Source of the DNA: Roseivirga sp. E12
GTDB taxonomy: Bacteria > Bacteroidota > Bacteroidia > Cytophagales > Cyclobacteriaceae
NCBI RefSeq assembly: GCF_017592825.1
Contig: NZ_JAGFMD010000007.1
Span: 186,001 to 250,000, forward strand
DNA: 64,000 bases
Direction of reading: 5' to 3'
The notes under the pieces: model-generated
The model's database searches: none
The model's input: only the letters and a program-made list of their open reading frames with translations
What the model was told of the DNA's origin: nothing
Shown: positions 1-64,000 of the stretch, in pieces
Position numbering within the stretch: the first letter of the stretch is position 1
How the letters are laid out: every line of letters begins with the position of its first letter
Made by a program: the position numbers and the translations under genes

Positions 1-976
1 AGCTGGAAACTGTGCCATGCTCAAACCATCTGAATTCTCGCCTCACATAAATGCCGTGATGGATGAGATCATTCAGGATGTCTTTGAACCTGATCATGTA
101 AGTATGGTTCATGGAGGTAAACCAACCAATCAAGCCCTATTCGCGGAAAAATTCGACATGATATTTTTTACGGGGAGTACTATGCTTGGAAAAGTTGTCG
201 CTAAGGCCGCTGCTGAGAGACTGACTCCGACTGTTCTGGAGTTAGGAGGTAAAAGTCCTTGTATTATAGATGAAAGTGCCGATTTGGAAACAACAGCGAG
301 AAAAATCGCTTGGGGAAAAACTGTCAATCTTGGGCAAACTTGCATTGCTCCTGATTACTTACTTGTTCACACAAATATAAAAGAAGAACTACAAGCCAAA
401 ATCATAGGTTATTGGAAAACTTTTTACGGAGATGATCCTCAAAAGAGTGAATTTTTACCCCGAATGGTTACTGAGCAAGCATTTGATCGCGTAACGAATT
501 ATCTAAGTCAGGGCAGGGTAGTCCATGGAGGACAAATCAATAGAGAGGACAAGTACATTGCTCCGACACTAATGGATGATGTAGACCTAGGTGGATCAAT
601 TATGGATGAGGAAATCTTCGGACCGATCTTACCTCTGATCACCTATGAGAACATTGAAGAGGCCATCAAGTTTGTCAACGGTAAAGAGAAACCACTGGCT
701 TATTATTACTTCGGTAAAAGCACCAAAGCCAAAAGACTTCTGGAAGAAAACACTTCAGGAGGTGTCTGTATTAATGATACCCTAATTCATATTTCTAACC
801 ATGCCCTTCCTTTTGGTGGAGTTGGGTCCAGTGGAATGGGCAGGTATCATGGCAAGCATAGTTTTGAAGCCTTTTCCAATGCTCGGGCTATCATGAAGTC
901 TCCCACATGGATTGATGTTCCTTTCCGTTATCCTCCATTTAAGTATTTCTCAATTGTGAAAAAGATTCTGTCATAG
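1..976 (+). CDS. aldehyde dehydrogenase, class 3-like (5' end cut off)
   Basis: The C-terminal part (about 325 residues) of an NAD(P)-dependent aldehyde dehydrogenase; reading is open from base 2, and the first codons give the AGNC...LKPSE segment of the cofactor domain, so the start lies outside the window. The nucleotide-binding FFTGSTMLGK motif, the general-base Glu in LELGGKSP and the catalytic Cys in GQTCIAPDY are all present. The GQTC-(I/V)-APDY form and the short overall C-terminus (SFEAFSNARAIM followed by a basic tail) fit the ALDH3/fatty aldehyde type, which oxidises medium- and long-chain aldehydes; the exact substrate cannot be told. It ends 95 bases before tpiA and probably belongs to a separate transcript. 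Confidence 0.92.
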   Translation, partial: AGNCAMLKPSEFSPHINAVMDEIIQDVFEPDHVSMVHGGKPTNQALFAEKFDMIFFTGSTMLGKVVAKAAAERLTPTVLELGGKSPCIIDESADLETTARKIAWGKTVNLGQTCIAPDYLLVHTNIKEELQAKIIGYWKTFYGDDPQKSEFLPRMVTEQAFDRVTNYLSQGRVVHGGQINREDKYIAPTLMDDVDLGGSIMDEEIFGPILPLITYENIEEAIKFVNGKEKPLAYYYFGKSTKAKRLLEENTSGGVCINDTLIHISNHALPFGGVGSSGMGRYHGKHSFEAFSNARAIMKSPTWIDVPFRYPPFKYFSIVKKILS

Positions 977-1044
977 TAATCCAAACTCACGTATTGAATA
1001 TTGAATTTTCCCTTTTGTTCTAAGGCTTATCTTTTCAACTCAAG

Positions 1045-1052
1045 TATATTTG
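1045..1052 (+). promoter_or_regulatory. candidate -7 box of tpiA promoter
   Basis: TATATTTG is an exact match to the Bacteroidota -7 consensus TAnnTTTG and ends 19 bases before the tpiA ATG. No TTTG is seen at the expected -33 distance, so this is a half-supported promoter. Confidence 0.45.
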
Positions 1053-1071
1053 AGCCCCAACACAAAATGAC

Positions 1072-1833
1072 ATGAGAAAAAAGATAATCGCAGGTAACTG
1101 GAAAATGAATAAGTCTTTGGAAGATGGCTTGGCGCTAGCTTCTGAGGTCACCAATATGGCTTCCGATGAAGTTTCTTCTGAAGTGACCATGATTATGTGC
1201 ACGCCAGACATTCATCTATCAGCCGTCTCAGGCATAGCTAAGGATGCTACGAATGTCACTGTAGGAGCTCAGAATATGAGTGAGCATGAATCAGGCGCAT
1301 ATACTGGCGATTTATCAGCTGAGATGATAATATCGGCAGGTGCTTCATTTGTGATTATTGGGCATAGTGAGCGGAGAGAGTATCATTTTGAAACTAATCA
1401 GCAACTTGCTGATCGTGTAAAACTGGCGATAGCGAAAGGCCTTACACCAATCTTCTGCTGTGGTGAATCTTTGGAAACGCGCGAGGCGAACGAACATGTG
1501 GGTTTCGTGAATAACCAGCTGAAGGAAAGTCTTTTTGATCTTTCCGCAGAAGATATGAAGAAAGTTGTGATCGCTTATGAGCCTATTTGGGCGATTGGTA
1601 CAGGTGTAACCGCAAGTTCTGATCAGGCACAAGAAATGCACTTAAGCATTAGAAACTCCTTGGCAGGGCAGTTTGGTCAGGAAGTGGCCGATGAGATCTC
1701 AATTCTTTATGGCGGTAGCATGAAGCCAGCGAATGCTCAAGAATTGTTAGCCCAACCGGATGTAGACGGTGGTCTAATCGGAGGCGCTTCTCTAAAAGCC
1801 CGAGACTTTATAGATATCGCAAAATCCTACTAA
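1072..1833 (+). CDS. tpiA: triosephosphate isomerase
   Basis: Interconverts dihydroxyacetone phosphate and glyceraldehyde 3-phosphate in cytosolic glycolysis and gluconeogenesis. 253 residues, the normal family length. Visible active-site elements: GNWKMN with Lys11, IIGHSERR with His98, YEPIWAIGTG with the general base Glu170, and the phosphate-binding GGSMKPANA and GLIGGASL segments near the C-terminus. The stop codon shares one base with the start of prmA (TAATG), which implies translational coupling of the two genes. A TAnnTTTG box lies just upstream. Confidence 0.98.
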   Translation: MRKKIIAGNWKMNKSLEDGLALASEVTNMASDEVSSEVTMIMCTPDIHLSAVSGIAKDATNVTVGAQNMSEHESGAYTGDLSAEMIISAGASFVIIGHSERREYHFETNQQLADRVKLAIAKGLTPIFCCGESLETREANEHVGFVNNQLKESLFDLSAEDMKKVVIAYEPIWAIGTGVTASSDQAQEMHLSIRNSLAGQFGQEVADEISILYGGSMKPANAQELLAQPDVDGGLIGGASLKARDFIDIAKSY

Positions 1834-2666
1834 TGGATTTTATTGAGATCAATGTTCATTGCGATCCTCCGTTCAGAGATATTCTAATGGCCGAAATGGG
1901 CTATCTGGAATTTGATTCCTTTGTTGAAACCGAGGTGGGCTTTGAGGCCTACATTTCTGAAGAAAAGTTTAGCCATCCTGCTTTACAAACGCTTTTCAAT
2001 GATTATCGAAAGCAGACCAGGATATGGTATGAGCTCAAGAAGATCCCAAAAGTGAATTGGAATGAGGAATGGGAGAAGAACTATGATCCCATTTTGGTCG
2101 ATGAAAAAATCTATGTGAGGGCGACTTTTCACGAGGCCAAACCTGAGTACCCATATGAGATTGTCATTGTGCCGAAAATGTCTTTCGGAACGGGCCATCA
2201 TGAAACTACTCATCAACTATTGGCATTGCAGTCGGAAGTTGATCATAAAGACAAGAAAGTCTTAGATGTTGGCTCAGGCACAGGAATTTTAGCCATCATG
2301 GCGTCTAAGTTGGGAGCAGCTTCAGTTGCGGCTACAGATATTGATGACTGGTGTATTGAAAACTCTCTTGAAAACTTTGAATTGAATGCGGTGACACCTG
2401 ACTTTGTTAAAAAGGGGGTGATCAGAGATTTGGACATCAAGGATGAATATGACATTGTATTGGCCAATATCAACACCAATGTCCTATTGGAAGAAATACC
2501 AACCTATGAAACCTTGCTCGTGGCTGGCGGGTATCTATTCTTAAGCGGATTCTACGAAAAGGATTTAGATCAGATATTGGCGGTAACTGCAGGTCATAAC
2601 CTGAAAGAGGTAAAGCATACTACCCGAAAAAACTGGGTGGGAATGGTCCTTCAGAAAGTATCATAA
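1833..2666 (+). CDS. prmA: ribosomal protein L11 methyltransferase
   Basis: SAM-dependent enzyme that trimethylates ribosomal protein L11. 277 residues. The N-terminal half is the L11-recognition domain; the catalytic domain starts with KMSFGTGHHETT, followed by the SAM-binding LDVGSGTGILAIMASKLGA, the acidic TDID and the ANINTNVL motif typical of PrmA. The start overlaps the tpiA stop by one base, so the two form an operon; this tpiA-prmA pairing is familiar in Bacteroidota. A 62-base gap separates it from the next gene. Confidence 0.95.
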   Translation: MDFIEINVHCDPPFRDILMAEMGYLEFDSFVETEVGFEAYISEEKFSHPALQTLFNDYRKQTRIWYELKKIPKVNWNEEWEKNYDPILVDEKIYVRATFHEAKPEYPYEIVIVPKMSFGTGHHETTHQLLALQSEVDHKDKKVLDVGSGTGILAIMASKLGAASVAATDIDDWCIENSLENFELNAVTPDFVKKGVIRDLDIKDEYDIVLANINTNVLLEEIPTYETLLVAGGYLFLSGFYEKDLDQILAVTAGHNLKEVKHTTRKNWVGMVLQKVS

Positions 2667-2728
2667 GTTTTCACTATTCTGACGATTTCTTCGTTCTTTT
2701 AATAGGTCAAGACAGACAACAATACTTT

Positions 2729-5700
2729 ATGATCAAGGGTCAAAGAGTAATCATATCAATCCTTTCACTGGTTTTTTTGTGCACAATTTTACGTGCACAG
2801 GATAATCCTCTTGATTCTATTCCTGTCTCCCCAGATGTAAAACAAATTGTAGAAACAGACGATCCGTCAAGTTTCCCTCCTCAATACGGTTTCTTTATTC
2901 AGAACTATCAAGGCAATGGCTTTTCACTAGAGATGAAGAGAGATTTGCTGATGAGTCTCACGAACCTCGATGGACTCAATATTCGTCTGCGCTATGATTT
3001 ACGAGAGTATCTGGAGATACTTCAGCTAGCGAAAGAGAAGCACAGTTTCGATGATGACAAGATGAAAAAGCTGACTTATGCCATGCGTAAGGCTACAGAA
3101 AATTATGACCGGATAAATCTACAGGCTTATATAAAGACCCTACACACTTTCATGCTAGAAAACGCGATTTATAAAGATCGCTATCAGTCCATAACAATGA
3201 CCAATGGGTCCTTCGAAATCTTATTTAATGGAGAGGATATTGAAAGGGAAGAGATGATAGTCTACACCCCTGCAAAGTCTATTTCTGTAGAGGAACTTAA
3301 GGCTAGAGCCCGTGGTGATTACAAAGAACCTGAACCAGAGCCTACAGATAAGATGGAGGAAGAAATACCGTCAATGTACCCTGAAATGGGTGCCGTGATT
3401 CATCTTCAGAAGGGAGACCTGGTTTTTGCCAGTAGCCAAGATACTTTCAAGATTAGCCAGACGGAAGGCTATTTGCTCTTCGATCAGAAACTGTTCAGAG
3501 GGCAAGATGGTATCGTGGATTGGTCCAGTCTCGGAATACCTGCTGATCAAATGAAATCGAGATTGAGTAACTACGAGTTTGGCGTTAATCAGCGTGAGTT
3601 CAAATTTGAAAATGTACTTTTTAGTCAACCGGAAAAAATTGATCAGCCAGTATCAGGAGAGTTGAAGTTGAATATCCGTCCTTCGCGAACCGAACGAGGA
3701 ACTTACCCACGGTTTACCTCATACAATGCGGATACCCCGATTAAAGGGCTAGGTTCCGAGAAGTTGACTTTTACTGGAGGGATCACCTATGAGGGAACGA
3801 ACTTCTATTCTCGATCGGCTTACGAGGAAACCTCTACGGTGACTGGGACGCTTGATGGCAAGATGCGATTTAGGTCTAGAAGTAAAGACTTCGTGTTTGA
3901 TATAGAAGATTCTATTTTGACCTCCGAAGATGCCGAACTGACAATCTACCACCAAGGGGACTCAATCTTTCACCCAGCTATAGAATTTACATATGATTAC
4001 AAAGTTGATCAGATGGAAGTTGAGACCAGTGTGCCAGGCTATAAAACCACCCCGTTCCGGTCGTCATTTTACAACGTGGATATTTCAGGAGATATGCTCA
4101 CCTGGGACTTGAATGCGGACTCTTTAGACCTTACCATTAATTCTGCTCGAGCCGATGTTCCGCTGATGATAGAATCCAAGGATTTCTACAGCAATCAGAA
4201 ATTTCAGGATATGGCCCAGATATTCAGTTTTCACCCACTTATCATGGCGGTGAATATGGCCAAAACCTATGGCGGCTCATTCTATACCAGTCAAATGGCC
4301 AGAGATAAAAACCTAGATGAAGGTCTGGTGAAGAAGACTATGGAACTGTTGATGGCACGGGGTATGGTCAAATATGACAGAACGAGTGGTCTGGTCGAGA
4401 TTTTAGAAAAAGGGTATCACTATGAAGAGTCTGGAAGCAAAAATCCATACTATGACGATATTCTTATCCCATCCATTATTGGTAATGCTCCCAACGCTAC
4501 ATTAAATTTTGAAGATTCAGTACTGACAGTGCGAGGAGTTCAAAGGTTCCTAGTTAGCGATTCGCTCGATGTGGTGATTGCTCCAAGTGATGGGCAAATA
4601 AAGATTTTGAAGAATAGGGATATAGAGTTCAATGGTGCTTTAGATGCGGGTAACTTCCAATTCAATGGTTCAGGCTTCAAATTCAAGTACGATAGCTTCT
4701 ATGTTGACATGGAAAAAATCGACTTCATCAGATTACAGATTGAAGTGGCTAATGGTAAGCGAGAAGCATTGAGTAACCAACTGGTAAGTACATCAGGAAA
4801 AATTCAAATCAATGAGCCGGATAATAAAACGGGACTGAGGTCATTACCGGAGTATCCGATTTTCACCTCATTCGAAAGTGCCAATGTATATTTTGGTGGG
4901 GATGATGTATTGAAAGGAGCTTATGACAGTACAGTGTATTTTGATATCCCACCTTTCGAAATCGACAGTGTAGCTGATGAAGACCCTTCGAAATATGAGT
5001 TTAAAGGAATATTTGCAACCGGGAACATACTTCCTGATTTTGAAGAGGGCCTAAGACTTATGCCAGACAAGAGTTTTGGTTTTGTTCATGCCATACCCGA
5101 TAGCGGCTACAACCTTTATAAGACTGGAGGTCGACTCTTTGGAGAGGTGAAACTAGATAAGCAAGGGATTACCTCACCCGGTCAAATGGATTACTTAACG
5201 GGTAGTTTTGATGTCGAATTGTCAACCCTTTTTCTTGATTCTTTGGTGGCACCCAAAGGGATAAAGGCGGTGCTGCAAGAGGGTTTTGTAGATACTGTTT
5301 CTTATCCATCGATGGAAGTCGAGGCTTATAGTATGAACTGGCTGGCCAAAAGAGATAGCATGGTTTTAACAAACCTGGATATCAACAAACCATTCCAGAT
5401 TTTCAATAAAAAAGCCCAGTTAAAGGGTGAGATGACTTTGCGGAAGGCTGGCCTTTATGGTGCGGGTGAAATGGATATTGATGGTGCCGTACTAATCAGT
5501 GATTCAATGGCTTTCCAGAATCAATCATTTATAGCTTCGCATTCAAGCTTAACACTGAAAGCACCTAACTCTAGAAAACCTATCCTTACGACTACTGATG
5601 CTCGGGTAGACTTTGATGTAGCCAACGAACTTGCCAACATTGGTCCTGAGATAGAAGGAGCTGCAGCCCTAGAATTCCCGTTTGCTCAATTCAAGACGTC

Positions 5701-7408
5701 CATACCTTCGGCTGTTTGGGATGTAAAAGGAAATATGGTCACCATGAGCAAGCCAGAGAATGTACCTATAGAGCAGTCATTCTTTTACTCCACTAACAAG
5801 CGTTTAGACTCATTGGCATTTAGTGGAACCGATGGCTTTTATGACATCGCCAAAAAGGAACTCAATGTGAAAGGAATACCCTTCATCAAGGTGGCGGATG
5901 CCAAGATTACTCCTGAGGGCAGTGAATTGACCATTTTGGAAAACTCAAGGATTGAGACGCTGAAAAATGCTGTGATCCTCATCGATACTGCCAATGCTTA
6001 TCATAGACTCTTTAATGCGGAGATAGAGATTCTTTCTAGAACCAGTTTTCGAGGCCGAGGCACTTACGAGTTAGTTACCGTGAAAGACACTTTTGCTATT
6101 GAATTTGATCAGTTCCGCTTTGTAGAAAAAGATGAAGTCAATGGCCCTCATACTATGTCAAGCGGTGTTGTGAGCCCGGCTAGTAACATCCGGATTTCTC
6201 CGGGATTTATCTACCAGGGCGAGGTTACCATGTATGCTTATAAAAAAGCACTTGAACTTAAGGGAGCAGTTAAGCTGGAATTAGAAAAGATCAAGGAACG
6301 TAATATCTGGATCGAGTACGCTTCCAATGATGATATAGAAGAAGTAATCATTCCCTTCGATCAGGCACTGACTAGCGATGGATTACCGCTCAATGCGGGG
6401 ATTCATTTTGATGCTAAGCAAGAGCCTTACATGTCTTTTATCACAGAGAAGCGCGATCCGGGAGATGATGATTTCTTTGTGCCCCGAGGAGGTAACTTGT
6501 TTTATGATGCTGATGAGGAGGCTTATCGAATTGAAAACTCTCAAAAATCTCTTAGTCCTGACGTCTATTTGGCGGGCAGTATGTTCTCTTACAATGAATA
6601 CACTCAAGATGTCAGTTTTGAAGGCAAACTGAATTTTCTTTCAGGAGAACGCAATAGTAATATTCAGGCTGCTGGTAAGGGTAGGGGAAATCTTGATTCT
6701 GCCAACTATGAGCTTGACGCCACTATGACATTCTCATTTGGTTTGCCAGTAGAAGGGCTCGCAGCCATGGGCCAAAACCTGAAAGAAATGGGCGAGCAAT
6801 TGGGTGTGGCTAGAGCACATCAAGATCGGTCAGATATGATCTATCGTGTGGCTGAGTTTATCGGTAATGATGCGACCATTGCTTGGGATAGAAGCTACGA
6901 GACCGTCCCGATTCCTTTGGCTGCAGCCACTGAAACTGGGGAATTGATCAAGGACCTGGTGATTTCCAATGTCCATTTGAAATGGTCGAAGCAGAGCAAA
7001 GCTTTCTATAGCGTTGGAAAGATCGGTGTATCCAATGTATCAAACATTGATCTCAATATGGAGTTGGATGGCTTTATAGAAATCCGAAAAACCCCTGAAG
7101 GCGATATCATTACGGTGCTTTTAGAGATGACAGATGGTACTTGGTATCACTTCAACTATGATGGTTTTAGCTTCGGTTCATTCTCTTCAAATGAGTTGTA
7201 TAATGCAACGGTGCTGAATAGCAACAACGGCAAAACCAAAATTGGGTCATTTAAAACTTACATGACCACAATAGAAGAGATTACCAGATGGGCTATAGAC
7301 TTCAAGAAACTCTATTATGGAGTCGATGAGCCTTACCGTCTAGTTATGGCCTCTGATTCTAACCAATCCCTCAAAAAGAAGACCACCATCGAAGGAGATG
7401 GTTTCTAG
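2729..7408 (+). CDS. very large exported protein of unknown function
   Basis: 1559 residues beginning with a clear signal peptide (MIKGQRVII... cleaved near LRAQD), so exported to the periplasm or outer membrane. I do not recognise the family. The first 200 residues are mostly helical; from about residue 290 the protein is dominated by alternating beta-type segments with many DS, GT and FNG turns, as in long beta-solenoid or AsmA/TamB-like lipid-bridging proteins, but no named motif is visible. Around residues 490-575 there is a helical stretch (FSFHPLIMAVNMAKTYGG, then LDEGLVKKTMELLMARGMVKYD) that looks like a winged-helix insert. It is followed after 10 bases by a thioredoxin-like gene, likely co-transcribed. 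An outer-membrane biogenesis role is only a guess. Confidence 0.85.
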   Translation: MIKGQRVIISILSLVFLCTILRAQDNPLDSIPVSPDVKQIVETDDPSSFPPQYGFFIQNYQGNGFSLEMKRDLLMSLTNLDGLNIRLRYDLREYLEILQLAKEKHSFDDDKMKKLTYAMRKATENYDRINLQAYIKTLHTFMLENAIYKDRYQSITMTNGSFEILFNGEDIEREEMIVYTPAKSISVEELKARARGDYKEPEPEPTDKMEEEIPSMYPEMGAVIHLQKGDLVFASSQDTFKISQTEGYLLFDQKLFRGQDGIVDWSSLGIPADQMKSRLSNYEFGVNQREFKFENVLFSQPEKIDQPVSGELKLNIRPSRTERGTYPRFTSYNADTPIKGLGSEKLTFTGGITYEGTNFYSRSAYEETSTVTGTLDGKMRFRSRSKDFVFDIEDSILTSEDAELTIYHQGDSIFHPAIEFTYDYKVDQMEVETSVPGYKTTPFRSSFYNVDISGDMLTWDLNADSLDLTINSARADVPLMIESKDFYSNQKFQDMAQIFSFHPLIMAVNMAKTYGGSFYTSQMARDKNLDEGLVKKTMELLMARGMVKYDRTSGLVEILEKGYHYEESGSKNPYYDDILIPSIIGNAPNATLNFEDSVLTVRGVQRFLVSDSLDVVIAPSDGQIKILKNRDIEFNGALDAGNFQFNGSGFKFKYDSFYVDMEKIDFIRLQIEVANGKREALSNQLVSTSGKIQINEPDNKTGLRSLPEYPIFTSFESANVYFGGDDVLKGAYDSTVYFDIPPFEIDSVADEDPSKYEFKGIFATGNILPDFEEGLRLMPDKSFGFVHAIPDSGYNLYKTGGRLFGEVKLDKQGITSPGQMDYLTGSFDVELSTLFLDSLVAPKGIKAVLQEGFVDTVSYPSMEVEAYSMNWLAKRDSMVLTNLDINKPFQIFNKKAQLKGEMTLRKAGLYGAGEMDIDGAVLISDSMAFQNQSFIASHSSLTLKAPNSRKPILTTTDARVDFDVANELANIGPEIEGAAALEFPFAQFKTSIPSAVWDVKGNMVTMSKPENVPIEQSFFYSTNKRLDSLAFSGTDGFYDIAKKELNVKGIPFIKVADAKITPEGSELTILENSRIETLKNAVILIDTANAYHRLFNAEIEILSRTSFRGRGTYELVTVKDTFAIEFDQFRFVEKDEVNGPHTMSSGVVSPASNIRISPGFIYQGEVTMYAYKKALELKGAVKLELEKIKERNIWIEYASNDDIEEVIIPFDQALTSDGLPLNAGIHFDAKQEPYMSFITEKRDPGDDDFFVPRGGNLFYDADEEAYRIENSQKSLSPDVYLAGSMFSYNEYTQDVSFEGKLNFLSGERNSNIQAAGKGRGNLDSANYELDATMTFSFGLPVEGLAAMGQNLKEMGEQLGVARAHQDRSDMIYRVAEFIGNDATIAWDRSYETVPIPLAAATETGELIKDLVISNVHLKWSKQSKAFYSVGKIGVSNVSNIDLNMELDGFIEIRKTPEGDIITVLLEMTDGTWYHFNYDGFSFGSFSSNELYNATVLNSNNGKTKIGSFKTYMTTIEEITRWAIDFKKLYYGVDEPYRLVMASDSNQSLKKKTTIEGDGF

Positions 7409-7418
7409 TCAAGTACCC

Positions 7419-8168
7419 ATGAACAGATTCATTCTTACACTACTAATATTCTGTACTACGCTGTTGGCAAATGCTCAGGAGTATGACTTTTTGGATAAGG
7501 ATCTCAAACGTGTACCAGCAGCGGCTTTTGGTGGCTCAATTAGATTAACGGCTCCTGCCTTTCTTTATGATGGTACATCCATCAAGCCTAGGGAACTCCA
7601 AGAATATATGTTCAATCCTGAATTGAAGATAAGTTTCTTTGGTGTGAATGAAGGCAAGTGGAAGTTGAAAGCGATCGTCTTTGAGAAAGAGTCGCCAGAA
7701 TTGGTTGAAGAGAAAAGAAAGCGATATAACCGCAGAAATGGAGAAGACCCACTGCTAAATAAAGTGGCTCCCGATTTTCAAGCAACAGACCTTGCCGGAA
7801 ATAAAGTTGAGCTAAGTGCCTTCCGAGGAAAACTGGTGGTTTTGAACTTCTGGTTTATTGGCTGCAAGCCATGTATTATGGAAATGCCTGACTTGAATGA
7901 GTTGGTCAAGGAGTACGAAAAGGAAGATATCGTCTTTCTGGCGATTGGTTTGGATAGACTTTCATCGATCGACACATTTCTGGCGAATGAAAAGTTTGAT
8001 TATCGCATTATCCCAGAGGGCAGAACGATTGCCCACGACTACGATGTCTATGCCTACCCAACCCATTTTGTCCTTGATAAAGATGGTGTCGTGGTCTTTT
8101 CACAAACGGGTTATTCAAGTAATTTGAAGCGCACCCTCAAAAAACAGCTCAAGGAATTACTGAAGTAA
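7419..8168 (+). CDS. TlpA/ResA-like exported thioredoxin-fold protein
   Basis: 249 residues from the ATG at 7419; an earlier GTG at 7398 would add seven residues before the signal peptide (MNRFILTLLIFCTTLLANAQ) and overlap the upstream gene, so it is rejected. The N-terminal 100 residues are a family-specific periplasmic segment. The C-terminal domain starts at APDFQATDLAGNKVELSAFRGK and has the redox motif GCKPC in NFWFIGCKPCIMEMP, followed by a cis-Pro region at AYPTHFVLDKDG. Such proteins reduce disulfides in periplasmic or outer-membrane proteins, for example during cytochrome c maturation. The gene follows the 1559-residue protein by 10 bases; a DsbD-like electron donor is encoded 1.5 kb downstream. 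Confidence 0.9.
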   Translation: MNRFILTLLIFCTTLLANAQEYDFLDKDLKRVPAAAFGGSIRLTAPAFLYDGTSIKPRELQEYMFNPELKISFFGVNEGKWKLKAIVFEKESPELVEEKRKRYNRRNGEDPLLNKVAPDFQATDLAGNKVELSAFRGKLVVLNFWFIGCKPCIMEMPDLNELVKEYEKEDIVFLAIGLDRLSSIDTFLANEKFDYRIIPEGRTIAHDYDVYAYPTHFVLDKDGVVVFSQTGYSSNLKRTLKKQLKELLK

Positions 8169-8235
8169 GGATACTTTCTGATGAGCAGCCCTTCATTTTG
8201 CGCTATTTGAATTAAATTGCTGCAAATAGAAATGA

Positions 8236-9621
8236 ATGAGCCTCATTAACGACTACATCACTAATAATAAAGATCGATTTCTAAATGAACTTCTTGACTT
8301 GTTGAGGATTCCCTCAGTAAGTGCTGATAGTAAGTTCAAAGATGACGTTCGCAAGGCTGCGAGTTTTATTAAAGATAAACTTGTCTCGGCTGGTGCTGAG
8401 CAAGTTGAAATTTGTGAAACTGGCGGTCATCCTATCGTTTATGGCGAAAAGATGGTAAACCCATCGGCACCCACTGTCTTGGTTTATGGTCACTACGATG
8501 TCCAGCCTGCCGACCCTTATGAACTATGGGATTCCCCGCCATTCGAACCAGTTATTAAAGAAACGGAGCTACACCCTGATGGCGCCATTTTCGCCCGAGG
8601 GGCTTGTGACGACAAAGGTCAGATGTATATGCACATTAAAGCTTTTGAAGCCATGATGGAAACAAATACGCTAGAATGTAATGTCAAATTCATTATTGAA
8701 GGAGAAGAAGAAGTTGGTTCTGACAACCTCGAAGATTTCTTGAGAGACAATAAAGAAAAACTAGAGGCAGACATCGTTCTGGTTTCTGATACAGGAATTA
8801 TTGCGAATGATGTGCCTTCTATTACAGTTGGTCTTAGAGGACTGAGCTATGTAGAAGTAGAGGTAACGGGTCCAAATAGAGATTTGCACTCAGGCCTTTA
8901 TGGTGGTGCGGTACCTAACCCGATCAACATCCTTTCAGAAATGATAGCCTCTTTAAAAGACGAAAATCAACGGATCCAGATACTGGGATTCTACAATGAC
9001 GTAGTTGAATTAACCGCAGTAGAAAGAGCTGCACTGGCTCGTGCACCTTTTAACTTAGAAGAGTTCAAGAGTTCTATAGGGCTAAGTGATATTGAAGGAG
9101 AGACAGGGTACAATTCCATGGAGCGCACCGCCATTCGACCGACATTGGATGTTAACGGTATCTGGGGAGGCTACACGGGTGAAGGTGCCAAAACGGTGAT
9201 TCCATCAAAGGCCTATGCGAAAATATCGATGCGATTGGTACCCAATCAGGATCCAGATAAAATAACCAAGCTGTTTGAAGAGCACTTTAAAAGTATCGCT
9301 CCGAAATCAGTAAGTATTAAGGTGACCCCTCACCATGGAGGTCAGCCTGCAGTGACGCCTACAGACTCACCAGCTTACTTGGCAGCTGCCAAGGCCATGG
9401 AGACCACTTTCGGTAAAGAGCCAGTTCCATATAGAGGAGGTGGTAGTATACCGATCGTTGCACTTTTTGAGCAAATTTTAGATTCGAAAACAGTACTTAT
9501 GGGCTTCGGTCTGGATTCAGATGCAATTCATTCGCCAAACGAGCACTATGGCCTTTTCAATTATTACAAAGGGATTGAGACAATTCCGTTATTCTTTCAG
9601 AATTATGCAGAAATGAAGTAG
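8236..9621 (+). CDS. M20 family metallo-dipeptidase
   Basis: 461-residue zinc peptidase of the M20/CNDP-like dipeptidase family, cleaving dipeptides or short peptides. Visible metal-site motifs: VLVYGHYDVQPAD (His and Asp ligand), ARGACDDKGQM (bridging Asp), EGEEEVGS (general base Glu-Glu pair) and a C-terminal SPNEHYG His ligand. The lid/dimerisation domain carries DLHSGLYGG. No signal peptide, so cytoplasmic. The ATG at 8236 is used; another ATG at 8232 is out of frame. It stands alone between genes, with 67- and 61-base gaps on either side. Confidence 0.94.
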   Translation: MSLINDYITNNKDRFLNELLDLLRIPSVSADSKFKDDVRKAASFIKDKLVSAGAEQVEICETGGHPIVYGEKMVNPSAPTVLVYGHYDVQPADPYELWDSPPFEPVIKETELHPDGAIFARGACDDKGQMYMHIKAFEAMMETNTLECNVKFIIEGEEEVGSDNLEDFLRDNKEKLEADIVLVSDTGIIANDVPSITVGLRGLSYVEVEVTGPNRDLHSGLYGGAVPNPINILSEMIASLKDENQRIQILGFYNDVVELTAVERAALARAPFNLEEFKSSIGLSDIEGETGYNSMERTAIRPTLDVNGIWGGYTGEGAKTVIPSKAYAKISMRLVPNQDPDKITKLFEEHFKSIAPKSVSIKVTPHHGGQPAVTPTDSPAYLAAAKAMETTFGKEPVPYRGGGSIPIVALFEQILDSKTVLMGFGLDSDAIHSPNEHYGLFNYYKGIETIPLFFQNYAEMK

Positions 9622-9682
9622 GGTGAAATTCGATGAGATGTATTGAATCAAAACATCATTGAATTCGTTCTGTAAAAAGCTT

Positions 9683-12106
9683 ATGAAAAAGTCATTCATC
9701 CTATTAGCCATTCTCTTTGTCAGCTTCAATGCTGCAGCACAATTGAGGAAAACCACCGAGTGGACTTTTGATGCTTCTAAAAAAGAGGTGAGAGTTGGTG
9801 ATGAAATTGATTTAATCTTCAAAGCCAGAATCATTGATGACTGGTACCTCTACTCGAGTGACATTGGAGAAGACGTGGGGCCAATGCCTACTGAAATTGT
9901 ATTTGAAGATAGTCTTTCGTTTGAGTTAATAGGTGATTTGGTTCCAGTCGATGCGAAGAAGAAGTACGACAAAATTTGGGAAGCTGACGTCACATATTTC
10001 GAAGGAATCGGTGAGTTCAGACAACGGATTAGGGTCTTGAAAAAGGACCTTAATTTACAGGGAGAACTATCCTTTCAAACATGTACAGATTTAACAGGCC
10101 TTTGTATTCCAGGTTTCCAGGATGTTGATTTCAACTTTATCAAGGTTGTTGAAGGGGGAGGCAATCAAAGGCCGAGACCCGGTAATTCTGGAATTCAGAA
10201 TCATGCGAAATGGACTTTTGAGACATCTCAAAATGAGGTAAATACTGGCGATGAGATAGAGCTAATTTTGAAAGCCAAAATCGATGCTGACTGGTACCTG
10301 TACTCCAGCGACAATGAAGAAGGAGGCCCTATTCCTGCAGAGGTGTTCTTTGAACCCAGCCCTACCTTCGAAGTAGTTGGAAGTTTAATACCCATTAACC
10401 CTAAGAAGAAATATGACGAGACCTTTGAAATGGACGTTACCTATTTCAAGGGCTATGCAGAGTTTAGACAGAAGATAAAAGTTCTTCAGTCGAACCTGGA
10501 TATCAGGGGTGAAGTATCCTATCAGACCTGTTCAGATATTACCTTATTGTGTGTATTAGGCACAGCGGATTTACAATTTAACCTGGCCAAGGTCAGTGGA
10601 GAGGATGTAGCATCTTCTGGTGACTACAGCAAACTTCTCGAGGCAGAAGGTGGAGCTTCTTTGTGGGGTTTCTTTATCGCTGCATTCCTTTTTGGATTAG
10701 CAGCACTGTTGACGCCCTGTGTGTTTCCGATGATACCTATGACGGTGGCTTTCTTTACAAATAACTCTCAATCAAGATCACAGGCGAAAATTAAAGCCCT
10801 CAGCTATGGCATTTCCATCATCGCGATTTACATATTGATCGGGCTTATCTTCACTAGCTTTTTTGGTGTTGGCTTGGCCAACGATTTGGCGACAGGAGCT
10901 GTAGCAAACATCATATTCTTTCTCGTATTCGTGATTTTTGCGATATCATTTTTCGGATACTTCGAGATCAATTTGCCTACTGGCTTTATCAATAAAATGG
11001 ATAAGAAGGCTGAAAAAGGCGGGTTTTTGGGCGTGTTCTTTATGGCCTTTACCCTTGTCTTGGTTTCTTTCTCCTGCACGGGTCCAATTGTCGGTACTGT
11101 TCTGATTCAGTCATTTCAGGGGGAGGTGATTAAACCGGTTGTTGGCATGTTGGGATTCTCATCAGCCTTTGCTATTCCATTTACTGTTTTCGCTTTCTTT
11201 CCGGGCATGTTGAAGGACTTGCCGAAGTCTGGAGGGTGGTTAAACTCGGTAAAAGTCGTGCTCGGGTTTATTGAAATTGCACTAGGTTTTAAATTCCTAA
11301 GTGTAGCCGACCAAGCTTATCACTGGGGACTGTTAGACAGGGAAGTTTACATTGCCATCTGGTTCATTCTAGCCATTCTGTTGGCCCTCTACTTATTTGG
11401 AGTTATCAGATTTCCGCATGATAGTAAAGGACAAAGAATCAAACCGATCGCACTTGTGGTGGCGATCAGTAGTATTGCTTTTGCAGTCTACCTTTTCCAA
11501 GGATTTGGCAATGCCCCCCTCACTGCTTTGGCGGGCTATTTGCCGCCAGAGAAGACAACAGACTTTTCTTTTCAGCAAGCATTGGGCCTAGTGGAACCAG
11601 AAGAAAAACACGATGTTACCCCAGAAGGATTTGATGGTGAAGTGAGGCATGCCGATTTCCTTGAGCTTCCACATGGACTGAAAGGCTTTTTCGACTATGA
11701 TCAGGCACTTGCTTTCGCCCAAAAGGTAAATAAGCCTTTGTTTATTGATTTTACTGGCCATGGCTGTGTGAATTGTCGCAAAATGGAACAATACGTCTGG
11801 TCTGATCCTGGTGTCTTGAAAAGACTGAATGAAGACTTTGTGGTGGTAGCCATTTATGTGGATGATAAAACTGAGCTGCCAGAGTCGGAGTGGTATACAT
11901 CGACCTTCGATGGTAAAGTGAAGAAGACAATCGGAAAGCAGAATTTTGACTTCCAGATTGTGAAGTTTAATGGCAATGCACAGCCTTATTACGTATTGTT
12001 AGACAACAACGAGCAACCTTTAGTAACCCCGAAAGCTTATGACCCTAGCGTGGAAGGTTTCGTCCAGTTTTTAGATGAAGCTAAGGAGGAATTCAATAGA
12101 CGATGA
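9683..12106 (+). CDS. DsbD-like thiol:disulfide interchange protein with duplicated N-domain
   Basis: 807 residues from the ATG at 9683 (an upstream TTG at 9659 would precede the signal peptide MKKSFILLAILFVSFNAAAQ). The protein moves electrons from cytoplasmic thioredoxin to periplasmic thiols. It has two similar periplasmic DsbD-alpha-like domains in tandem (about residues 22-163 and 178-310), sharing the patterns WTF(D/E), DWYLYSSD, KKKYD, DVTYF and a QTC-(T/S)-D...C pair. These are followed by the membrane core from about residue 335 (LLTPCVFPMIPMTV and SFSCTGPIVG carry the two redox Cys) and a C-terminal thioredoxin domain with GCVNC. The copper ATPase starts 7 bases downstream, so the pair is probably one operon linking thiol redox and copper handling. 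Confidence 0.93.
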   Translation: MKKSFILLAILFVSFNAAAQLRKTTEWTFDASKKEVRVGDEIDLIFKARIIDDWYLYSSDIGEDVGPMPTEIVFEDSLSFELIGDLVPVDAKKKYDKIWEADVTYFEGIGEFRQRIRVLKKDLNLQGELSFQTCTDLTGLCIPGFQDVDFNFIKVVEGGGNQRPRPGNSGIQNHAKWTFETSQNEVNTGDEIELILKAKIDADWYLYSSDNEEGGPIPAEVFFEPSPTFEVVGSLIPINPKKKYDETFEMDVTYFKGYAEFRQKIKVLQSNLDIRGEVSYQTCSDITLLCVLGTADLQFNLAKVSGEDVASSGDYSKLLEAEGGASLWGFFIAAFLFGLAALLTPCVFPMIPMTVAFFTNNSQSRSQAKIKALSYGISIIAIYILIGLIFTSFFGVGLANDLATGAVANIIFFLVFVIFAISFFGYFEINLPTGFINKMDKKAEKGGFLGVFFMAFTLVLVSFSCTGPIVGTVLIQSFQGEVIKPVVGMLGFSSAFAIPFTVFAFFPGMLKDLPKSGGWLNSVKVVLGFIEIALGFKFLSVADQAYHWGLLDREVYIAIWFILAILLALYLFGVIRFPHDSKGQRIKPIALVVAISSIAFAVYLFQGFGNAPLTALAGYLPPEKTTDFSFQQALGLVEPEEKHDVTPEGFDGEVRHADFLELPHGLKGFFDYDQALAFAQKVNKPLFIDFTGHGCVNCRKMEQYVWSDPGVLKRLNEDFVVVAIYVDDKTELPESEWYTSTFDGKVKKTIGKQNFDFQIVKFNGNAQPYYVLLDNNEQPLVTPKAYDPSVEGFVQFLDEAKEEFNRR

Positions 12107-12113
12107 CATTTAG

Positions 12114-14309
12114 ATGAGTGAACAGCGGCAGACATATACATTGCCCGTTAAGGGAATGACTTGTGCTGCTTGTGCCACTAGCATTGAAAAAACCCTGAAC
12201 AAGCAGTCGGGTGTGGCTTCGGCCGAGGTCAATTACGCCACTAATACGGTTCTAATTTCGCTTTCCGATCAGGTCAAACTGTCTCAATTAAAAAAGGCGG
12301 TAAAAAAATCTGGTTATGACCTTCTTTTAGAAGGAAATGATGATCAAAGCAAGGGAACTGAGCTAAAACAGCTGAGGAACCAACTCACCTTAGCGCTGCC
12401 AGTAACGGCCATCATTGTGGTCCTTTCTATGTTCATAGGCCCTTTTGCCTATAAGAACTTAGTGCTTTTAATACTTACCCTTCCGGTTCTTTTTTGGTCA
12501 GGTTTTCGGTTTTACAGAAGCGCTTTCCATCAACTGGGAAGGTTGAGTGTAAATATGGACACACTCATCGCCACGGGTACTGGATCGGCATTTGTATTCA
12601 GTTTAATCGTAACTTTTTTTCCTCATTGGCTTACGGATCAAGGTCAAGCAGCGCATGTCTACTATGAATCAGCAGCGGTTATTATCAGCTTTATTCTTCT
12701 GGGTAAGTACTTGGAAGAACGAGCGAAAAGCAAGACATCTTCTGCCATTGAAAAACTCTACAGCCTGAATGTAAAAACGGTCATTAAGCTTGTTGGAGAC
12801 TCTCAAACGACCATTAGAATTGAGGAGGTTGAGTATGGAGATTTACTCTTGATTAAAGCCGGAGAAAGAATCCCCGTGGATGGTTTGGTGATCGAAGGGA
12901 ATTCCACGATCGATGAAAGTATGCTTACTGGCGAGTCGGTTCCTGTTGATAAAACTGAGGGTGAATTCGTAAAGGCAGGCACACTCAACCAAACAGGTAT
13001 ACTTACCGTGAAGGCCGAAAAGTTGGGAGCTGAAACTGTTCTTGGTCAGATTATTAAAATGGTGAGTGAAGCCATGGGCTCAAAGGCACCCGCTCAAAAG
13101 CTTGCTGACAAAATTGCTAGTGTCTTTGTGCCGATCGTTTTGCTTTTGGCTGTAATCACATTTTGTGTGTGGTACTTTGTTATGCCTGATTCATCACTAA
13201 CTCTTGCCTTTGTTAACACTTTTAATGTTCTCATTATAGCATGTCCCTGTGCGTTAGGCTTAGCGACTCCGACCGCATTGATGGTGGGTATTGGCAAGGC
13301 AGCATCGAAGGGTATTCTGATCAAGAATGCCATTGCTCTCGAAATGGCCAAGCAGATCAAAAAGCTTTTTTTGGATAAGACAGGAACGATTTCGAAGGGT
13401 AAACTGGAAGTGGTATCATCCGAACGTTTCTTTCCGGAAGATGAAACACTTGAGTTGATGAGCATTCTGAACGGAATGGAATCTAGCTCTAACCATCCGA
13501 TTGCGCAGGCCATTGTTGATGACCTAAATCAGAATTACCGATTATTTCCATTTCAGATAGCAAAGGTGGATACTTTACCGGGTGTGGGACTAAGTACAGA
13601 GATAGACGGACATCATTTTGAAGTAACTGGCCTCGATAAATCGAGAAGACAGTTGTTATCAGACAACCAATCACAACTGATCAAATCATATCAAGAAGCA
13701 GGGCATTCCATTGTTTTGTTTTGGAAGGATGGCCAGTTGAAAGCTGTTTTTGGACTTAAGGACACCCTAAAAGGTGATTCGAGAGTAGTCATATCAAGCC
13801 TTCAGAAAAAAGGACTAGAGGTTGAAATTCTCTCTGGCGATCACGAGTCGGCCGTTGCCAGCATTGCCTATGCGGTTGGCATTGATGCATACCAAGCGGG
13901 TCTGATGCCTGCCGATAAAGCTTCTATAGTAGAGGCATCACAAAAAGGCAATGTGGTAGGTTTTGCTGGTGATGGAATCAATGATGCTCCGGCTTTGGCC
14001 AAAGCTGACTTGAGTATTGCCATGAGTACAGGAACTGACATTGCTATAGAGAGTGCCGATGTTACTTTGATGTCCGGAGATCTGGCCAAAATCGCTGATT
14101 TAATTCGAATTTCTGTGCAGACCGTACGCACCATGAATCAAAACCTCTTTTGGGCATTTATTTACAATATAGTGGCTATTCCCGTAGCCGCTGGAGTCTT
14201 AATTCCGGTTAATGGGTTCATGCTGAACCCTATGATTGCAGGTGCGGCAATGGCTTTTTCATCACTAAGTGTGGTGTTGAATAGCTTGAGGCTAAAAGCC
14301 ATGAAATAG
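12114..14309 (+). CDS. copA: copper-translocating P1B-type ATPase
   Basis: 731-residue heavy-metal P-type ATPase that pumps Cu(I) across the inner membrane. One N-terminal metal-binding domain with GMTCAAC (Cys17, Cys20); actuator motif LTGES; transmembrane CPC (Cys377-Pro-Cys379) in IACPCALGLATPT; phosphorylation motif DKTGT with Asp421; SSNHPIA HP motif in the nucleotide-binding domain; and GDGINDAPALAKAD hinge. A C-terminal helix pair holds YN and the MAFSSLSVV...N segment typical of Cu(I) pumps. It could serve detoxification (CopA1) or oxidase assembly (CopA2/FixI). The coupling to a DsbD-like gene 7 bases upstream favours a role with periplasmic cuproproteins, but this is inference. Confidence 0.94.
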   Translation: MSEQRQTYTLPVKGMTCAACATSIEKTLNKQSGVASAEVNYATNTVLISLSDQVKLSQLKKAVKKSGYDLLLEGNDDQSKGTELKQLRNQLTLALPVTAIIVVLSMFIGPFAYKNLVLLILTLPVLFWSGFRFYRSAFHQLGRLSVNMDTLIATGTGSAFVFSLIVTFFPHWLTDQGQAAHVYYESAAVIISFILLGKYLEERAKSKTSSAIEKLYSLNVKTVIKLVGDSQTTIRIEEVEYGDLLLIKAGERIPVDGLVIEGNSTIDESMLTGESVPVDKTEGEFVKAGTLNQTGILTVKAEKLGAETVLGQIIKMVSEAMGSKAPAQKLADKIASVFVPIVLLLAVITFCVWYFVMPDSSLTLAFVNTFNVLIIACPCALGLATPTALMVGIGKAASKGILIKNAIALEMAKQIKKLFLDKTGTISKGKLEVVSSERFFPEDETLELMSILNGMESSSNHPIAQAIVDDLNQNYRLFPFQIAKVDTLPGVGLSTEIDGHHFEVTGLDKSRRQLLSDNQSQLIKSYQEAGHSIVLFWKDGQLKAVFGLKDTLKGDSRVVISSLQKKGLEVEILSGDHESAVASIAYAVGIDAYQAGLMPADKASIVEASQKGNVVGFAGDGINDAPALAKADLSIAMSTGTDIAIESADVTLMSGDLAKIADLIRISVQTVRTMNQNLFWAFIYNIVAIPVAAGVLIPVNGFMLNPMIAGAAMAFSSLSVVLNSLRLKAMK

Positions 14310-14381
14310 GCGCCAGCAAATTTTTTCAACCAATTACACCTAAAATGTGTTATTTTAGCGTTTAAAGGCAAAAATTAGTTC

Positions 14382-15674
14382 ATGAACAAACGCTTATCCG
14401 CTCTTGTCGCGGCATGTCTGGTAGCAATCATTGTTACTATCTATTTCATATCTAGGCCTTCGCTTGTCATTGATGAAGGTGAGGTTTTCCCAGAAGAACT
14501 GGCCGATGAAGTTTATATGGAAGAACCACTTTTCAAGTTTGGTATTCCGGTTGAGCTGTTTGACATCCAAGAGGGCAGAATAAAGCGTAATCAGACATTT
14601 GCAGATATTTTGCTTCCCTACAATGTTAGCCGACAAGACATCTTCACTATGGATAAAATTTCCAAGCAGGTGTTTAGTGTAAGGGGCTTTGTGCCTAAAA
14701 GAAAGTATAGCATTTTCTATAATACTGACTCATTGGATAGGAAGAAGGCGGCCTATTTCATCTATGAGCCAAATGATATAGAGTATATCGTTTATCAGTT
14801 AACAGACTCTTTGGGAGTTTTCCGCGAAGAACGCAAAGTGGAAATTATTGAACGTACCATGGCTGGTGTAATAACCGAAACCCTCGATCATTCGATTAGA
14901 TCAGAGGGAGGTTCGGCAGCGTTGGTAAGTGCGATGGCAGATGTCTATGGATGGCAAATCGAAATGAAAATGCTACGCAAAGGAGATTGGTTCAAACTGA
15001 TTTATGAGGACAGAATGGTTAACGGGCAGTCTGTTGGAATAGGTAATATCATTGGTGCTGAGTTTAACCATTTGAAAAACTCCTACATGACTTATGGTTA
15101 TGATGAAGGTAATGGAATAGAGTTTTTCGATGAGAATGGAGAAAGCGTTCAGAAGGCATTTTTAAGGTGGCCGGTAGAGTTCTCTAGAATCTCATCTAGG
15201 TACAACCCAAGCAGGTACCTTAAGATGTATGGCCGTAGACAGGCACACTTGGGTACCGATTTTGCGGCAGGAATAGGGACGCCTATTAAGGCAGCTAGTG
15301 ATGGTGTTATTGTAGCAAGAGGCTTCACTAAGCCAAACGGAAACTATGTTAAGATTAAGCATAACGGTACCTATACCACTGGCTATCTCCACATGAGTAA
15401 GTTTGGTAAATTCAAGAATGGTCAGCGGGTAAGAAAAGGAGACATCATTGGTTATGTTGGTAATACAGGATATACAACGGGACCTCACCTCTGCTTCAGG
15501 TTTTGGAAGAATGGAAGACAAGTTGACTTCCTAAAAGAAAAGTTGCCTGCCGAAAAGCCTTTGAGCGCAGACCAATTGCTTCAATTTGAAGTTGCCATGG
15601 AATTGACCAACAAAAGGTTAGATGATATTCCAAATACTTGGGCTGATAAAACCATTTCGGCAAGCAACGAGTAA
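14382..15674 (+). CDS. M23 family cell-wall peptidase (LytM domain), membrane anchored
   Basis: 430 residues. An N-terminal transmembrane anchor (about residues 5-25) is followed by a periplasmic region with a domain of the OapA/LysM-like type, then the LytM peptidase from about residue 275. Metal-site elements are His289 and Asp293 in HLGTDFAAG, His in GYLHMSKF, and the GPHLCFRF motif at 369-371. In that last motif the second His of the usual HxH is a Cys (Cys371). The family cleaves peptidoglycan cross-bridges or, when degenerate, activates amidases. Cys could still bind zinc. The gene ends 21 bases before a strong terminator and closes the leftmost block. Confidence 0.92.
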   Translation: MNKRLSALVAACLVAIIVTIYFISRPSLVIDEGEVFPEELADEVYMEEPLFKFGIPVELFDIQEGRIKRNQTFADILLPYNVSRQDIFTMDKISKQVFSVRGFVPKRKYSIFYNTDSLDRKKAAYFIYEPNDIEYIVYQLTDSLGVFREERKVEIIERTMAGVITETLDHSIRSEGGSAALVSAMADVYGWQIEMKMLRKGDWFKLIYEDRMVNGQSVGIGNIIGAEFNHLKNSYMTYGYDEGNGIEFFDENGESVQKAFLRWPVEFSRISSRYNPSRYLKMYGRRQAHLGTDFAAGIGTPIKAASDGVIVARGFTKPNGNYVKIKHNGTYTTGYLHMSKFGKFKNGQRVRKGDIIGYVGNTGYTTGPHLCFRFWKNGRQVDFLKEKLPAEKPLSADQLLQFEVAMELTNKRLDDIPNTWADKTISASNE

Positions 15675-15695
15675 CCTTAAAGAAAACATATTTTG

Positions 15696-15723
15696 AAGCA
15701 GGGTATTCGTCCTGCTTTTTTTT
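15696..15723 (+). terminator. intrinsic terminator after the M23 peptidase
   Basis: A 7-bp stem AAGCAGG / CCTGCTT with an 8-base loop is followed by a run of T residues (15716-15723). Textbook rho-independent form; it ends the co-directional block and precedes the patatin gene. Confidence 0.9.
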
Positions 15724-15738
15724 CGTTTATTCAACCGG

Positions 15739-18048
15739 ATGAGATTTCTAACTATCTTTTTCCTAGTCACCTTTAGCCTAAGCTCCTTCGGACAGCGCGT
15801 GGGTTTGGTTTTGAGTGGAGGAGGGGCCAAAGGGATAGCACATATCGGTGTACTTAAGGCCCTGGAGGAGAATGACATACCGATTGACTATATAGTTGGG
15901 ACCTCTATGGGAGCGGTTGTTGGTGCTTTTTATGCTGCAGGCTATAGCCCCGAAGAGATTGAATTACTTGTGCGGAACCCTTCCTTCCAAGATTGGATCA
16001 ATGGAACATCCACTGAAAAGTATCAATACAATTATACCAAGGCGGAGGACAACGCTTCTTGGCTGTCGCTGGACCTTCTTCTAAATGCCAACAAGGGACC
16101 AACAATCAACACACCTCTGGCCAATGATATCATTCTGAACTTTGTACTCAACGAATATTTGACACAAGCTGCTCAAAGTGCCGGTTTTGATTTTGACAAG
16201 TTGTTGATTCCATATCGCTCAGTGGCCGCAGACGTATTTACACAAAAAACGATCGCCATAGACTCTGGTTCTATCATGCAGGCAGTGCGATCGTCAATGG
16301 CGGTTCCGTTATTCTATCGGCCTGTAAAGTATCAAAACCAGTACCTCTTCGATGGAGGTATTTACGACAATTTTCCGGTGGATATAATGAGAGATGATTT
16401 TTCGCCTGACCTTATCATCGGTTCCAATGTGGCCACCAAAAAAAGTCCTTCTTACCCCTTCGAAAAAGATGAAGAACTAATTAGTGACGTCTTACTGTAT
16501 ATGTTTCTCGACAAAACGGACTCAACGACATTAGGCGAAGGTGATATTTATATTGAACCAGAAGTGTTTCAGTTTAATGCAACTGATTTTGATAAGGCTG
16601 ACATATTTATTGATGCAGGATATAAGGCAGCACAAGAGCAGATTTCAAATCTAAAAACAAGGCTTTCAACAAATACGGGCTCATCTCTTACGGATAAAAG
16701 AGCTGCCTTTCGAGAACGTTTTCAAGGCTATACTTTCGGTGCGCTTGACCTGTTTGGTTTTGATTCGCAACAGCAAGGTTTTATGAGGAAGCTGATCGAC
16801 TTTAATGAGGGGACGAAGTCTTTGGAGGAGATCAAGGGGGCTTATTTTCAACTAGTTTCCGAGCCATATTTTAAAAACATATACCCCAACTTTAACTATG
16901 ATAAAGAGGCAGGATATTATGTTTTAGAGCTTTACCTAAAGCCGACTGCAAAGAATGCACTTTCCGTGGATTTTGGAGGAAACCTCTCCACAAGGAGAGT
17001 TAGTACCTTGCAGTTGGGGATGACGCTCAATTCATTTCGGAAAAAGCTCAACACCTATAAAGCGAGGCTTTCGACAGGTCGTTTTTACGAAGGAGTCAAT
17101 CTGGCAACCAGATTCAATATCAATCCAAAGAATCGATTTTTTATTGAGCCTGCGTTCACCTTCAACCATTGGGATTATCTCAGTACTGATGACGTGTTCG
17201 ATCGGTCTGCGGAGCCTGTGATCATTAACCGGATCGACCGAAAGATTGGAGTGACAGCGGGACTTGGCCTAGGTCAGAGAAGTGTTGTGACAGTGAGTGT
17301 CAATGGAATTAGAAACTCTGATGAGTTTGCAAATCAGGTAGAGTTGTCTTCGACTGACTTTTTAGATGAGCTAGAGCTAACTGCTTTTAAGGCTGAATTG
17401 GCCTACGAAAGGAATAGCTTGAACAAAAAGCAGTTTCCGACTATAGGTACTCGCTTCTACTCTTCTTTCAAATACTTTAGCGGCTCATCAGATTACAAAC
17501 CCGGGACGACTTCAGTACTTTTTAACCCTATCAACGCACAACTGTTATCAAGCAATAGAAATTGGTTTTCATTCAGACTTGGGTTTGATGAGTATTCACA
17601 AGTGTCAGAACGCTACACTTTTGGGTGGATGTTTCAGGGTGAGTATTCGAACATTGATCCATTGGACAATTATAGGAGCACTTTACTTTATCTCCCGTCA
17701 TTTGGGCCTCTTTTTGATGCGCAAACGTACTTTTTGGAAGACTTTATCGCTCCGGGCTATCTGTCGGTAGGCATGAAGCACATTCTGAATATTAGAAAGA
17801 ATCTGGATTTCAGATTTGAGCTTTACGCTTATAGCCCCTTTAAGCGTATTAGGACTAACCTGAACCAAGAGGCGATTGTTGAAAATGGGTTTAAATCGCC
17901 CACTTTTCAGGGAATGGCGGCTTTGATATATAAGACTCCTCTGGGACCTTTGACCTTCAGATTGAATTATATTGAGAATAACAATGTGCAGTTTGGACTG
18001 ATGTTGTCATTTGGTTATCTTATATTTAACCCTAAATCGTACGATTAA
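15739..18048 (+). CDS. patatin-like phospholipase with C-terminal outer-membrane barrel
   Basis: 769 residues with a signal peptide (cleaved near SFGQR). The patatin domain (about 20-310) has the oxyanion loop GGGAKG, the nucleophile Ser56 in GTSMG and the catalytic Asp205 in DGG, so the Ser-Asp dyad is complete and lipase/phospholipase activity is expected. A POTRA-like linker (about 325-400) precedes a beta-barrel C-terminus (about 400-769), with alternating aromatic strands and a PLGPLTFRL closing pattern, as in the Omp85/BamA superfamily; PlpD-type fusions have this order. The enzyme domain is probably displayed at or released from the cell surface. It stands alone, right after a terminator. 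Confidence 0.92.
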   Translation: MRFLTIFFLVTFSLSSFGQRVGLVLSGGGAKGIAHIGVLKALEENDIPIDYIVGTSMGAVVGAFYAAGYSPEEIELLVRNPSFQDWINGTSTEKYQYNYTKAEDNASWLSLDLLLNANKGPTINTPLANDIILNFVLNEYLTQAAQSAGFDFDKLLIPYRSVAADVFTQKTIAIDSGSIMQAVRSSMAVPLFYRPVKYQNQYLFDGGIYDNFPVDIMRDDFSPDLIIGSNVATKKSPSYPFEKDEELISDVLLYMFLDKTDSTTLGEGDIYIEPEVFQFNATDFDKADIFIDAGYKAAQEQISNLKTRLSTNTGSSLTDKRAAFRERFQGYTFGALDLFGFDSQQQGFMRKLIDFNEGTKSLEEIKGAYFQLVSEPYFKNIYPNFNYDKEAGYYVLELYLKPTAKNALSVDFGGNLSTRRVSTLQLGMTLNSFRKKLNTYKARLSTGRFYEGVNLATRFNINPKNRFFIEPAFTFNHWDYLSTDDVFDRSAEPVIINRIDRKIGVTAGLGLGQRSVVTVSVNGIRNSDEFANQVELSSTDFLDELELTAFKAELAYERNSLNKKQFPTIGTRFYSSFKYFSGSSDYKPGTTSVLFNPINAQLLSSNRNWFSFRLGFDEYSQVSERYTFGWMFQGEYSNIDPLDNYRSTLLYLPSFGPLFDAQTYFLEDFIAPGYLSVGMKHILNIRKNLDFRFELYAYSPFKRIRTNLNQEAIVENGFKSPTFQGMAALIYKTPLGPLTFRLNYIENNNVQFGLMLSFGYLIFNPKSYD

Positions 18049-18136
18049 CCCGATTTTGCCTCAATCGTTACTTAGAGATACCTGAAATGCGGATTTTTAA
18101 TTATTATTGAATTGCGTTTAGCTGAACGCTTCATCT

Positions 18137-20362
18137 ATGAGGCAATATTTTACACTAATTTTCTTATTCTTTTTAACCTTAGGAGCATCAGCGCAGACTA
18201 CTGTGCAGTGGGCTACAAGGGTTGCAGAGGTCTCTTCTGAGTTTACGGAACTCGGTCATTCCGCCAGACAAGCCTTAGATAAACCTAATATACTACCAAG
18301 CGGGGGAGATAATCCGAATGCTTGGAGACCTTACAAACCCAACACAACTGAGTACATAAAAGTAGAATTCGATTTGCCGATGCCAATCGAGCAAATAGCC
18401 ATTGGGGAAACTTACAATCCAGGGTCCATTTCCAAAGTATATGTTTACGACCCAGACGGGAAAGAGTACTTAGTTTTTGAGCAGCAACCCGGCCCTGTAA
18501 GAGAACAGTTTAGGCTATTCAGAATTTTCTTTGAAAAGACCACTTACAATGTCAAATCAGTTAAGCTGGTTATGGAGGGCTCTGCTATCGATGGTTTCTC
18601 TGATATTGACTGTATTGGTGTTTCAAATGATAAAGAACCGATAGAAGCTAGAATTAATTTAATGCCTGACATTAACACGAAGCTTCAGGTATACCGACTG
18701 AATGACTTAATCAATAGCGATAAACGTGAAATCAAACCACTGTTGACTAAGGATGGGAAGACCCTTTACTACAGCCGAAGAGGGCACCAAGATAATGTAG
18801 GTGGACTCGATGACTTGGAAGACATTTGGTACTCAGATTTCGACAATATTACCCAAGATTGGAGTCTTGGGCTGAATATTGGAGAGCCTCTTAATAACCT
18901 CGATCCAAACTTCATTAGTGGCTTTCTTCAGGAGGATGAAGAATATATAGTATTGGGAAATGAGTATTTGTCTGGAAGGATGAACTATGGGATTTCCAAA
19001 AGTCGAAGGCTTAACAAAACCACCTGGACTTACCCTCAAAACATGAGGATCTATAATGACCTTAACGTTCATGAAAATGTAAACTTCTGGTTGACTACTG
19101 ACAGTGAGGTGCTGATTATCTCGGAAGAAGGTCGTGGAACGGAAGGCCTTCGAGATCTCTATGTGAGTTTCTTACAGCGCGATGGGCTCTGGACAGAACC
19201 CATCCATATGGGCGAGACCTTAAATACGGCAGGTGAAGAAGAAGGACCTTTCTTGATGCCCGATAAAAAGACATTGATTTTCTCATCCAACGGACACAGC
19301 GGTTATGGCCGGAAAGACCTTTTTATGACAAGAAGACTTGACAATTCTTGGCAGAGCTGGACCGAACCAGAAAACCTTGGGCCAGTGATCAATTCGGAAG
19401 AAGATGATATGTTTCTTTTCTTACCGAAGGACGGTTCTTTCGGATACTTCTGTAGAGAGGTTGAAGGAAATGACCTTGATATTCATTCGCTAACACTACC
19501 ACTTGTTACCAGACAGCTTAGATTGGTCACCCTTTGTGGTAAGATAGTAGACCCGGAGACAAGAGAGCCATTAGATTCTGAGGTGGTATTCTCACGTTTA
19601 AGAGATGGCGTTGAAGTAGGACGTGTACGAACTGATTTAGGAGGTAATTACTGTATAGAATTACCAGCCGATGAGATATACAGCTATAAAGCAGTAATTC
19701 CTGGTTTTATCCCTGTAGGATCGACAATTGACCTTCTGGACGTTTCTGACCTTAATATCTATGCCGTGAATCTCGACAGGCTTGATTTGGATAGTACCCA
19801 GTTAGAAGCGGGCCAACCTATTGAGGTGCCAGAAGATGTTGTGAGAGCAGTAGCTATTACATTGGCGCTTCCAGAACTTAAGAGAGATACTTTTGAAGTG
19901 TTGAATGCGCAACGTAGAGAGCTAGGCTTGCCAGAACTAAGTCCTAATGCCATACTGAGTGATATTCAAGCCCCAACTTTGGATGCACAACCTCAGATTA
20001 TCAGGGCAGCACCAAAGCAATACTTCATTATTCGAAATGTCTTCTTTGATTTTGACCTGGCGGTGCTGAAGAAAGAATCATGGACTGAGATTCGTACACT
20101 TGTCGAATTCATGAATGACTATCCGAATGCTATTGTAGAATTGGTTGGGCATACAGACTCTTATGGTACAGATCAGTATAACATCAATCTTTCTAAAAGG
20201 AGGGTAGAGGCGGTCAAAAAAGGCGTAACTACTTTGGGGATCGACCCGAAACGGCTTCGAATAAAATGGGTGGGAGAAAAATCACCGATAGCTTCAAATA
20301 GAACTCGGGCAGGCCGAGCATTTAACAGAAGGGTAGAATTTCAGATAATAGAGTTGGAGTAG
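18137..20362 (+). CDS. OmpA-family outer-membrane protein with PD40 propeller
   Basis: 741 residues with a signal peptide (cleaved near ASAQT). In order: a discoidin/F5-8-type-like domain (about 30-180); a PD40/WD40-like beta-propeller region (about 200-450, repeats such as LTKDGKTLYYSRRG and MPDKKTLIFSSNG); a carboxypeptidase-regulatory-like domain (about 470-550, LCGKIVDPETREPL); and an OmpA peptidoglycan-binding domain (about 625-741, FFDFDLAVLKKES, VELVGHTDSYG, NINLSKRRVEAV). The last two Arg-rich helices (NRTRAGRAFNRRVEF) are typical. The domain set resembles the T9SS-associated PorE family but lacks its lipobox and TPRs. Its stop is one base from the stop of the convergent gene. Confidence 0.92.
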   Translation: MRQYFTLIFLFFLTLGASAQTTVQWATRVAEVSSEFTELGHSARQALDKPNILPSGGDNPNAWRPYKPNTTEYIKVEFDLPMPIEQIAIGETYNPGSISKVYVYDPDGKEYLVFEQQPGPVREQFRLFRIFFEKTTYNVKSVKLVMEGSAIDGFSDIDCIGVSNDKEPIEARINLMPDINTKLQVYRLNDLINSDKREIKPLLTKDGKTLYYSRRGHQDNVGGLDDLEDIWYSDFDNITQDWSLGLNIGEPLNNLDPNFISGFLQEDEEYIVLGNEYLSGRMNYGISKSRRLNKTTWTYPQNMRIYNDLNVHENVNFWLTTDSEVLIISEEGRGTEGLRDLYVSFLQRDGLWTEPIHMGETLNTAGEEEGPFLMPDKKTLIFSSNGHSGYGRKDLFMTRRLDNSWQSWTEPENLGPVINSEEDDMFLFLPKDGSFGYFCREVEGNDLDIHSLTLPLVTRQLRLVTLCGKIVDPETREPLDSEVVFSRLRDGVEVGRVRTDLGGNYCIELPADEIYSYKAVIPGFIPVGSTIDLLDVSDLNIYAVNLDRLDLDSTQLEAGQPIEVPEDVVRAVAITLALPELKRDTFEVLNAQRRELGLPELSPNAILSDIQAPTLDAQPQIIRAAPKQYFIIRNVFFDFDLAVLKKESWTEIRTLVEFMNDYPNAIVELVGHTDSYGTDQYNINLSKRRVEAVKKGVTTLGIDPKRLRIKWVGEKSPIASNRTRAGRAFNRRVEFQIIELE

Positions 20363-20363
20363 A

Positions 20364-21236
20364 CTATTTCGTTTGACTGAGTTTTTGACGCTTCACCAAC
20401 TTCACATATTGGGTTAAGTACTTGTTCTTAACCTCTTCCTTTATCAAATCGTATTTCAATATTTTGTTTATGACTAATTGCATAAGTTTTTCATTTCTTT
20501 TGGATGGATAGCGGTCATAGGCCACATTAATCATTTCCATCGCTTCGGTAAATCTTTCTTCTTTGTAAAGCTTGACTGACTCGTTAAAATATTGCAGCCC
20601 TGATAGCTCTTTTAAGGTTATCTTATTGAAACCTTGCACTAAATCCCATTCATCACTTCCTCCGCCTACTGTAGTGAGTGCTCTTATATTACGTGGATCA
20701 AGCCCTTCTTGTTCCGAGTTAGGCATTATTTCTTTACCTACGTTAATTAACCCTTCCTCTGGAAGAGTCGATTCCATGACCATTAACCTTCCGTCAACCT
20801 CCACCTGAACATATACATGGTTTGTTAATTCAATGATCTCATATTCAAAGCCAAAGTGCTCTAGAATAAGCGCATAGAGGGCTGTACCTGTTAGGCAACC
20901 GAACTGGCCAGTCTTTAATGTTTCATTCATAGTGGCCATTTGTTTATAGTCTACTAGAATGTTCTTATGGACTCTATAAAAAATGGATCTTATAAACGCT
21001 ACGTTGCTCTTTTTGCGCGTTTGAATCCGCTCCAACTGCTCAATAATACGGTCAAACTCTTCGGTGAAAATCAAGTTTTCAGCGTCTTCTGGTAAAAGCT
21101 TCTCATCAATAATGAATTGACTTATGGGATGCTCAGAAGAACTTAATGTTAAAGAAGATTGCACATTCGATTGTCCCAGACATACACTTGATATGCTGAT
21201 AAGAAGTAGGAGGGAAATGAACTTTGTGCCTTTCAT
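20364..21236 (-). CDS. exported transglutaminase-like protein, family unknown
   Basis: 290 residues from the ATG at 21236 (a TTG one codon earlier is less likely). It has a signal peptide (MKGTKFISLLLLISISSVCLGQ). The middle (about 115-165) carries QFGCLTGTALYALILEHFG, then a His in NHVYVQVEVDG, then an acidic residue in MEST. This Cys-His-acid order matches the transglutaminase-like fold, so a cysteine peptidase or amide-bond activity is possible, but this is inference. The C-terminus has a short TPR-like helical region (FTEAMEMINVAYDRYP) and a basic tail. It diverges from the PepSY gene; their shared upstream region contains two TAACAT-type repeats. It converges with the OmpA gene with a one-base gap. 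Confidence 0.8.
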   Translation of the reverse strand: MKGTKFISLLLLISISSVCLGQSNVQSSLTLSSSEHPISQFIIDEKLLPEDAENLIFTEEFDRIIEQLERIQTRKKSNVAFIRSIFYRVHKNILVDYKQMATMNETLKTGQFGCLTGTALYALILEHFGFEYEIIELTNHVYVQVEVDGRLMVMESTLPEEGLINVGKEIMPNSEQEGLDPRNIRALTTVGGGSDEWDLVQGFNKITLKELSGLQYFNESVKLYKEERFTEAMEMINVAYDRYPSKRNEKLMQLVINKILKYDLIKEEVKNKYLTQYVKLVKRQKLSQTK

Positions 21237-21292
21237 CAATCTTCTTTAATGAGCGATTAGCGCTCTTTGTGTAAAGTTCAGATAATTCTAAA

Positions 21293-21309
21293 TTAACATT
21301 AAGTTAACA
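21293..21309. promoter_or_regulatory. TTAACA-N5-TTAACA direct repeat (candidate OmpR/PhoB-type operator)
   Basis: Two exact TTAACA hexamers 11 bp apart, one helical turn, as expected for a dimer of an OmpR-family response regulator. The same hexamer forms the array at 45352-45388 next to a two-component operon. It lies between divergent genes, so either or both could be targets. Confidence 0.45.
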
Positions 21310-21318
21310 TAAAGCAAA

Positions 21319-21341
21319 AAACATGTAGATAGTGCATGTTT
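21319..21341. repeat. inverted repeat AAACATG-N9-CATGTTT
   Basis: A perfect 7-bp inverted repeat with a 9-base centre in the divergent intergenic region; a 5-bp inverted repeat ATAAC/GTTAT follows directly at 21342-21356. Candidate regulator site; no matching regulator is known. Confidence 0.35.
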
Positions 21342-21374
21342 ATAACTGATGGTTATGAATTTAAAACGATTAGC

Positions 21375-21393
21375 GTAACATTGAGATAACATA
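21375..21393. promoter_or_regulatory. second TAACAT direct-repeat element, 82 bp from the first
   Basis: The 18-mer at 21376-21393 matches that at 21294-21311 in 16 of 18 positions and again has TAACAT units 11 bp apart. A pair of near-identical elements 82 bp apart suggests binding of one regulator at two sites. Confidence 0.4.
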
Positions 21394-21450
21394 TAGTTTA
21401 TGCTTGCGAGAAAATCCAATTTTACACTTATTGCGCCCTTATAATTCAGA

Positions 21451-21987
21451 ATGAGTACAAGGTCAGTCGCGAAGTCCGTCAGAGGTTACAGAAAGATCCA
21501 CCGCTATCTTGGGCTCTCTATTTCCATATTATTGATTATTAGTGCCATAACAGGTGTTCTGTTAGGGTGGAAAAAGAATATCGATTTGCTGCAGCCCCCA
21601 ACACAAAAGGGCGAACAACTCGATTATGCACAATACCAACCAGTTGAGTCCCTGGCTAATGTTGCAGCAACGGCAGTTGACTCATTAGGTCTTAGTGCGA
21701 GCAATATTGATCGAATTGAGTATCGACCGACCAAGGGCATTGCCAAAGTGATTTTTGATACAGGGTCGTGGGAAGTTCAGGTTGACGCTACTAACCTAGC
21801 TGTACTTTCGGTGGCCAAGAGACATTCCGATTGGATCGAAAGCCTTCATGACGGCTCTATTATTTCCGATTTCTTCAAGTTGATATCTATGAACTTCCTG
21901 GGGATTGGTCTTCTATTTTTGATTATTACCGGCATTTGGCTCTGGTGGGGCCCCAAGAAAATCAGGGCCATCAAAAAGGACCTTTAA
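21451..21987 (+). CDS. PepSY-associated transmembrane protein
   Basis: 178 residues with two membrane helices (about 20-41 and 148-168) flanking a periplasmic PepSY-like domain. The N-terminal VRGYRKIHRYLGLSISI and the ESLHDGSIISD before the second helix are the signatures of short PepSY_TM proteins, and their two His residues could bind haem or metal. Relatives are linked to iron or metal reduction and to siderophore uptake. Upstream lie TTAACA-type repeats, so it may be controlled by an OmpR-type regulator. The large AsmA-like gene follows after 87 bases. Confidence 0.85.
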   Translation: MSTRSVAKSVRGYRKIHRYLGLSISILLIISAITGVLLGWKKNIDLLQPPTQKGEQLDYAQYQPVESLANVAATAVDSLGLSASNIDRIEYRPTKGIAKVIFDTGSWEVQVDATNLAVLSVAKRHSDWIESLHDGSIISDFFKLISMNFLGIGLLFLIITGIWLWWGPKKIRAIKKDL

Positions 21988-22074
21988 TGTTAATTCTTGT
22001 TGAAGAATCCATTCTTTAACTGTCTCACACTTTATTATTGGCTAACTTCGTTTTTGAATTAACGCACGTTTGGC

Positions 22075-25000
22075 ATGAAGAAAGTTGGAAAGATATTGTT
22101 GGCATTTCTGGGTGTTTTGATCATCGCAATCCTCTTAATACCTGTTTTATTCAAAGACAAGATCAAAGAATTAGTAATCAGTGAATTTGAGAAAAGTACT
22201 GAGGCGGAGCTCTATTTCGGTGACTTCAGTTTAAACCTAATCAAGAACTTTCCGGATTTCACTTTAGGGCTTTCCGATATGGGAATTACTGGGAAAGGTC
22301 TATTTGAAGGTGACACACTGATGAGTGTTAAAAACCTCAGTGCATCGGTCGATTTAAACGAGGTTCTTTTCGGTGAGACAATTAGTCTTAAGTCCATAAG
22401 TCTGACTCAGCCAAACATCACTATTATCAGTTTGGCCGATGGTTCCGCAAACTATGACATTGCCAAAGCATCTGAGGCAACTCCTGTTGAGTCTACAGAG
22501 GAATCTGCCGCTGTAAGTTTTGGTATACAATCATTCAGCATAGAAGACGGAGACTTTGTATACTACGATCAAGGAATTGAATACTTCATGCAAATGGCCA
22601 ACATCAATATCGATGGCTCTGGCGATTTCGAAGCCGATATTTTCGACCTAATCACCAAAGGACAACTGGATTTGGTCGACATGAATTATGCAGGTACCGA
22701 CTATGTCACAGATAAAACGGTAGATATGGATGTGATACTTTCTATGGATCTTCCTAATTCGAAATACACATTCAAGGAAAACGAGATTAGCATCAATTCA
22801 TTTCCATTGAGGGTTGATGGCTTCTTCGCATTGTTAGAAGATGGCTTTGGTATGGACTTGAAATTCAGTGCTCCGCGCTCTGAATTTAAGCAGTTACTCT
22901 CTCTGGTTCCTGGGGTTTATACCGAGTCTTTCAATGATTTAAAGTCAGATGGCACGCTGAGTTTTTCGGGTAACGTTACTGGTGAATACAATGAAAACAG
23001 TATGCCAGCTTTCGGCTTAAACCTGAAAGTAAACGATGGGATGTTCCAGTACCCCGACCTTCCTGATGCCATCAAGAATGTACAAATGAGCCTTTCCGTT
23101 GAAAATGCCACAGGTGTGATTGAGGACACGCGAATAGATCTTAGTCAACTTCACTTAGAAATGGGTTCCAACCCGCTTGATGCCAAATTGGTAGTAGAAA
23201 ACCTTAAGGACTATCGCATGGATGCGAATGTAAAAGGGAAGTTGATTCTAGAAGAACTCACCAACTATTTCCCAATGGAGGGGTATGAGCTGAATGGAAC
23301 GCTAAATCTGGATGCTGAGGCGAATGGAGTGTATGATAGTATCAAGAACATCATTCCTCAAATGAATCTAAATGTTGATTTGACGAATGGACGAATCAAA
23401 ACGCCTGACTTACCCAGTCCAATTGAGGACTTTGTAATAAAAGCCCAAGTGGCCAACCAAAGTGGAAGGCTTAGAGACACGCGAATTGAAGTAAGCAATC
23501 TGGCATTGCAGCTAGACGGACAACCATTTAAAGGCACTATGACCTTACTAAACCCTGAGAATTTCGAATGGGATGTTAATGTGGAAGGTAACCTGGATCT
23601 GGAGAAGCTAATGAAGCTTTATCCGATGGAAGGAATGAGTCTCAAAGGACAGATTAGCACGGACCTTTCGAGCAAAGGGAAAATGAGTGATTTGGAGGCT
23701 CAACGTTACGCTAGAATGCCGACCAAAGGAAACCTGTCACTAACTGGTTTTGACTACAAAGGTGATGTTATTGATCAGCCAATTACCATAAGCAAAATGG
23801 TGGCATCATTTACAAATGACAAGATGAGCCTTACGGAGTACGAGGGCACTGCCGGATCGACAACTTACTCCCTCAGTGGAGAGATCACCAATTATTTGGG
23901 CTTCGCTCTAAATAACGAAGTGCTGAAAGGGTCGCTTACTGCGCAGGCGGATCAATTGATTATCAGTGAATGGATGACCGAATCGGAGGCTGAAGAAGTA
24001 GAAACCGTTTCGGAAGCCATGGAAGTGGTTAGAATTCCCGAGAACGTGCTATTCAACTTGAATGCTGCTGTAGACAAAGTGACTTACAATAGCCTTGAGA
24101 TGAATGACATGAAGGGCAAAGTGATGGTCAAAGACGGAATTGTTAAGTTAAATGACTCTGGATTTAAGGCCATGAATGGAACTGTAGGCTTAACAGGAGA
24201 GTATAATAGCAAGCCAGAGCAACCGACCTTCGACTTTAAGATTGGAGCCAAAGAAATCTCGATTCCCTCTTCATTCCAGTCTATTGATATGGTTCAGAAG
24301 CTCGCTCCTGTCACCGAAAAGATGACTGGGCTCTTTTCAACGGACTTCAGCATTAACGGTGCGTTAGGTGCTGATATGATGCCGGACTATTCGACACTGA
24401 CAGGAGGAGGTCTGATTCAGATTCTGCAAGCTAGTTTAGGCCAGTCGGACCTAATGGCTGGACTTAGTTCAGTGACCAAATTAGCGAAGGTTTCCACCGC
24501 CACCTTAGATAAGTTGAAAATGCAGGCTGAGATAAAAAATGGTCGCCTGTTCATTAAACCTTTCGATGTAAACCTTGGTGACTATAAAACTACTATCGCT
24601 GGTAGCACGGGTATTGACGGCTCAGTAGACTACCTCTTAAAAATGAATGTGCCTGCTGGGCAAGTTGGCTCGCAATTGAATTCACTAGTCTCTTCTTTAA
24701 CCGGAAGCAACCAAAGCTTAGCGGGCGATAATCTCATCCTGAACATTGGTATGGGAGGTGTCTTTAGCAAACCAGAATTTGCCTTGAAGTCAGTTTCTTC
24801 CGCGGATGGCGGTACCGTTAAGGAAACCGTAACCGCCACTGTTGAAGCTAAGGTGGAGGAGAAGAAAGAGGAAGTCAAGGAAGAAATAGAAAGTAAAGTC
24901 TCAGATGCTAAGGATTCTGCGAACAAAGTGGTAGAAGCGCAAAAAGACTCGCTAAAAGCTAAAGTGGATACCTTAGTTCAGGCAAAGAAAGATTCTATCG

Positions 25001-25116
25001 CTACCCTAGCTGCTGATAAACTTGGTCTCAAGAAAGACAGTGTGAACAAAACTCTTGATAATGTTAAGGGAGCCCTTAAAGGCCTTCTCAAAAAGAAGAA
25101 GAAAAAGAATAACTAG
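22075..25116 (+). CDS. AsmA-family protein
   Basis: 1013 residues. A single N-terminal membrane helix (about 4-24, VGKILLAFLGVLIIAILLIPVLF) anchors a long periplasmic beta-rich region of AsmA type: the N-terminal domain includes INLNLIKNFPDFTLGL-like and SLKSISLTQPNITII strands, and a repeated YFPMEGYELNGTLN / YPMEGMSLKGQIS motif near residues 400 and 520 shows an internal repeat. The C-terminal AsmA region follows (about 760-900). AsmA-like proteins form bridges moving phospholipid to the outer membrane. The last 100 residues are an unusual Lys/Glu-rich helical tail (VEEKKEEVKEEIESKV) ending in a poly-Lys stretch. The RidA-family gene starts 16 bases downstream and is likely co-transcribed. 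Confidence 0.9.
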   Translation: MKKVGKILLAFLGVLIIAILLIPVLFKDKIKELVISEFEKSTEAELYFGDFSLNLIKNFPDFTLGLSDMGITGKGLFEGDTLMSVKNLSASVDLNEVLFGETISLKSISLTQPNITIISLADGSANYDIAKASEATPVESTEESAAVSFGIQSFSIEDGDFVYYDQGIEYFMQMANINIDGSGDFEADIFDLITKGQLDLVDMNYAGTDYVTDKTVDMDVILSMDLPNSKYTFKENEISINSFPLRVDGFFALLEDGFGMDLKFSAPRSEFKQLLSLVPGVYTESFNDLKSDGTLSFSGNVTGEYNENSMPAFGLNLKVNDGMFQYPDLPDAIKNVQMSLSVENATGVIEDTRIDLSQLHLEMGSNPLDAKLVVENLKDYRMDANVKGKLILEELTNYFPMEGYELNGTLNLDAEANGVYDSIKNIIPQMNLNVDLTNGRIKTPDLPSPIEDFVIKAQVANQSGRLRDTRIEVSNLALQLDGQPFKGTMTLLNPENFEWDVNVEGNLDLEKLMKLYPMEGMSLKGQISTDLSSKGKMSDLEAQRYARMPTKGNLSLTGFDYKGDVIDQPITISKMVASFTNDKMSLTEYEGTAGSTTYSLSGEITNYLGFALNNEVLKGSLTAQADQLIISEWMTESEAEEVETVSEAMEVVRIPENVLFNLNAAVDKVTYNSLEMNDMKGKVMVKDGIVKLNDSGFKAMNGTVGLTGEYNSKPEQPTFDFKIGAKEISIPSSFQSIDMVQKLAPVTEKMTGLFSTDFSINGALGADMMPDYSTLTGGGLIQILQASLGQSDLMAGLSSVTKLAKVSTATLDKLKMQAEIKNGRLFIKPFDVNLGDYKTTIAGSTGIDGSVDYLLKMNVPAGQVGSQLNSLVSSLTGSNQSLAGDNLILNIGMGGVFSKPEFALKSVSSADGGTVKETVTATVEAKVEEKKEEVKEEIESKVSDAKDSANKVVEAQKDSLKAKVDTLVQAKKDSIATLAADKLGLKKDSVNKTLDNVKGALKGLLKKKKKKNN

Positions 25117-25132
25117 GTCTTGTTTTCGCATC

Positions 25133-25588
25133 ATGAATATTCAATCAAAACTAGAAGCATTGGGTCTTACCCTGCCTGAAATTTCAACGCCTGGGGGCAA
25201 TTATCTCTCGGTCAATGTCAGAGGTAATATTGCCTATGTAGCCATCCAATTTCCAATTCTTAATGAACAATACTTCTACCAAGGTAAACTCGGAGAAGAA
25301 TTGACTACTGAGGACGGATATAAAGCGATGCAAATGTGTGCGACAAATGTTGTGGCGCAAATCAATCGAAAGCTTGGTTTTGAAAATATCCTTGGGTTGA
25401 ATCATATAGACGCCTATTATCGAGGAGCAGCCGATTGGGATGATTCACCTAAAGTAGTAAATGGTGCCTCTGACCTTTTTGTAAATGTACTTGGGGAGAA
25501 GGGGCTTCATTCTAGGTCAATATTTGGAGTTCAGGACTTACCCAGAGAGTTTTCAGTGGGCCTTAAGAGTAGTTTTACACTTATTTAG
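25133..25588 (+). CDS. RidA/YjgF-family protein
   Basis: 151 residues from the ATG at 25133; in-frame TTG codons further upstream overlap the AsmA gene and add sequence not typical of the family. The YER057c/UK114 fold is recognised from GNYLSVNVRGNIAYVAIQFP, a central MCATNVVAQI helix and the C-terminal HSRSIFGVQDLPREFSVGL, which keeps the Arg that in RidA binds the carboxylate of 2-aminoacrylate-type imines. This is the longer subgroup (about 150 residues), whose substrate is not settled; imine/enamine deamination is the family activity. Cytoplasmic. Confidence 0.88.
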   Translation: MNIQSKLEALGLTLPEISTPGGNYLSVNVRGNIAYVAIQFPILNEQYFYQGKLGEELTTEDGYKAMQMCATNVVAQINRKLGFENILGLNHIDAYYRGAADWDDSPKVVNGASDLFVNVLGEKGLHSRSIFGVQDLPREFSVGLKSSFTLI

Positions 25589-25642
25589 TCCAGGCTATTT
25601 ACTTTTGGTGGAATTGTATTGACCCTTGTGGTTCTCAATCTA

Positions 25643-25663
25643 GCGCCCACTTGAAGTGAGTGC
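25643..25663. terminator. hairpin in convergent spacer (1)
   Basis: A near-perfect 10-bp stem with one mismatch around ACTTGAAGT; no T-run follows on the plus strand. It sits between the RidA gene and purE, where both strands need termination. Confidence 0.45.
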
Positions 25664-25684
25664 TGAACTTGATTTTATCCGTCC

Positions 25685-25701
25685 GACCGCTTCAAGCGGT
25701 C
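25685..25701. terminator. hairpin in convergent spacer (2)
   Basis: GACCGC-TTCAA-GCGGTC, a 6-bp GC-rich stem with a 5-base loop. Could serve as a bidirectional terminator for the RidA and purEK transcripts, although a T-tract is weak on either side. Confidence 0.5.
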
Positions 25702-25756
25702 AGATGGGGTAGCTTTGTTCTCTAATACTTCGGAATGACTAAGTGATGGAGGCTGT

Positions 25757-26263
25757 TTAAGCCTTCCAGCCGTTTTCGGCCACTTGATGTATGCTGCTTT
25801 CGACTTTTAATCTCATCTCAGCTTTGTACTGTTGAAGGTTTTCAGCGATAGTATCATCAAAACTTCCAATAATCTGTGCTGCTAGAATGCCGGCATTCTT
25901 AGCACCATCTAGGGCAACAGTTGCCACTGGTACACCACCCGGCATTTGCAGAATCGATAGAACAGAGTCCCAGCCATCAATAGAGTTGCTCGATTTAACG
26001 GGAACACCAATAACAGGTAGTGTCGTGAGTGAGGCCACCATACCCGGAAGGTGGGCTGCTCCGCCAGCGCCAGCAATGATTGCTTTTAGTCCCTTGCTTC
26101 GTGCATTCTGAGCGTATTCAAACATGCGCTCTGGGGTGCGATGGGCAGAGACAATTGTCAACTCAAATTCTACACCTAACTCTTCTAAAACGTTGGCTGC
26201 TTGACGCATTACAGGTAAGTCAGATTGACTTCCCATGATAATTCCTACAACTGGCTGGCTCAT
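25757..26263 (-). CDS. purE: N5-carboxyaminoimidazole ribonucleotide mutase
   Basis: 168-residue class I PurE, which converts N5-CAIR to CAIR in de novo purine synthesis. Visible motifs: GIIMGSQSDLPVM, the SAHRTPERM catalytic His region, GAGGAAHLPGMVAS and the DSVLSILQMPGGVPVATVA segment. The ATG overlaps the purK stop codon (ATGA), so purK-purE are translationally coupled and transcribed purK first. Class I PurE needs PurK, and both are present. Confidence 0.97.
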   Translation of the reverse strand: MSQPVVGIIMGSQSDLPVMRQAANVLEELGVEFELTIVSAHRTPERMFEYAQNARSKGLKAIIAGAGGAAHLPGMVASLTTLPVIGVPVKSSNSIDGWDSVLSILQMPGGVPVATVALDGAKNAGILAAQIIGSFDDTIAENLQQYKAEMRLKVESSIHQVAENGWKA

Positions 26264-27396
26264 GCTTTTACTTTTAGTTGTGATTTCACGAAGTTAACTT
26301 TTTCCTTCAACCGATCCGTATCTGTGTCTGTAATGGTAATATGGCCCATCTTGCGGAAAGGTTTGGTTAATTTCTTGCCATAGAGGTGAACATGTACTCC
26401 ATCGGTTCTCAAAACCTCGTCCATCCCTTCGTAAATGGCCTCCCCTGTAAAATCGGCCTCTCCCAGTACATTGAGCATAGCTGATGGAAGTACCAAATCG
26501 GTATCACCCAGAGGCCAGTTCAAGATGGCTCTTAAATGCTGCTCAAATTGCGATGTTACATTCCCCTCGATGGATTGATGACCACTATTGTGAGTCCGAG
26601 GGGCGATCTCGTTGACAAGAAGTTTCCCGTCTTTGGTCAAAAACATTTCAATCGCTAAAAGCCCGACCATATCGAGCTTTTGGATTAAGTCTTTTGCCAA
26701 TGCTTGAGCTTCTTCTTCCGCCTTAGCATCTATCTCTGCAGGAGAGAAGAGGTACTCCACCAGATTGTGCTCTGGGTGAAAGACCATTTCTACTGTTGGG
26801 AATGTAGTGATATCTCCAGTTTCGTTCCTGGCAACGATTACCGAAAGCTCCTTGTCATAGTCAACAAGTTTTTCGATGAAGCCATGCGCTTCGAATGCCC
26901 TGTCCATTGCCTCTTCGTCTTTGACCATCTGTACACCACGGCCGTCATAGCCACCTGTGGCAAGTTTATTCACAAATGGAAGGAAGTCCTTGTGGTTTGC
27001 AACTTCGGCCTTACCACTCACTTCAATGAATTCAGAAGTCGGAATTCCGTGCTTTTGATAGAATTGCTTCTGATGTAGCTTATTCTGAATCAATTCAATG
27101 ATATGCGGTTGAGGAAACACCTTTTTTCCTTCTGATGCCAATTGCGCAAGGGCCTTGGTATTGACGTTCTCGATTTCAATAGTAATCAATTCCTTGTCCT
27201 TACCGAAGTTATAGACCGCATCATAATCCGTCAGTGCACCTACTTGAAAGCTTGTCGCAATGTTTTTGCAGGGTGCATTGGCATCTGGGTCAATGACATG
27301 AATATCTAGGTTAAAATCTATGGCTGACTGGATCATCATGCGGCCAAGCTGACCGCCACCGAGTACACCAATTTTCAGGTTAGGATCGAATGACAT
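26260..27396 (-). CDS. purK: N5-carboxyaminoimidazole ribonucleotide synthase
   Basis: 378-residue ATP-grasp enzyme that carboxylates AIR with ATP and bicarbonate. The start chosen is the ATG at 27396 (MSFDPNLKIGVLGGGQLGRMM); an upstream-extended reading would add 14 residues before the conserved GGGQLGRM. Other motifs: IEIENVNTKAL, KLATGGYDGRGVQMV for the ATP lid, and the metal-binding AIEMFLTKDGKLLVNEIAPRTHNSGH. It is the first gene of the purKE operon. Confidence 0.96.
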   Translation of the reverse strand: MSFDPNLKIGVLGGGQLGRMMIQSAIDFNLDIHVIDPDANAPCKNIATSFQVGALTDYDAVYNFGKDKELITIEIENVNTKALAQLASEGKKVFPQPHIIELIQNKLHQKQFYQKHGIPTSEFIEVSGKAEVANHKDFLPFVNKLATGGYDGRGVQMVKDEEAMDRAFEAHGFIEKLVDYDKELSVIVARNETGDITTFPTVEMVFHPEHNLVEYLFSPAEIDAKAEEEAQALAKDLIQKLDMVGLLAIEMFLTKDGKLLVNEIAPRTHNSGHQSIEGNVTSQFEQHLRAILNWPLGDTDLVLPSAMLNVLGEADFTGEAIYEGMDEVLRTDGVHVHLYGKKLTKPFRKMGHITITDTDTDRLKEKVNFVKSQLKVKA

Positions 27397-27471
27397 AGGG
27401 TAAGGCAATGAAAGGCCAAAGTTAATTAAATATGGCAAAGTTATCGCTGGCGATAAGTCTCCTTATTTGAC

Positions 27472-29271
27472 TCAATCAGGAATTTGAATTCCCATCTTTT
27501 GCATCAGCTTAGTGGCATTGAAACTCTTGCAAATCCCCGGGGTTAAAGTATAATCAAACTTGATTTCATCACCGATAATCTCACTGTTGAAACTATAGTT
27601 CTTAACGCCTTTTAATTCATTGGTGATATTACCTAACTCTATATCATGAGTAGATACGAAGCCAAAAGCATATGCCAGATTCAGTTGCTTGATTAATGCC
27701 AATGCCCCTTTGTGACGATCCTCAGAGTTGGTTCCTTTTAGTACCTCATCAATCATAAAGAGCACAGGTGTTTCATCATTGATGGAAGCCAAGAGTTGCT
27801 TTAATCTTTTCAATTCAGCGTAGAAGGACGACACATTTTCTTCGAGATCGTCCTGACTTCTCATACTTGTAAATATCCTGAGATCGCTCACGGTCATTGT
27901 CTTTGCGCAAACTGGTGCACCCATTAGACCTAATGTACAGTTTACACCGACTGTTCTTAGGAAGGTACTCTTTCCACTCATGTTAGAACCAGTGATAAGG
28001 CATATGCCTCCTTGGCCATGAAACTCGAAGTTATTGATTACTCTATTCTGAGCATTGATCAATGGATGGCCAAGACCTTCGGCTTTAATATCGAAATGCT
28101 CTTCACTAATTGTCGGGTAAGAAAAATCGGGGTTTGAATAAGCAAAACCAGCAATGCTGATCAGAACGTCAAGTTCTCCAATCGTTTGGAACCACTTTTC
28201 AATGTCTGCCTGATTTTCGCGTTTCCAGGCATTGACCCTGATGTACCAATAGACATCCAATAGCAAAAGCACATCGAAAATGATATAGAGTAAGTTAGAC
28301 CGGTTCTGCAAGTTGTCTAGTACCAGCTGAAGCTCCTTGATGATTTTGGAGGCTTTGACATTACCATGCTCAACGGTTTCTTTCAGTGCTTTCAATTGAC
28401 GGCTCTTGAAGTCTGCCTTTTCGATCATGTCGATATGAAAGCGCAAGGAATTAAGTGACTTATAACCCTGCTCTGTCTTTTTGCTAATGTCCTGAACTTT
28501 ATTGAACAGTCCAGCAAGTACACCAAGGTTGATAAAAGCAAGTAATATAGGGACGCCAGACTGCAAGTAGCCCATGCTACTGATAATGATGGTGCCGATT
28601 GTGGCTAAGGGCAAAACGGCCAGTGCCACTTTGTAAAAAGCAGTGTTTTTGACTTTTGAGTCTTCTCTGAGCCAATTGAGCAAGGGCTGATGATCGATTT
28701 CAGCGCCATAACCCACCATGCCATAAGCCTGGAATTGTTGTCTAAATTCGATGTCTGGGGTAAGTTCTTTGACACTTTCTTGGCGACTTAGAATGTCAAT
28801 GGTTGACCCTCGGTTGCTCAGCCAATTGGCCAATACCTTTTCACCAATGAAGGTTGAGGTGCGGTTGATGAGCTGAAAAAGAGAATGTTTTCCAAAGACG
28901 TCCAGGTCTTCATGATATGGGTGAATGGCTTGATAGTATTTTCTTCCTTCGTCCAGTCCATTAAAGTCGTTATGCAGTCTTTTGACCTCATGAGAGTTAA
29001 TCTCTTCCAAAGCCTTTGACTGTTTCATCTTAAAGCGTAATACAGAATGCCTTTTCAGTAGTACTAGATAAATAATGAACGCAATTATGAGAACAGCACC
29101 TGCAGCCTCACCATTTTTATTGTTCACAAGGGAGACAATACTGACTACTGAGAATACGAACAGAGCTACCCGCACCCACGATAAAGAAGTGTAATTGCTC
29201 TTTGCTTCGGAGGCCTCTTTTTGAAAATCAGCTTGTCTTTTTTCGAAAGTACTTTGAATGGAATTTTTCAA
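27472..29271 (-). CDS. membrane-associated MutS-like ATPase
   Basis: 599 residues starting with TTG at 29271; no in-frame ATG occurs before residue 77 and a stop lies six codons upstream, so TTG is the best start. The N-terminal part has two pairs of membrane helices (about 31-72 and 210-255), unlike true MutS. The C-terminal 200 residues are the MutS domain V ATPase: Walker A GSNMSGKST, the RSQDDLEENVSSFYAEL motif, Walker B MIDEVLKGTNSEDRHKG, and STHD. The mismatch-recognition domains I-III are missing, so it is not a mismatch-repair MutS. The family is common in Bacteroidota; its function is not known to me. Confidence 0.85.
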   Translation of the reverse strand: MKNSIQSTFEKRQADFQKEASEAKSNYTSLSWVRVALFVFSVVSIVSLVNNKNGEAAGAVLIIAFIIYLVLLKRHSVLRFKMKQSKALEEINSHEVKRLHNDFNGLDEGRKYYQAIHPYHEDLDVFGKHSLFQLINRTSTFIGEKVLANWLSNRGSTIDILSRQESVKELTPDIEFRQQFQAYGMVGYGAEIDHQPLLNWLREDSKVKNTAFYKVALAVLPLATIGTIIISSMGYLQSGVPILLAFINLGVLAGLFNKVQDISKKTEQGYKSLNSLRFHIDMIEKADFKSRQLKALKETVEHGNVKASKIIKELQLVLDNLQNRSNLLYIIFDVLLLLDVYWYIRVNAWKRENQADIEKWFQTIGELDVLISIAGFAYSNPDFSYPTISEEHFDIKAEGLGHPLINAQNRVINNFEFHGQGGICLITGSNMSGKSTFLRTVGVNCTLGLMGAPVCAKTMTVSDLRIFTSMRSQDDLEENVSSFYAELKRLKQLLASINDETPVLFMIDEVLKGTNSEDRHKGALALIKQLNLAYAFGFVSTHDIELGNITNELKGVKNYSFNSEIIGDEIKFDYTLTPGICKSFNATKLMQKMGIQIPD

Positions 29272-29304
29272 TAAATATGAGGTTTACTCCATGTGCATAC
29301 GGAT

Positions 29305-29322
29305 AAATCCACAGATGGATTT
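29305..29322. repeat. inverted repeat AAATCC-N6-GGATTT
   Basis: Perfect 6-bp arms with a 6-base centre in the divergent region between the MutS-like gene and the ECF sigma gene; it overlaps a GGATAAATCC dyad. Candidate operator or chance. Confidence 0.3.
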
Positions 29323-29406
29323 TAAGGTGCGCTAAGCTAGTAAAATGATACATGCTTTCTATTTAGAATTTCTTTATATCTTGGGCTTTTACTGAAAATT
29401 CTGTCT

Positions 29407-29979
29407 GTGGCAATAGAAGAGAGTGAGTTGCTAGAAGCCTTCGCCAATGGTGATAATGCGGCTTTCGAGAAACTTTTTAATATGTATTACGAGCCTGCCT
29501 GCAGGTATGTCATTCGAATCATTCGAGACAGTGATACTACAGAAGAGATTGTGCAAGCCACATTTGTGAACTTATGGGAGAAACGAGCAATGATTCGTTC
29601 TGACATAAGTTTTAAGTCCTATGTCTTTCGAGCGGCCTATAATACAGCCTTGAATTATATCAAGCACCGAAAGGTTGTATCTACTTACGTGTCTAAAAAA
29701 CAAGACCGTATTGTGGAAATACAGCGAGAGTTTGTAAGTCACCAACCCGATTTCGAGCTTCAAAAAAGGATTAAGGACGCATTGAATGATTTACCTCCGC
29801 AGTGTCAGCGGGTTTTCAGGCTTAGCCGTGAGGAAGGACTAAAGTACCATGAGATTGCTGAAGAGCTGGGAATCTCCAAAAAAACCGTTGAAGTACACAT
29901 GGGGAAGGCATTAAAGTTGTTGAGAGCTAGTTTAAAGGATTATTTAGTCTTTTTTCTGCCGATTATCACATTGATGTAG
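29407..29979 (+). CDS. ECF-type RNA polymerase sigma factor
   Basis: 190 residues, started at GTG (no ATG fits). Region 2 is LLEAFANGDNAAFEKLFNMYYEPACRY and EEIVQATFVNLWEKR; region 4 is LPPQCQRVFRLSREEGLKYHEIAEELGISKKTVEVHMGKALKLLR, with a helix-turn-helix. It is the short, Bacteroidota-type family sigma that pairs with a FecR anti-sigma. The FecR-like gene starts 50 bases later, so the two form an operon. It likely reads its own promoter plus envelope targets. Confidence 0.93.
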   Translation: MAIEESELLEAFANGDNAAFEKLFNMYYEPACRYVIRIIRDSDTTEEIVQATFVNLWEKRAMIRSDISFKSYVFRAAYNTALNYIKHRKVVSTYVSKKQDRIVEIQREFVSHQPDFELQKRIKDALNDLPPQCQRVFRLSREEGLKYHEIAEELGISKKTVEVHMGKALKLLRASLKDYLVFFLPIITLM

Positions 29980-30029
29980 GGGTGTCTATGGGGTTGGTTG
30001 TTAAGTTTGTGAATAGAAAAAAATAGGTG

Positions 30030-31037
30030 ATGGAAGAGCTAATGGCCGGTTATTTGGCCAATGAGTTAAGCGAAGAAGAGAGAGCAGAGTTTGAGAAACA
30101 ACTCGTTGAAAGCGAGGAGTTAAGAATCGAACTTGAAGATTATCTCAATTTATGGACTGAAGGTTCTCAGTCTGATGATATGTCTTTTGACAAATCACAG
30201 GCTTGGAATGCCGTTGCCCAAGAGATAAAGCCACAGACTAGGATAGTTCCAATAGAACGCAGACCAAAATATACATTCTTAAAAATTGCCGCGACTTTGT
30301 TGATAGTACTGACAGCAGGATATTTCTTGTCTGAAAGCGGTAGAAATGGAGTCAATGATCTAATCGGTATTTCTTCACTGACTGAAGTAACAACGGGTTC
30401 CGAAATGAAGGAAGTTGTATTGCCTGATGGTTCTACGGTAAAATTGAACGCAAACTCTACACTGGCTTATGCCAAAGGTTTTGGCGAATCTCATAGAAAT
30501 ATCACATTGAGTGGAGGTGCTAACTTTGATGTCCAAAGAAATGAATCTCTGCCATTCGTAATCGAGGCCAATAATGGTCAAGTAGAAGTGCTAGGTACTA
30601 GCTTTGATGTTAAGGCTTATGATGGAAAAGACATTGAATTAAATGTTACAGAAGGAACCGTTAAGTTCTCTTCCGTAAATGACGAACTTCAGCCTGAAAT
30701 AGTGAATGCAGGTGAGATGGCAATGCTTTCTGCTGATGGTAGTGATATTAAGCGAGGTACAGTCGCTGACCAGAATTATGCTGCTTGGTGGACTCGTAAA
30801 CTTGTTTTTGAGAATGCATCTTTTGAGAAAGTGATCAAAAACCTTGAAGAGACATATTGGGTAGAAATTGATTTTAGTGAAGAGCTACGCAATTGCCAAT
30901 TAACGGCCAATTATGAGAATCAGTCGCTGGATGAGGTGCTAAAGTTAGTACAAGACACATTCGTTAACAGCCAATTAAAAGTCATTCGCAGCAAAGAAAA
31001 TCAGATAAAATTAGAAGGAAAGGCATGCGCTAATTAA
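30030..31037 (+). CDS. FecR-type anti-sigma factor
   Basis: 335 residues from the ATG at 30030 (the GTG directly before it is a less likely start). The short cytoplasmic N-terminus (ELMAGYLANELSEEERAEFEKQL) is the anti-sigma part, followed by one membrane helix (about 86-104, FLKIAATLLIVLTAGYFL), a FecR domain (about 120-230, GSEMKEVVLPDGSTVKLNANS and VEVLGTSFDVKAY), and a C-terminal DUF4974-type domain (about 255-325). It passes a periplasmic signal to the sigma factor encoded upstream. The next gene starts 8 bases later and carries an STN domain, the usual partner for FecR-type contact. Confidence 0.93.
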   Translation: MEELMAGYLANELSEEERAEFEKQLVESEELRIELEDYLNLWTEGSQSDDMSFDKSQAWNAVAQEIKPQTRIVPIERRPKYTFLKIAATLLIVLTAGYFLSESGRNGVNDLIGISSLTEVTTGSEMKEVVLPDGSTVKLNANSTLAYAKGFGESHRNITLSGGANFDVQRNESLPFVIEANNGQVEVLGTSFDVKAYDGKDIELNVTEGTVKFSSVNDELQPEIVNAGEMAMLSADGSDIKRGTVADQNYAAWWTRKLVFENASFEKVIKNLEETYWVEIDFSEELRNCQLTANYENQSLDEVLKLVQDTFVNSQLKVIRSKENQIKLEGKACAN

Positions 31038-31045
31038 ATTGGTGC

Positions 31046-32518
31046 ATGGTCAGGAGCTTTCTAGTTTCTATTCTATTCCTATCATTCTATCAACTTTCGG
31101 CACAAGATCCCAGTGAATCTGCGCTGGATGATGTCATTTCTATACAATTCAATAACGTTTCAATAGTATCCTCACTCAGGCAATTAGATAGGCTGTCAGG
31201 AGTGAATTTCTCCTATAACAGTAATATCATTCCGAGAGATGTCAAGATAGCTAAGGCCTATAGAGACGCACCAATCAGAACAATTCTTACTGAAATCCTT
31301 TCAGAAGCCAATCTGTACTTTCGCGAAGTAGGGTCTACAGTGATCATACTGAAAAGGATTTATAGTGAACGCAAGGTTACCGGACAAGTCGTTGATATTA
31401 AGACGAGAGCACCGCTCCACTATGTCAATGTTTTTATTGAAAGAAGTACGTTAGGAGCTGCCACCGATTCTGAGGGAAACTTTGAAATTGATGATATCCC
31501 AGACATTGGGTTCAATCTGGTGGTCTCTTATGTAGGCTATAAAACGAAGGTAATCCCCTTTAACTACAAGCATGATGTTGAGAACTCCAAGTACATTATT
31601 GAAATGGAGATTGATCCAGTGGTACTCGAGAGTATTCAGGTTTTTGGAAAGGCACCTAAGCGGTTTAAAAGGGCTGATAGGCAACTACTGAAGCGTTTTC
31701 GGAGGGAATTCTTGGGTAGATCTAATAATGCAAAGCAATGTCGTATCGTAAATCCTGAAGTCTTGAATTTCGAATACCTCGATGATAATGATAACTATAG
31801 GGTTACCGCTGATGATATTCTCTATGTAGAAAACCGAGCTTTGGGTTATCGAATTGGTTATTTGCTCGAAGAGTTTCGTTTTCAGAACGGTTTAAAATTG
31901 AATATTGGAAGTGCCAAATTCCAAGAGTTAGAAACTAAATCCAGGAAGAAGTACCAAAAATGGGAGATGGAGCGCGAGAGAGCATATAATGGGTCCGCTC
32001 AACACTTTCTGAACGCGATGATTAATAATTCACTAGAAGAGCAGGGCTTCGAGCTCAATTTGGTACAATATGACTCTGTGACATCAGAGTATACCACACC
32101 ACTTAATCCGCCTCCCGCTAATGAGATACTTACTTTAGAAAAAACCGATAAGGAGTATTTATATACACTACATGCCACCTCGGATGTAGAGGTTACTTAT
32201 AAAGGAGAATATGAAGCAAGCGCCTATAAAAAGCTCTATCGTAGCACCTCAAAAAGTGGTAACTATAAGTACACCGATAAAAAAGTAAGAACCTCCATTT
32301 CACTAACCGATGGACAAAGTTTGTCTAGCTACCAGGTTTTCGGGCTTGATGTCACGGATGTGGACCTTTTTCAGAAATCGATCATTTTCTTTATTAACTA
32401 CGATACCCCTGTTGGGTACCCAGGTCAATTCAAGAACCCAAGGGATGTGCTTTTTGGTGGATGGTGGCGATGGGGAGCCTTCTCAGATTGGTTGCCGCTT
32501 AATTATAAGCCGGACTAA
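31046..32518 (+). CDS. STN and carboxypeptidase-like-domain protein without a TonB barrel
   Basis: 490 residues with a signal peptide (cleaved near LSAQD). An STN domain (about 28-105, ISIQFNNVSIVSSLRQLDRL, IIPRDVKIAKAYRDAPI) is followed by a carboxypeptidase-regulatory-like domain (about 112-195, VTGQVVDIKTRAPLHYVNVFI). After that, where a TonB receptor would have plug and barrel (600 residues or more), there are only about 290 residues of a helical/mixed domain (VENRALGYRIGYLLEEF, YNGSAQHFLNAMINN). It is co-transcribed with sigma and FecR (8-base gap). It could be the signal receiver for FecR, or a cargo protein of the system. Its last 4 bases overlap the convergent feoB. Confidence 0.88.
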   Translation: MVRSFLVSILFLSFYQLSAQDPSESALDDVISIQFNNVSIVSSLRQLDRLSGVNFSYNSNIIPRDVKIAKAYRDAPIRTILTEILSEANLYFREVGSTVIILKRIYSERKVTGQVVDIKTRAPLHYVNVFIERSTLGAATDSEGNFEIDDIPDIGFNLVVSYVGYKTKVIPFNYKHDVENSKYIIEMEIDPVVLESIQVFGKAPKRFKRADRQLLKRFRREFLGRSNNAKQCRIVNPEVLNFEYLDDNDNYRVTADDILYVENRALGYRIGYLLEEFRFQNGLKLNIGSAKFQELETKSRKKYQKWEMERERAYNGSAQHFLNAMINNSLEEQGFELNLVQYDSVTSEYTTPLNPPPANEILTLEKTDKEYLYTLHATSDVEVTYKGEYEASAYKKLYRSTSKSGNYKYTDKKVRTSISLTDGQSLSSYQVFGLDVTDVDLFQKSIIFFINYDTPVGYPGQFKNPRDVLFGGWWRWGAFSDWLPLNYKPD

Positions 32519-34629
32519 GAGAAAATATTATAGGTAAGCAAGGCAGAAAGGTAAGCTACTGCCGTCATGTATACAACTTGGATCAAAGGCCACTTCCAGC
32601 CCTTTGTTTCTCTATATACGACTGCCACAGTACTCATGCATTGCATGGCAAAGGCATAGAACACCATTAGTGAAAACCCAAGCGCCATGGTATACATTGG
32701 TTTTCCGGTTTTCGGATTAATCTCTTTGCTCAGCTTCTCTTTGATGGTTAGCTCATCGTCTTCATCTGCCCCTATACTGTAGATGGTAGACATGGTGCCT
32801 ACAAATACTTCTCGCGCAGCGAAAGAGGTGATGAGGGCAATACCAATCTTCCAATCATAGCCTAAAGGCTCAATGGCTGGTTCTATCACCTTACCAAACG
32901 ATCCCGCAAGGGAGTGTTCAAGTTTGTATGCATTTAAGGCAATGTTATATTCCTCTTCGGAGGCATTGGTCGGAAGCTCTTGCCTCACATTGGATTCCGC
33001 ATTTTTAAAATTATCGCTGAAGCCATAGGAAGCCAGTACCCATAGTAAAATGGAAATCGCGATGATTACTTTTCCTGCTTCTACCACAAAGGTTTTGGAC
33101 TTTTCGAAAATGGTCAAACCTACGTTTTTCCATTGTGGTACTTTATAACCAGGAAGCTCCATTATGAAGTAGCCTTTGTGCTTGGTCTTCAGGATAAACT
33201 TCATGGCCCATGCCGATAGGATTGCTGCGAAAAAGCCGAGTAAATAAAGTGCTGTCAACACCAAGCCTTTCAAATTGAATAGACCGAAGACATAATCATC
33301 CGGAACCACCAAAGCGATCAGAAGGGTATAAACAGGAAGTCGAGCCGAGCAGCTCATAAATGGTGTAACAAAGATGGTGATCAACCTATCTTTCCAGTTG
33401 TCAATATTTCTCGTTGCCATGATGGCAGGAATCGCACAAGCCATCCCTGAAACTAATGGGACGACACTTTTACCATTCAATCCAAAATTTCGCATTACAC
33501 GGTCCATTAGGAAGACCGCTCTGGACATATAGCCCGATTCTTCGAGCAGTGATATGAAGCCAAAAAGGATTGCAATTTGTGGAATGAAGACAAGCACCCC
33601 AGCGAGTCCAGCAATGATGCCATCGGTCACTAAATCGTTGACTACTCCTTCAGGTAGTGCTCCTTTTACCCAATCGCTAAAACCTGCAAGACCAGCTTCA
33701 ATCAGGTCCATCGGCCCCTCAGCCCATGCAAAAATTGATTGAAAGATGAGCATTAGCAGAGATAGGAAAATGACATAGCCAAATACCTTGTGGGTAGTGA
33801 TTCTATCTATCCGCTGAGAAAGTGTGGCCTTATTGCCTTCGGTGGATTGCTTGATGTTACGATCTACGATATCAGAGATTAATGCATATCGGCCAAGTGT
33901 TTCTTGGGATTGGGTAGGTACATCATAGAAGCCATTCTCTTTTTTAATGGTTTCAATTCTTTCTTTTTCCGACTCTGGAAGAAACTTTAAACGTACATTT
34001 TGCTGGGCATATTGGTAGGCTCGGTAGTCCTCATCTAAGCTAAACTCACTTTTGATGTCCTCAATAGTCTTCTCCGCAAGACCTTTGACTTGATAAAACG
34101 GCTTTTTGGATTTGACTAACGGCTGGGCGAGTACATTTTTCAAGACCTCTACTCCAGCACCAGTATGGGAGTTGGTTGGTATAATTTTTACTCCCAGGTC
34201 GATCGAGAGTCCCCTCAAGTCAATCTTTAGTTGCCTTCTTTCTGCCACGTCCATCATATTGAGTACCAGCACCATCGGCATGTTGAGGTCTCGAATTTGC
34301 GTGAATAGGAGCAAGTTTCTTTTTAAGTTGGAGGCATCTGCAACCACAATGACCATGTCAGGGTGTTGATCATGGTCTGCATCTAATAAAACCTCTTGGA
34401 CGATTTGCTCATCGAGCGTCTTTGGGTAGATGCTATAGGTACCCGGAAGGTCAATCAGTTCAGCTTGTTTGCCATCTGGCAGCTTCATCCTACCCGACTT
34501 TTTATCAACCGTTACTCCAGGGAAATTCCCAGTCTTTTGTTTCAGGCCAGTGAGTAGATTGAATAGCGTAGATTTTCCGGAATTTGGATTGCCTACAAGC
34601 GCTATTTTCAAATCGTTCTTGATAGACAT
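32515..34629 (-). CDS. feoB: ferrous iron transport GTPase-permease
   Basis: 704 residues from the ATG at 34629, one base after the feoA stop; a TTG at 34644 would overlap feoA. The N-terminal G domain has GNPNSGKST (G1), the NFPGVTVDKK switch, DLPGTYS (G3) and NMMD (G4). It is followed by Gate and Core membrane segments with VPLVSGMACAIPAIMATR and FMSCSARLPVYTLLIALV; the Cys in GMACAIPA and SCSARLP are conserved in FeoB. Imports Fe(II) across the inner membrane. The gene converges with the STN protein gene, overlapping it by 4 bp. Confidence 0.96.
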   Translation of the reverse strand: MSIKNDLKIALVGNPNSGKSTLFNLLTGLKQKTGNFPGVTVDKKSGRMKLPDGKQAELIDLPGTYSIYPKTLDEQIVQEVLLDADHDQHPDMVIVVADASNLKRNLLLFTQIRDLNMPMVLVLNMMDVAERRQLKIDLRGLSIDLGVKIIPTNSHTGAGVEVLKNVLAQPLVKSKKPFYQVKGLAEKTIEDIKSEFSLDEDYRAYQYAQQNVRLKFLPESEKERIETIKKENGFYDVPTQSQETLGRYALISDIVDRNIKQSTEGNKATLSQRIDRITTHKVFGYVIFLSLLMLIFQSIFAWAEGPMDLIEAGLAGFSDWVKGALPEGVVNDLVTDGIIAGLAGVLVFIPQIAILFGFISLLEESGYMSRAVFLMDRVMRNFGLNGKSVVPLVSGMACAIPAIMATRNIDNWKDRLITIFVTPFMSCSARLPVYTLLIALVVPDDYVFGLFNLKGLVLTALYLLGFFAAILSAWAMKFILKTKHKGYFIMELPGYKVPQWKNVGLTIFEKSKTFVVEAGKVIIAISILLWVLASYGFSDNFKNAESNVRQELPTNASEEEYNIALNAYKLEHSLAGSFGKVIEPAIEPLGYDWKIGIALITSFAAREVFVGTMSTIYSIGADEDDELTIKEKLSKEINPKTGKPMYTMALGFSLMVFYAFAMQCMSTVAVVYRETKGWKWPLIQVVYMTAVAYLSALLTYNIFS

Positions 34630-34630
34630 C

Positions 34631-34855
34631 TTAAACTTCTTCAAGCAGAATACTCGAAGCTTCTATTTTTCGAAGTGAGAGTTGGTAGCCGGCAACTTCA
34701 ATGGCTATTGGGTCACCAAAAGGAGCAATAAGTTCAAGAGAAACCTCAGTCCCAGGGAGGCAACCCATTTCCATCAATTTTACTGAGAGTACTTCGTCAG
34801 TAAAACCTTTAATAATCCCTTTTTCGTGGATTCTGAGGTGGGTTAGATTTCTCAA
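34631..34855 (-). CDS. feoA: FeoA-type SH3-like iron transport protein
   Basis: 74 residues, an SH3-fold partner of FeoB: LSVKLMEMGCLPGTEVSLELIAPFGDPIAIEVAGYQLSLRK is the signature. Starts at TTG, with an in-frame stop two codons upstream. The stop codon is one base from the feoB ATG, so the two are an operon. A near-consensus promoter with a dyad in its spacer lies just upstream (34883-34913). Confidence 0.94.
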   Translation of the reverse strand: MRNLTHLRIHEKGIIKGFTDEVLSVKLMEMGCLPGTEVSLELIAPFGDPIAIEVAGYQLSLRKIEASSILLEEV

Positions 34856-34882
34856 TCTTTATTTAGATTAATTATAAAGAGC

Positions 34883-34913
34883 GCAATTTAGCAGCCAAGT
34901 TTGGCTTTACAAA
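34883..34913 (-). promoter_or_regulatory. candidate feoAB promoter with dyad in the spacer
   Basis: On the minus strand TTTG (34913-34910) is followed after exactly 19 bases by TAAATTGC (34890-34883), close to the Bacteroidota TTTG-N19-TAnnTTTG pattern. The spacer contains AGCCAA-GT-TTGGCT (34893-34906), a 6-bp inverted repeat that could be an iron-responsive operator; it does not match Fur or DtxR boxes as I know them. Confidence 0.45.
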
Positions 34914-34920
34914 GTGATAG

Positions 34921-36261
34921 TTATTTTTTGTCTGGACTCAATATCCAATCGGAATGTTTTAATGACTGCCATTTTACTTGTGTCAGATCAGTCTGGCTAT
35001 CAATTAGCCTTACCGTTGGTTGATTGTTCAAGCGAGTAAAGGCATCTACTCTCACTTCGACATCGCCTAAACCTTCATTTTTATAGTGTCGATTAAGGTA
35101 CTGAGCAAACTGCCAGATCATATCGGGTTTTCCCACTATAGCACTGGATTGCTTTCTGGTGAGAAACTCGCTAGGCCTTACTGTCCAGGTAGAATCGAGC
35201 GTGGTGGATTTAATGTTAAAAGTTGAATTTCCTGACTTGTAACGAAGCATCATTCGCCATGCCAGCCTATGGCCTTCTTCTGTATAGAAGACATCTCCTT
35301 TGTACAAGTGATGTCTTAATGGCAAGTAGAGCTGTAAGATGAAGTAGCATAGAAAAGCGAATGCGATTGAAAGTCTCCTAACAGTAATATGTGGTATGGC
35401 GAGTGTTTGATAATTGATAATCGGCTTCTTCTTGAAGAAAATCCTTCGAACCAACTCTGGTTCAAAGAAAAAGACTGTGAGCCCAATCATCAAATAAGGA
35501 AAGATGCCAATTTGGAAAACAATGGAATTGAAAAGATGAAAGAAGATAGAGCTTATGAAAGCTGGAATTCGTGTTTTTCTATAGAGTAGGAAGTAGACAA
35601 TCAATCCATCGAAGGCTATGCCCCCTATAACGACAGCCTTCTGTAGCCAAGGTTCTTGCAGCAGACTGCCGATCAGCCAATAGTCACTTTTGCCCAAAAA
35701 ATTCATGGCGATGAATTCTCCTTCCAGCCAACCAGGATAAAGTTTGTGTATGGCCGCAAAGGAGTAAACGATCCACATCTGCAGTATGAAAATGTTGAGG
35801 CACCAACGAGGGCAGGTTGTAGAAACCACTGCATTTTTCCTCTTCGCATCAAATGATGCATAGGCATGTGCGGGCAGAATGAGCATGAAAATGCAAAGGA
35901 GTATTAAGAAGTAGTAGTGGTTATTGTATGCCGATTTTTGCATCCAATAAACGAGTGTCCATAAAATAGTAAAACCGGCAATTCCTATCCGATAATAGAA
36001 GCCAAGCATAACCATTAATCCACAAATGGCCATTGCAGCAAAGTGAATGTACATGCCATAGCCGTCTGGTGCTTGAAGCCATTCAAAGCCGATTATGGTA
36101 AAATTAAATTCGGGTTCTATGAGAACTGTTCTCACCCATCCGGTTAAAATGGCACCGAAGCTTTCCGCGAAGAGAAGGAAGCCAAAAATGATTCTGAAAA
36201 GAATCAATGGTGCGTTATCTACAGGCTGAAACTGTTTTCTTATCCAGATCAAATCGCTCAA
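34921..36261 (-). CDS. HTTM-domain membrane protein (vitamin K-dependent gamma-carboxylase-like)
   Basis: 446 residues with at least six membrane helices (e.g. PLILFRIIFGFLLFAESFGAIL, ILLCIFMLILPAHAYA). The N-terminal half is the HTTM domain shared with vitamin K-dependent gamma-glutamyl carboxylase; the C-terminal 120 residues are a soluble region after FAFLCYFILQLYLPLRHHLY. In bacteria the role is mostly unknown. The start is TTG at 36261, as no ATG is nearby and a stop lies three codons upstream. It lies upstream of feoAB on the same strand with 65 bases between. Divergent from the 53-codon gene at 36298. Confidence 0.85.
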   Translation of the reverse strand: MSDLIWIRKQFQPVDNAPLILFRIIFGFLLFAESFGAILTGWVRTVLIEPEFNFTIIGFEWLQAPDGYGMYIHFAAMAICGLMVMLGFYYRIGIAGFTILWTLVYWMQKSAYNNHYYFLILLCIFMLILPAHAYASFDAKRKNAVVSTTCPRWCLNIFILQMWIVYSFAAIHKLYPGWLEGEFIAMNFLGKSDYWLIGSLLQEPWLQKAVVIGGIAFDGLIVYFLLYRKTRIPAFISSIFFHLFNSIVFQIGIFPYLMIGLTVFFFEPELVRRIFFKKKPIINYQTLAIPHITVRRLSIAFAFLCYFILQLYLPLRHHLYKGDVFYTEEGHRLAWRMMLRYKSGNSTFNIKSTTLDSTWTVRPSEFLTRKQSSAIVGKPDMIWQFAQYLNRHYKNEGLGDVEVRVDAFTRLNNQPTVRLIDSQTDLTQVKWQSLKHSDWILSPDKK

Positions 36262-36297
36262 TTTGAATCAATTCATCTAATTTACAGTTATAAAACC

Positions 36298-36459
36298 ATG
36301 CCCGAAAAGAAAAAGAAACCAATTGGAAGTCCCAAAGCTGAGAAGGCTGTGAAAGCTGAAAAAACTAAGGATTCAGATTTTAGTGATCAAGATGATTTTG
36401 ACTTTGGAGGCTTTCCCAAAGATGTTTCTTTGAAGAAAAACATTGGTTGTGGGGGCTAA
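36298..36459 (+). CDS. small charged protein with C-terminal IGCGG tail, unknown
   Basis: A 53-codon reading frame with its own ATG and stop, filling the gap between two minus-strand genes. The protein starts with a Lys-rich stretch (MPEKKKKPIGSPKAEKA), has a Asp/Phe-rich acidic middle (DFSDQDDFDFGGFPKD), and ends VSLKKNIGCGG. The conserved-looking Cys-Gly-Gly tail and the exact fit of the stop to the end of murF-alr (adjacent base) argue for a real gene rather than chance. I do not know its function. A C-terminal GG with a Cys could be a modification or conjugation site, but this is speculation. Confidence 0.7.
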   Translation: MPEKKKKPIGSPKAEKAVKAEKTKDSDFSDQDDFDFGGFPKDVSLKKNIGCGG

Positions 36460-38925
36460 CTATTCCGAGTAGAAAACTCTTTTAACTCGATTGCTGACGT
36501 TGGTCAGAACCTCATAAGGGATGGTGTCACCCCATTTAGCAAGTTGACTTACGGTAGGATCGCTACCAAAAATAACTACTTCATCTCCTACTTCCACAGA
36601 CAAACCAGTGACGTCAATCATAGTCATGTCCATACAGATGTTTCCGATAGTCTTTGCCTTTTGACCATTTACGCTAACATAAGCTGCCCCATTGCCGAAA
36701 TACCTTAGATAGCCATCCGCATAACCAATAGCTATGGTGGCAATAGCCATATCGTTGATCGCTTTTCCTCTTCGTCCATAGCCAATGGTCTCTCCAGCTT
36801 TTACGGTTCTAAGTTGTGAGATCACAGTCTTGAGCGTTGACGTGTTTTGGAGCTTGTCGGCATGAAGATCACTTACCTCTATACCGTGTAGGCCAATGCC
36901 CAGTCTCACCATATTTTCCTGATCGGCATTATGACGAATGATCCCCCCGGAGTTTAGTATATGCCTTATAGGTTGATAATCAAGAGCACTCTCAATCTGG
37001 TCTGCATATTGACGGAACTGTGTAATCTGCTCTTTTGTAAAACTCTCATGGGCTTTTTCCTCCGATGCAGCAAGATGTGAAAAAACGCTCTCTATCCGGA
37101 TGTGTGGATTATTGTGAATTCTTTCAATCAAGGGATTAAGATCGGTTTCGTTGAAGCCCAAGCGATTCATTCCTGTATTGAGAATCAGATGGGCCGGCAA
37201 AATCTTATTGGCAAATTGGTATGCTTGGAGAAATGCCTCCAATTGTTCGAGGCTATATATTTCGGGTTCCAGGTTATATTGAATCAACTTGTATGGATCG
37301 TCCATCGAGGCATTCATTACCATGATGGGCAGTTTAATCCCATCTTGCCTAAGCATAACTCCTTCATCGGCATATGCAACAGCCAGATAATCCACTTTGT
37401 GAAACTCTAGGAGTTTGCTGATTTCGGAACTACCAGCCCCATAAGCCAAGGCTTTAACGACCACCATCACTTTGGTCTCTGGTTTGAGAAGAGACTTATA
37501 GTAGTTCAAATTATGCGTTACCGCATCGAGATTGATTTCAAGGACCGTTTTATGACCCTTGTCGGCTAACAGCTTAGAAATTCTCTCAAAAGCGAACTGA
37601 CGAGCTCCCTTTATTAGGATCAACTCATTCTGAAAAGATTGTTTAGAAAGAGAAGCAAGGAAGCTCTCGGTGTTGTCATAGAATTTACTCTCAAGACTAA
37701 AATGTTTCTTGTGTGCTGACAACTCCGGTCCAATGGCAATTAGCTTATCTATGCCCTTTTGTAAGAGCAGTTGATTCAGTTCTGCGTAGAATTCGTTGGT
37801 AGACTTATTTTGAACGAAATCCGATAGAATAACTGACCTTTTAGCCAATTGCTGTTGTTGATCCATAAAGTCAAGGGCCTTAGTTAGGCCTGCCAGATCA
37901 TTATTATAAGTATCGTCAATCAGATACGTATTGTTAACACCCCGCTTTAACTCAAGTCTCATTTTGATCGGACTGATCATGGCGATGCCTACTTGGATTT
38001 GAGCGGGTGTCAGTCCTAAATGAAGAGCACATACTATGCTATGTATCAAGTTCTCCAACGAAGCTTCATCTGTGAACTCTGATTGGAAAGTGTAGTGATC
38101 GCCCTTGAATAAAACTTTGATGTTTTTAGGACTACTTGCCTCTACCTTCACAAGGGAGTCGATGTCTGGCTCGGTTGACCAGCTTATCTTACTTCCTTTA
38201 TAATCCTTATTAATTACTTCAGAGAGTTCGCTATGATCTGCTCGAAAGACCAAGGACTCACTCTTCTCAAATAGCTTTAGCTTTTCTTCGATCTTTTCCT
38301 TTTGTGAGCCAAAGTGCTCATCATGAGCCGTACCAATATTGGTGAATATGCCTGTGCTTGGCTCAATCACTTTGGCCAAGTTTTCCATTTCACCGGGCAT
38401 AGATATGCCGGCTTCAAAAACAGCTAGATCATGGTGTGTCGATAAAGGCCATACCGATAAGGGAACTCCTACTTGCGAGTTATAACTCTTCGGGCTTTTT
38501 AGGACATCAAGGTTATTTGATAAGATGGTAGACAGCCATTCTTTCACTATCGTCTTACCATTGCTACCGGTTATCCCAATGACCTCCTTTTTAAACTGAA
38601 TTCTTTTCGCATGTGCAATTTTTTGAAGAGCTGCGATGGATGAGTTTACCTTGAGAATGTTACAATCAGGAATTGGTCTTACACCCTCTTCAACTATGAA
38701 GTTTCGAGTGCCTTTTTTTGCCAGCTCATTAATAAATTGATGACCATCATGATTAGGACCTTTAATGGCTATGAATAGTTCATTCGATGAGCCTTTAGCT
38801 GATCTACTGTCAACCGACAGATCAAAAATGTCTGAGTTGGACCCTTCGCTCCATGTGGAAGCTTCAACAATTTTTGCTATCTCTCCAATCTTCAAATCAA
38901 AAAAGTTAAAAGAGTTTGGCTCCAT
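36460..38925 (-). CDS. MurF-Alr fusion: UDP-MurNAc-tripeptide--D-Ala-D-Ala ligase / alanine racemase
   Basis: 821 residues from the ATG at 38925 (another ATG at 38940 adds five residues). The N-terminal MurF part (about 1-450) has the Mur-ligase P-loop GITGSNGKTIVKEW, the EAGISMPGEMENL motif and SPIKMRLELKRG; the C-terminal Alr part (about 455-821) has the PLP Lys in VVKALAYGAG, the ETIGYGRRG catalytic Tyr region and GNICMDMTMIDVTG. Together they make D-alanine and attach D-Ala-D-Ala to the peptidoglycan precursor. The fusion is a known arrangement in Bacteroidota. The N-terminus overlaps the csaA gene by 20 bp; 36460 directly abuts the stop of the small gene on the other strand. Confidence 0.96.
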   Translation of the reverse strand: MEPNSFNFFDLKIGEIAKIVEASTWSEGSNSDIFDLSVDSRSAKGSSNELFIAIKGPNHDGHQFINELAKKGTRNFIVEEGVRPIPDCNILKVNSSIAALQKIAHAKRIQFKKEVIGITGSNGKTIVKEWLSTILSNNLDVLKSPKSYNSQVGVPLSVWPLSTHHDLAVFEAGISMPGEMENLAKVIEPSTGIFTNIGTAHDEHFGSQKEKIEEKLKLFEKSESLVFRADHSELSEVINKDYKGSKISWSTEPDIDSLVKVEASSPKNIKVLFKGDHYTFQSEFTDEASLENLIHSIVCALHLGLTPAQIQVGIAMISPIKMRLELKRGVNNTYLIDDTYNNDLAGLTKALDFMDQQQQLAKRSVILSDFVQNKSTNEFYAELNQLLLQKGIDKLIAIGPELSAHKKHFSLESKFYDNTESFLASLSKQSFQNELILIKGARQFAFERISKLLADKGHKTVLEINLDAVTHNLNYYKSLLKPETKVMVVVKALAYGAGSSEISKLLEFHKVDYLAVAYADEGVMLRQDGIKLPIMVMNASMDDPYKLIQYNLEPEIYSLEQLEAFLQAYQFANKILPAHLILNTGMNRLGFNETDLNPLIERIHNNPHIRIESVFSHLAASEEKAHESFTKEQITQFRQYADQIESALDYQPIRHILNSGGIIRHNADQENMVRLGIGLHGIEVSDLHADKLQNTSTLKTVISQLRTVKAGETIGYGRRGKAINDMAIATIAIGYADGYLRYFGNGAAYVSVNGQKAKTIGNICMDMTMIDVTGLSVEVGDEVVIFGSDPTVSQLAKWGDTIPYEVLTNVSNRVKRVFYSE

Positions 38926-39244
38926 TGGGAACAGGAGCATCAACTGTTGAAAGAACTACATCTCCATTCTTATCAGGAAAGCCTGTAATGAGGATTTCAG
39001 ACATTAGTTTTCCGATCTGCTTGGGTGGAAAATTAGTGACACAAATCACCTGTTTTCCTACCAATTCATCGATTTGATAGTGTTTGGTTACTTGGGCACT
39101 CGATTTTTTAATTCCTATTGATGGACCTAAATCCACATGTATAATATAAGCAGGATGGCGTGCTTCGGGGTATTCTTCAGCTTTGATTATGGTGCCAATA
39201 TTCAGTGAAACCTGTTCAAAATCTTGCCATGTGATTGTGCTCAT
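38906..39244 (-). CDS. csaA: CsaA-type tRNA-binding-domain chaperone
   Basis: 112 residues forming a single EMAP/tRNA-binding OB-fold, as in B. subtilis CsaA, which binds export-prone proteins and tRNA. Visible hallmarks: VSLNIGTIIKAEEYPEARHPAYIIHVDLGPSIGIKKSSAQVTKHY and the dimer motif LVGKQVICVTNFPPKQIG, ending PVPNGAKLF. The downstream murF-alr start lies inside its last codons (20-bp overlap), so the two are one operon. It diverges from the small exported protein at 39354. Confidence 0.95.
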   Translation of the reverse strand: MSTITWQDFEQVSLNIGTIIKAEEYPEARHPAYIIHVDLGPSIGIKKSSAQVTKHYQIDELVGKQVICVTNFPPKQIGKLMSEILITGFPDKNGDVVLSTVDAPVPNGAKLF

Positions 39245-39312
39245 AAATGCCTTTGGAAAGAAGTTTATCGATAATTACCAAACAAAATTATTGGCTTGGC
39301 GTTAAGCTAGTT

Positions 39313-39324
39313 ACAAAATTTTGT
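39313..39324. promoter_or_regulatory. perfect 12-bp palindrome ACAAAATTTTGT
   Basis: Self-complementary 12-mer centred 35 bp upstream of the ATG of the small exported protein, in the divergent region with csaA. An AT-rich palindrome of this length may be a repressor site or chance. Confidence 0.3.
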
Positions 39325-39353
39325 TATTTTTATGGCCCTTTAAAGAGTAAACT

Positions 39354-39719
39354 ATGCTGAAAAAGGTCACAGTATTGGTAGTAACTTGTTTTATTGGATT
39401 GTGTTTCACCAACGTTGCAGCTTATGCACAGGAAGGTGGAGAAGAAGATCCAGAGGAAGAAGTAGTAGTAAGGTCAGACTCTTCAAACACAGAGGTTTTG
39501 TTGGAAGAAGGTAAGCCTGAACCCACAACTAATGATGTATTCAAGATACCATCAGAGGATTCTCCGAGTGCATCTAAGCCAATAGTGATTGAAGGTATAG
39601 CGCCAAAAACAATTCCCGCACCTGTTAATTCCGAAAAGAAAGTAAAAGATGGTAAATCGGATGTTTCCTTTAATATCTTCTATTACCTTTTCTACAAGTT
39701 TAAGCAAGTAGACGGTTAA
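39354..39719 (+). CDS. small exported acidic protein, unknown
   Basis: 121 residues with a signal peptide (cleaved near AAYAQ) and an acidic, Pro/Ser-rich low-complexity middle (GEEDPEEEVVVRSD, VNSEKKVKDGKS), ending in an aromatic patch NIFYYLFYKFKQ. No family recognised. It lies 70 bases upstream of the TonB-receptor gene on the same strand, so a link with it (partner or substrate-binding accessory) is possible but unproven. Confidence 0.7.
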   Translation: MLKKVTVLVVTCFIGLCFTNVAAYAQEGGEEDPEEEVVVRSDSSNTEVLLEEGKPEPTTNDVFKIPSEDSPSASKPIVIEGIAPKTIPAPVNSEKKVKDGKSDVSFNIFYYLFYKFKQVDG

Positions 39720-39752
39720 TTCTCTTTCCTAACTTCCCGTTCGTAATTATTA

Positions 39753-39785
39753 CTTGCAATGCTGTTGCAAAAAGATATACTTTTG
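39753..39785 (+). promoter_or_regulatory. candidate near-leaderless promoter of the TonB receptor
   Basis: CTTG (39753-39756), 21 bases, then TACTTTTG (39778-39785), an exact TAnnTTTG. The receptor ATG begins only 4 bases after the -7 box, where transcription would start within a few bases of the ATG. Confidence 0.4.
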
Positions 39786-39789
39786 CTCC

Positions 39790-42177
39790 ATGATTAGGGG
39801 TTACCTCTTGAGTTTTCTTGTTTTTGTTCTTATCACCGACTTCGCTGTTGCCCAGACAGGCTGTGCGTATGATATTAAGGGAAAGGTGATTTCTGCAGAG
39901 GATGGGAAAGCGATATCCTTTGCCACCATCGAGGTTGTTACAGAAAACAATAGACAGGCTTTAGCTAGTAAATCAGACGGTACTTTCGAGATGCTTGGCA
40001 TTTGCCAAAAAGAAGTTTCGATACTTGTCAGGTTTATTGGTTTTCAGGATTTCGAACAGAAGTATGTCCTTAATAGTGGTCTTAATACCATTGAGATCCG
40101 ACTGCTTGTAGATGTGAAAAACCTTGGTGAGGTTACAATTGAAGATGAAAAAGTGGCTGAAATTGTCACCATTCAACGGAGCGAGATTAATGCCGAAGCA
40201 TTGAACCGATCTGCCGGAGCTTCTCTTGGTGAAGCACTAACGGAAATCACAGGTGTGAATATGTTGCAGACTGGGCCCACAATTGCAAAACCAGTAATTC
40301 ATGGCTTGCATAGCAATCGTATACTCATATTGAACAATGGTATTCGTCAGGAGGGACAGCAATGGGGGCAAGAGCATGCTCCTGAAATTGATCCCTTTGT
40401 CGCTAACAATTTAAGACTTATCAAGGGGGCCGCAGCCGTTAAATATGGTTCGGATGCCATTGGTGGGGTTATCCTTGTCAACCCTGCTGAACTACCTAAT
40501 AGCCCGTCATTTTCAGGAAAAGTAAATTTATTAGGAGCCTCAAATAGCAGACTCTATGCCTCTTCGGCTCTTTTTGAAGGAGGTATTAATGGATTGGATG
40601 GCTTCGGCTGGCGTGTACAAGGAACATTCAAAAAAGGGGGAGATGCACAAGCAGCAGATTACAGACTCACCAACACTGGGACTGAGGAGCAAAACTTTTC
40701 ACTAGGTTTCGGCTATCACAAAGACAACTTGGGTCTTGAGGTATTTTATAGCAGTTTCAATGCTGAGCTTGGAGTACTTAGAAGTGCTCATATCGGGAAC
40801 CTTACGGATTTAGCGATTGCCATAGATAGTGATCGACCGCTATTTATTGAAGACTTCAGTTACGACATTAATAACCCATTTCAGGATGTTAAGCATCAGT
40901 TGTTAAAGGCCAATGGTCATATTGAATTGAAAGACCTGGGTGATTTTTCTATCCAGTATGGTCTTCAGAATAATGTGCGAAAGGAGTTTGACATTAGAAG
41001 AGCTGGCAGATCAACTATCCCTGCCCTTTCATTGGATTTAGTGACTCATACACTTGACGTTGATCTTGATATGAGCGCTAAGGGTAATTGGAAATGGGAC
41101 GTTGGGGCAAGCTTCTTGTTTCAGGTTAACCAGAACGACCCGGAAACTGGAATCAGACCATTGATTCCTGATTTTGAGAACTGGACGGCCGGTGCTCACC
41201 TTATTGGACGGTTCATCAAAACGAAATACGAACTTGAGTTTGGTGTCAGGTATGATCATAGGCACTACCTAGTCAAACGATTCGATCAAAACAACGTGCT
41301 TCAAAAGCCAGAGTTTGATTTTGACAATGTCACAGGCTCCGTAGGGGCAGTCTTCTTTTTATCAGATGACTGGACCTTCAGATCCAATTTAGGAACTGCA
41401 TGGAGGGCACCACACGTCAATGAGTTATATAGTGAAGGCCTTCATCATGGTGCGGCAGCGATTGAAGAAGGGAACGCTGACCTGAAATCGGAAAGGTCAC
41501 TTAAATGGATTAACAGCTTAGAAAAGTATACAGATCGCTTCAGTGTGAGTGTTTCGGCCTACTATAACCTGATTACGGACTACATATATCTAAGGCCTGA
41601 GAGTGTTGAATTAACCATCCGTGGAGCCTTCCCAGTATTTAGATATCAACAAACAGATGCCCTAATTTATGGTGTGGATACTGATCTGGAGTATAGGTTT
41701 TCGGACCAATTAGAGGCTACTGCCAAACTATCTTTGATTAGGGCAAAAGATAGAGATTTAAATAGTCCACTCATCAATATCCCATCTAGTCAATTAGAAG
41801 GGGCATTAGTTTACAATTTTATAGAGGGTAGGCTTGCAAAGCCATTTGTTTCTGCTGGCTTCAGAGCTGTGAGTCGTCAGGGTAACGCCCCAAGAGTGGT
41901 TTCAATTTCGGAGGTACTGGATGCCAATAATAACGATCTAGACTTGTTCGCCAATGACCCCTCAATTTTTGACTTTGTCGCTCCACCGGAAGGATATGTC
42001 AACTTTAATCTAAGTGGAGGCTTCGACTTGAAGTTTCGAAATGAAAACAGTTTGAACGTCTTTATGTCGGTAGACAATTTGTTCAATAATAGTTATCGAG
42101 ACTATCTAAACCGATTTAGATACTATGCAGATGATTTGGGAAGAAATGTAAGTATTAAATTAAGCTATACTTTCTAA
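39790..42177 (+). CDS. TonB-dependent outer-membrane receptor, possibly for metal
   Basis: 795 residues from the ATG at 39790 with a signal peptide (MIRGYLLSFLVFVLITDFAVAQ). In order: carboxypeptidase-regulatory-like domain (about 25-105, YDIKGKVISAEDGKAISFATI); plug with VIHGLHSNRILILNNGIRQ and EGQQWGQEHAPEID; then a beta-barrel (about 250-795) ending in NVSIKLSYTF with a terminal aromatic residue. The HGLHSNRILILNNGIRQEG pattern resembles ZnuD-type zinc receptors, but no His-rich loop confirms this. Its stop is four bases from that of the convergent hisA-like gene. The small exported protein lies just upstream. Confidence 0.92.
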   Translation: MIRGYLLSFLVFVLITDFAVAQTGCAYDIKGKVISAEDGKAISFATIEVVTENNRQALASKSDGTFEMLGICQKEVSILVRFIGFQDFEQKYVLNSGLNTIEIRLLVDVKNLGEVTIEDEKVAEIVTIQRSEINAEALNRSAGASLGEALTEITGVNMLQTGPTIAKPVIHGLHSNRILILNNGIRQEGQQWGQEHAPEIDPFVANNLRLIKGAAAVKYGSDAIGGVILVNPAELPNSPSFSGKVNLLGASNSRLYASSALFEGGINGLDGFGWRVQGTFKKGGDAQAADYRLTNTGTEEQNFSLGFGYHKDNLGLEVFYSSFNAELGVLRSAHIGNLTDLAIAIDSDRPLFIEDFSYDINNPFQDVKHQLLKANGHIELKDLGDFSIQYGLQNNVRKEFDIRRAGRSTIPALSLDLVTHTLDVDLDMSAKGNWKWDVGASFLFQVNQNDPETGIRPLIPDFENWTAGAHLIGRFIKTKYELEFGVRYDHRHYLVKRFDQNNVLQKPEFDFDNVTGSVGAVFFLSDDWTFRSNLGTAWRAPHVNELYSEGLHHGAAAIEEGNADLKSERSLKWINSLEKYTDRFSVSVSAYYNLITDYIYLRPESVELTIRGAFPVFRYQQTDALIYGVDTDLEYRFSDQLEATAKLSLIRAKDRDLNSPLINIPSSQLEGALVYNFIEGRLAKPFVSAGFRAVSRQGNAPRVVSISEVLDANNNDLDLFANDPSIFDFVAPPEGYVNFNLSGGFDLKFRNENSLNVFMSVDNLFNNSYRDYLNRFRYYADDLGRNVSIKLSYTF

Positions 42178-42181
42178 TCAA

Positions 42182-42904
42182 CTACTTCACAAGGGCTTCA
42201 ATGTCCTTGAGCGTGAGATTGCCTTCATAGTAAGCACGACCAAAGATTACGCCTTTCACACCAATATCTTCAAGCCTTTTGATGTCGTCAACGGATCTTA
42301 CACCGCCACTGGCTAGGAAGAATATGTGAGGGAATTTTTCAACAAGTCTTTCGTACAGTTCGAAATTCGGGCCTTCTTGAATACCATCTTTGTCGACATC
42401 CGAGCATTTCACGTACTTGATGCCACGCATGTAGAAATAGTCTATATGATCATCAAGCTCGGTTCTCGTATTTTTTTGCCATCCTCTAATGGCAATTTTA
42501 CCCTTCTTAGAGTCAGCGCCTAATGTAATTTTCTCGCGACCATAAGAGAGCATCCAGGAAGAGAATAGTTCTTTCCTATCTACTGCAATAGAAGCAGCTG
42601 TAATTGAAGTAGCCCCATACTCATAGGCTTTGCTAATGTCTCCATCAGTGGAGATACCCCCACTAAAATCAATTTTCAAATTCGTATATCCGGCAATGGA
42701 CTCAAGAATGTGGTAGTTGATTGGGCTTCCTTTGAGGGCACCATCAAGGTCAACGATATGAATCTTTTCAATCCCATACTCTTCAAACTGTCTGGCAATA
42801 TCCACAGGACTGTTTTTATAGACTTTCTCACTCTTATAGTCTCCTTGCTTGAGCCTAGTAAGCTTGCCATCAATAATAGATATAGAGGGTATTATTTGAA
42901 TCAT
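42182..42904 (-). CDS. HisA-like TIM-barrel protein with altered active site
   Basis: 240 residues, clearly homologous along its whole length to HisA (ProFAR isomerase, histidine biosynthesis): QGDY, VDLDGA, GWQ, ASGGVRSVDD and FGRAYYEG are kept. However, the usual PA(I/L)D catalytic general base is Ser9 here (PSISIIDGK), GGG in the first glycine loop reads SGG (Ser81), and the GGS phosphate-binding strand reads AAS (103-105); the general acid Asp131 is kept. No other his genes flank it. It may be a functional variant, or a paralogue with another role. It converges with the TonB receptor. Confidence 0.85.
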   Translation of the reverse strand: MIQIIPSISIIDGKLTRLKQGDYKSEKVYKNSPVDIARQFEEYGIEKIHIVDLDGALKGSPINYHILESIAGYTNLKIDFSGGISTDGDISKAYEYGATSITAASIAVDRKELFSSWMLSYGREKITLGADSKKGKIAIRGWQKNTRTELDDHIDYFYMRGIKYVKCSDVDKDGIQEGPNFELYERLVEKFPHIFFLASGGVRSVDDIKRLEDIGVKGVIFGRAYYEGNLTLKDIEALVK

Positions 42905-43043
42905 AAGTATTGCCAGAAAAATGAAAGGGGTTAAACTAGTAAAATTTAAGATTCCGAGCTGAGTGTCGGGTTTAAATTTTTGTTATAACCGAAGCTTATG
43001 AAAATACAAAAACTTAATGAGCTTCCCAAAAAAGCCCTCGATG

Positions 43044-43748
43044 TTATTCTGGCTGAGCGTTGGTGATTAGCTTAAAGCCCGAACCATGTAAGGTCATGAT
43101 TTGAACAGTAGGATCCACTTTAAGGTGCTTGCGCAATTTGGCAATATAGACGTCCATACTTCTGGCATTGAAATAACTGTCATCTCTCCAGATCATTTTC
43201 AGAGCTGTTGAGCGATCCAAAGGCTGATTGACATGTAAACACAGTAACCTTAACAGTTCAGACTCCTTCGAAGTCAATTTTGTCTGATTGCCGTTTTCAA
43301 GAAGTAATTGCTTGTCATAGTCAAAATGGAAGGACCCAAAATCAAAATCTTTTTGATCGGAAAACTGTGGATTCTTCTCCCCAGTTCTCCTGAGAATGGC
43401 TTGAATCCTGAGTAAAAGTTCTTCCATGCTGAAGGGCTTCGTGATATAGTCGTCCGCACCTATTTTGAAACCTTCGATGGTATCTTCCTTCATAGATTTT
43501 GCCGTCAGAAACATGATGGGTGTAACCGAATCGTTCCGTCTAATTTCCTTGGCCATGGAGAAACCATCTTTTTTTGGCAGCATAATATCGAAAAGACATA
43601 AGTCAAAAGGCTCGCTTTTAAAAGCATTTAGCCCCTCTTCTCCATCGCGACAGAGTCGCGTTTCGTACCCTTTCAATGATAAGTATTCGTTCAAAATCTG
43701 ACCCAAGTTCGGATCATCTTCTACCAGTAATAATTTGAAACTAGCCAT
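43044..43748 (-). CDS. OmpR/PhoB-family response regulator
   Basis: 234 residues from the ATG at 43748 (in-frame sequence upstream lies inside the kinase gene). Receiver domain with acidic pocket VEDD and phospho-acceptor Asp54 in CLFDIMLPKKDG, Lys in TKPF; C-terminal winged-helix DNA-binding domain (about 135-228, LTSKESELLRLLCLHVNQPLDRSTALKMIW, DVYIAKLRKHL). Its start overlaps the kinase stop by 8 bp. The candidate binding array at 45352-45388 lies upstream of this operon and suggests self-regulation. Confidence 0.94.
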   Translation of the reverse strand: MASFKLLLVEDDPNLGQILNEYLSLKGYETRLCRDGEEGLNAFKSEPFDLCLFDIMLPKKDGFSMAKEIRRNDSVTPIMFLTAKSMKEDTIEGFKIGADDYITKPFSMEELLLRIQAILRRTGEKNPQFSDQKDFDFGSFHFDYDKQLLLENGNQTKLTSKESELLRLLCLHVNQPLDRSTALKMIWRDDSYFNARSMDVYIAKLRKHLKVDPTVQIMTLHGSGFKLITNAQPE

Positions 43749-45312
43749 AGTTAAAGGGTAAGTAGATTTTAAATGTGCTTCCTTGTCCAACTTCACTTTT
43801 CACATTGATGGTGCCCTGGTGCATTTCCACAATGTCTTTTACGTATGATAAGCCCAATCCAAAACCCTTCACGTCATGGACGTTGCCAGTGGAAACTCGG
43901 TAAAACTTATCGAATATTTTTTCAATTGACTCCTTGGACATGCCAATTCCTTTGTCAGAAATCTTGAGGATTATTCCTGTGGATATATTGTCTGTCCGGA
44001 TGTGAATTTCAGGAGCATCTGGAGAGTATTTGTTGGCATTGTCGAGAAGGTTGTAGATAATGTTAGTAAGGTGTACCTTATCTGCTTCAAGCATGGCGTC
44101 AGAAGCAGATAATTGACTTGTAATTTGCCCTCCTTTCTTTTCTACTTGGATATTGATGTTAACCAATGCCTTTTCAATGATTTCATGGAGATTTGTTGAC
44201 TCGAACTTCAACTTGAAATCCTTCTTATCGAGACTAGCAATCTGGAGTACTTTCTCCACTTGCATGCCCAGTCTCTTGTTTTCATCTCTGATCACCTGAA
44301 CGTAACGGTCTACAATCGCCTTGTTACTCTTGATATCATCATCTTGCAAAGCCTCGGTGGCAAGAGAAACGGTAGCAATGGGGGTTTTGAATTCATGCGT
44401 CATATTATTGACGAAGTCATTCTTTATTTCTGATAACTTCTTTTGTCTTAATATGACCATGATGGCATAGGCAAAACAGGCTATGACAATGATTAATAGA
44501 AGACCTGAGGCTGAAAGAGGAACCAATGCCTGACGCATCAAAAACTTTTTCTGACCTGGGAAGTCAATGGCCAAGTAAAATTCTTTCTGGTTTAGATCCG
44601 TAGGGAAAAGGTTTACCATTAGCTCAGATTTCTTCAAGGCTTCTTTATCACTCTTGTTCTCGATAATTGAAAGCTTAATATCATCAGTGGGCCGATGTAT
44701 GATGCCATAGTTATAGGGTATATCAACCCCTCTGTTTGTGAGTTCTTCTGAAAGGAGCGTATCTAAAACATCAGGGTTAACTCTTGAAAAGAGGTTGTTG
44801 CTACCTAAGAGGTGGTTGAACCAACTTTCTTTCATTAGTTCTACCCGTCTATTCATTTGACGTTCCATATCAATCTGCCTAGCTGGAGAATTACCAAATT
44901 GACTTGAGTTAAAGCCACCTTGCTGCATTATTGACTCAAAGCCAAATTCAAAAACAACTTGACCAGTGGTCTCGTCAACCAATTGAAAGGAACCTTTCAT
45001 GAACTCTTCCGAAGGAGCGATTTCTCCCTGAGGCATGGCCTCTCGATTGCTAACCAAAGTACCCATGGTGTCAATCACATTTCTTCTCGGTCCGGGGCGA
45101 GTGTTTGAAGCCATTCCCCGTTGCAGAAAACTAATGTCGTTTTCTATGGCTAATCTTTGGGTCACCTCATTAAGTGCCTCATTTACATTTTGGCTGAATC
45201 GCTCTTTGTTTACCTTGTTTACCTCGGTAATCCAATAGTACTGAAAGGCCACCAACCCAAGTAGGGCGCAGCTCAGTAAACCTATCAACCAACGAATTCG
45301 CACACGGCTCAT
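43741..45312 (-). CDS. membrane sensor histidine kinase
   Basis: 523 residues from the ATG at 45312. The N-terminal helix (about 8-27) and a second helix (about 265-290, SASGLLLIIVIACFAYAIMVIL) enclose a periplasmic sensor of about 240 residues. Then the HisKA domain with His306 in NNMTHEFKTPIATVS, and the HATPase with NIIYNLLDNANKYS (N box), DKGIGMS (G1) and GFGLGLSYVKDIVEMH (G2). Operon with the response regulator, kinase first. The operon is divergent from the T9SS cargo protein gene; a TACTTTTG box lies immediately before the ATG. Confidence 0.94.
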   Translation of the reverse strand: MSRVRIRWLIGLLSCALLGLVAFQYYWITEVNKVNKERFSQNVNEALNEVTQRLAIENDISFLQRGMASNTRPGPRRNVIDTMGTLVSNREAMPQGEIAPSEEFMKGSFQLVDETTGQVVFEFGFESIMQQGGFNSSQFGNSPARQIDMERQMNRRVELMKESWFNHLLGSNNLFSRVNPDVLDTLLSEELTNRGVDIPYNYGIIHRPTDDIKLSIIENKSDKEALKKSELMVNLFPTDLNQKEFYLAIDFPGQKKFLMRQALVPLSASGLLLIIVIACFAYAIMVILRQKKLSEIKNDFVNNMTHEFKTPIATVSLATEALQDDDIKSNKAIVDRYVQVIRDENKRLGMQVEKVLQIASLDKKDFKLKFESTNLHEIIEKALVNINIQVEKKGGQITSQLSASDAMLEADKVHLTNIIYNLLDNANKYSPDAPEIHIRTDNISTGIILKISDKGIGMSKESIEKIFDKFYRVSTGNVHDVKGFGLGLSYVKDIVEMHQGTINVKSEVGQGSTFKIYLPFNYG

Positions 45313-45351
45313 GCCCAAAAGTACTCTAAATAACTACCTAGAGATGCATGG

Positions 45352-45388
45352 TTAACAATTATTAACATCGTTTAACCACCCTTTAACA
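45352..45388. promoter_or_regulatory. array of four TTAACA/C repeats (candidate response-regulator operator)
   Basis: TTAACA at 45352, TTAACA at 45362, TTAACC at 45372 and TTAACA at 45383, i.e. spaced 10, 10 and 11 bp. Direct repeats at helical spacing are typical of OmpR/PhoB-family regulators, and the hexamer resembles the PhoP-box core. It lies in the divergent region between the two-component operon and the T9SS cargo gene, ending 21 bp upstream of a perfect -7 box. Confidence 0.6.
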
Positions 45389-45409
45389 TCCTTTTGCAGT
45401 ACTTCTAAC

Positions 45410-45417
45410 TAAGTTTG
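45410..45417 (+). promoter_or_regulatory. -7 box of the T9SS cargo gene
   Basis: TAAGTTTG matches TAnnTTTG exactly and lies 17 bases before the ATG at 45435. The position of the -33 element is taken by the last TTAACA repeat, as expected for an activator-dependent promoter. Confidence 0.5.
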
Positions 45418-45434
45418 AATCAGTACTTTAAAAG

Positions 45435-46442
45435 ATGTCAAATATGAATTGGTCAAAACAACTAAAAAAAGCAATTACTCCACTCGGGTTGGCACTCGTC
45501 CTTACTTTGGGAGTGCTCCACAGTGCTAGTGCACAGGATGAAAATATCAAGGAGAGCCAGTCTGTCTCAATTTCCAATACCGAGGATGGCAAAGTCAAAC
45601 TGAAGGTTATTATTAAGAAGGGTAATGACGAAACAACCTTCGAAAAGACCTATGATTCACATGATGAGATGAAGAATGATCCGGATTTGGAGAAATACGG
45701 AATCAATGTCGACTCATTTGGATTTGGAAGAGGGTTTGGGGGTCAGCCTAAGTTCTTTTTCCACAATGGCCCAGGCAAAAGCTTCTGGGATCACGATGAC
45801 TTCGATATGGATATTGACTCACTAAGAAGTAGTATTAGAGGGATGATGCGCGGGTTTGGACCAGGGTCATTCTCTTTCGGTTTTAATGATGACGATACTT
45901 TTGATATGGACTCGCTGATGCAGCGTTTCAGTTTCGGAAATAACAATGGGCGATTTTCTTTCAATGGAGAAGAAATTGAGGATTTAGATTCCTTAAGAGC
46001 CGCTTTGAAAGACAAGTTTGGCAATATGATGTTCGACTTTGATTTTGGAGATGATGATGCTTTCAGCTCATTTAGTTTTGGAGGGGATGATGATGATGTG
46101 AGGGTGATTTCCAGGGTCAAAGTTTTCGTTAGGTCAGCGAGAGATGAAGACAAAGAAGCTGCGGGTACAGACGAAATGGAGGGCTTGGAGTTGAGAGATA
46201 TAAATTTCTACCCAAATCCGAGTGATGGCAGGTTTGATGTAGAACTTGAAACGGGAAATGATTCGGCTATTCAAATATCAATTATTGATCCAGAGGGCAA
46301 TGAAGTTTACAATCGAACAGGAACACCTAGGGATGGCAGATACGATTTTCGTGTTGACCTTAGCGATGAGCGCAAGGGAATCTACATCATGAAAGTAGTT
46401 CAAAACAACAAGGCCCTGACTAAGAGGGTGATTATAGAATAA
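45435..46442 (+). CDS. exported protein with T9SS C-terminal sorting domain
   Basis: 335 residues with a signal peptide (cleaved near ASAQDE). The middle (about 90-230) is compositionally odd: rich in Asp, Phe, Gly and Ser in repeated FGFG, DDD and DSL motifs (SFSFGFNDDDTFDMDSL, FDFDFGDDD), which could bind calcium or form disordered adhesive regions. The last 75 residues are a type A T9SS sorting domain (DINFYPNPSDGRFDVELE, GIYIMKVVQNNKALTKRVIIE), so it should be secreted and attached to the surface. It lies downstream of the TTAACA array, and is a likely target of the adjacent two-component system. A strong terminator follows at 46469. Confidence 0.88.
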   Translation: MSNMNWSKQLKKAITPLGLALVLTLGVLHSASAQDENIKESQSVSISNTEDGKVKLKVIIKKGNDETTFEKTYDSHDEMKNDPDLEKYGINVDSFGFGRGFGGQPKFFFHNGPGKSFWDHDDFDMDIDSLRSSIRGMMRGFGPGSFSFGFNDDDTFDMDSLMQRFSFGNNNGRFSFNGEEIEDLDSLRAALKDKFGNMMFDFDFGDDDAFSSFSFGGDDDDVRVISRVKVFVRSARDEDKEAAGTDEMEGLELRDINFYPNPSDGRFDVELETGNDSAIQISIIDPEGNEVYNRTGTPRDGRYDFRVDLSDERKGIYIMKVVQNNKALTKRVIIE

Positions 46443-46468
46443 TATTATTACTTTCATTTTGGTTGAGG

Positions 46469-46499
46469 AGAGGAAGTTGTCAGAAAGCTTCCTCTTTTT
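46469..46499 (+). terminator. intrinsic terminator after the T9SS protein
   Basis: An 8-bp stem AGAGGAAG / CTTCCTCT with an 11-base loop is followed by TTTT. It isolates the T9SS protein from lysA. Confidence 0.88.
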
Positions 46500-46513
46500 G
46501 TATTAATAGCCCT

Positions 46514-46521
46514 TATATTTG
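46514..46521 (+). promoter_or_regulatory. candidate -7 box of lysA
   Basis: TATATTTG, an exact TAnnTTTG, ends 17 bases before the lysA ATG and follows the terminator directly; no TTTG is found at the expected -33 distance. Confidence 0.45.
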
Positions 46522-46538
46522 GCCTTCAATTTATTACC

Positions 46539-47771
46539 ATGCTTTTAGAGAAAGACAGATACAAGGTTCAAGGAGTCGATTTAATTGACTTAGCCAGTGA
46601 ATATGGTACACCACTATATGTATATGATGCTGATAAAATTCATCAGCAATTTGATAGACTGAAAAACGCCTTTTCCGGTGTTAGGCTCAAGGTTAAGTAT
46701 GCCACCAAATCATTGACAAACCTGTCTATTCTAAAGTTGTTGAAGCACTATGGCTCTGAGTTGGACTGTGTCTCCATACAAGAGGTAAGGTTAGGTTTGA
46801 AAGCCGGGTTCGAGCCCAATCAGATTTTGTATACTCCCAACTGCGTTTCTTTCGATGAAATTAAAGAGGCTGTTGAGATTGGTGTGATGATCAACTTAGA
46901 CAACATTTCTCTGCTCGAACAATTTGGTCACGAATATCATGGATCGGTACCGGTTTGTATCCGCCTTAACCCACATATTATGGCTGGTGGTAATAAGAAG
47001 ATTTCTACAGGTCATGCAGATTCTAAATTCGGAATTTCTATTTACCAACTAGCTCACGTTTTGAGGGTTGTTAAAACCTATGACCTAAATGTTGTGGGTC
47101 TGCATATGCACACCGGCTCAGACATCCTTGATTCTGAAGTCTTCTTGAGGGCTGCTGATATTTTGTTTGACACAGCGAAAAACTTTGAAAATCTTCTGTT
47201 TATTGATTTTGGAAGCGGTTTTAAAGTGGCTTACAAGGAAGGGGATATTACCACAGATATTGAAGACCTTGGGCAAAAGCTTAGCGCCTCCTTTCAAGAT
47301 TTTTGCCAAGAATACGGAAGGGAGTTAGAAATGTGGTTCGAGCCGGGTAAATTCTTAGTGAGTGAATCTGGACTGTTTTTAGTGAAGACAAATGTGGTGA
47401 AGACCACTCCAGCAACTGTTTTTGCGGGGGTAGATTCTGGGATGAACCACTTGATACGGCCTATGATGTATGATGCCTATCATGAAATTGTAAATCTTTC
47501 TAATCCTTCTGGTACTAAGCGTGTGTATACTATTGTGGGCTATATCTGCGAAACGGATACTTTCGGCTTAGATCGTAAGCTGGGGGAAGTGAAAGAAGGT
47601 GATATCTTAGCCTTTAAGAATGCTGGAGCCTATGCTTTTAGTATGGCTTCTAATTACAATTCTCGTTTGAGGCCTGCCGAAATACTGATCTATGAGGGGG
47701 AAGCTCATTTAATTAGGAAGCGGGAAGTTTTCGAAGACTTAACAAGAAATCAGGTCGAGATAGATATTTAA
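46539..47771 (+). CDS. lysA: diaminopimelate decarboxylase
   Basis: 410 residues, the last step of lysine synthesis (meso-DAP to lysine), PLP-dependent. The PLP Lys is in KYATKS; HMHTGSDI, FIDFGSGFKV and EPGKFLVSESGLFL are the cofactor-phosphate regions; the substrate Cys-Glu motif is GYICETDTFG, and FKNAGAYAFSMASNYNSRLRPAEIL the dimer-completing segment. Carboxynorspermidine decarboxylase is the main alternative in this family, but the CETDT/GAYAFSMASNYN pattern favours LysA. It stands alone, preceded by a terminator and a TATATTTG box. Confidence 0.95.
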   Translation: MLLEKDRYKVQGVDLIDLASEYGTPLYVYDADKIHQQFDRLKNAFSGVRLKVKYATKSLTNLSILKLLKHYGSELDCVSIQEVRLGLKAGFEPNQILYTPNCVSFDEIKEAVEIGVMINLDNISLLEQFGHEYHGSVPVCIRLNPHIMAGGNKKISTGHADSKFGISIYQLAHVLRVVKTYDLNVVGLHMHTGSDILDSEVFLRAADILFDTAKNFENLLFIDFGSGFKVAYKEGDITTDIEDLGQKLSASFQDFCQEYGRELEMWFEPGKFLVSESGLFLVKTNVVKTTPATVFAGVDSGMNHLIRPMMYDAYHEIVNLSNPSGTKRVYTIVGYICETDTFGLDRKLGEVKEGDILAFKNAGAYAFSMASNYNSRLRPAEILIYEGEAHLIRKREVFEDLTRNQVEIDI

Positions 47772-47860
47772 TCTTCGTTGAGACGAGCCCTTGTGGGTTC
47801 ATATAGATAAATCAGTATTTTAGCAGAGCAGAAATAAGCGATAGAATAATCGAAACAGTC

Positions 47861-48277
47861 ATGAAGAAACCCATACAAATTGTCTTTCTCTTAGGTATAA
47901 TGATGGCGTCTTTCAGTATGAAGGATCAAGATGCTGCTCTTAAAAAGAGCATGGAAGCAGGAAAAGGCACTTATAGTGCAGTTTGTATCGCATGCCATAT
48001 GGATAGTGGCCAGGGTATAGCATCAGTTTTTCCTCCGCTGGCTAAGTCTGACTATCTAATGGAAGATACCGACAGAGCTATAGCCAATCTCATCGAAGGA
48101 TTGTCAGGTGAAATCACGGTCAATAAGACAAAATACAACCAAGTAATGCCTGCGAGTGGCTTAAATGACCAAGACATTGCTGATGTTCTTAACTACGTGA
48201 TGAACTCATGGGGTAACAAAGCGAAGTCAACCCTTACAAAAGACAAAGTTGCCAAGGTAAGAGCAAGCTTAGACTAG
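47861..48277 (+). CDS. exported single-haem cytochrome c
   Basis: 138 residues with a hydrophobic N-terminus (MKKPIQIVFLLGIMMASFSM) that should act as a signal peptide. Haem-binding Cys42-Ile-Ala-Cys45-His46, with an axial Met96 in YNQVMPASGL. A small, class I cytochrome similar to those fused or adjacent to dehydrogenases and copper proteins in Bacteroidota. No oxidase or dehydrogenase lies next to it here, so its partner cannot be named. Confidence 0.92.
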   Translation: MKKPIQIVFLLGIMMASFSMKDQDAALKKSMEAGKGTYSAVCIACHMDSGQGIASVFPPLAKSDYLMEDTDRAIANLIEGLSGEITVNKTKYNQVMPASGLNDQDIADVLNYVMNSWGNKAKSTLTKDKVAKVRASLD

Positions 48278-48358
48278 GCAGGTCATAATAATCTTTATAG
48301 AGAGCAGTTAATAAAAGGAATGATGTACAGAGTTTCTGTTAAATCAATCGGTATCATC

Positions 48359-49276
48359 ATGAAGAAATTATTAGCTGCTTTTTTCTGTTTAATGCTTTGC
48401 GCCAATGGGTGTAAGAGTCCTTCTGAAGATACCAACCCTCAAGTCGATAATCAGGAGGTTTCAACTCTTTTTACCGATCGGCAGTCATTAGGAGGAATTC
48501 AGATCACGGATCTAAATGAGGCTTCTGGTTTGGCCAGTAGCAGATCTAATCCAATTTATATTTGGTCACATAATGATAGCGGAGGAGCCCCACAGCTTTA
48601 TCTGATGACCCAGGCTGGTGCTGATTCAGGTCGTTTTGTACTTGATGGTGCTCAAAACATCGATTGGGAGGATATGGCTATTGGTTCAGGTCCTACAGCA
48701 GGTCAACCCTACTTATATGCCGCAGATATCGGGGATAATCGTGCTGTGAGAGATAATTATACTATCTACCGAGTACCAGAGCCAGATTTGACAGTGGCAG
48801 ATATACCTGCCACATCTACACTCTCTGGAGTGGAGGCAATAAACTTCGTTTATGATGATGGAAATGCCCGAGATGCTGAAGCAATAATGGTTGACCCAAA
48901 TACGAGTGATATCTATGTGGTGTCTAAAAGAGAGGCCAGTGTGATTCTCTACATTCTTCCCTTTCCACAGAATACCGCACAACTAGATACTGCGGATCGA
49001 CTGAGAGTGTTGCCATTTACCATGGTAACGGCTGCTGATATTTCACCCAATGGTAATGAAGTACTTATTAAGAATTATCTGAACGTTTATCATTGGTCAA
49101 AGTCCGGCACAGAGAGTATCTCTGACTTGCTCGGCACGGCCCCTTCCAGGCTTCTCTATACGGTAGAGCCTCAGGGTGAATCAATCGCCTGGCATAGCAG
49201 TTCAAGTACCTACTTCACGTTAAGCGAAGCAGGTAACAATGAACCTGTCATTCTGTATAATTACACACGTAATTGA
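48359..49276 (+). CDS. beta-propeller-like lipoprotein, unknown function
   Basis: 305 residues from the ATG at 48359 (an ATG at 48320 would add 13 residues before the signal). A lipoprotein-like leader MKKLLAAFFCLMLCANGC places the lipid-modified Cys after residue 17, although the lipobox (ANGC) is weak. The rest has repeated beta blades (GLASSRSNPIYIWSHNDSGG, DWEDMAIG, YLYAADIGDN, DAEAIMVDPNTSDIYVVSK) like NHL/SdiA-regulated-type propellers. Its function is not known. It shares a general pattern with the propeller at 58523. The stop directly abuts that of the LytTR regulator gene on the other strand. Confidence 0.78.
   Translation: MKKLLAAFFCLMLCANGCKSPSEDTNPQVDNQEVSTLFTDRQSLGGIQITDLNEASGLASSRSNPIYIWSHNDSGGAPQLYLMTQAGADSGRFVLDGAQNIDWEDMAIGSGPTAGQPYLYAADIGDNRAVRDNYTIYRVPEPDLTVADIPATSTLSGVEAINFVYDDGNARDAEAIMVDPNTSDIYVVSKREASVILYILPFPQNTAQLDTADRLRVLPFTMVTAADISPNGNEVLIKNYLNVYHWSKSGTESISDLLGTAPSRLLYTVEPQGESIAWHSSSSTYFTLSEAGNNEPVILYNYTRN
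49259..49274. terminator. hairpin at convergent stop codons
   Basis: AATTAC-ACAC-GTAATT, a 6-bp AT-rich stem within the last codons of the propeller gene. No T-run; may act as a weak bidirectional terminator for two genes with no spacer. Confidence 0.3.
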
Positions 49277-50047
49277 TTAGCTAGCGCTGATCGTATTGAG
49301 AGTGGCAGTAAATGCGTTGTAGTAAGATCTTCCGATAGGAATCTTTTTCTCTCCCAGATACACAAAGTTTGTATCAATGGCCGTTACAGCATCAACTAAG
49401 ACCACAAAAGACTTATGAACCCTTAAGAAGCGATCTTTAGGTAGTTTGTCAGTGATCTCTTTTAAGGACTTTCTAATAGTATAATCCCGACCATCATTCA
49501 CATGTATGGTGATATGATTTCCATCAGCCTCTATCCAGTGAAGGTTTTCGTATTTAATCTTTTCTAGAAGGCTCTTCTTTTTGACAAAAATAGAGTCATT
49601 GCTGTAAGTAGTAGGATTCGCTGCTATCAATCGGTCGGCACCTAAATTGGCAGCGAGCCTGTTTTTATTGAAAAGAGCTACTTCAATTGCTGCGTAAACA
49701 TCATCTTTCGTAAATGGTTTTACAATGAAGCCTAAAGGCTGCGTATGCTTAGCGCGGTTGATAGTTTCCTTGTCAGAATACGAGGTGATATATACAAAAG
49801 GTACTTTGTATTGTTCTTTTATAATTGATCCAAGCTCGATTCCATCTTGATCTCCCTTAATCTTTACATCTAGGAGTACCAAATCAGGTCTGGAGCTCTT
49901 TATTGCTTTAATCGCTTGGTTGGCCGAATTGGCTAATTCTGTATCGTCATATCCGAAAATACTTAGCATTTCTTGCAGATTTTCCGCAATAAATGGCTCA
50001 TCTTCAACGATCAAGATCCGAGGACTTTGGCTGTATGGCTGTTCCAT
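49277..50047 (-). CDS. LytTR-family response regulator
   Basis: 256 residues: receiver domain with VEDEPFIAENL, phospho-acceptor Asp60 in LVLLDVKIKGDQDG and the KPF Lys; then a linker and a C-terminal LytTR DNA-binding domain (about 155-250, IEADGNHITIHVNDGRDYTIRKSLKEI, RFLRVHKSFVVLVDAVTAI). It binds DNA through beta strands, often at direct repeats. It diverges from the six-PAS kinase gene, which is a likely but unproven partner. A 17-bp palindrome lies in the shared promoter region. Confidence 0.92.
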   Translation of the reverse strand: MEQPYSQSPRILIVEDEPFIAENLQEMLSIFGYDDTELANSANQAIKAIKSSRPDLVLLDVKIKGDQDGIELGSIIKEQYKVPFVYITSYSDKETINRAKHTQPLGFIVKPFTKDDVYAAIEVALFNKNRLAANLGADRLIAANPTTYSNDSIFVKKKSLLEKIKYENLHWIEADGNHITIHVNDGRDYTIRKSLKEITDKLPKDRFLRVHKSFVVLVDAVTAIDTNFVYLGEKKIPIGRSYYNAFTATLNTISAS

Positions 50048-50112
50048 ATCAGTAATTTTGTTTAGGTGAATATCTGAAATTAATATTTTAATTGGCCTAA
50101 TACCATTAAAAT

Positions 50113-50129
50113 AGTATTTTAAAAATACT
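50113..50129. promoter_or_regulatory. 17-bp perfect palindrome AGTATTTT-A-AAAATACT
   Basis: Arms of 8 bp around one central base, between divergent regulator and kinase genes. Half-site AAATACT recurs as CAAAAATACT (56933-56942) and AGTATTTG (56962-56969) upstream of the phosphoesterase-barrel gene. Strong candidate operator. Confidence 0.5.
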
Positions 50130-50159
50130 GAATTTCATATCTCTACTGGTAATAATGTG

Positions 50160-53100
50160 ATGGAAAACATTTTTAAAGATACATTAAACGATTTTGCAGA
50201 TGCAAAGGTCAGAGACATGGATTTGCAGTCTGTTGTTTCAAATCTGAGTGAAACCGTGTGGTCCATCAATTTGACCAACGAACCTTACGAAATACACTAC
50301 CATAATGATCCATTGCTTGAATTTGGAGCTGTAGAGGGTCATGAGCCATCGCCTCACACCTTTGAAGATTGGCAGAAATTAATACATCCGGAAGACCGAG
50401 ACAGGGTACTAGAAGAGGTGGTAAATGCACTGGGTTCTGGTGCCGCCAGCTACTCTTACAGAATCAAAAGAAATGGCAATGGATACAAATATTTCAGAGA
50501 TAGAGTAAGTGTACTTTTCGAAGAAGGAAAGCCAATTCGACTGGATGGGATCAGTATTGATATAGACAGTATCAGAAGATCTCGATTGAATCTAGAATTA
50601 AGTCAACAGCGACTTAAAAGCATTGTTGATGCGTTACCCGATCCTGTATTTATCTCCACGAAAGAAGAGGGCAAGATTATTTTCGCGAACGAAATACTCT
50701 TCAAAGTTTATGAGATGACCCCTGCTGATTTTCTTGGGAAAAAGGCGGTTCAGTTTTATGAAAATTTTGAAGGAAGAAAGTCTTATGTAAAACACCTTCG
50801 AAAAGATGGGCATGTTCAAAACCACGAACTCTTATTAAAGAATAAGAAGGGTGAATCCTTTTGGGTGAGTGCTTCCACCATGCCACTCGACTTTCAGAAT
50901 CAGGATTGCTTCATCACAATCCTCCAGGATGTCACTGTTCGTAAGAATCTTGAAAGGGAGATTCAAGAGAGTAATGCGCGTTACCAGCTCGCTGTAGAAG
51001 GGACCAATGATGTTATATGGGAATATGACTTTAAAACAAAACACTCTTACCTATCACCACAGTTTTGGGCAGGAATGGAACTAGAGCCTGTTGATAATCC
51101 TCTGGATGATGAACTGGTTGCCAAGTATTTGTTCGAAGAAGAAAAGGAAGACTTCCTAAAAAATCTGAATGAAGCATTCGAGAATCAAGTAGGTGATATG
51201 ACTCTTGAGATACGCTTTGTAGCAAGTGACGAACGTATTATTTGGGTGCTCTTCAAGGCAAGAATACTCTATGATCATAATGGCAAACCGCAAAGGGGAG
51301 TAGGATCACTATCCAACATTACTTCTTTAAAGGAAGCTCAGTCTCAACTCAAGGAAAGTGAAGCGAAATACAAGTTAATTTCCGAAAATTCGAGTGACTG
51401 TATTTGCCTCCAAAAAGTTAACGGAGAGTTCGTCTTTGTTAGCCCTTCATCTACTGAAGTACTGGGATACTCTCCAGATGAATTGAGGAATATAAACCTT
51501 AGGGAATTTATTCATGAAGATTACCAACAACTGCTGAAGCAAAAAATTGTGGAGGTTGTTAAGGGCAATGAAAGAACAGCCTCTATTGTCTATAAGGCAT
51601 ACAGCAAGGGAGCCAAGCCAGAATGGTTAGAAACCATCGCGGGCGCCATTTTCGATGACCAAACGGGTCGAGCTATTTATGTTCAGACATCCACCAGAAA
51701 TGTTACTGATCGAATTGAAGCTCAAACAAAACTTAAAGAGAGCCAGGAACGCTACAAGCTTATCACAGAGAATTCTAATGACATAGTTTCGTTGATGGAC
51801 CCCACCGGGAAGTATCTTTTCTTATCCCCATCGATCAAAGATAAAATGGGATATGAACCTGAAGAATTAATAGGTAGAAATACCCTAGAGTTTATTCATC
51901 CTGATGATCAGGAACTGGTTGCGAACATCATTGGGGAGGTAGTTGAAGCAAAAAGGAAAGAAGATTCCGTCATTTTTAGAATAAGGCATAAATCCGGTGA
52001 GTGGCGTTGGATTAAAGCGACAGGTGGTGTAATACTGGATGATGATGATAATGTAATCTATATCAGGTCTAACAAAACTGATATTACAGAGAGTAAGCTG
52101 ACTGAGGACAAACTTAAACAGCAGGAAGAGCAGTATAAACTGGTTTCGGAAAACTCTGGAGATGTAATTGCACTTCACGATTTACATGGTCAATTGACTT
52201 TTGTTTCACCTTCATGTTACCGAATGCTTGGATTGACTGTAGAAGAGACCATGGCTATTAAGGATTTTGTTGGTCTGGTTCATCCTGATGAAAGAGAGAA
52301 GATCAAGCATGCCTTTATCGATACTATAAAAAACACTAGAAAGGATACTATATCTTCGGTCAGATTAAAACGTGCCGAGGGAGAATATTTGTGGGTTGGT
52401 GTGTCGCTTTCGGCTGTTCTTGATGAAAATGGGAGAACGAAGTTTGTTCAGACCTCCACACGAGATATTTCGGAGATCATGAAAGTGATCGAAAAGGAGC
52501 GTCAGTTGAATAAGCTTAAGTCGAGTTTTATCTCCATGGCCTCACATGAGTTTAGAACGCCACTCACGACCATCCAATCTAGTAATGAATTGATTAGCAT
52601 GTACTTGGATAGCACCAGAGAGCCTGTTGATACCAAGCTTTCAAAGCACGTTTTGAGGATTAGAACAGAGCTTGAACGCCTAAACTCTTTATTGAAAGAC
52701 GTATTTACCTTAGGTAGGCTGGATGTTGGTAAGGCTAGATTGAACAAAGATATCACCTCACTTTCGGGGATTGTTAAGCAGGTGGTTTTAGAGAATTCTG
52801 TATCGTTTAAAGAAAGAGCAGTCAGCATACATACAGAGGGTGATGAGAGACAAGTGAAGTTAGATAGTCAATTGATTAGCCATGTGCTTTCTAATCTGAT
52901 TAATAATGCTTTGAAATACTCTCAAGGAGGCAAAGATCCTCAAGTGACCATGCGATATGAGCCAGGCCATATTGAGCTTCAGGTTCAGGACTTTGGAATT
53001 GGTATACCTAAGAAAGACCAAGAGGGACTTTTCGAGTCTTTTTCAAGGGCTTCCAATGTTGGTGATATAGAAGGCACTGGTTTAGGGCTCGTGATTGTCA

Positions 53101-53195
53101 AGCAGTTTGTAGAAATGCACGGTGGTACTATCTCCTATGAGTCTAAAGTGAATAAAGGCACAATTTTCACGGTAGTTATTCCTGATTTGAATTAG
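50160..53195 (+). CDS. soluble histidine kinase with six PAS domains
   Basis: 1011 residues from the ATG at 50160 (a GTG directly before it is less likely). No membrane helix, so cytoplasmic. Six consecutive PAS/PAC units (about residues 24-140, 145-265, 275-395, 400-520, 525-645, 650-775), the last three showing the repeated YKLI(S/T)ENSxD and FLSPS...LG pattern; they sense ligands, redox or light. Kinase core with His796 in SMASHEFRTPLTTIQ, the N box LINNALKYSQ, G1 DFGIGIP and G2 GTGLGLVIVKQF. The divergent LytTR regulator is the likely partner. The stop overlaps the convergent phosphoesterase gene by 4 bp. Confidence 0.93.
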   Translation: MENIFKDTLNDFADAKVRDMDLQSVVSNLSETVWSINLTNEPYEIHYHNDPLLEFGAVEGHEPSPHTFEDWQKLIHPEDRDRVLEEVVNALGSGAASYSYRIKRNGNGYKYFRDRVSVLFEEGKPIRLDGISIDIDSIRRSRLNLELSQQRLKSIVDALPDPVFISTKEEGKIIFANEILFKVYEMTPADFLGKKAVQFYENFEGRKSYVKHLRKDGHVQNHELLLKNKKGESFWVSASTMPLDFQNQDCFITILQDVTVRKNLEREIQESNARYQLAVEGTNDVIWEYDFKTKHSYLSPQFWAGMELEPVDNPLDDELVAKYLFEEEKEDFLKNLNEAFENQVGDMTLEIRFVASDERIIWVLFKARILYDHNGKPQRGVGSLSNITSLKEAQSQLKESEAKYKLISENSSDCICLQKVNGEFVFVSPSSTEVLGYSPDELRNINLREFIHEDYQQLLKQKIVEVVKGNERTASIVYKAYSKGAKPEWLETIAGAIFDDQTGRAIYVQTSTRNVTDRIEAQTKLKESQERYKLITENSNDIVSLMDPTGKYLFLSPSIKDKMGYEPEELIGRNTLEFIHPDDQELVANIIGEVVEAKRKEDSVIFRIRHKSGEWRWIKATGGVILDDDDNVIYIRSNKTDITESKLTEDKLKQQEEQYKLVSENSGDVIALHDLHGQLTFVSPSCYRMLGLTVEETMAIKDFVGLVHPDEREKIKHAFIDTIKNTRKDTISSVRLKRAEGEYLWVGVSLSAVLDENGRTKFVQTSTRDISEIMKVIEKERQLNKLKSSFISMASHEFRTPLTTIQSSNELISMYLDSTREPVDTKLSKHVLRIRTELERLNSLLKDVFTLGRLDVGKARLNKDITSLSGIVKQVVLENSVSFKERAVSIHTEGDERQVKLDSQLISHVLSNLINNALKYSQGGKDPQVTMRYEPGHIELQVQDFGIGIPKKDQEGLFESFSRASNVGDIEGTGLGLVIVKQFVEMHGGTISYESKVNKGTIFTVVIPDLN

Positions 53196-56100
53196 AAATA
53201 GAAACCGAATTTCACTAGTGGTGCGAAGGATTCTTCAGACTTAGCTAATAATATATTGACAGCAAACGTGCTAAAAGGAGTGAGGTAAATCCCACCACCA
53301 TAGCCATGGTGTAAAGTGTTAGAATCTTCTCCATCTACCCAAACACGACCCAAATCATTGAAAAGTATTAGACCAACTTTTGAAGGCAATATGTAGTTGT
53401 TCCATTCAAAAAGGTCTACCCTTAAATCCAGTTGATGCGAGAAACTACTTTCACCCGCAAATCGATACCTTCTAAACCCTCTAAGCGTATTGAAGCCATC
53501 TAGCTTGCTGGCCTGGAAAAACTCAAAGTCACCAAAGCTTCGCTGATAGTTCACCCTTGTGGCGATCGAAGTCCTGCTGAAGGCGCCTAAAGCCCACCTA
53601 AAGGTTACATCTGAATTCCACTGAGTGCTGTTACTCGAATTATTATTGAGCCCAGCGTTGTAGACGACTTCTGTATTAAATGTGATTCCTCGTTTTGGGA
53701 CGATGGCATTGTCTTTCGTATCGAAGTGAAGCCCAATACTGGCCCCAGCATATTTTTTGGTTTGGAATAAGCCATTAGGGTCAAGACCGTTGTTAACAAA
53801 ATCAGCGATGAAGCGATCATTGCTCCTTTGAATATCTATGCTCTGATAACGGGCACCGATGTTGATATTACCCTTATCTCCTAAGTTGAGATTAACTGAA
53901 GGATTTACTAGTAGCTCGGTAAATCGAGTTCTGTAAAAGGTCAGTTCTATATCATCATCATAGACAGTTTCATTGCCCAGGCCAAAGAAGTTGTTGACAA
54001 AGTTGGGAGCTTTGAGGCTAGCATCAAGAAGGAAGTCGGCCTTGCCAAAAACATCAATGAATTCTCCGTTATACTCTAGATTGTAAGAAGATGTAGCTAG
54101 GGCATAATTGGCAGTGAAGCTTTGTTGCGAAGCGAAGGGCTCTTTTCTAAATCCATCCTTCTTAAACATAAATCCAGCACCTAAGAACAGTCCATCATCA
54201 GGGTTGAAATTGAAGGAGAGAAGTGGCATTCGAACATCGAAATCAAACTCCTCCATGTTATATCTATTGATCGCAGGATCTGTATCCGATCTTAGGTCTT
54301 TAGTTTCTTTACTGGCCGTAAGCTCAGTTCCTGCGATGTTATCATATACTATTGTCTTCTTCTTGCCCTTCCTTACGCTACTCTCATCTATAATTTTATC
54401 ATCGTCCTCACCGGCAATTATTCTGATAAGGATACCCTTGTCGGTATTTCCTCTAAGCTCAAACTCATCTTCTCCTCCAAAGCCAAATAACCTCACCTCA
54501 TCGGTGACAGATGTCTTAAAAGTTCTCTGGTAGAGTACTTCATCTCTGTTGCCCTTTTTAGAGATTTTGTACATGGTAACCTTAGTGTTTTCATCATCTA
54601 ACCTTTCGACAAGAAAGTACTCTCTTTTATCACTTCCTCTAACGTCTACACCTTTAGAAATAAACTTGTAATAGTCTGCTGCCCACTCAGGAAACTTATC
54701 TCTTCTGTTCTTCAGCTTTCTGATAATTTCTTCTCCTCTCAGATCGAAAATTTCCTTTGGCCATGAACCAATAGCCGATTCTATTACTTCATCCGTAAGC
54801 GCTGCTTTTAACTCATTTGCTTGATTGACCCAGTCTTCCAATGACGGTTCGGTCATAAAATAGCGGTCGAACCACCGGATGCGATAGAAGCCATAGGCAG
54901 GGGTATAGCTAATATTTTCTTCAAAGCCTTTGAACGCAGGTTGTGCCCACTTGGAGGCAGCGAGTTTCTTGAATGAACCTTCTCCGGCAAAAAACACCTG
55001 ATCACGATCACGTGGGATGGGTTGATAGATGTTTTTGTCGTCTTTCTTATCGTATTCAATCCATCGCCATTGATCATCATGTCGATCCCAGTCGCCAAGC
55101 CACATGTCAAACAGTCGATTCCGAACCACAAATTTTTCGTCAACTTTATTGTCGTTGTCCTTTTTCAGTTTGATGTACAAATCGGGACTTGAGATAACAT
55201 CGTCCCCGGCCCCAAACATCTCTTCCTTTACCTGTTTCTTGTTGACTCTTTCTTCAAACAGGGCTAATGAATTCGCTAACTCTTTGCGGTAAATACCGAA
55301 TCGAGGATCATCTGGTATATAAACGATTTTCGGGTTGGCATGGAAAATACCAGCGGCATCGGCCAAGGCAGGAACAACAAGAGGTGCATAAGGGTGAGAT
55401 GCTGAAATTCCATCTTGAACCACACTTTTGATAAAAGTATTCCGTAGTTCAGGTGGCAGTGTTAATGCCGGATTTTTGTCCATGGAACGTAGGACGTACT
55501 GTTTGCCATCAGAGGCCTCTAGTCGAAGGGATGTCGTTTGGTGGCCCCCACCTTTCTTAAGAATACGCAACCCACCTTTTTCAGTGGCAATATCGAAGAT
55601 TGGAAACCTTAACTCAGTAGCCCATTCCTGACGGTGATTCTCACCGAGCAATGATTTATGAAACTTCGATCTTCCGATATATTTCTTACTGGCAGAAAAG
55701 AGAGTGTCCTTTCCTGCGAAGGAGATTCGGCTGTAGCGGGCCATCAAATCTTCCGGAGCGGGTGCAAATGGCCTTTCAGAAACTATATCTGTATATAATT
55801 CCTTTACATCTCCTTGGTCAGGAGTAAAGAAACTCAATTTGGTCTGACCATTGGCGAAGTAATCAAGACGTGCATAGCCCATGGTATTAGAGGCGAATTG
55901 CGCATCTCCCTTTTTCTTAACTCGCGCGTTATTCTTTGCGCCAGCACCACTCACCACAAAGTGCATTCCCTCCTTTTCTATATGTTCTAAGGCATGTTCG
56001 TGACCTGCCACGTGTATAATGTCAGGGTGCTTAGACATAAGTTGAACCATACCGTCTCTGAATCTTTTGTACTGTGGATGGGGAGTATCCTGGATATTAC

Positions 56101-56875
56101 CAAACCATTTTCTATACAGTGGGTAAATCGATCCTATCACGGGGAGAGGTAGGTACGAGATCGGTGTAGGAATGCTTTTGGAGGCAGTTAATGGAAAAAT
56201 ATGGTCTTTAACACTAAACACCCCTCCATGAATGCCATAAGTATACATTGGGTGGTGGGAAGCTACGATCACTTTTTTGTGAGCATTTCTTAACAGTGCA
56301 TCTTGAAATAGGGCCGCGACATCAGTGATGCTCGTTACCCCGCAAGCTTCAGTGGGTTTGTTGCCTTTGTGAAGAAACCATTGGGTGTCTATGGTGATCA
56401 GTGTGATTTTATCAGTGAGCTCAACTTCGAATGGCCCAGGGCATCCACCAGTCGGTAGCCATACATCTGCACTATCAAGTGCATTTTCAACATACTCCTC
56501 CTGTATGTTCAGCCATTCGAGACCATACGCTCTACCTTGTGCCCAATCGTGATTACCTGGAATAAATACTCGCCTACCCTGAAAGTCTTTTACTGCGTTG
56601 ATCTGACCGTTGATGGCTACCTCTGCCTCAGCCCTTAGGGGATGTCCTTTTGGTGGAAGCCCCTGAGGATAGATATTATCTCCTAAATAAATGACTGCGC
56701 CTTTATCGCCAATTTTGGCCAACTCATCCTTAAGCTTAGTGAGTACAGGATTCTCAATGGGTTCTCCGGCATCACCAACTAGAAAAACCGAGTATACTGG
56801 GTCTTGTTGGAAGGCCATCAAGTTTATATTAGTAAGGAGTAGAGCAATAAGTATCGTGAGAAATCTATTTTTCAT
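53192..56875 (-). CDS. calcineurin-like phosphoesterase fused to an Omp85-like barrel
   Basis: 1227 residues from the ATG at 56875, with a signal peptide (MKNRFLTILIALLLTNINLMAFQQ). The N-terminal metallophosphoesterase domain (about 25-320) has GDAG (Asp35), YLGDNIYP (Asp66, Asn67), PGNHDW (Asn108-His109-Asp110), SHHPMYTYG and AGHEHA. A middle region (about 400-760, PELRNTFIKSVVQDGISA, DWDRHDDQW) precedes the C-terminal outer-membrane barrel (about 860-1227) with GFNTLRGFRRYRFAGE and FGKA repeats. This is an unusual enzyme-barrel fusion, which probably puts a phosphatase or nucleotidase at the cell surface. Transcribed away from the PycTM cluster. Confidence 0.9.
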   Translation of the reverse strand: MKNRFLTILIALLLTNINLMAFQQDPVYSVFLVGDAGEPIENPVLTKLKDELAKIGDKGAVIYLGDNIYPQGLPPKGHPLRAEAEVAINGQINAVKDFQGRRVFIPGNHDWAQGRAYGLEWLNIQEEYVENALDSADVWLPTGGCPGPFEVELTDKITLITIDTQWFLHKGNKPTEACGVTSITDVAALFQDALLRNAHKKVIVASHHPMYTYGIHGGVFSVKDHIFPLTASKSIPTPISYLPLPVIGSIYPLYRKWFGNIQDTPHPQYKRFRDGMVQLMSKHPDIIHVAGHEHALEHIEKEGMHFVVSGAGAKNNARVKKKGDAQFASNTMGYARLDYFANGQTKLSFFTPDQGDVKELYTDIVSERPFAPAPEDLMARYSRISFAGKDTLFSASKKYIGRSKFHKSLLGENHRQEWATELRFPIFDIATEKGGLRILKKGGGHQTTSLRLEASDGKQYVLRSMDKNPALTLPPELRNTFIKSVVQDGISASHPYAPLVVPALADAAGIFHANPKIVYIPDDPRFGIYRKELANSLALFEERVNKKQVKEEMFGAGDDVISSPDLYIKLKKDNDNKVDEKFVVRNRLFDMWLGDWDRHDDQWRWIEYDKKDDKNIYQPIPRDRDQVFFAGEGSFKKLAASKWAQPAFKGFEENISYTPAYGFYRIRWFDRYFMTEPSLEDWVNQANELKAALTDEVIESAIGSWPKEIFDLRGEEIIRKLKNRRDKFPEWAADYYKFISKGVDVRGSDKREYFLVERLDDENTKVTMYKISKKGNRDEVLYQRTFKTSVTDEVRLFGFGGEDEFELRGNTDKGILIRIIAGEDDDKIIDESSVRKGKKKTIVYDNIAGTELTASKETKDLRSDTDPAINRYNMEEFDFDVRMPLLSFNFNPDDGLFLGAGFMFKKDGFRKEPFASQQSFTANYALATSSYNLEYNGEFIDVFGKADFLLDASLKAPNFVNNFFGLGNETVYDDDIELTFYRTRFTELLVNPSVNLNLGDKGNINIGARYQSIDIQRSNDRFIADFVNNGLDPNGLFQTKKYAGASIGLHFDTKDNAIVPKRGITFNTEVVYNAGLNNNSSNSTQWNSDVTFRWALGAFSRTSIATRVNYQRSFGDFEFFQASKLDGFNTLRGFRRYRFAGESSFSHQLDLRVDLFEWNNYILPSKVGLILFNDLGRVWVDGEDSNTLHHGYGGGIYLTPFSTFAVNILLAKSEESFAPLVKFGFYF

Positions 56876-56932
56876 GGCACTGAGGTTTTTGGCTTGTTTA
56901 TTAACGGAAATCATAGAAAATAAATTCACTAT

Positions 56933-56940
56933 CAAAAATA
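56933..56940 (-). promoter_or_regulatory. candidate -7 box of the phosphoesterase-barrel gene
   Basis: On the minus strand TATTTTTG matches TAnnTTTG; it lies 57 bases before the ATG at 56875 and overlaps the AAATACT half-site described for 50113. Confidence 0.35.
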
Positions 56941-57026
56941 CTTATGAATACCTAAGATAGTATTTGAATGGTGTTTTAGTGTAGTCTAGAGTATAAACTT
57001 TGAAACCGCTCATTGATGAGTATCGA

Positions 57027-57650
57027 TTAGGAAAAAAAGATATGGCAAAGGATAAAAGCGATTACTGATAGTGAGATTCCGATTGCAAAGATGTTGAACG
57101 CCTTTCTCAAATATCCAAATTTGACTTTAAGTCTTTTTCCGAGATGGTAGATGTCTTTTGAAATGGCGTCATACAAGTCGTCCCCTCCATACATTAACTT
57201 TTGCATGCCGCTGACATAAGTCCGCTCGTCTATATCTTGAAAATTACCATAAAAGAGCAGGCCAGACGCTTCATGATCTGTGCCATGGCTCAGATCAGGT
57301 CTGGTAGCTAATACTGCATATGTGATTGCAACTATGTTAGTCAATGTAATCAGTATCAGAGGGTAGACTAAGTGTGGGTCCGCATCTAATTGATTCATTA
57401 CGGTTCCTATCATAATGGAAAGAATTATGGCATTGATAGAGATCATAATATTGGCCTTGCGATCTACCATAGTATTGAGGGTATAATGATTTTTAGAAGT
57501 CAGGCGAAATAAGGTTTCAGTCCCTCTTTCGGCTCTCGGAGCTACTTTCGAGAGTTTTTTCATGAGTTCATTTAACTTTTTCTTGTCAATGCCGAGCTCC
57601 TCCATTATCAAGGTGTTTTGAAGTTTCTGGCTTTCTTTATTCTCACTCAT
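57027..57650 (-). CDS. PycTM-like (DUF5706) membrane protein
   Basis: 207 residues: a helical charged N-terminus, then from about 42 the conserved segment RGTETLFRLTSKNHYTL...DRKANIMISINAIILS, two membrane helices (about 68-85 and 93-115), ALLATRP-like VLATRPDLS, LLFYGNFQDI, KDIYHLGKRLKVK and a last helix (about 182-205). This is the family of Pycsar effector membrane proteins, which in known systems are activated by cCMP or cUMP to damage the membrane. No cyclase is next to it. It shows clear similarity over its length to the C-terminal half of the HD protein at 59479, so the two are paralogues. Confidence 0.85.
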   Translation of the reverse strand: MSENKESQKLQNTLIMEELGIDKKKLNELMKKLSKVAPRAERGTETLFRLTSKNHYTLNTMVDRKANIMISINAIILSIMIGTVMNQLDADPHLVYPLILITLTNIVAITYAVLATRPDLSHGTDHEASGLLFYGNFQDIDERTYVSGMQKLMYGGDDLYDAISKDIYHLGKRLKVKFGYLRKAFNIFAIGISLSVIAFILCHIFFS

Positions 57651-57696
57651 AAACTATGAATTGGTGGTAGGTGAAGGTAATGAGACTGCTTTGGAC

Positions 57697-57708
57697 AGAA
57701 TGTATTCT
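57697..57708. repeat. inverted repeat AGAAT-GT-ATTCT
   Basis: 5-bp arms with a 2-base centre in the divergent region between the PycTM-like and Crp/Fnr genes; a regulator's own site or chance. It is not the TTGAT-N4-ATCAA Fnr consensus. Confidence 0.3.
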
Positions 57709-57739
57709 AGAAGTCAAAACTATCAGGGAGTGTAGCCTG

Positions 57740-57765
57740 AAGTACAAACTGGGATTTTCGTACTT
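57740..57765. repeat. inverted repeat AAGTAC-N14-GTACTT
   Basis: Perfect 6-bp arms 14 bases apart, in the same 199-base divergent intergenic region. The spacing and place suit an operator for the Crp/Fnr protein, but the motif is unlike known Crp or Fnr boxes. Confidence 0.35.
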
Positions 57766-57849
57766 GCTGAAAATGAGACACAAAACCAATTTCGTCCATG
57801 CGTGTTCAATTAGTATTAAATTGGAGATTCACGTAAGGCCCTTAAACTA

Positions 57850-58515
57850 ATGAGATTGGTAAACTACTGGTATTTGGAAGAGTCCTTCAATATGATGAAG
57901 AGAATTGGTATGCGTGAAATGATGAATCTTTGCGAGCTTTTAGTGATGAAGAGCTATCGCAAAGGTCAGTATATCAAGACGGAGGATCAACCAGACGATA
58001 CCATATTCTTTATCAAGAAGGGGCAGGTGAAAATTGGAGGCTTTGATGCTGAAGGGAATGAAACTCTCCGATACATCCTTGGTAAGGGTCATATTTTCGG
58101 AGAATCTAGACTTATGGGAGACTCACAACCTGAATACTTCGCTAAAACACAGAGTGAAACCCAGATTTGCTATATATCTGCTGATATGATGGAAAATCTA
58201 ATGGAGCAATATCCCAAGCTGAACAACTCTGTTACTAAGGTTTCATGGAAAAAGGTAAGCAAGCTAGAGAGGCGACTGAATGGACTTTTATACAAAGATG
58301 CCAAGACTCGGATAATAGATTTCTTAAAAGATCATCTGCGCGAATATGGTATTGAGCAAGGCGATGGAAGCTTTAGCTCAAAGACTGTATTCTCACACTC
58401 CGATATCGCAAAGTTGACATCTACCAGTCGCCAGACAGTGAACAACGTAATCAGTAATTATCGTAAAGAAGGCCTACTTTTCTATGATCGAAGTGAATTT
58501 GGAATGAGGCTGTGA
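57850..58515 (+). CDS. Crp/Fnr-family transcription regulator
   Basis: 221 residues: N-terminal cyclic-nucleotide-binding-like beta roll (about 28-140, KGQYIKTEDQPDDTIFFIKKGQVKIGGFDAEG, LGKGHIFGES), dimer helix, and a C-terminal winged helix (about 170-215, FSHSDIAKLTSTSRQTVNNVISNYRKEGLL). The phosphate-binding cassette keeps FGE but the usual Arg-(Ser/Thr)-Ala reads EYFA, so cAMP binding as in Crp is doubtful; the ligand may be something else or none. No Cys cluster for an Fnr-type Fe-S cluster. It lies next to two PycTM-like genes, a suggestive context for nucleotide signalling. The stop is seven bases from that of the convergent propeller gene. Confidence 0.9.
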   Translation: MRLVNYWYLEESFNMMKRIGMREMMNLCELLVMKSYRKGQYIKTEDQPDDTIFFIKKGQVKIGGFDAEGNETLRYILGKGHIFGESRLMGDSQPEYFAKTQSETQICYISADMMENLMEQYPKLNNSVTKVSWKKVSKLERRLNGLLYKDAKTRIIDFLKDHLREYGIEQGDGSFSSKTVFSHSDIAKLTSTSRQTVNNVISNYRKEGLLFYDRSEFGMRL

Positions 58516-58522
58516 AGCCAGT

Positions 58523-59353
58523 TTAATTAGCTGTAAACCTTAAAATTGTACCACCCTCGCCTTCTACCTCATTTGAAATGTATAAGTCTCCATTGGGCAT
58601 AAATGCAATGCCTTCAGGTTGTGGAAATAGGCTGCTTTTTAGTTTGGTCAGGTGCTTGGGCTTACCATCAGTACCGAACACTAAGAGTGAACGCTGTACG
58701 AAAGACAGAACATAGACTTCTCCACTTGTCGGATGAACAGCTACCGCTGATGGCTTAAACTTGAACTTGCTACCGACTACGCGCTTGAGCTCTTTGTCTT
58801 GGATTACATGGAGGGGAGTCTTTTTAAAACTCCCAGTAGGCAGGTGAAAACCGTAAATTGCTTTACCCTTAACATCGACATTTTTGATGTCGCCATCGGC
58901 TTTCAAGGCAATAAGAAGATGTTCAGTGTGAGGGTCATGACCTAGCCCTTCCACATCATTGCCAGAATCGAAGGGTGTTTTTATTTCTTCCACCACACCT
59001 TCCATTTGAACATTGAAGCGATAGAGCTTGCCATTACTTTTTATAGCATAGATATAATCTCCTACTCGTTCTATTCCCTCAAAATCTCCATCCCCATGAA
59101 ACCTTACTCGGTGGACAATCTTTCTTGATCTAAGATCATAGACATACATTCTTCCTTGCTCGTCATTGAGCATTGCCAATTGATTGTCGTCATAATATGA
59201 GAGTGCTGAGACTTCCTCTAAGTACTCGGGGAGCACAAAAATCTCATCCGGATTCTTTAGGTCATAGGCAAATACGCTATCTGCCTGGCCAAAACACTCA
59301 GAATAAATTCCTGCTGTGAGTAAAATAAAGATGATCCTTAACGTTTCTCTCAT
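58523..59353 (-). CDS. SdiA-regulated/YjiK-like exported beta-propeller protein
   Basis: 276 residues with a signal peptide (cleaved near ECFGQA). The blades are of the SdiA-regulated type: EVSALSYYDDNQLAMLNDEQGRMYVYDL, GDGDFEGIERVGDYIYAIKSNGKLY, NDVEGLGHDPHTEHLLIALK, FKPSAVAVHPTSGEVYVLS, and QPEGIAFMPNGDLYISNE. Function of the family is unclear; propellers of this kind bind ligands or metals. Divergent from the HD-PycTM gene, with a 13-bp direct repeat in the shared region. Confidence 0.85.
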   Translation of the reverse strand: MRETLRIIFILLTAGIYSECFGQADSVFAYDLKNPDEIFVLPEYLEEVSALSYYDDNQLAMLNDEQGRMYVYDLRSRKIVHRVRFHGDGDFEGIERVGDYIYAIKSNGKLYRFNVQMEGVVEEIKTPFDSGNDVEGLGHDPHTEHLLIALKADGDIKNVDVKGKAIYGFHLPTGSFKKTPLHVIQDKELKRVVGSKFKFKPSAVAVHPTSGEVYVLSFVQRSLLVFGTDGKPKHLTKLKSSLFPQPEGIAFMPNGDLYISNEVEGEGGTILRFTAN

Positions 59354-59411
59354 GACTTATGGAACAAAAATACACATGTAATGATTCATGTAAGTAGAAT
59401 GACTTATGGAA
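59352..59411. repeat. 13-bp direct repeat ATGACTTATGGAA, two copies
   Basis: Exact copies at 59352-59364 and 59399-59411, 47 bp apart; the first overlaps the start codon region of the propeller gene. Between them is an inverted repeat ACATG-N8-CATGT (59374-59391), similar to the one at 21319. Candidate regulatory site or a small duplication. Confidence 0.45.
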
Positions 59412-59478
59412 TAACAAAATTGGTCATTGTATGTAATTTAAAATGAGCCCATTATATTTATAAGCTTTATATTCAAAA

Positions 59479-60705
59479 TTGGTGGCAAGCGAGAATATTT
59501 TAATTGAAGTTGAAGAGTACGCAAAAGGAATCTTGACAAACGATGTTCCTAAGAAGTTTGTGTACCATGATGACTATCATACCGAACGAGTGGTGAGTGC
59601 CGCAAAAATGATCGGTCGTGAAAGTGGTCTTTCCGAGGATGAGATCGAGCTTGTTACGATAGCCGCTTGGTTTCACGATACCGGATACAAAGACGGTTGT
59701 GCTAACCATGAGGCGACTAGCCGAGAAATCGCCAAGTCCTTTCTAGAATCAAAGTCATATCAAGAAGAAAAGATTGCAATTATTGAAGGCTGTATTGAGG
59801 CAACTAAGATGCCTCAGAGCCCCAAAAGCCTCATTGAGCAGGTGCTTTGCGATGCCGATCTACATCACTTAGCGTGCAATGACTATCATGAGATGTCAGA
59901 GAAAATGCACAAGGAGATTGAGATGATGAAAGAAAAGTCCATTGATACGGACACTTGGAATGAGATGAATTTTGAGTTCTTCAAAGACCATGAGTTTTTC
60001 ACCCCTTATGCTAAAACACAATTGCAGCCTATTAAAGAGCAGAATCTAGCTTCCATAAAGAAAGCCTATAAGAAGGCCAAAAAAGATAAAAAGTACATTG
60101 AGACGCTTGAAGCCAAAATTGTCAAGCTAGAAGGAAAAGTACAGTTAAAACCTGATAGAGGTATTGAGACTATGTTTCGAACCACTTCAAAGAATCACTT
60201 AGAACTGAGTGGTATGGCTGATAACAAGGCCAACATTATGATTTCCGTCAATACTATTATTCTATCTGTAGTCGTTTCGGTTTTGATCAGAAAGCTCAAT
60301 GAGTACCCAAATTTGGTACTACCTACCATCATGTTAATCATTGTCTGTTTGACCGCCATTGTCTTGGCTATTCTGGCCACTAGACCTAATGTTTCTTCAG
60401 GTGTATTTACGGAAGATGACGTTTTGGGCAGAAAAACGAACCTGCTCTTCTTTGGTAATTTCCATAAGATGAAGCTAGATCGGTATGACTGGGCTATGAA
60501 AGAGATGATGAAAGATGGTGAATACCTTTATGGTAGCATGATCAAAGACATCTATTTTCTAGGAGTAGTACTGGGTAAAAAGTATAAACTGCTTAGACTT
60601 TGCTACACCACCTTTATGATAGGCTTTGTCCTGTCGATAATCGCTTTTGTGTGCGCAATGCTACTCTTTCCACCGCAGGAACAAACGGGCTTTTACACTT
60701 TTTAG
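59479..60705 (+). CDS. HD-domain/PycTM-like fusion protein
   Basis: 408 residues started at TTG (59479) or GTG (59482); there is no ATG. The N-terminal HD phosphohydrolase domain has His34, His66-Asp67 in AAWFHDTGYKDG and the LCDADLHHL motif (Asp125), a complete HD site. A Lys-rich helical linker (about 190-225) leads to the PycTM-like domain (about 230-400, RGIETMFRTTSKNH, DNKANIMISVNTIILS, LATRPNVSSG, LLFFGNFHKM, KDIYFLG, and a final helix), paralogous to the protein at 57027. The HD part may hydrolyse a nucleotide signal that controls the membrane part. It is followed after 35 bases by an ABC permease gene. Confidence 0.88.
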   Translation: MVASENILIEVEEYAKGILTNDVPKKFVYHDDYHTERVVSAAKMIGRESGLSEDEIELVTIAAWFHDTGYKDGCANHEATSREIAKSFLESKSYQEEKIAIIEGCIEATKMPQSPKSLIEQVLCDADLHHLACNDYHEMSEKMHKEIEMMKEKSIDTDTWNEMNFEFFKDHEFFTPYAKTQLQPIKEQNLASIKKAYKKAKKDKKYIETLEAKIVKLEGKVQLKPDRGIETMFRTTSKNHLELSGMADNKANIMISVNTIILSVVVSVLIRKLNEYPNLVLPTIMLIIVCLTAIVLAILATRPNVSSGVFTEDDVLGRKTNLLFFGNFHKMKLDRYDWAMKEMMKDGEYLYGSMIKDIYFLGVVLGKKYKLLRLCYTTFMIGFVLSIIAFVCAMLLFPPQEQTGFYTF

Positions 60706-60740
60706 AAAAAGCTTAGCTTAGTTAGCCTAAGTTCAGGGCT

Positions 60741-63140
60741 ATGCTAAAGAATTACTTTTTAATCGTTCTCCGCACCATTCGAAAAAATCCTGGCTATGCA
60801 GGGGTCAATATTCTCGGGTTAACACTGGGTATCACTGCCTTCTTGATGATCGTATTGGTGGTTAGGTATGAGCTGAGCTACGATAAATTTCATTCAGAAA
60901 CAGAGAAGATTTTTCGGATCAATAATGAGCTTAGATTATCCAGTGGTAATTATAAGTATCCGACAACAGCTTCGGCCTTTGGACCCGGCTTACTAAACGA
61001 AATGCCTGAAGTGACTGCCTTCACCCGGCTGGGCGGAGCAGGCCAACAAATCATTATTGAGGTAGAAACAGAGTTATTTAAAGAAGAGAATCACTTTTTT
61101 GCTGATAGCACTTTCCTTGAGTTTTTCAATTTTGACTTGTTGCGTGGTAATAAATCTGAGGTTTTGGACGACCCTAATACTGCTGTTTTTACCGAGTCAG
61201 CAGCCATGCGATACTTTGGTACACGGGATGTGATTGGTAAAGAATTTAAGGTAAAAGGAGGCAATGAAACCAATTATGTGGTCACAGGTCTATTGAAAGA
61301 TATTCCCCAAAACTCTCATATTCAATTTCAAATCCTACTGTCTATTGAGACATTAAGAAACGGAGGCAATGGACTCAATAATTGGAATGCTCAGGGCTTC
61401 TATACTTTCATCAGGTTGACCGATCCTGTTCATGCTGAAAAGGTGATGACAACCATGTTGGACCTGAGGGACAAGAATGTCAATAAGGAGCAGCAGAATG
61501 TTGTAAACCCGGACCTAACCCCGTTCGAAGACATTCACCTGAAGTCGAATTTGAGAAATGAAATAGTACCAAACGGCAGCATGGATGTTGTCTATATCTT
61601 TTCTGCCATAGCCGTTTTTGTATTGGTGATCGCAGGGATCAATTATATGAACCTAGCTACTGCCAGATCTGCTCGAAGAGCCCAGGAAGTGGGTATTCGT
61701 AAGGTTTTAGGCGCGTATAAAAAGCAGTTGGTTAGTCAATTTCTGAGCGAATCAATTATGCTGACCTTGATAGCTACCTTACTTTCTGTTGGAATAGTAG
61801 CCTTGCTATTGGGACCATTCGGAGTGTATATCAATAAGTCCTTGACCTTGGATATGCTGCTAGATTTGGAAGTGATTGGTCTACTTGGAGGCGTCCTTTT
61901 AATCATCGGTTTTGGGTCGGGGATTTACCCCGCATTGTTTCTTTCTGCCTTTAGGCCAGCTATTGTATTAAAAGGGAAGCTCGTTCCAGGAATGGGAAGC
62001 TCGGGTTTCTTTAGAAAGGCTCTGGTTGTTTTTCAGTTCGTTATCTCGATCGTGATGATGATTGGCACCACAATGGTTTACAATCAGTTGAGCTTTATGA
62101 AGAACAAGTCATTGGGCTTTCGAAAAGACAATATCCTTGTTGTTTCAAACACCAATCAGGCCATCACACCTCAGCTCAACACTTTCAAGAATGAGCTGGT
62201 GAATCACCCGAATGTTGAGGCAGTGACAGCCACCTTAAGTAAGCCTGGAGGTCTTAGACCAATAATGTTTGTAAAGTCAGAAACAGTTATCGATGACGAA
62301 GGAGGGCTCAACCTTGCTGGAATCAATATTGATTTTGACTACATGAGTACCATGGAGATTGAAATTGTTGACGGCAGGGACTTCGATTCACAAACGCCTA
62401 CAGATTCTACCGCTGCTATCATTGTAAACCGACAAGCTGCTCAAGAACTGAACCTCGAAGACCCTGTAGGTAAGATGATCGAGGTCCGAAACTTCCAGGG
62501 TCAGTGGGAGAGGAAAAGAATTATAGGCCTAATTGACAATATCAATTTCGAGCCATTACAGCGGAAAACAGAATCGTGTTTTTATGCCAACTTCTTGCCG
62601 AATTATCAACACCTATTTATCAAACTAGGAGAGGAGGATGCATCGCAAACAATACAACATGTAGAGGAGTTATGGGCGAAGTTTGCACCCGCTCAACCCT
62701 TTGAGTATTCTTTTCTTGACGATGATTTAAATGCCTTGTACAGCTCTGAAGAAGAGCTCAGCCAGATCATAATCTATTTTGCTTTTCTAGCGATTGGTAT
62801 TGCTTGCCTTGGTCTTTTTGGCCTTGCCTCATTCTCTACTGAACAGCGAATTAAGGAGATAGGAGTGCGTAAGGTGCTTGGCGCTACACTAGGACAAGTG
62901 CTTTTCTTGCTGTCCAAAGACTTTGCAACGCTGATTGTATTGGCTATTCTAATTGCCTCGCCTGCGGCTTATTATTTGACCAACTTGTGGCTTCAAAACT
63001 TTGCCTTTGCCGTAGAGGTGACTGTCACCACCTTTTTGGTGGCCGGCTTGGGCGCTTTAGTGATTGCCCTCTTGACGGTGAGCTATAAAACTTGCATGGC
63101 AGCTATATCCAATCCAGTGAAGGCTTTGAGATCAGAATAA
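60741..63140 (+). CDS. FtsX/MacB-family ABC transporter permease
   Basis: 799 residues, the long double-module type: N-terminal membrane helix, MacB periplasmic core domain (about 45-250), three-helix FtsX domain (about 280-420, FVLVIAGINYMNLATARSARRAQEVGIRKVLGA), then a second helix, periplasmic core (about 440-650) and FtsX domain (about 670-790, LFGLASFSTEQRIKEIGVRKVLGATLG). The family moves lipoproteins, peptides, drugs or signals using mechanical force. The ATPase partner is 140 bases downstream. Confidence 0.92.
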   Translation: MLKNYFLIVLRTIRKNPGYAGVNILGLTLGITAFLMIVLVVRYELSYDKFHSETEKIFRINNELRLSSGNYKYPTTASAFGPGLLNEMPEVTAFTRLGGAGQQIIIEVETELFKEENHFFADSTFLEFFNFDLLRGNKSEVLDDPNTAVFTESAAMRYFGTRDVIGKEFKVKGGNETNYVVTGLLKDIPQNSHIQFQILLSIETLRNGGNGLNNWNAQGFYTFIRLTDPVHAEKVMTTMLDLRDKNVNKEQQNVVNPDLTPFEDIHLKSNLRNEIVPNGSMDVVYIFSAIAVFVLVIAGINYMNLATARSARRAQEVGIRKVLGAYKKQLVSQFLSESIMLTLIATLLSVGIVALLLGPFGVYINKSLTLDMLLDLEVIGLLGGVLLIIGFGSGIYPALFLSAFRPAIVLKGKLVPGMGSSGFFRKALVVFQFVISIVMMIGTTMVYNQLSFMKNKSLGFRKDNILVVSNTNQAITPQLNTFKNELVNHPNVEAVTATLSKPGGLRPIMFVKSETVIDDEGGLNLAGINIDFDYMSTMEIEIVDGRDFDSQTPTDSTAAIIVNRQAAQELNLEDPVGKMIEVRNFQGQWERKRIIGLIDNINFEPLQRKTESCFYANFLPNYQHLFIKLGEEDASQTIQHVEELWAKFAPAQPFEYSFLDDDLNALYSSEEELSQIIIYFAFLAIGIACLGLFGLASFSTEQRIKEIGVRKVLGATLGQVLFLLSKDFATLIVLAILIASPAAYYLTNLWLQNFAFAVEVTVTTFLVAGLGALVIALLTVSYKTCMAAISNPVKALRSE

Positions 63141-63280
63141 AAGTGTCATAATCGAACAAGGGTGATCGAAATTGTACATATTTCAATAGTGTACTCTTCG
63201 CCTAAAGCCTAAAATCAATATATTCGCTATTGGCATATAAATTGGTAAATGCATTGAGGTCAAAACATTAATCAAGACAA

Positions 63281-63955
63281 ATGATAAAACTACAAGACAT
63301 TGATAAATACATCGATTCTAAGTATCAGAGAACTTTCATTCTGAAGGGGATCGACTTAGAAATTGAACAAGGTGAGTTCGTAACCATCATGGGGCCTAGT
63401 GGAGCCGGTAAATCAACTTTAATGAACATCATTGGAATGTTGGACGAACCTTCGCAAGGAGAGTATTACTTCTTCGATGAACCCATCCATAAAATGAAGG
63501 AACGCAAGCGTTCTGAGTTACATAAACATCATATCGGCTTTGTATTTCAAGCTTATCACTTGATTGATGAATTGACGGTTTATGAAAACATTGAGACACC
63601 TCTCTTGTACAAGGGAGTAAAGTCTTCGGAAAGAAAAAGTCTAGTCGCAGAAATGCTGGATCGTTTCCAAATGGTAGCGAAGAAGGATCTTTTTCCAGAA
63701 CAACTTTCGGGTGGTCAGCAACAATTAGTAGGTGTAGCAAGGGCATTGATTGGTCAGCCTAAGCTTTTACTTGCCGATGAGCCTACCGGTAACCTGCATT
63801 CAGATCAGGCTGAAGAAATCATGGAACTCTTCCAGAAACTGAATGAAGAAGGAATGACAATCATCCAGGTAACCCACTCTAAAGAGAATGCATCGTATGG
63901 AAAGCGAACCATCAACTTAGTGGATGGCGGACTTGATAGAGACGATAGGCACTAG
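63281..63955 (+). CDS. ABC transporter ATP-binding protein (LolD/MacB type)
   Basis: 224 residues: Walker A GPSGAGKST, Q-loop VFQAYHLIDELTVYEN, signature LSGGQQQLVGVARAL, Walker B LLLADEPTGNLHSDQ and the H-loop VTHSKENASYGKR. The QQQ is followed by Leu instead of the more usual Arg. It pairs with the upstream FtsX permease. A hairpin right after the gene suggests the end of the operon. Confidence 0.95.
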   Translation: MIKLQDIDKYIDSKYQRTFILKGIDLEIEQGEFVTIMGPSGAGKSTLMNIIGMLDEPSQGEYYFFDEPIHKMKERKRSELHKHHIGFVFQAYHLIDELTVYENIETPLLYKGVKSSERKSLVAEMLDRFQMVAKKDLFPEQLSGGQQQLVGVARALIGQPKLLLADEPTGNLHSDQAEEIMELFQKLNEEGMTIIQVTHSKENASYGKRTINLVDGGLDRDDRH

Positions 63956-63975
63956 AGTCTAGCCAAAAAAATTAA

Positions 63976-64000
63976 AAGTCATCTCATATCGAGATGACTT
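63976..64000 (+). terminator. terminator hairpin after the ABC ATPase (window edge)
   Basis: AAGTCATCTC-ATATC-GAGATGACTT, a perfect 10-bp stem with a 5-base loop. The T-tract, if any, lies beyond the window; A-rich sequence precedes it, which suits termination in either direction. Confidence 0.75.

Follow-up and report, generated by a model that had tools for sequence, protein, structure and literature searches.

What is the function of four evenly phased copies of TTAAC in the gap between a two-component operon and a divergent gene for a secreted protein in Roseivirga sp. E12? Promoters of Bacteroidota differ from those of E. coli, which gives value to the exact geometry of a regulator site in this phylum, and to our knowledge few such sites with a defined geometry relative to a promoter have been described. 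We analyzed a 64,000-nucleotide stretch of the Roseivirga genome, called the window below; the features under discussion are listed in Table 1.

Table 1. Coordinates of the repeats, promoter boxes and flanking genes in the window.
Feature	Position	Strand	Remarks
Response regulator, RprY-like	43044..43748	-	Receiver and OmpR-type winged helix; domain and NCBIfam match
Sensor histidine kinase (HisKA, HATPase_c)	43741..45312	-	Likely ATG at 45312; the ORF list begins at TTG 45318
-7 box of kinase-regulator operon, TACTTTTG	45316..45323	-	28 nt from unit 1; 3 nt ahead of kinase ATG
GTTAA unit 1 (TTAAC on plus strand)	45352..45356	-	Nearest to kinase; invariant in eight Roseivirga sequences
GTTAA unit 2	45362..45366	-	10 bp from unit 1; direct reading and alignment of eight Roseivirga sequences
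GTTAA unit 3 (TTAACC on plus strand)	45372..45376	-	10 bp from unit 2
GTTAA unit 4	45383..45387	-	11 bp from unit 3; nearest to T9SS gene
-7 box of T9SS gene, TAAGTTTG	45410..45417	+	22 nt after last TTAAC
Secreted protein, C-terminal T9SS sorting domain (Por_Secre_tail)	45435..46442	+	Probable start ATG 45444, from relatives

A sequence-only reading of this DNA had reported four TTAACA sites. Their positions and their spacing of 10, 10 and 11 bp hold, but only the copies at 45352, 45362 and 45383 read TTAACA; the third, at 45372, reads TTAACC, and the common unit is therefore TTAAC. The longer word TTTAACA occurs exactly in one of the four units (45382 to 45388), and another has TTTAACC. The array is genuine and beyond chance. 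TTAAC-N5-TTAAC-N5-TTAAC has one match in the window and none in 100 dinucleotide shuffles, and the four-unit pattern has a single match without mismatches; with up to three mismatches allowed, 2 of 100 shuffles gave any match. Across the 4.70-Mb genome, the three-unit pattern (N5 or N6) produced three matches at two places, compared to none for the control, so that phased triples occur at just one place other than the window array. Single pairs of TTAAC in the window, with one mismatch, are close to expectation, numbering 8 where shuffles average 5.48.

Loss of the phased repeats in relatives that share this gene order would have spoken against the sequence-only reading, but no such loss was seen: the window and seven relatives of the genus all keep four of four units. 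In the alignment of these eight sequences (219 columns), the 33 invariant columns lie mostly inside the four repeats, and the TA..TT on the T9SS side is likewise invariant. The sequence-only reading had also pointed to weaker half-sites outside the array, ATAACT at 45330 and CTAACT at 45405. The letters are there, but they are not conserved among the eight Roseivirga sequences, and we rejected these sites.

The regulator encoded in the adjoining operon is OmpR-type, as had been claimed: a receiver is combined with a winged helix of the OmpR type. Among NCBIfam models it matches RprY (NF051850) best, at 330.8 bits, which is below the equivalog cutoff of 370 bits. None of 118 genomes of the phylum and one of 14 control genomes reach this cutoff; the Roseivirga genome itself contains 21 scored RprY-like matches. 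The kinase is 71% identical to that of an uncultured Roseivirga (L007). On the other side of the array, the encoded protein carries the C-terminal sorting domain typical of T9SS cargo. No array was seen near 30 RprY-like regulator loci, a result that is uninformative, since the window's own array lies outside the stretch fetched for its locus (L236).

To follow the repeats among relatives, we collected 110 kinase loci, the 80 best of 555 confirmed candidates plus the 30 best of 148 further genomes, a choice that favors nearer relatives. At least two phased units were present in 106 of them when a wide window was used. Removal of two loci without readable upstream DNA and of one duplicate left 107 distinct upstream regions from Cytophagales, Bacteroidales and Saprospiraceae, with a few near-identical rows remaining (L032/L033, L045/L048 and L111/L114). 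GTTAA-N5-GTTAA is found in 100 of the 107, and the N6 form alone in 2 more; the N5 pair occurs in 4 of 5,860 background windows, and dinucleotide shuffling gave a mean of 0.08 of 107. Five regions were scored as pairless, among which a wider window shows phased units in L051 and L085 and an 11-bp pair in L065. The spacing of successive units is 10 bp (134 cases), 11 bp (26) or 20 bp (17), with all other spacings up to 25 bp adding up to 7. It is units 1 and 2 of the window that correspond to the pair kept at the kinase operons of distant relatives.

The kinase-side arrangement is retained where the T9SS gene is missing. At 37 of 101 loci, lysA, whose product is not secreted, is the closest divergent ORF with 150 aa or more, and the arrays there never exceed two units. 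The presence of pair and box at kinase operons, even opposite lysA, points to the two-component operon itself as the conserved target and to the T9SS gene as a second, divergent one. The sequence-only reading had paired the array with the T9SS promoter; this partner stands, but the most conserved one, the kinase-regulator operon on the minus strand, had been overlooked.

On the kinase side, a TAnnTTTG box lies 26 to 29 nt beyond the pair and near the kinase start codon in 94 of the 107 upstream regions. The gap is 27 nt in 61 regions and 28 nt in 28, 89 together. No conserved -33 TTG was found in the spacer between units and box among the relatives' upstream regions. Exactly 4 nt separate the end of the box from an ATG in 47 of the 61 regions of the 27-nt class; in the 28-nt class this distance is 4 nt in 5 of 28 and 7 nt in 12 of 28. 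In Flavobacterium psychrophilum, the available part of a published study places the promoter box at -12 to -5 and describes leaderless mRNAs as rare, 5.5% (PMC9723704). Taken with that position, a box nearly abutting the ATG suggests that the kinase mRNA is leaderless or nearly so in the 27-nt class and in the window. This is less clear in the 28-nt class, because so few of its members have the 4-nt distance.

On the T9SS side, the last TTAACA ends 21 nt ahead of TAAGTTTG, as the sequence-only reading had stated. The box predicts a transcription start at about 45422, which would place the last unit at about -39 to -35, close to the -33 contact site. This agrees with the earlier proposal of an OmpR/PhoB-type array beside the -7 box of the T9SS gene, with the nearest repeat at about the position of the -33 element. 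Of 27 four-copy arrays, 24 have TA..TT at precisely 22 nt beyond the last TTAAC; L093, L100 and L106 do not. As a search pattern, the T9SS-side arrangement gave two matches in the Roseivirga genome compared to none for the control; in a loose form it gave 118 matches in 144 genomes compared to 97 for the control, and therefore cannot serve by itself to find a regulon. OmpR/PhoB-type sites such as the pho box consist of head-to-tail repeats one helical turn apart, located upstream of the promoter box, where they replace the -35/-33 contact. The window has the same elements: direct repeats 10 to 11 bp apart, a winged-helix response regulator encoded nearby, and a fixed distance to each promoter box.

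Copy number of the repeats goes together with the divergent gene. A divergent ORF other than lysA lies near 26 of 30 arrays with three or four units and near 2 of 71 two-unit arrays (26/4/2/69 of 101). The four exceptions among the larger arrays are L042, L054, L055 (spacing 10-10-10) and L093; the last has four units and a lysA match in the locus, yet its divergent ORF was not called. These counts use an ORF of 150 to 399 aa within 150 nt, with lysA excluded by BLAST, a distance that was widened post hoc after three Echinicola loci were found at 134 nt. Our first rule, an ORF of at least 150 aa with its start within 100 nt, gave 24/7/3/68 of 102, and it is these counts that yield a Fisher P value of 4 × 10−14, in which kinship is ignored. 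Clades share the association: in a tree-based comparison, four of six independent pairs support it and the other two are not opposed (P = 0.125). The link between extra units and a divergent gene is thus strong in the raw counts and not significant once relatedness is considered. A sorting domain was detected in 15 of 19 aligned divergent proteins, including that of the window; apart from these, secreted status was judged by eye. L042 and L055, from genomes of Bacteroidales or unplaced Bacteroidetes, have four units, spaced strictly by 10 bp, in the region that separates the kinase operon from a gene that looks LpxC-like by eye and lies 329 to 381 nt away.

Three phased units also accompany a paralogous kinase-regulator pair in this genome (L180, G000:C33:92500-104500). 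Its array, TTAACACT(C/G)G at 5493 to 5517, faces a GLPGLI gene (Porph_ging) and a large gene of outer membrane type (by eye). For this system we used the 9 best of 30 fetched loci, own included, and left out the other 21, which resembled the first kinase. The array is present in all nine, with three units in eight and two in L211; a divergent GLPGLI-like gene (by eye) is likewise present in all nine, and an exact TAnnTTTG stands 11 to 12 nt ahead of the start in six. The two regulators are 47% identical and nearly identical at the C terminus, where they share FNARSMDV(Y/F)I(A/T)KLRK, a stretch that we take to be the recognition helix.

The sequence-only reading had suggested a genome scan for TTAACA pairs. 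The exact form, TTAACA-N4-TTAACA, does stand out, with six sites compared to none for the control, but TTAAC pairs in general are near background (30 versus 19 for the reversed control), and several of the pairs named here may therefore be due to chance. The six are the window site and sites near a GLPGLI gene, moxR, a Spy-like gene with an ECF sigma gene, a winged-helix protein gene and a PadR/ABC-permease region; Pfam supports the GLPGLI, Spy-like, sigma and winged-helix genes, and moxR and the PadR/ABC-permease region were named by eye. TTAAC pairs are also found near genes for a VWA protein, a DegP-like protease and a thioredoxin-like protein, and only the last has the 22-nt geometry. Most other pairs in the genome lack either promoter geometry: the kinase-side form is found only at the kinase operon and its paralogue, and the 22-nt form at one further locus (L127). 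The Spy-like gene (L181) was rejected, as it has the pair but no box at 22 nt (by eye). Among 30 windows upstream of moxR (named by eye, the Roseivirga gene counted), 12 contain a phased pair of varying orientation and place, whereas shuffles averaged 0.1 and never exceeded 3; these windows were the 30 best from 60 genomes searched, and one of them is only 103 nt long.

A wider search of 146 genomes gave 204 three-unit arrays, compared to 69 for the control. These matches are partly coding coincidences and perhaps sites of other regulators. We inspected 20 such stretches, chosen by eye. In L185, L186, L187 and L189, phased GTTAA triples lie within coding sequences resembling undecaprenyl diphosphate synthase (uppS-like, by eye), and such triples inflate the genome-wide counts. 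In L191, L192, L195 and L188, arrays of three to four units stand ahead of genes for MacB-like permeases and ECF sigma factors, identified by Pfam in L192 and L195 and by eye in the other two. As judged by eye, the distance to the box is 21 nt in L188 and 22 nt in the remaining three. A different form, TTAACA-N5-TTAACA with 11-bp spacing, is found upstream of a conserved membrane protein in L300, L301, L303 to L305, L308 to L310, L316 and L325. The membrane protein of L304, the one tested, had no Pfam match, and in that locus a Na/Pi cotransporter gene lies opposite the pair. These 11-bp pairs may represent the Pho box of a different OmpR-type protein.

We put at roughly 80% the probability that the window repeats are a binding array of the adjacent RprY-like OmpR-family regulator, placed in a bidirectional promoter and activating both neighbors. 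Each unit would hold one regulator molecule, all of them aligned head to tail along the same face of the helix and probably joined into two dimers. The pair of units on the kinase side, with 10-bp spacing, would activate the kinase-regulator operon from about -40 to -54, an autoregulation acting on a promoter that has a -7 box, no conserved -33 element and an mRNA probably starting at or beside the ATG. The far pair, with 11-bp spacing, would activate the divergent gene for the T9SS-secreted protein, and the last unit of this pair would extend to the -33 position. The sequence itself shows the array and that it is conserved, the fixed distance to each box, and another, similarly built system in the same genome; binding by the window regulator or a close paralogue, its drive by phosphorylation, and activation are inferred.

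Could the array be bound mainly by another OmpR-type regulator, either the paralogue from the GLPGLI side or a PhoB-like protein? Such cross-regulation appears unlikely. The similar array and shared C-terminal stretch of the paralogous system favor it, as does the 11-bp variant next to a Na/Pi cotransporter gene in a relative. However, the pair accompanies this kinase operon in nearly all upstream regions (100 of 107), and the paralogue arrays mostly share inner bases, AGTGTTAACG(A/T)GTGTTAA or similar, that are missing from the window array (by eye). That the regulator instead represses one or both promoters through the array also seems improbable. The distances between units and boxes are those usual for activators. 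Both -7 boxes have the units on their upstream side, no unit overlaps a predicted start site, and the kinase side retains no -33 TTG. In favor of repression, in the available text on Riemerella anatipestifer PhoP, 34 of 50 direct targets rise and 16 fall upon phoP deletion (PMC9603813). Finally, it is very improbable that the repeats act through DNA shape or as an RNA element or arose by chance; a few phased triples elsewhere, such as the four in uppS-like genes (by eye), are coding coincidences, but the window array is intergenic, is kept while its spacers drift and holds fixed distances to two promoter boxes.

The repeats provide simple rules: two units, 27 to 28 nt and TAnnTTTG, or reversed units, 22 nt and TAnnTT. 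Such rules point to the probable site of action of an RprY-like regulator at its own operon, and to whether this operon also controls a secreted neighbor. Tentatively, GTTAA arrays may represent a widely shared Bacteroidota promoter code of an envelope-stress-like, RprXY-type regulon. Its two-unit core would autoregulate the sensor operon, often leaderless, and extra units would go with a divergently encoded secreted protein that reports on the sensor or feeds back to it. CpxP plays such a feedback role for Cpx.

The closest published word comes from R. anatipestifer PhoP, whose DAP-seq motif has TTTAACA as its most conserved letters (PMC9603813). According to the available text of that study, gel shifts covered eight promoters, including those of phoP itself and moxR, and direct targets include five GLPGLI genes, ABC transporters and a Do-family protease (PMC9603813). 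Another report, in the part available, predicts that the kinase of what appears to be this system is a phosphate-regulon sensor (PMC5399024). The window thus resembles the Riemerella system, as described there, in its core word, in a site at the regulator's own operon, which is bound in Riemerella, and in the moxR, GLPGLI, ABC and protease genes near TTAAC pairs; it differs in the placement of the site, which in the promoter of PhoP itself spans -156 to -121 relative to the start codon, and the text available states neither a repeat spacing nor a promoter geometry (PMC9603813). Because the TTTAACA motif has been published for a Bacteroidota regulator, the kind of site is already known, and the word is published for one species; for the two-promoter geometry, the open literature searched held no match. 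RprXY or RprY of Bacteroides and Porphyromonas are the relatives indicated by the best NCBIfam match, although the window regulator falls below the equivalog cutoff. The available texts on Porphyromonas gingivalis describe an RprY that binds its own promoter and has lost its kinase (PMC3646045, PMC5706477, PMC6032018), unlike the window regulator with its adjacent kinase, and that was interpreted as a chaperone repressor (PMC3646045); the words "motif," "binding site" and "consensus" are absent from the main texts of PMC3646045 and PMC6032018. Compared to OmpR/PhoB-type sites in general, the window is set apart by its Bacteroidota -7 box and by four units that would serve two divergent promoters.
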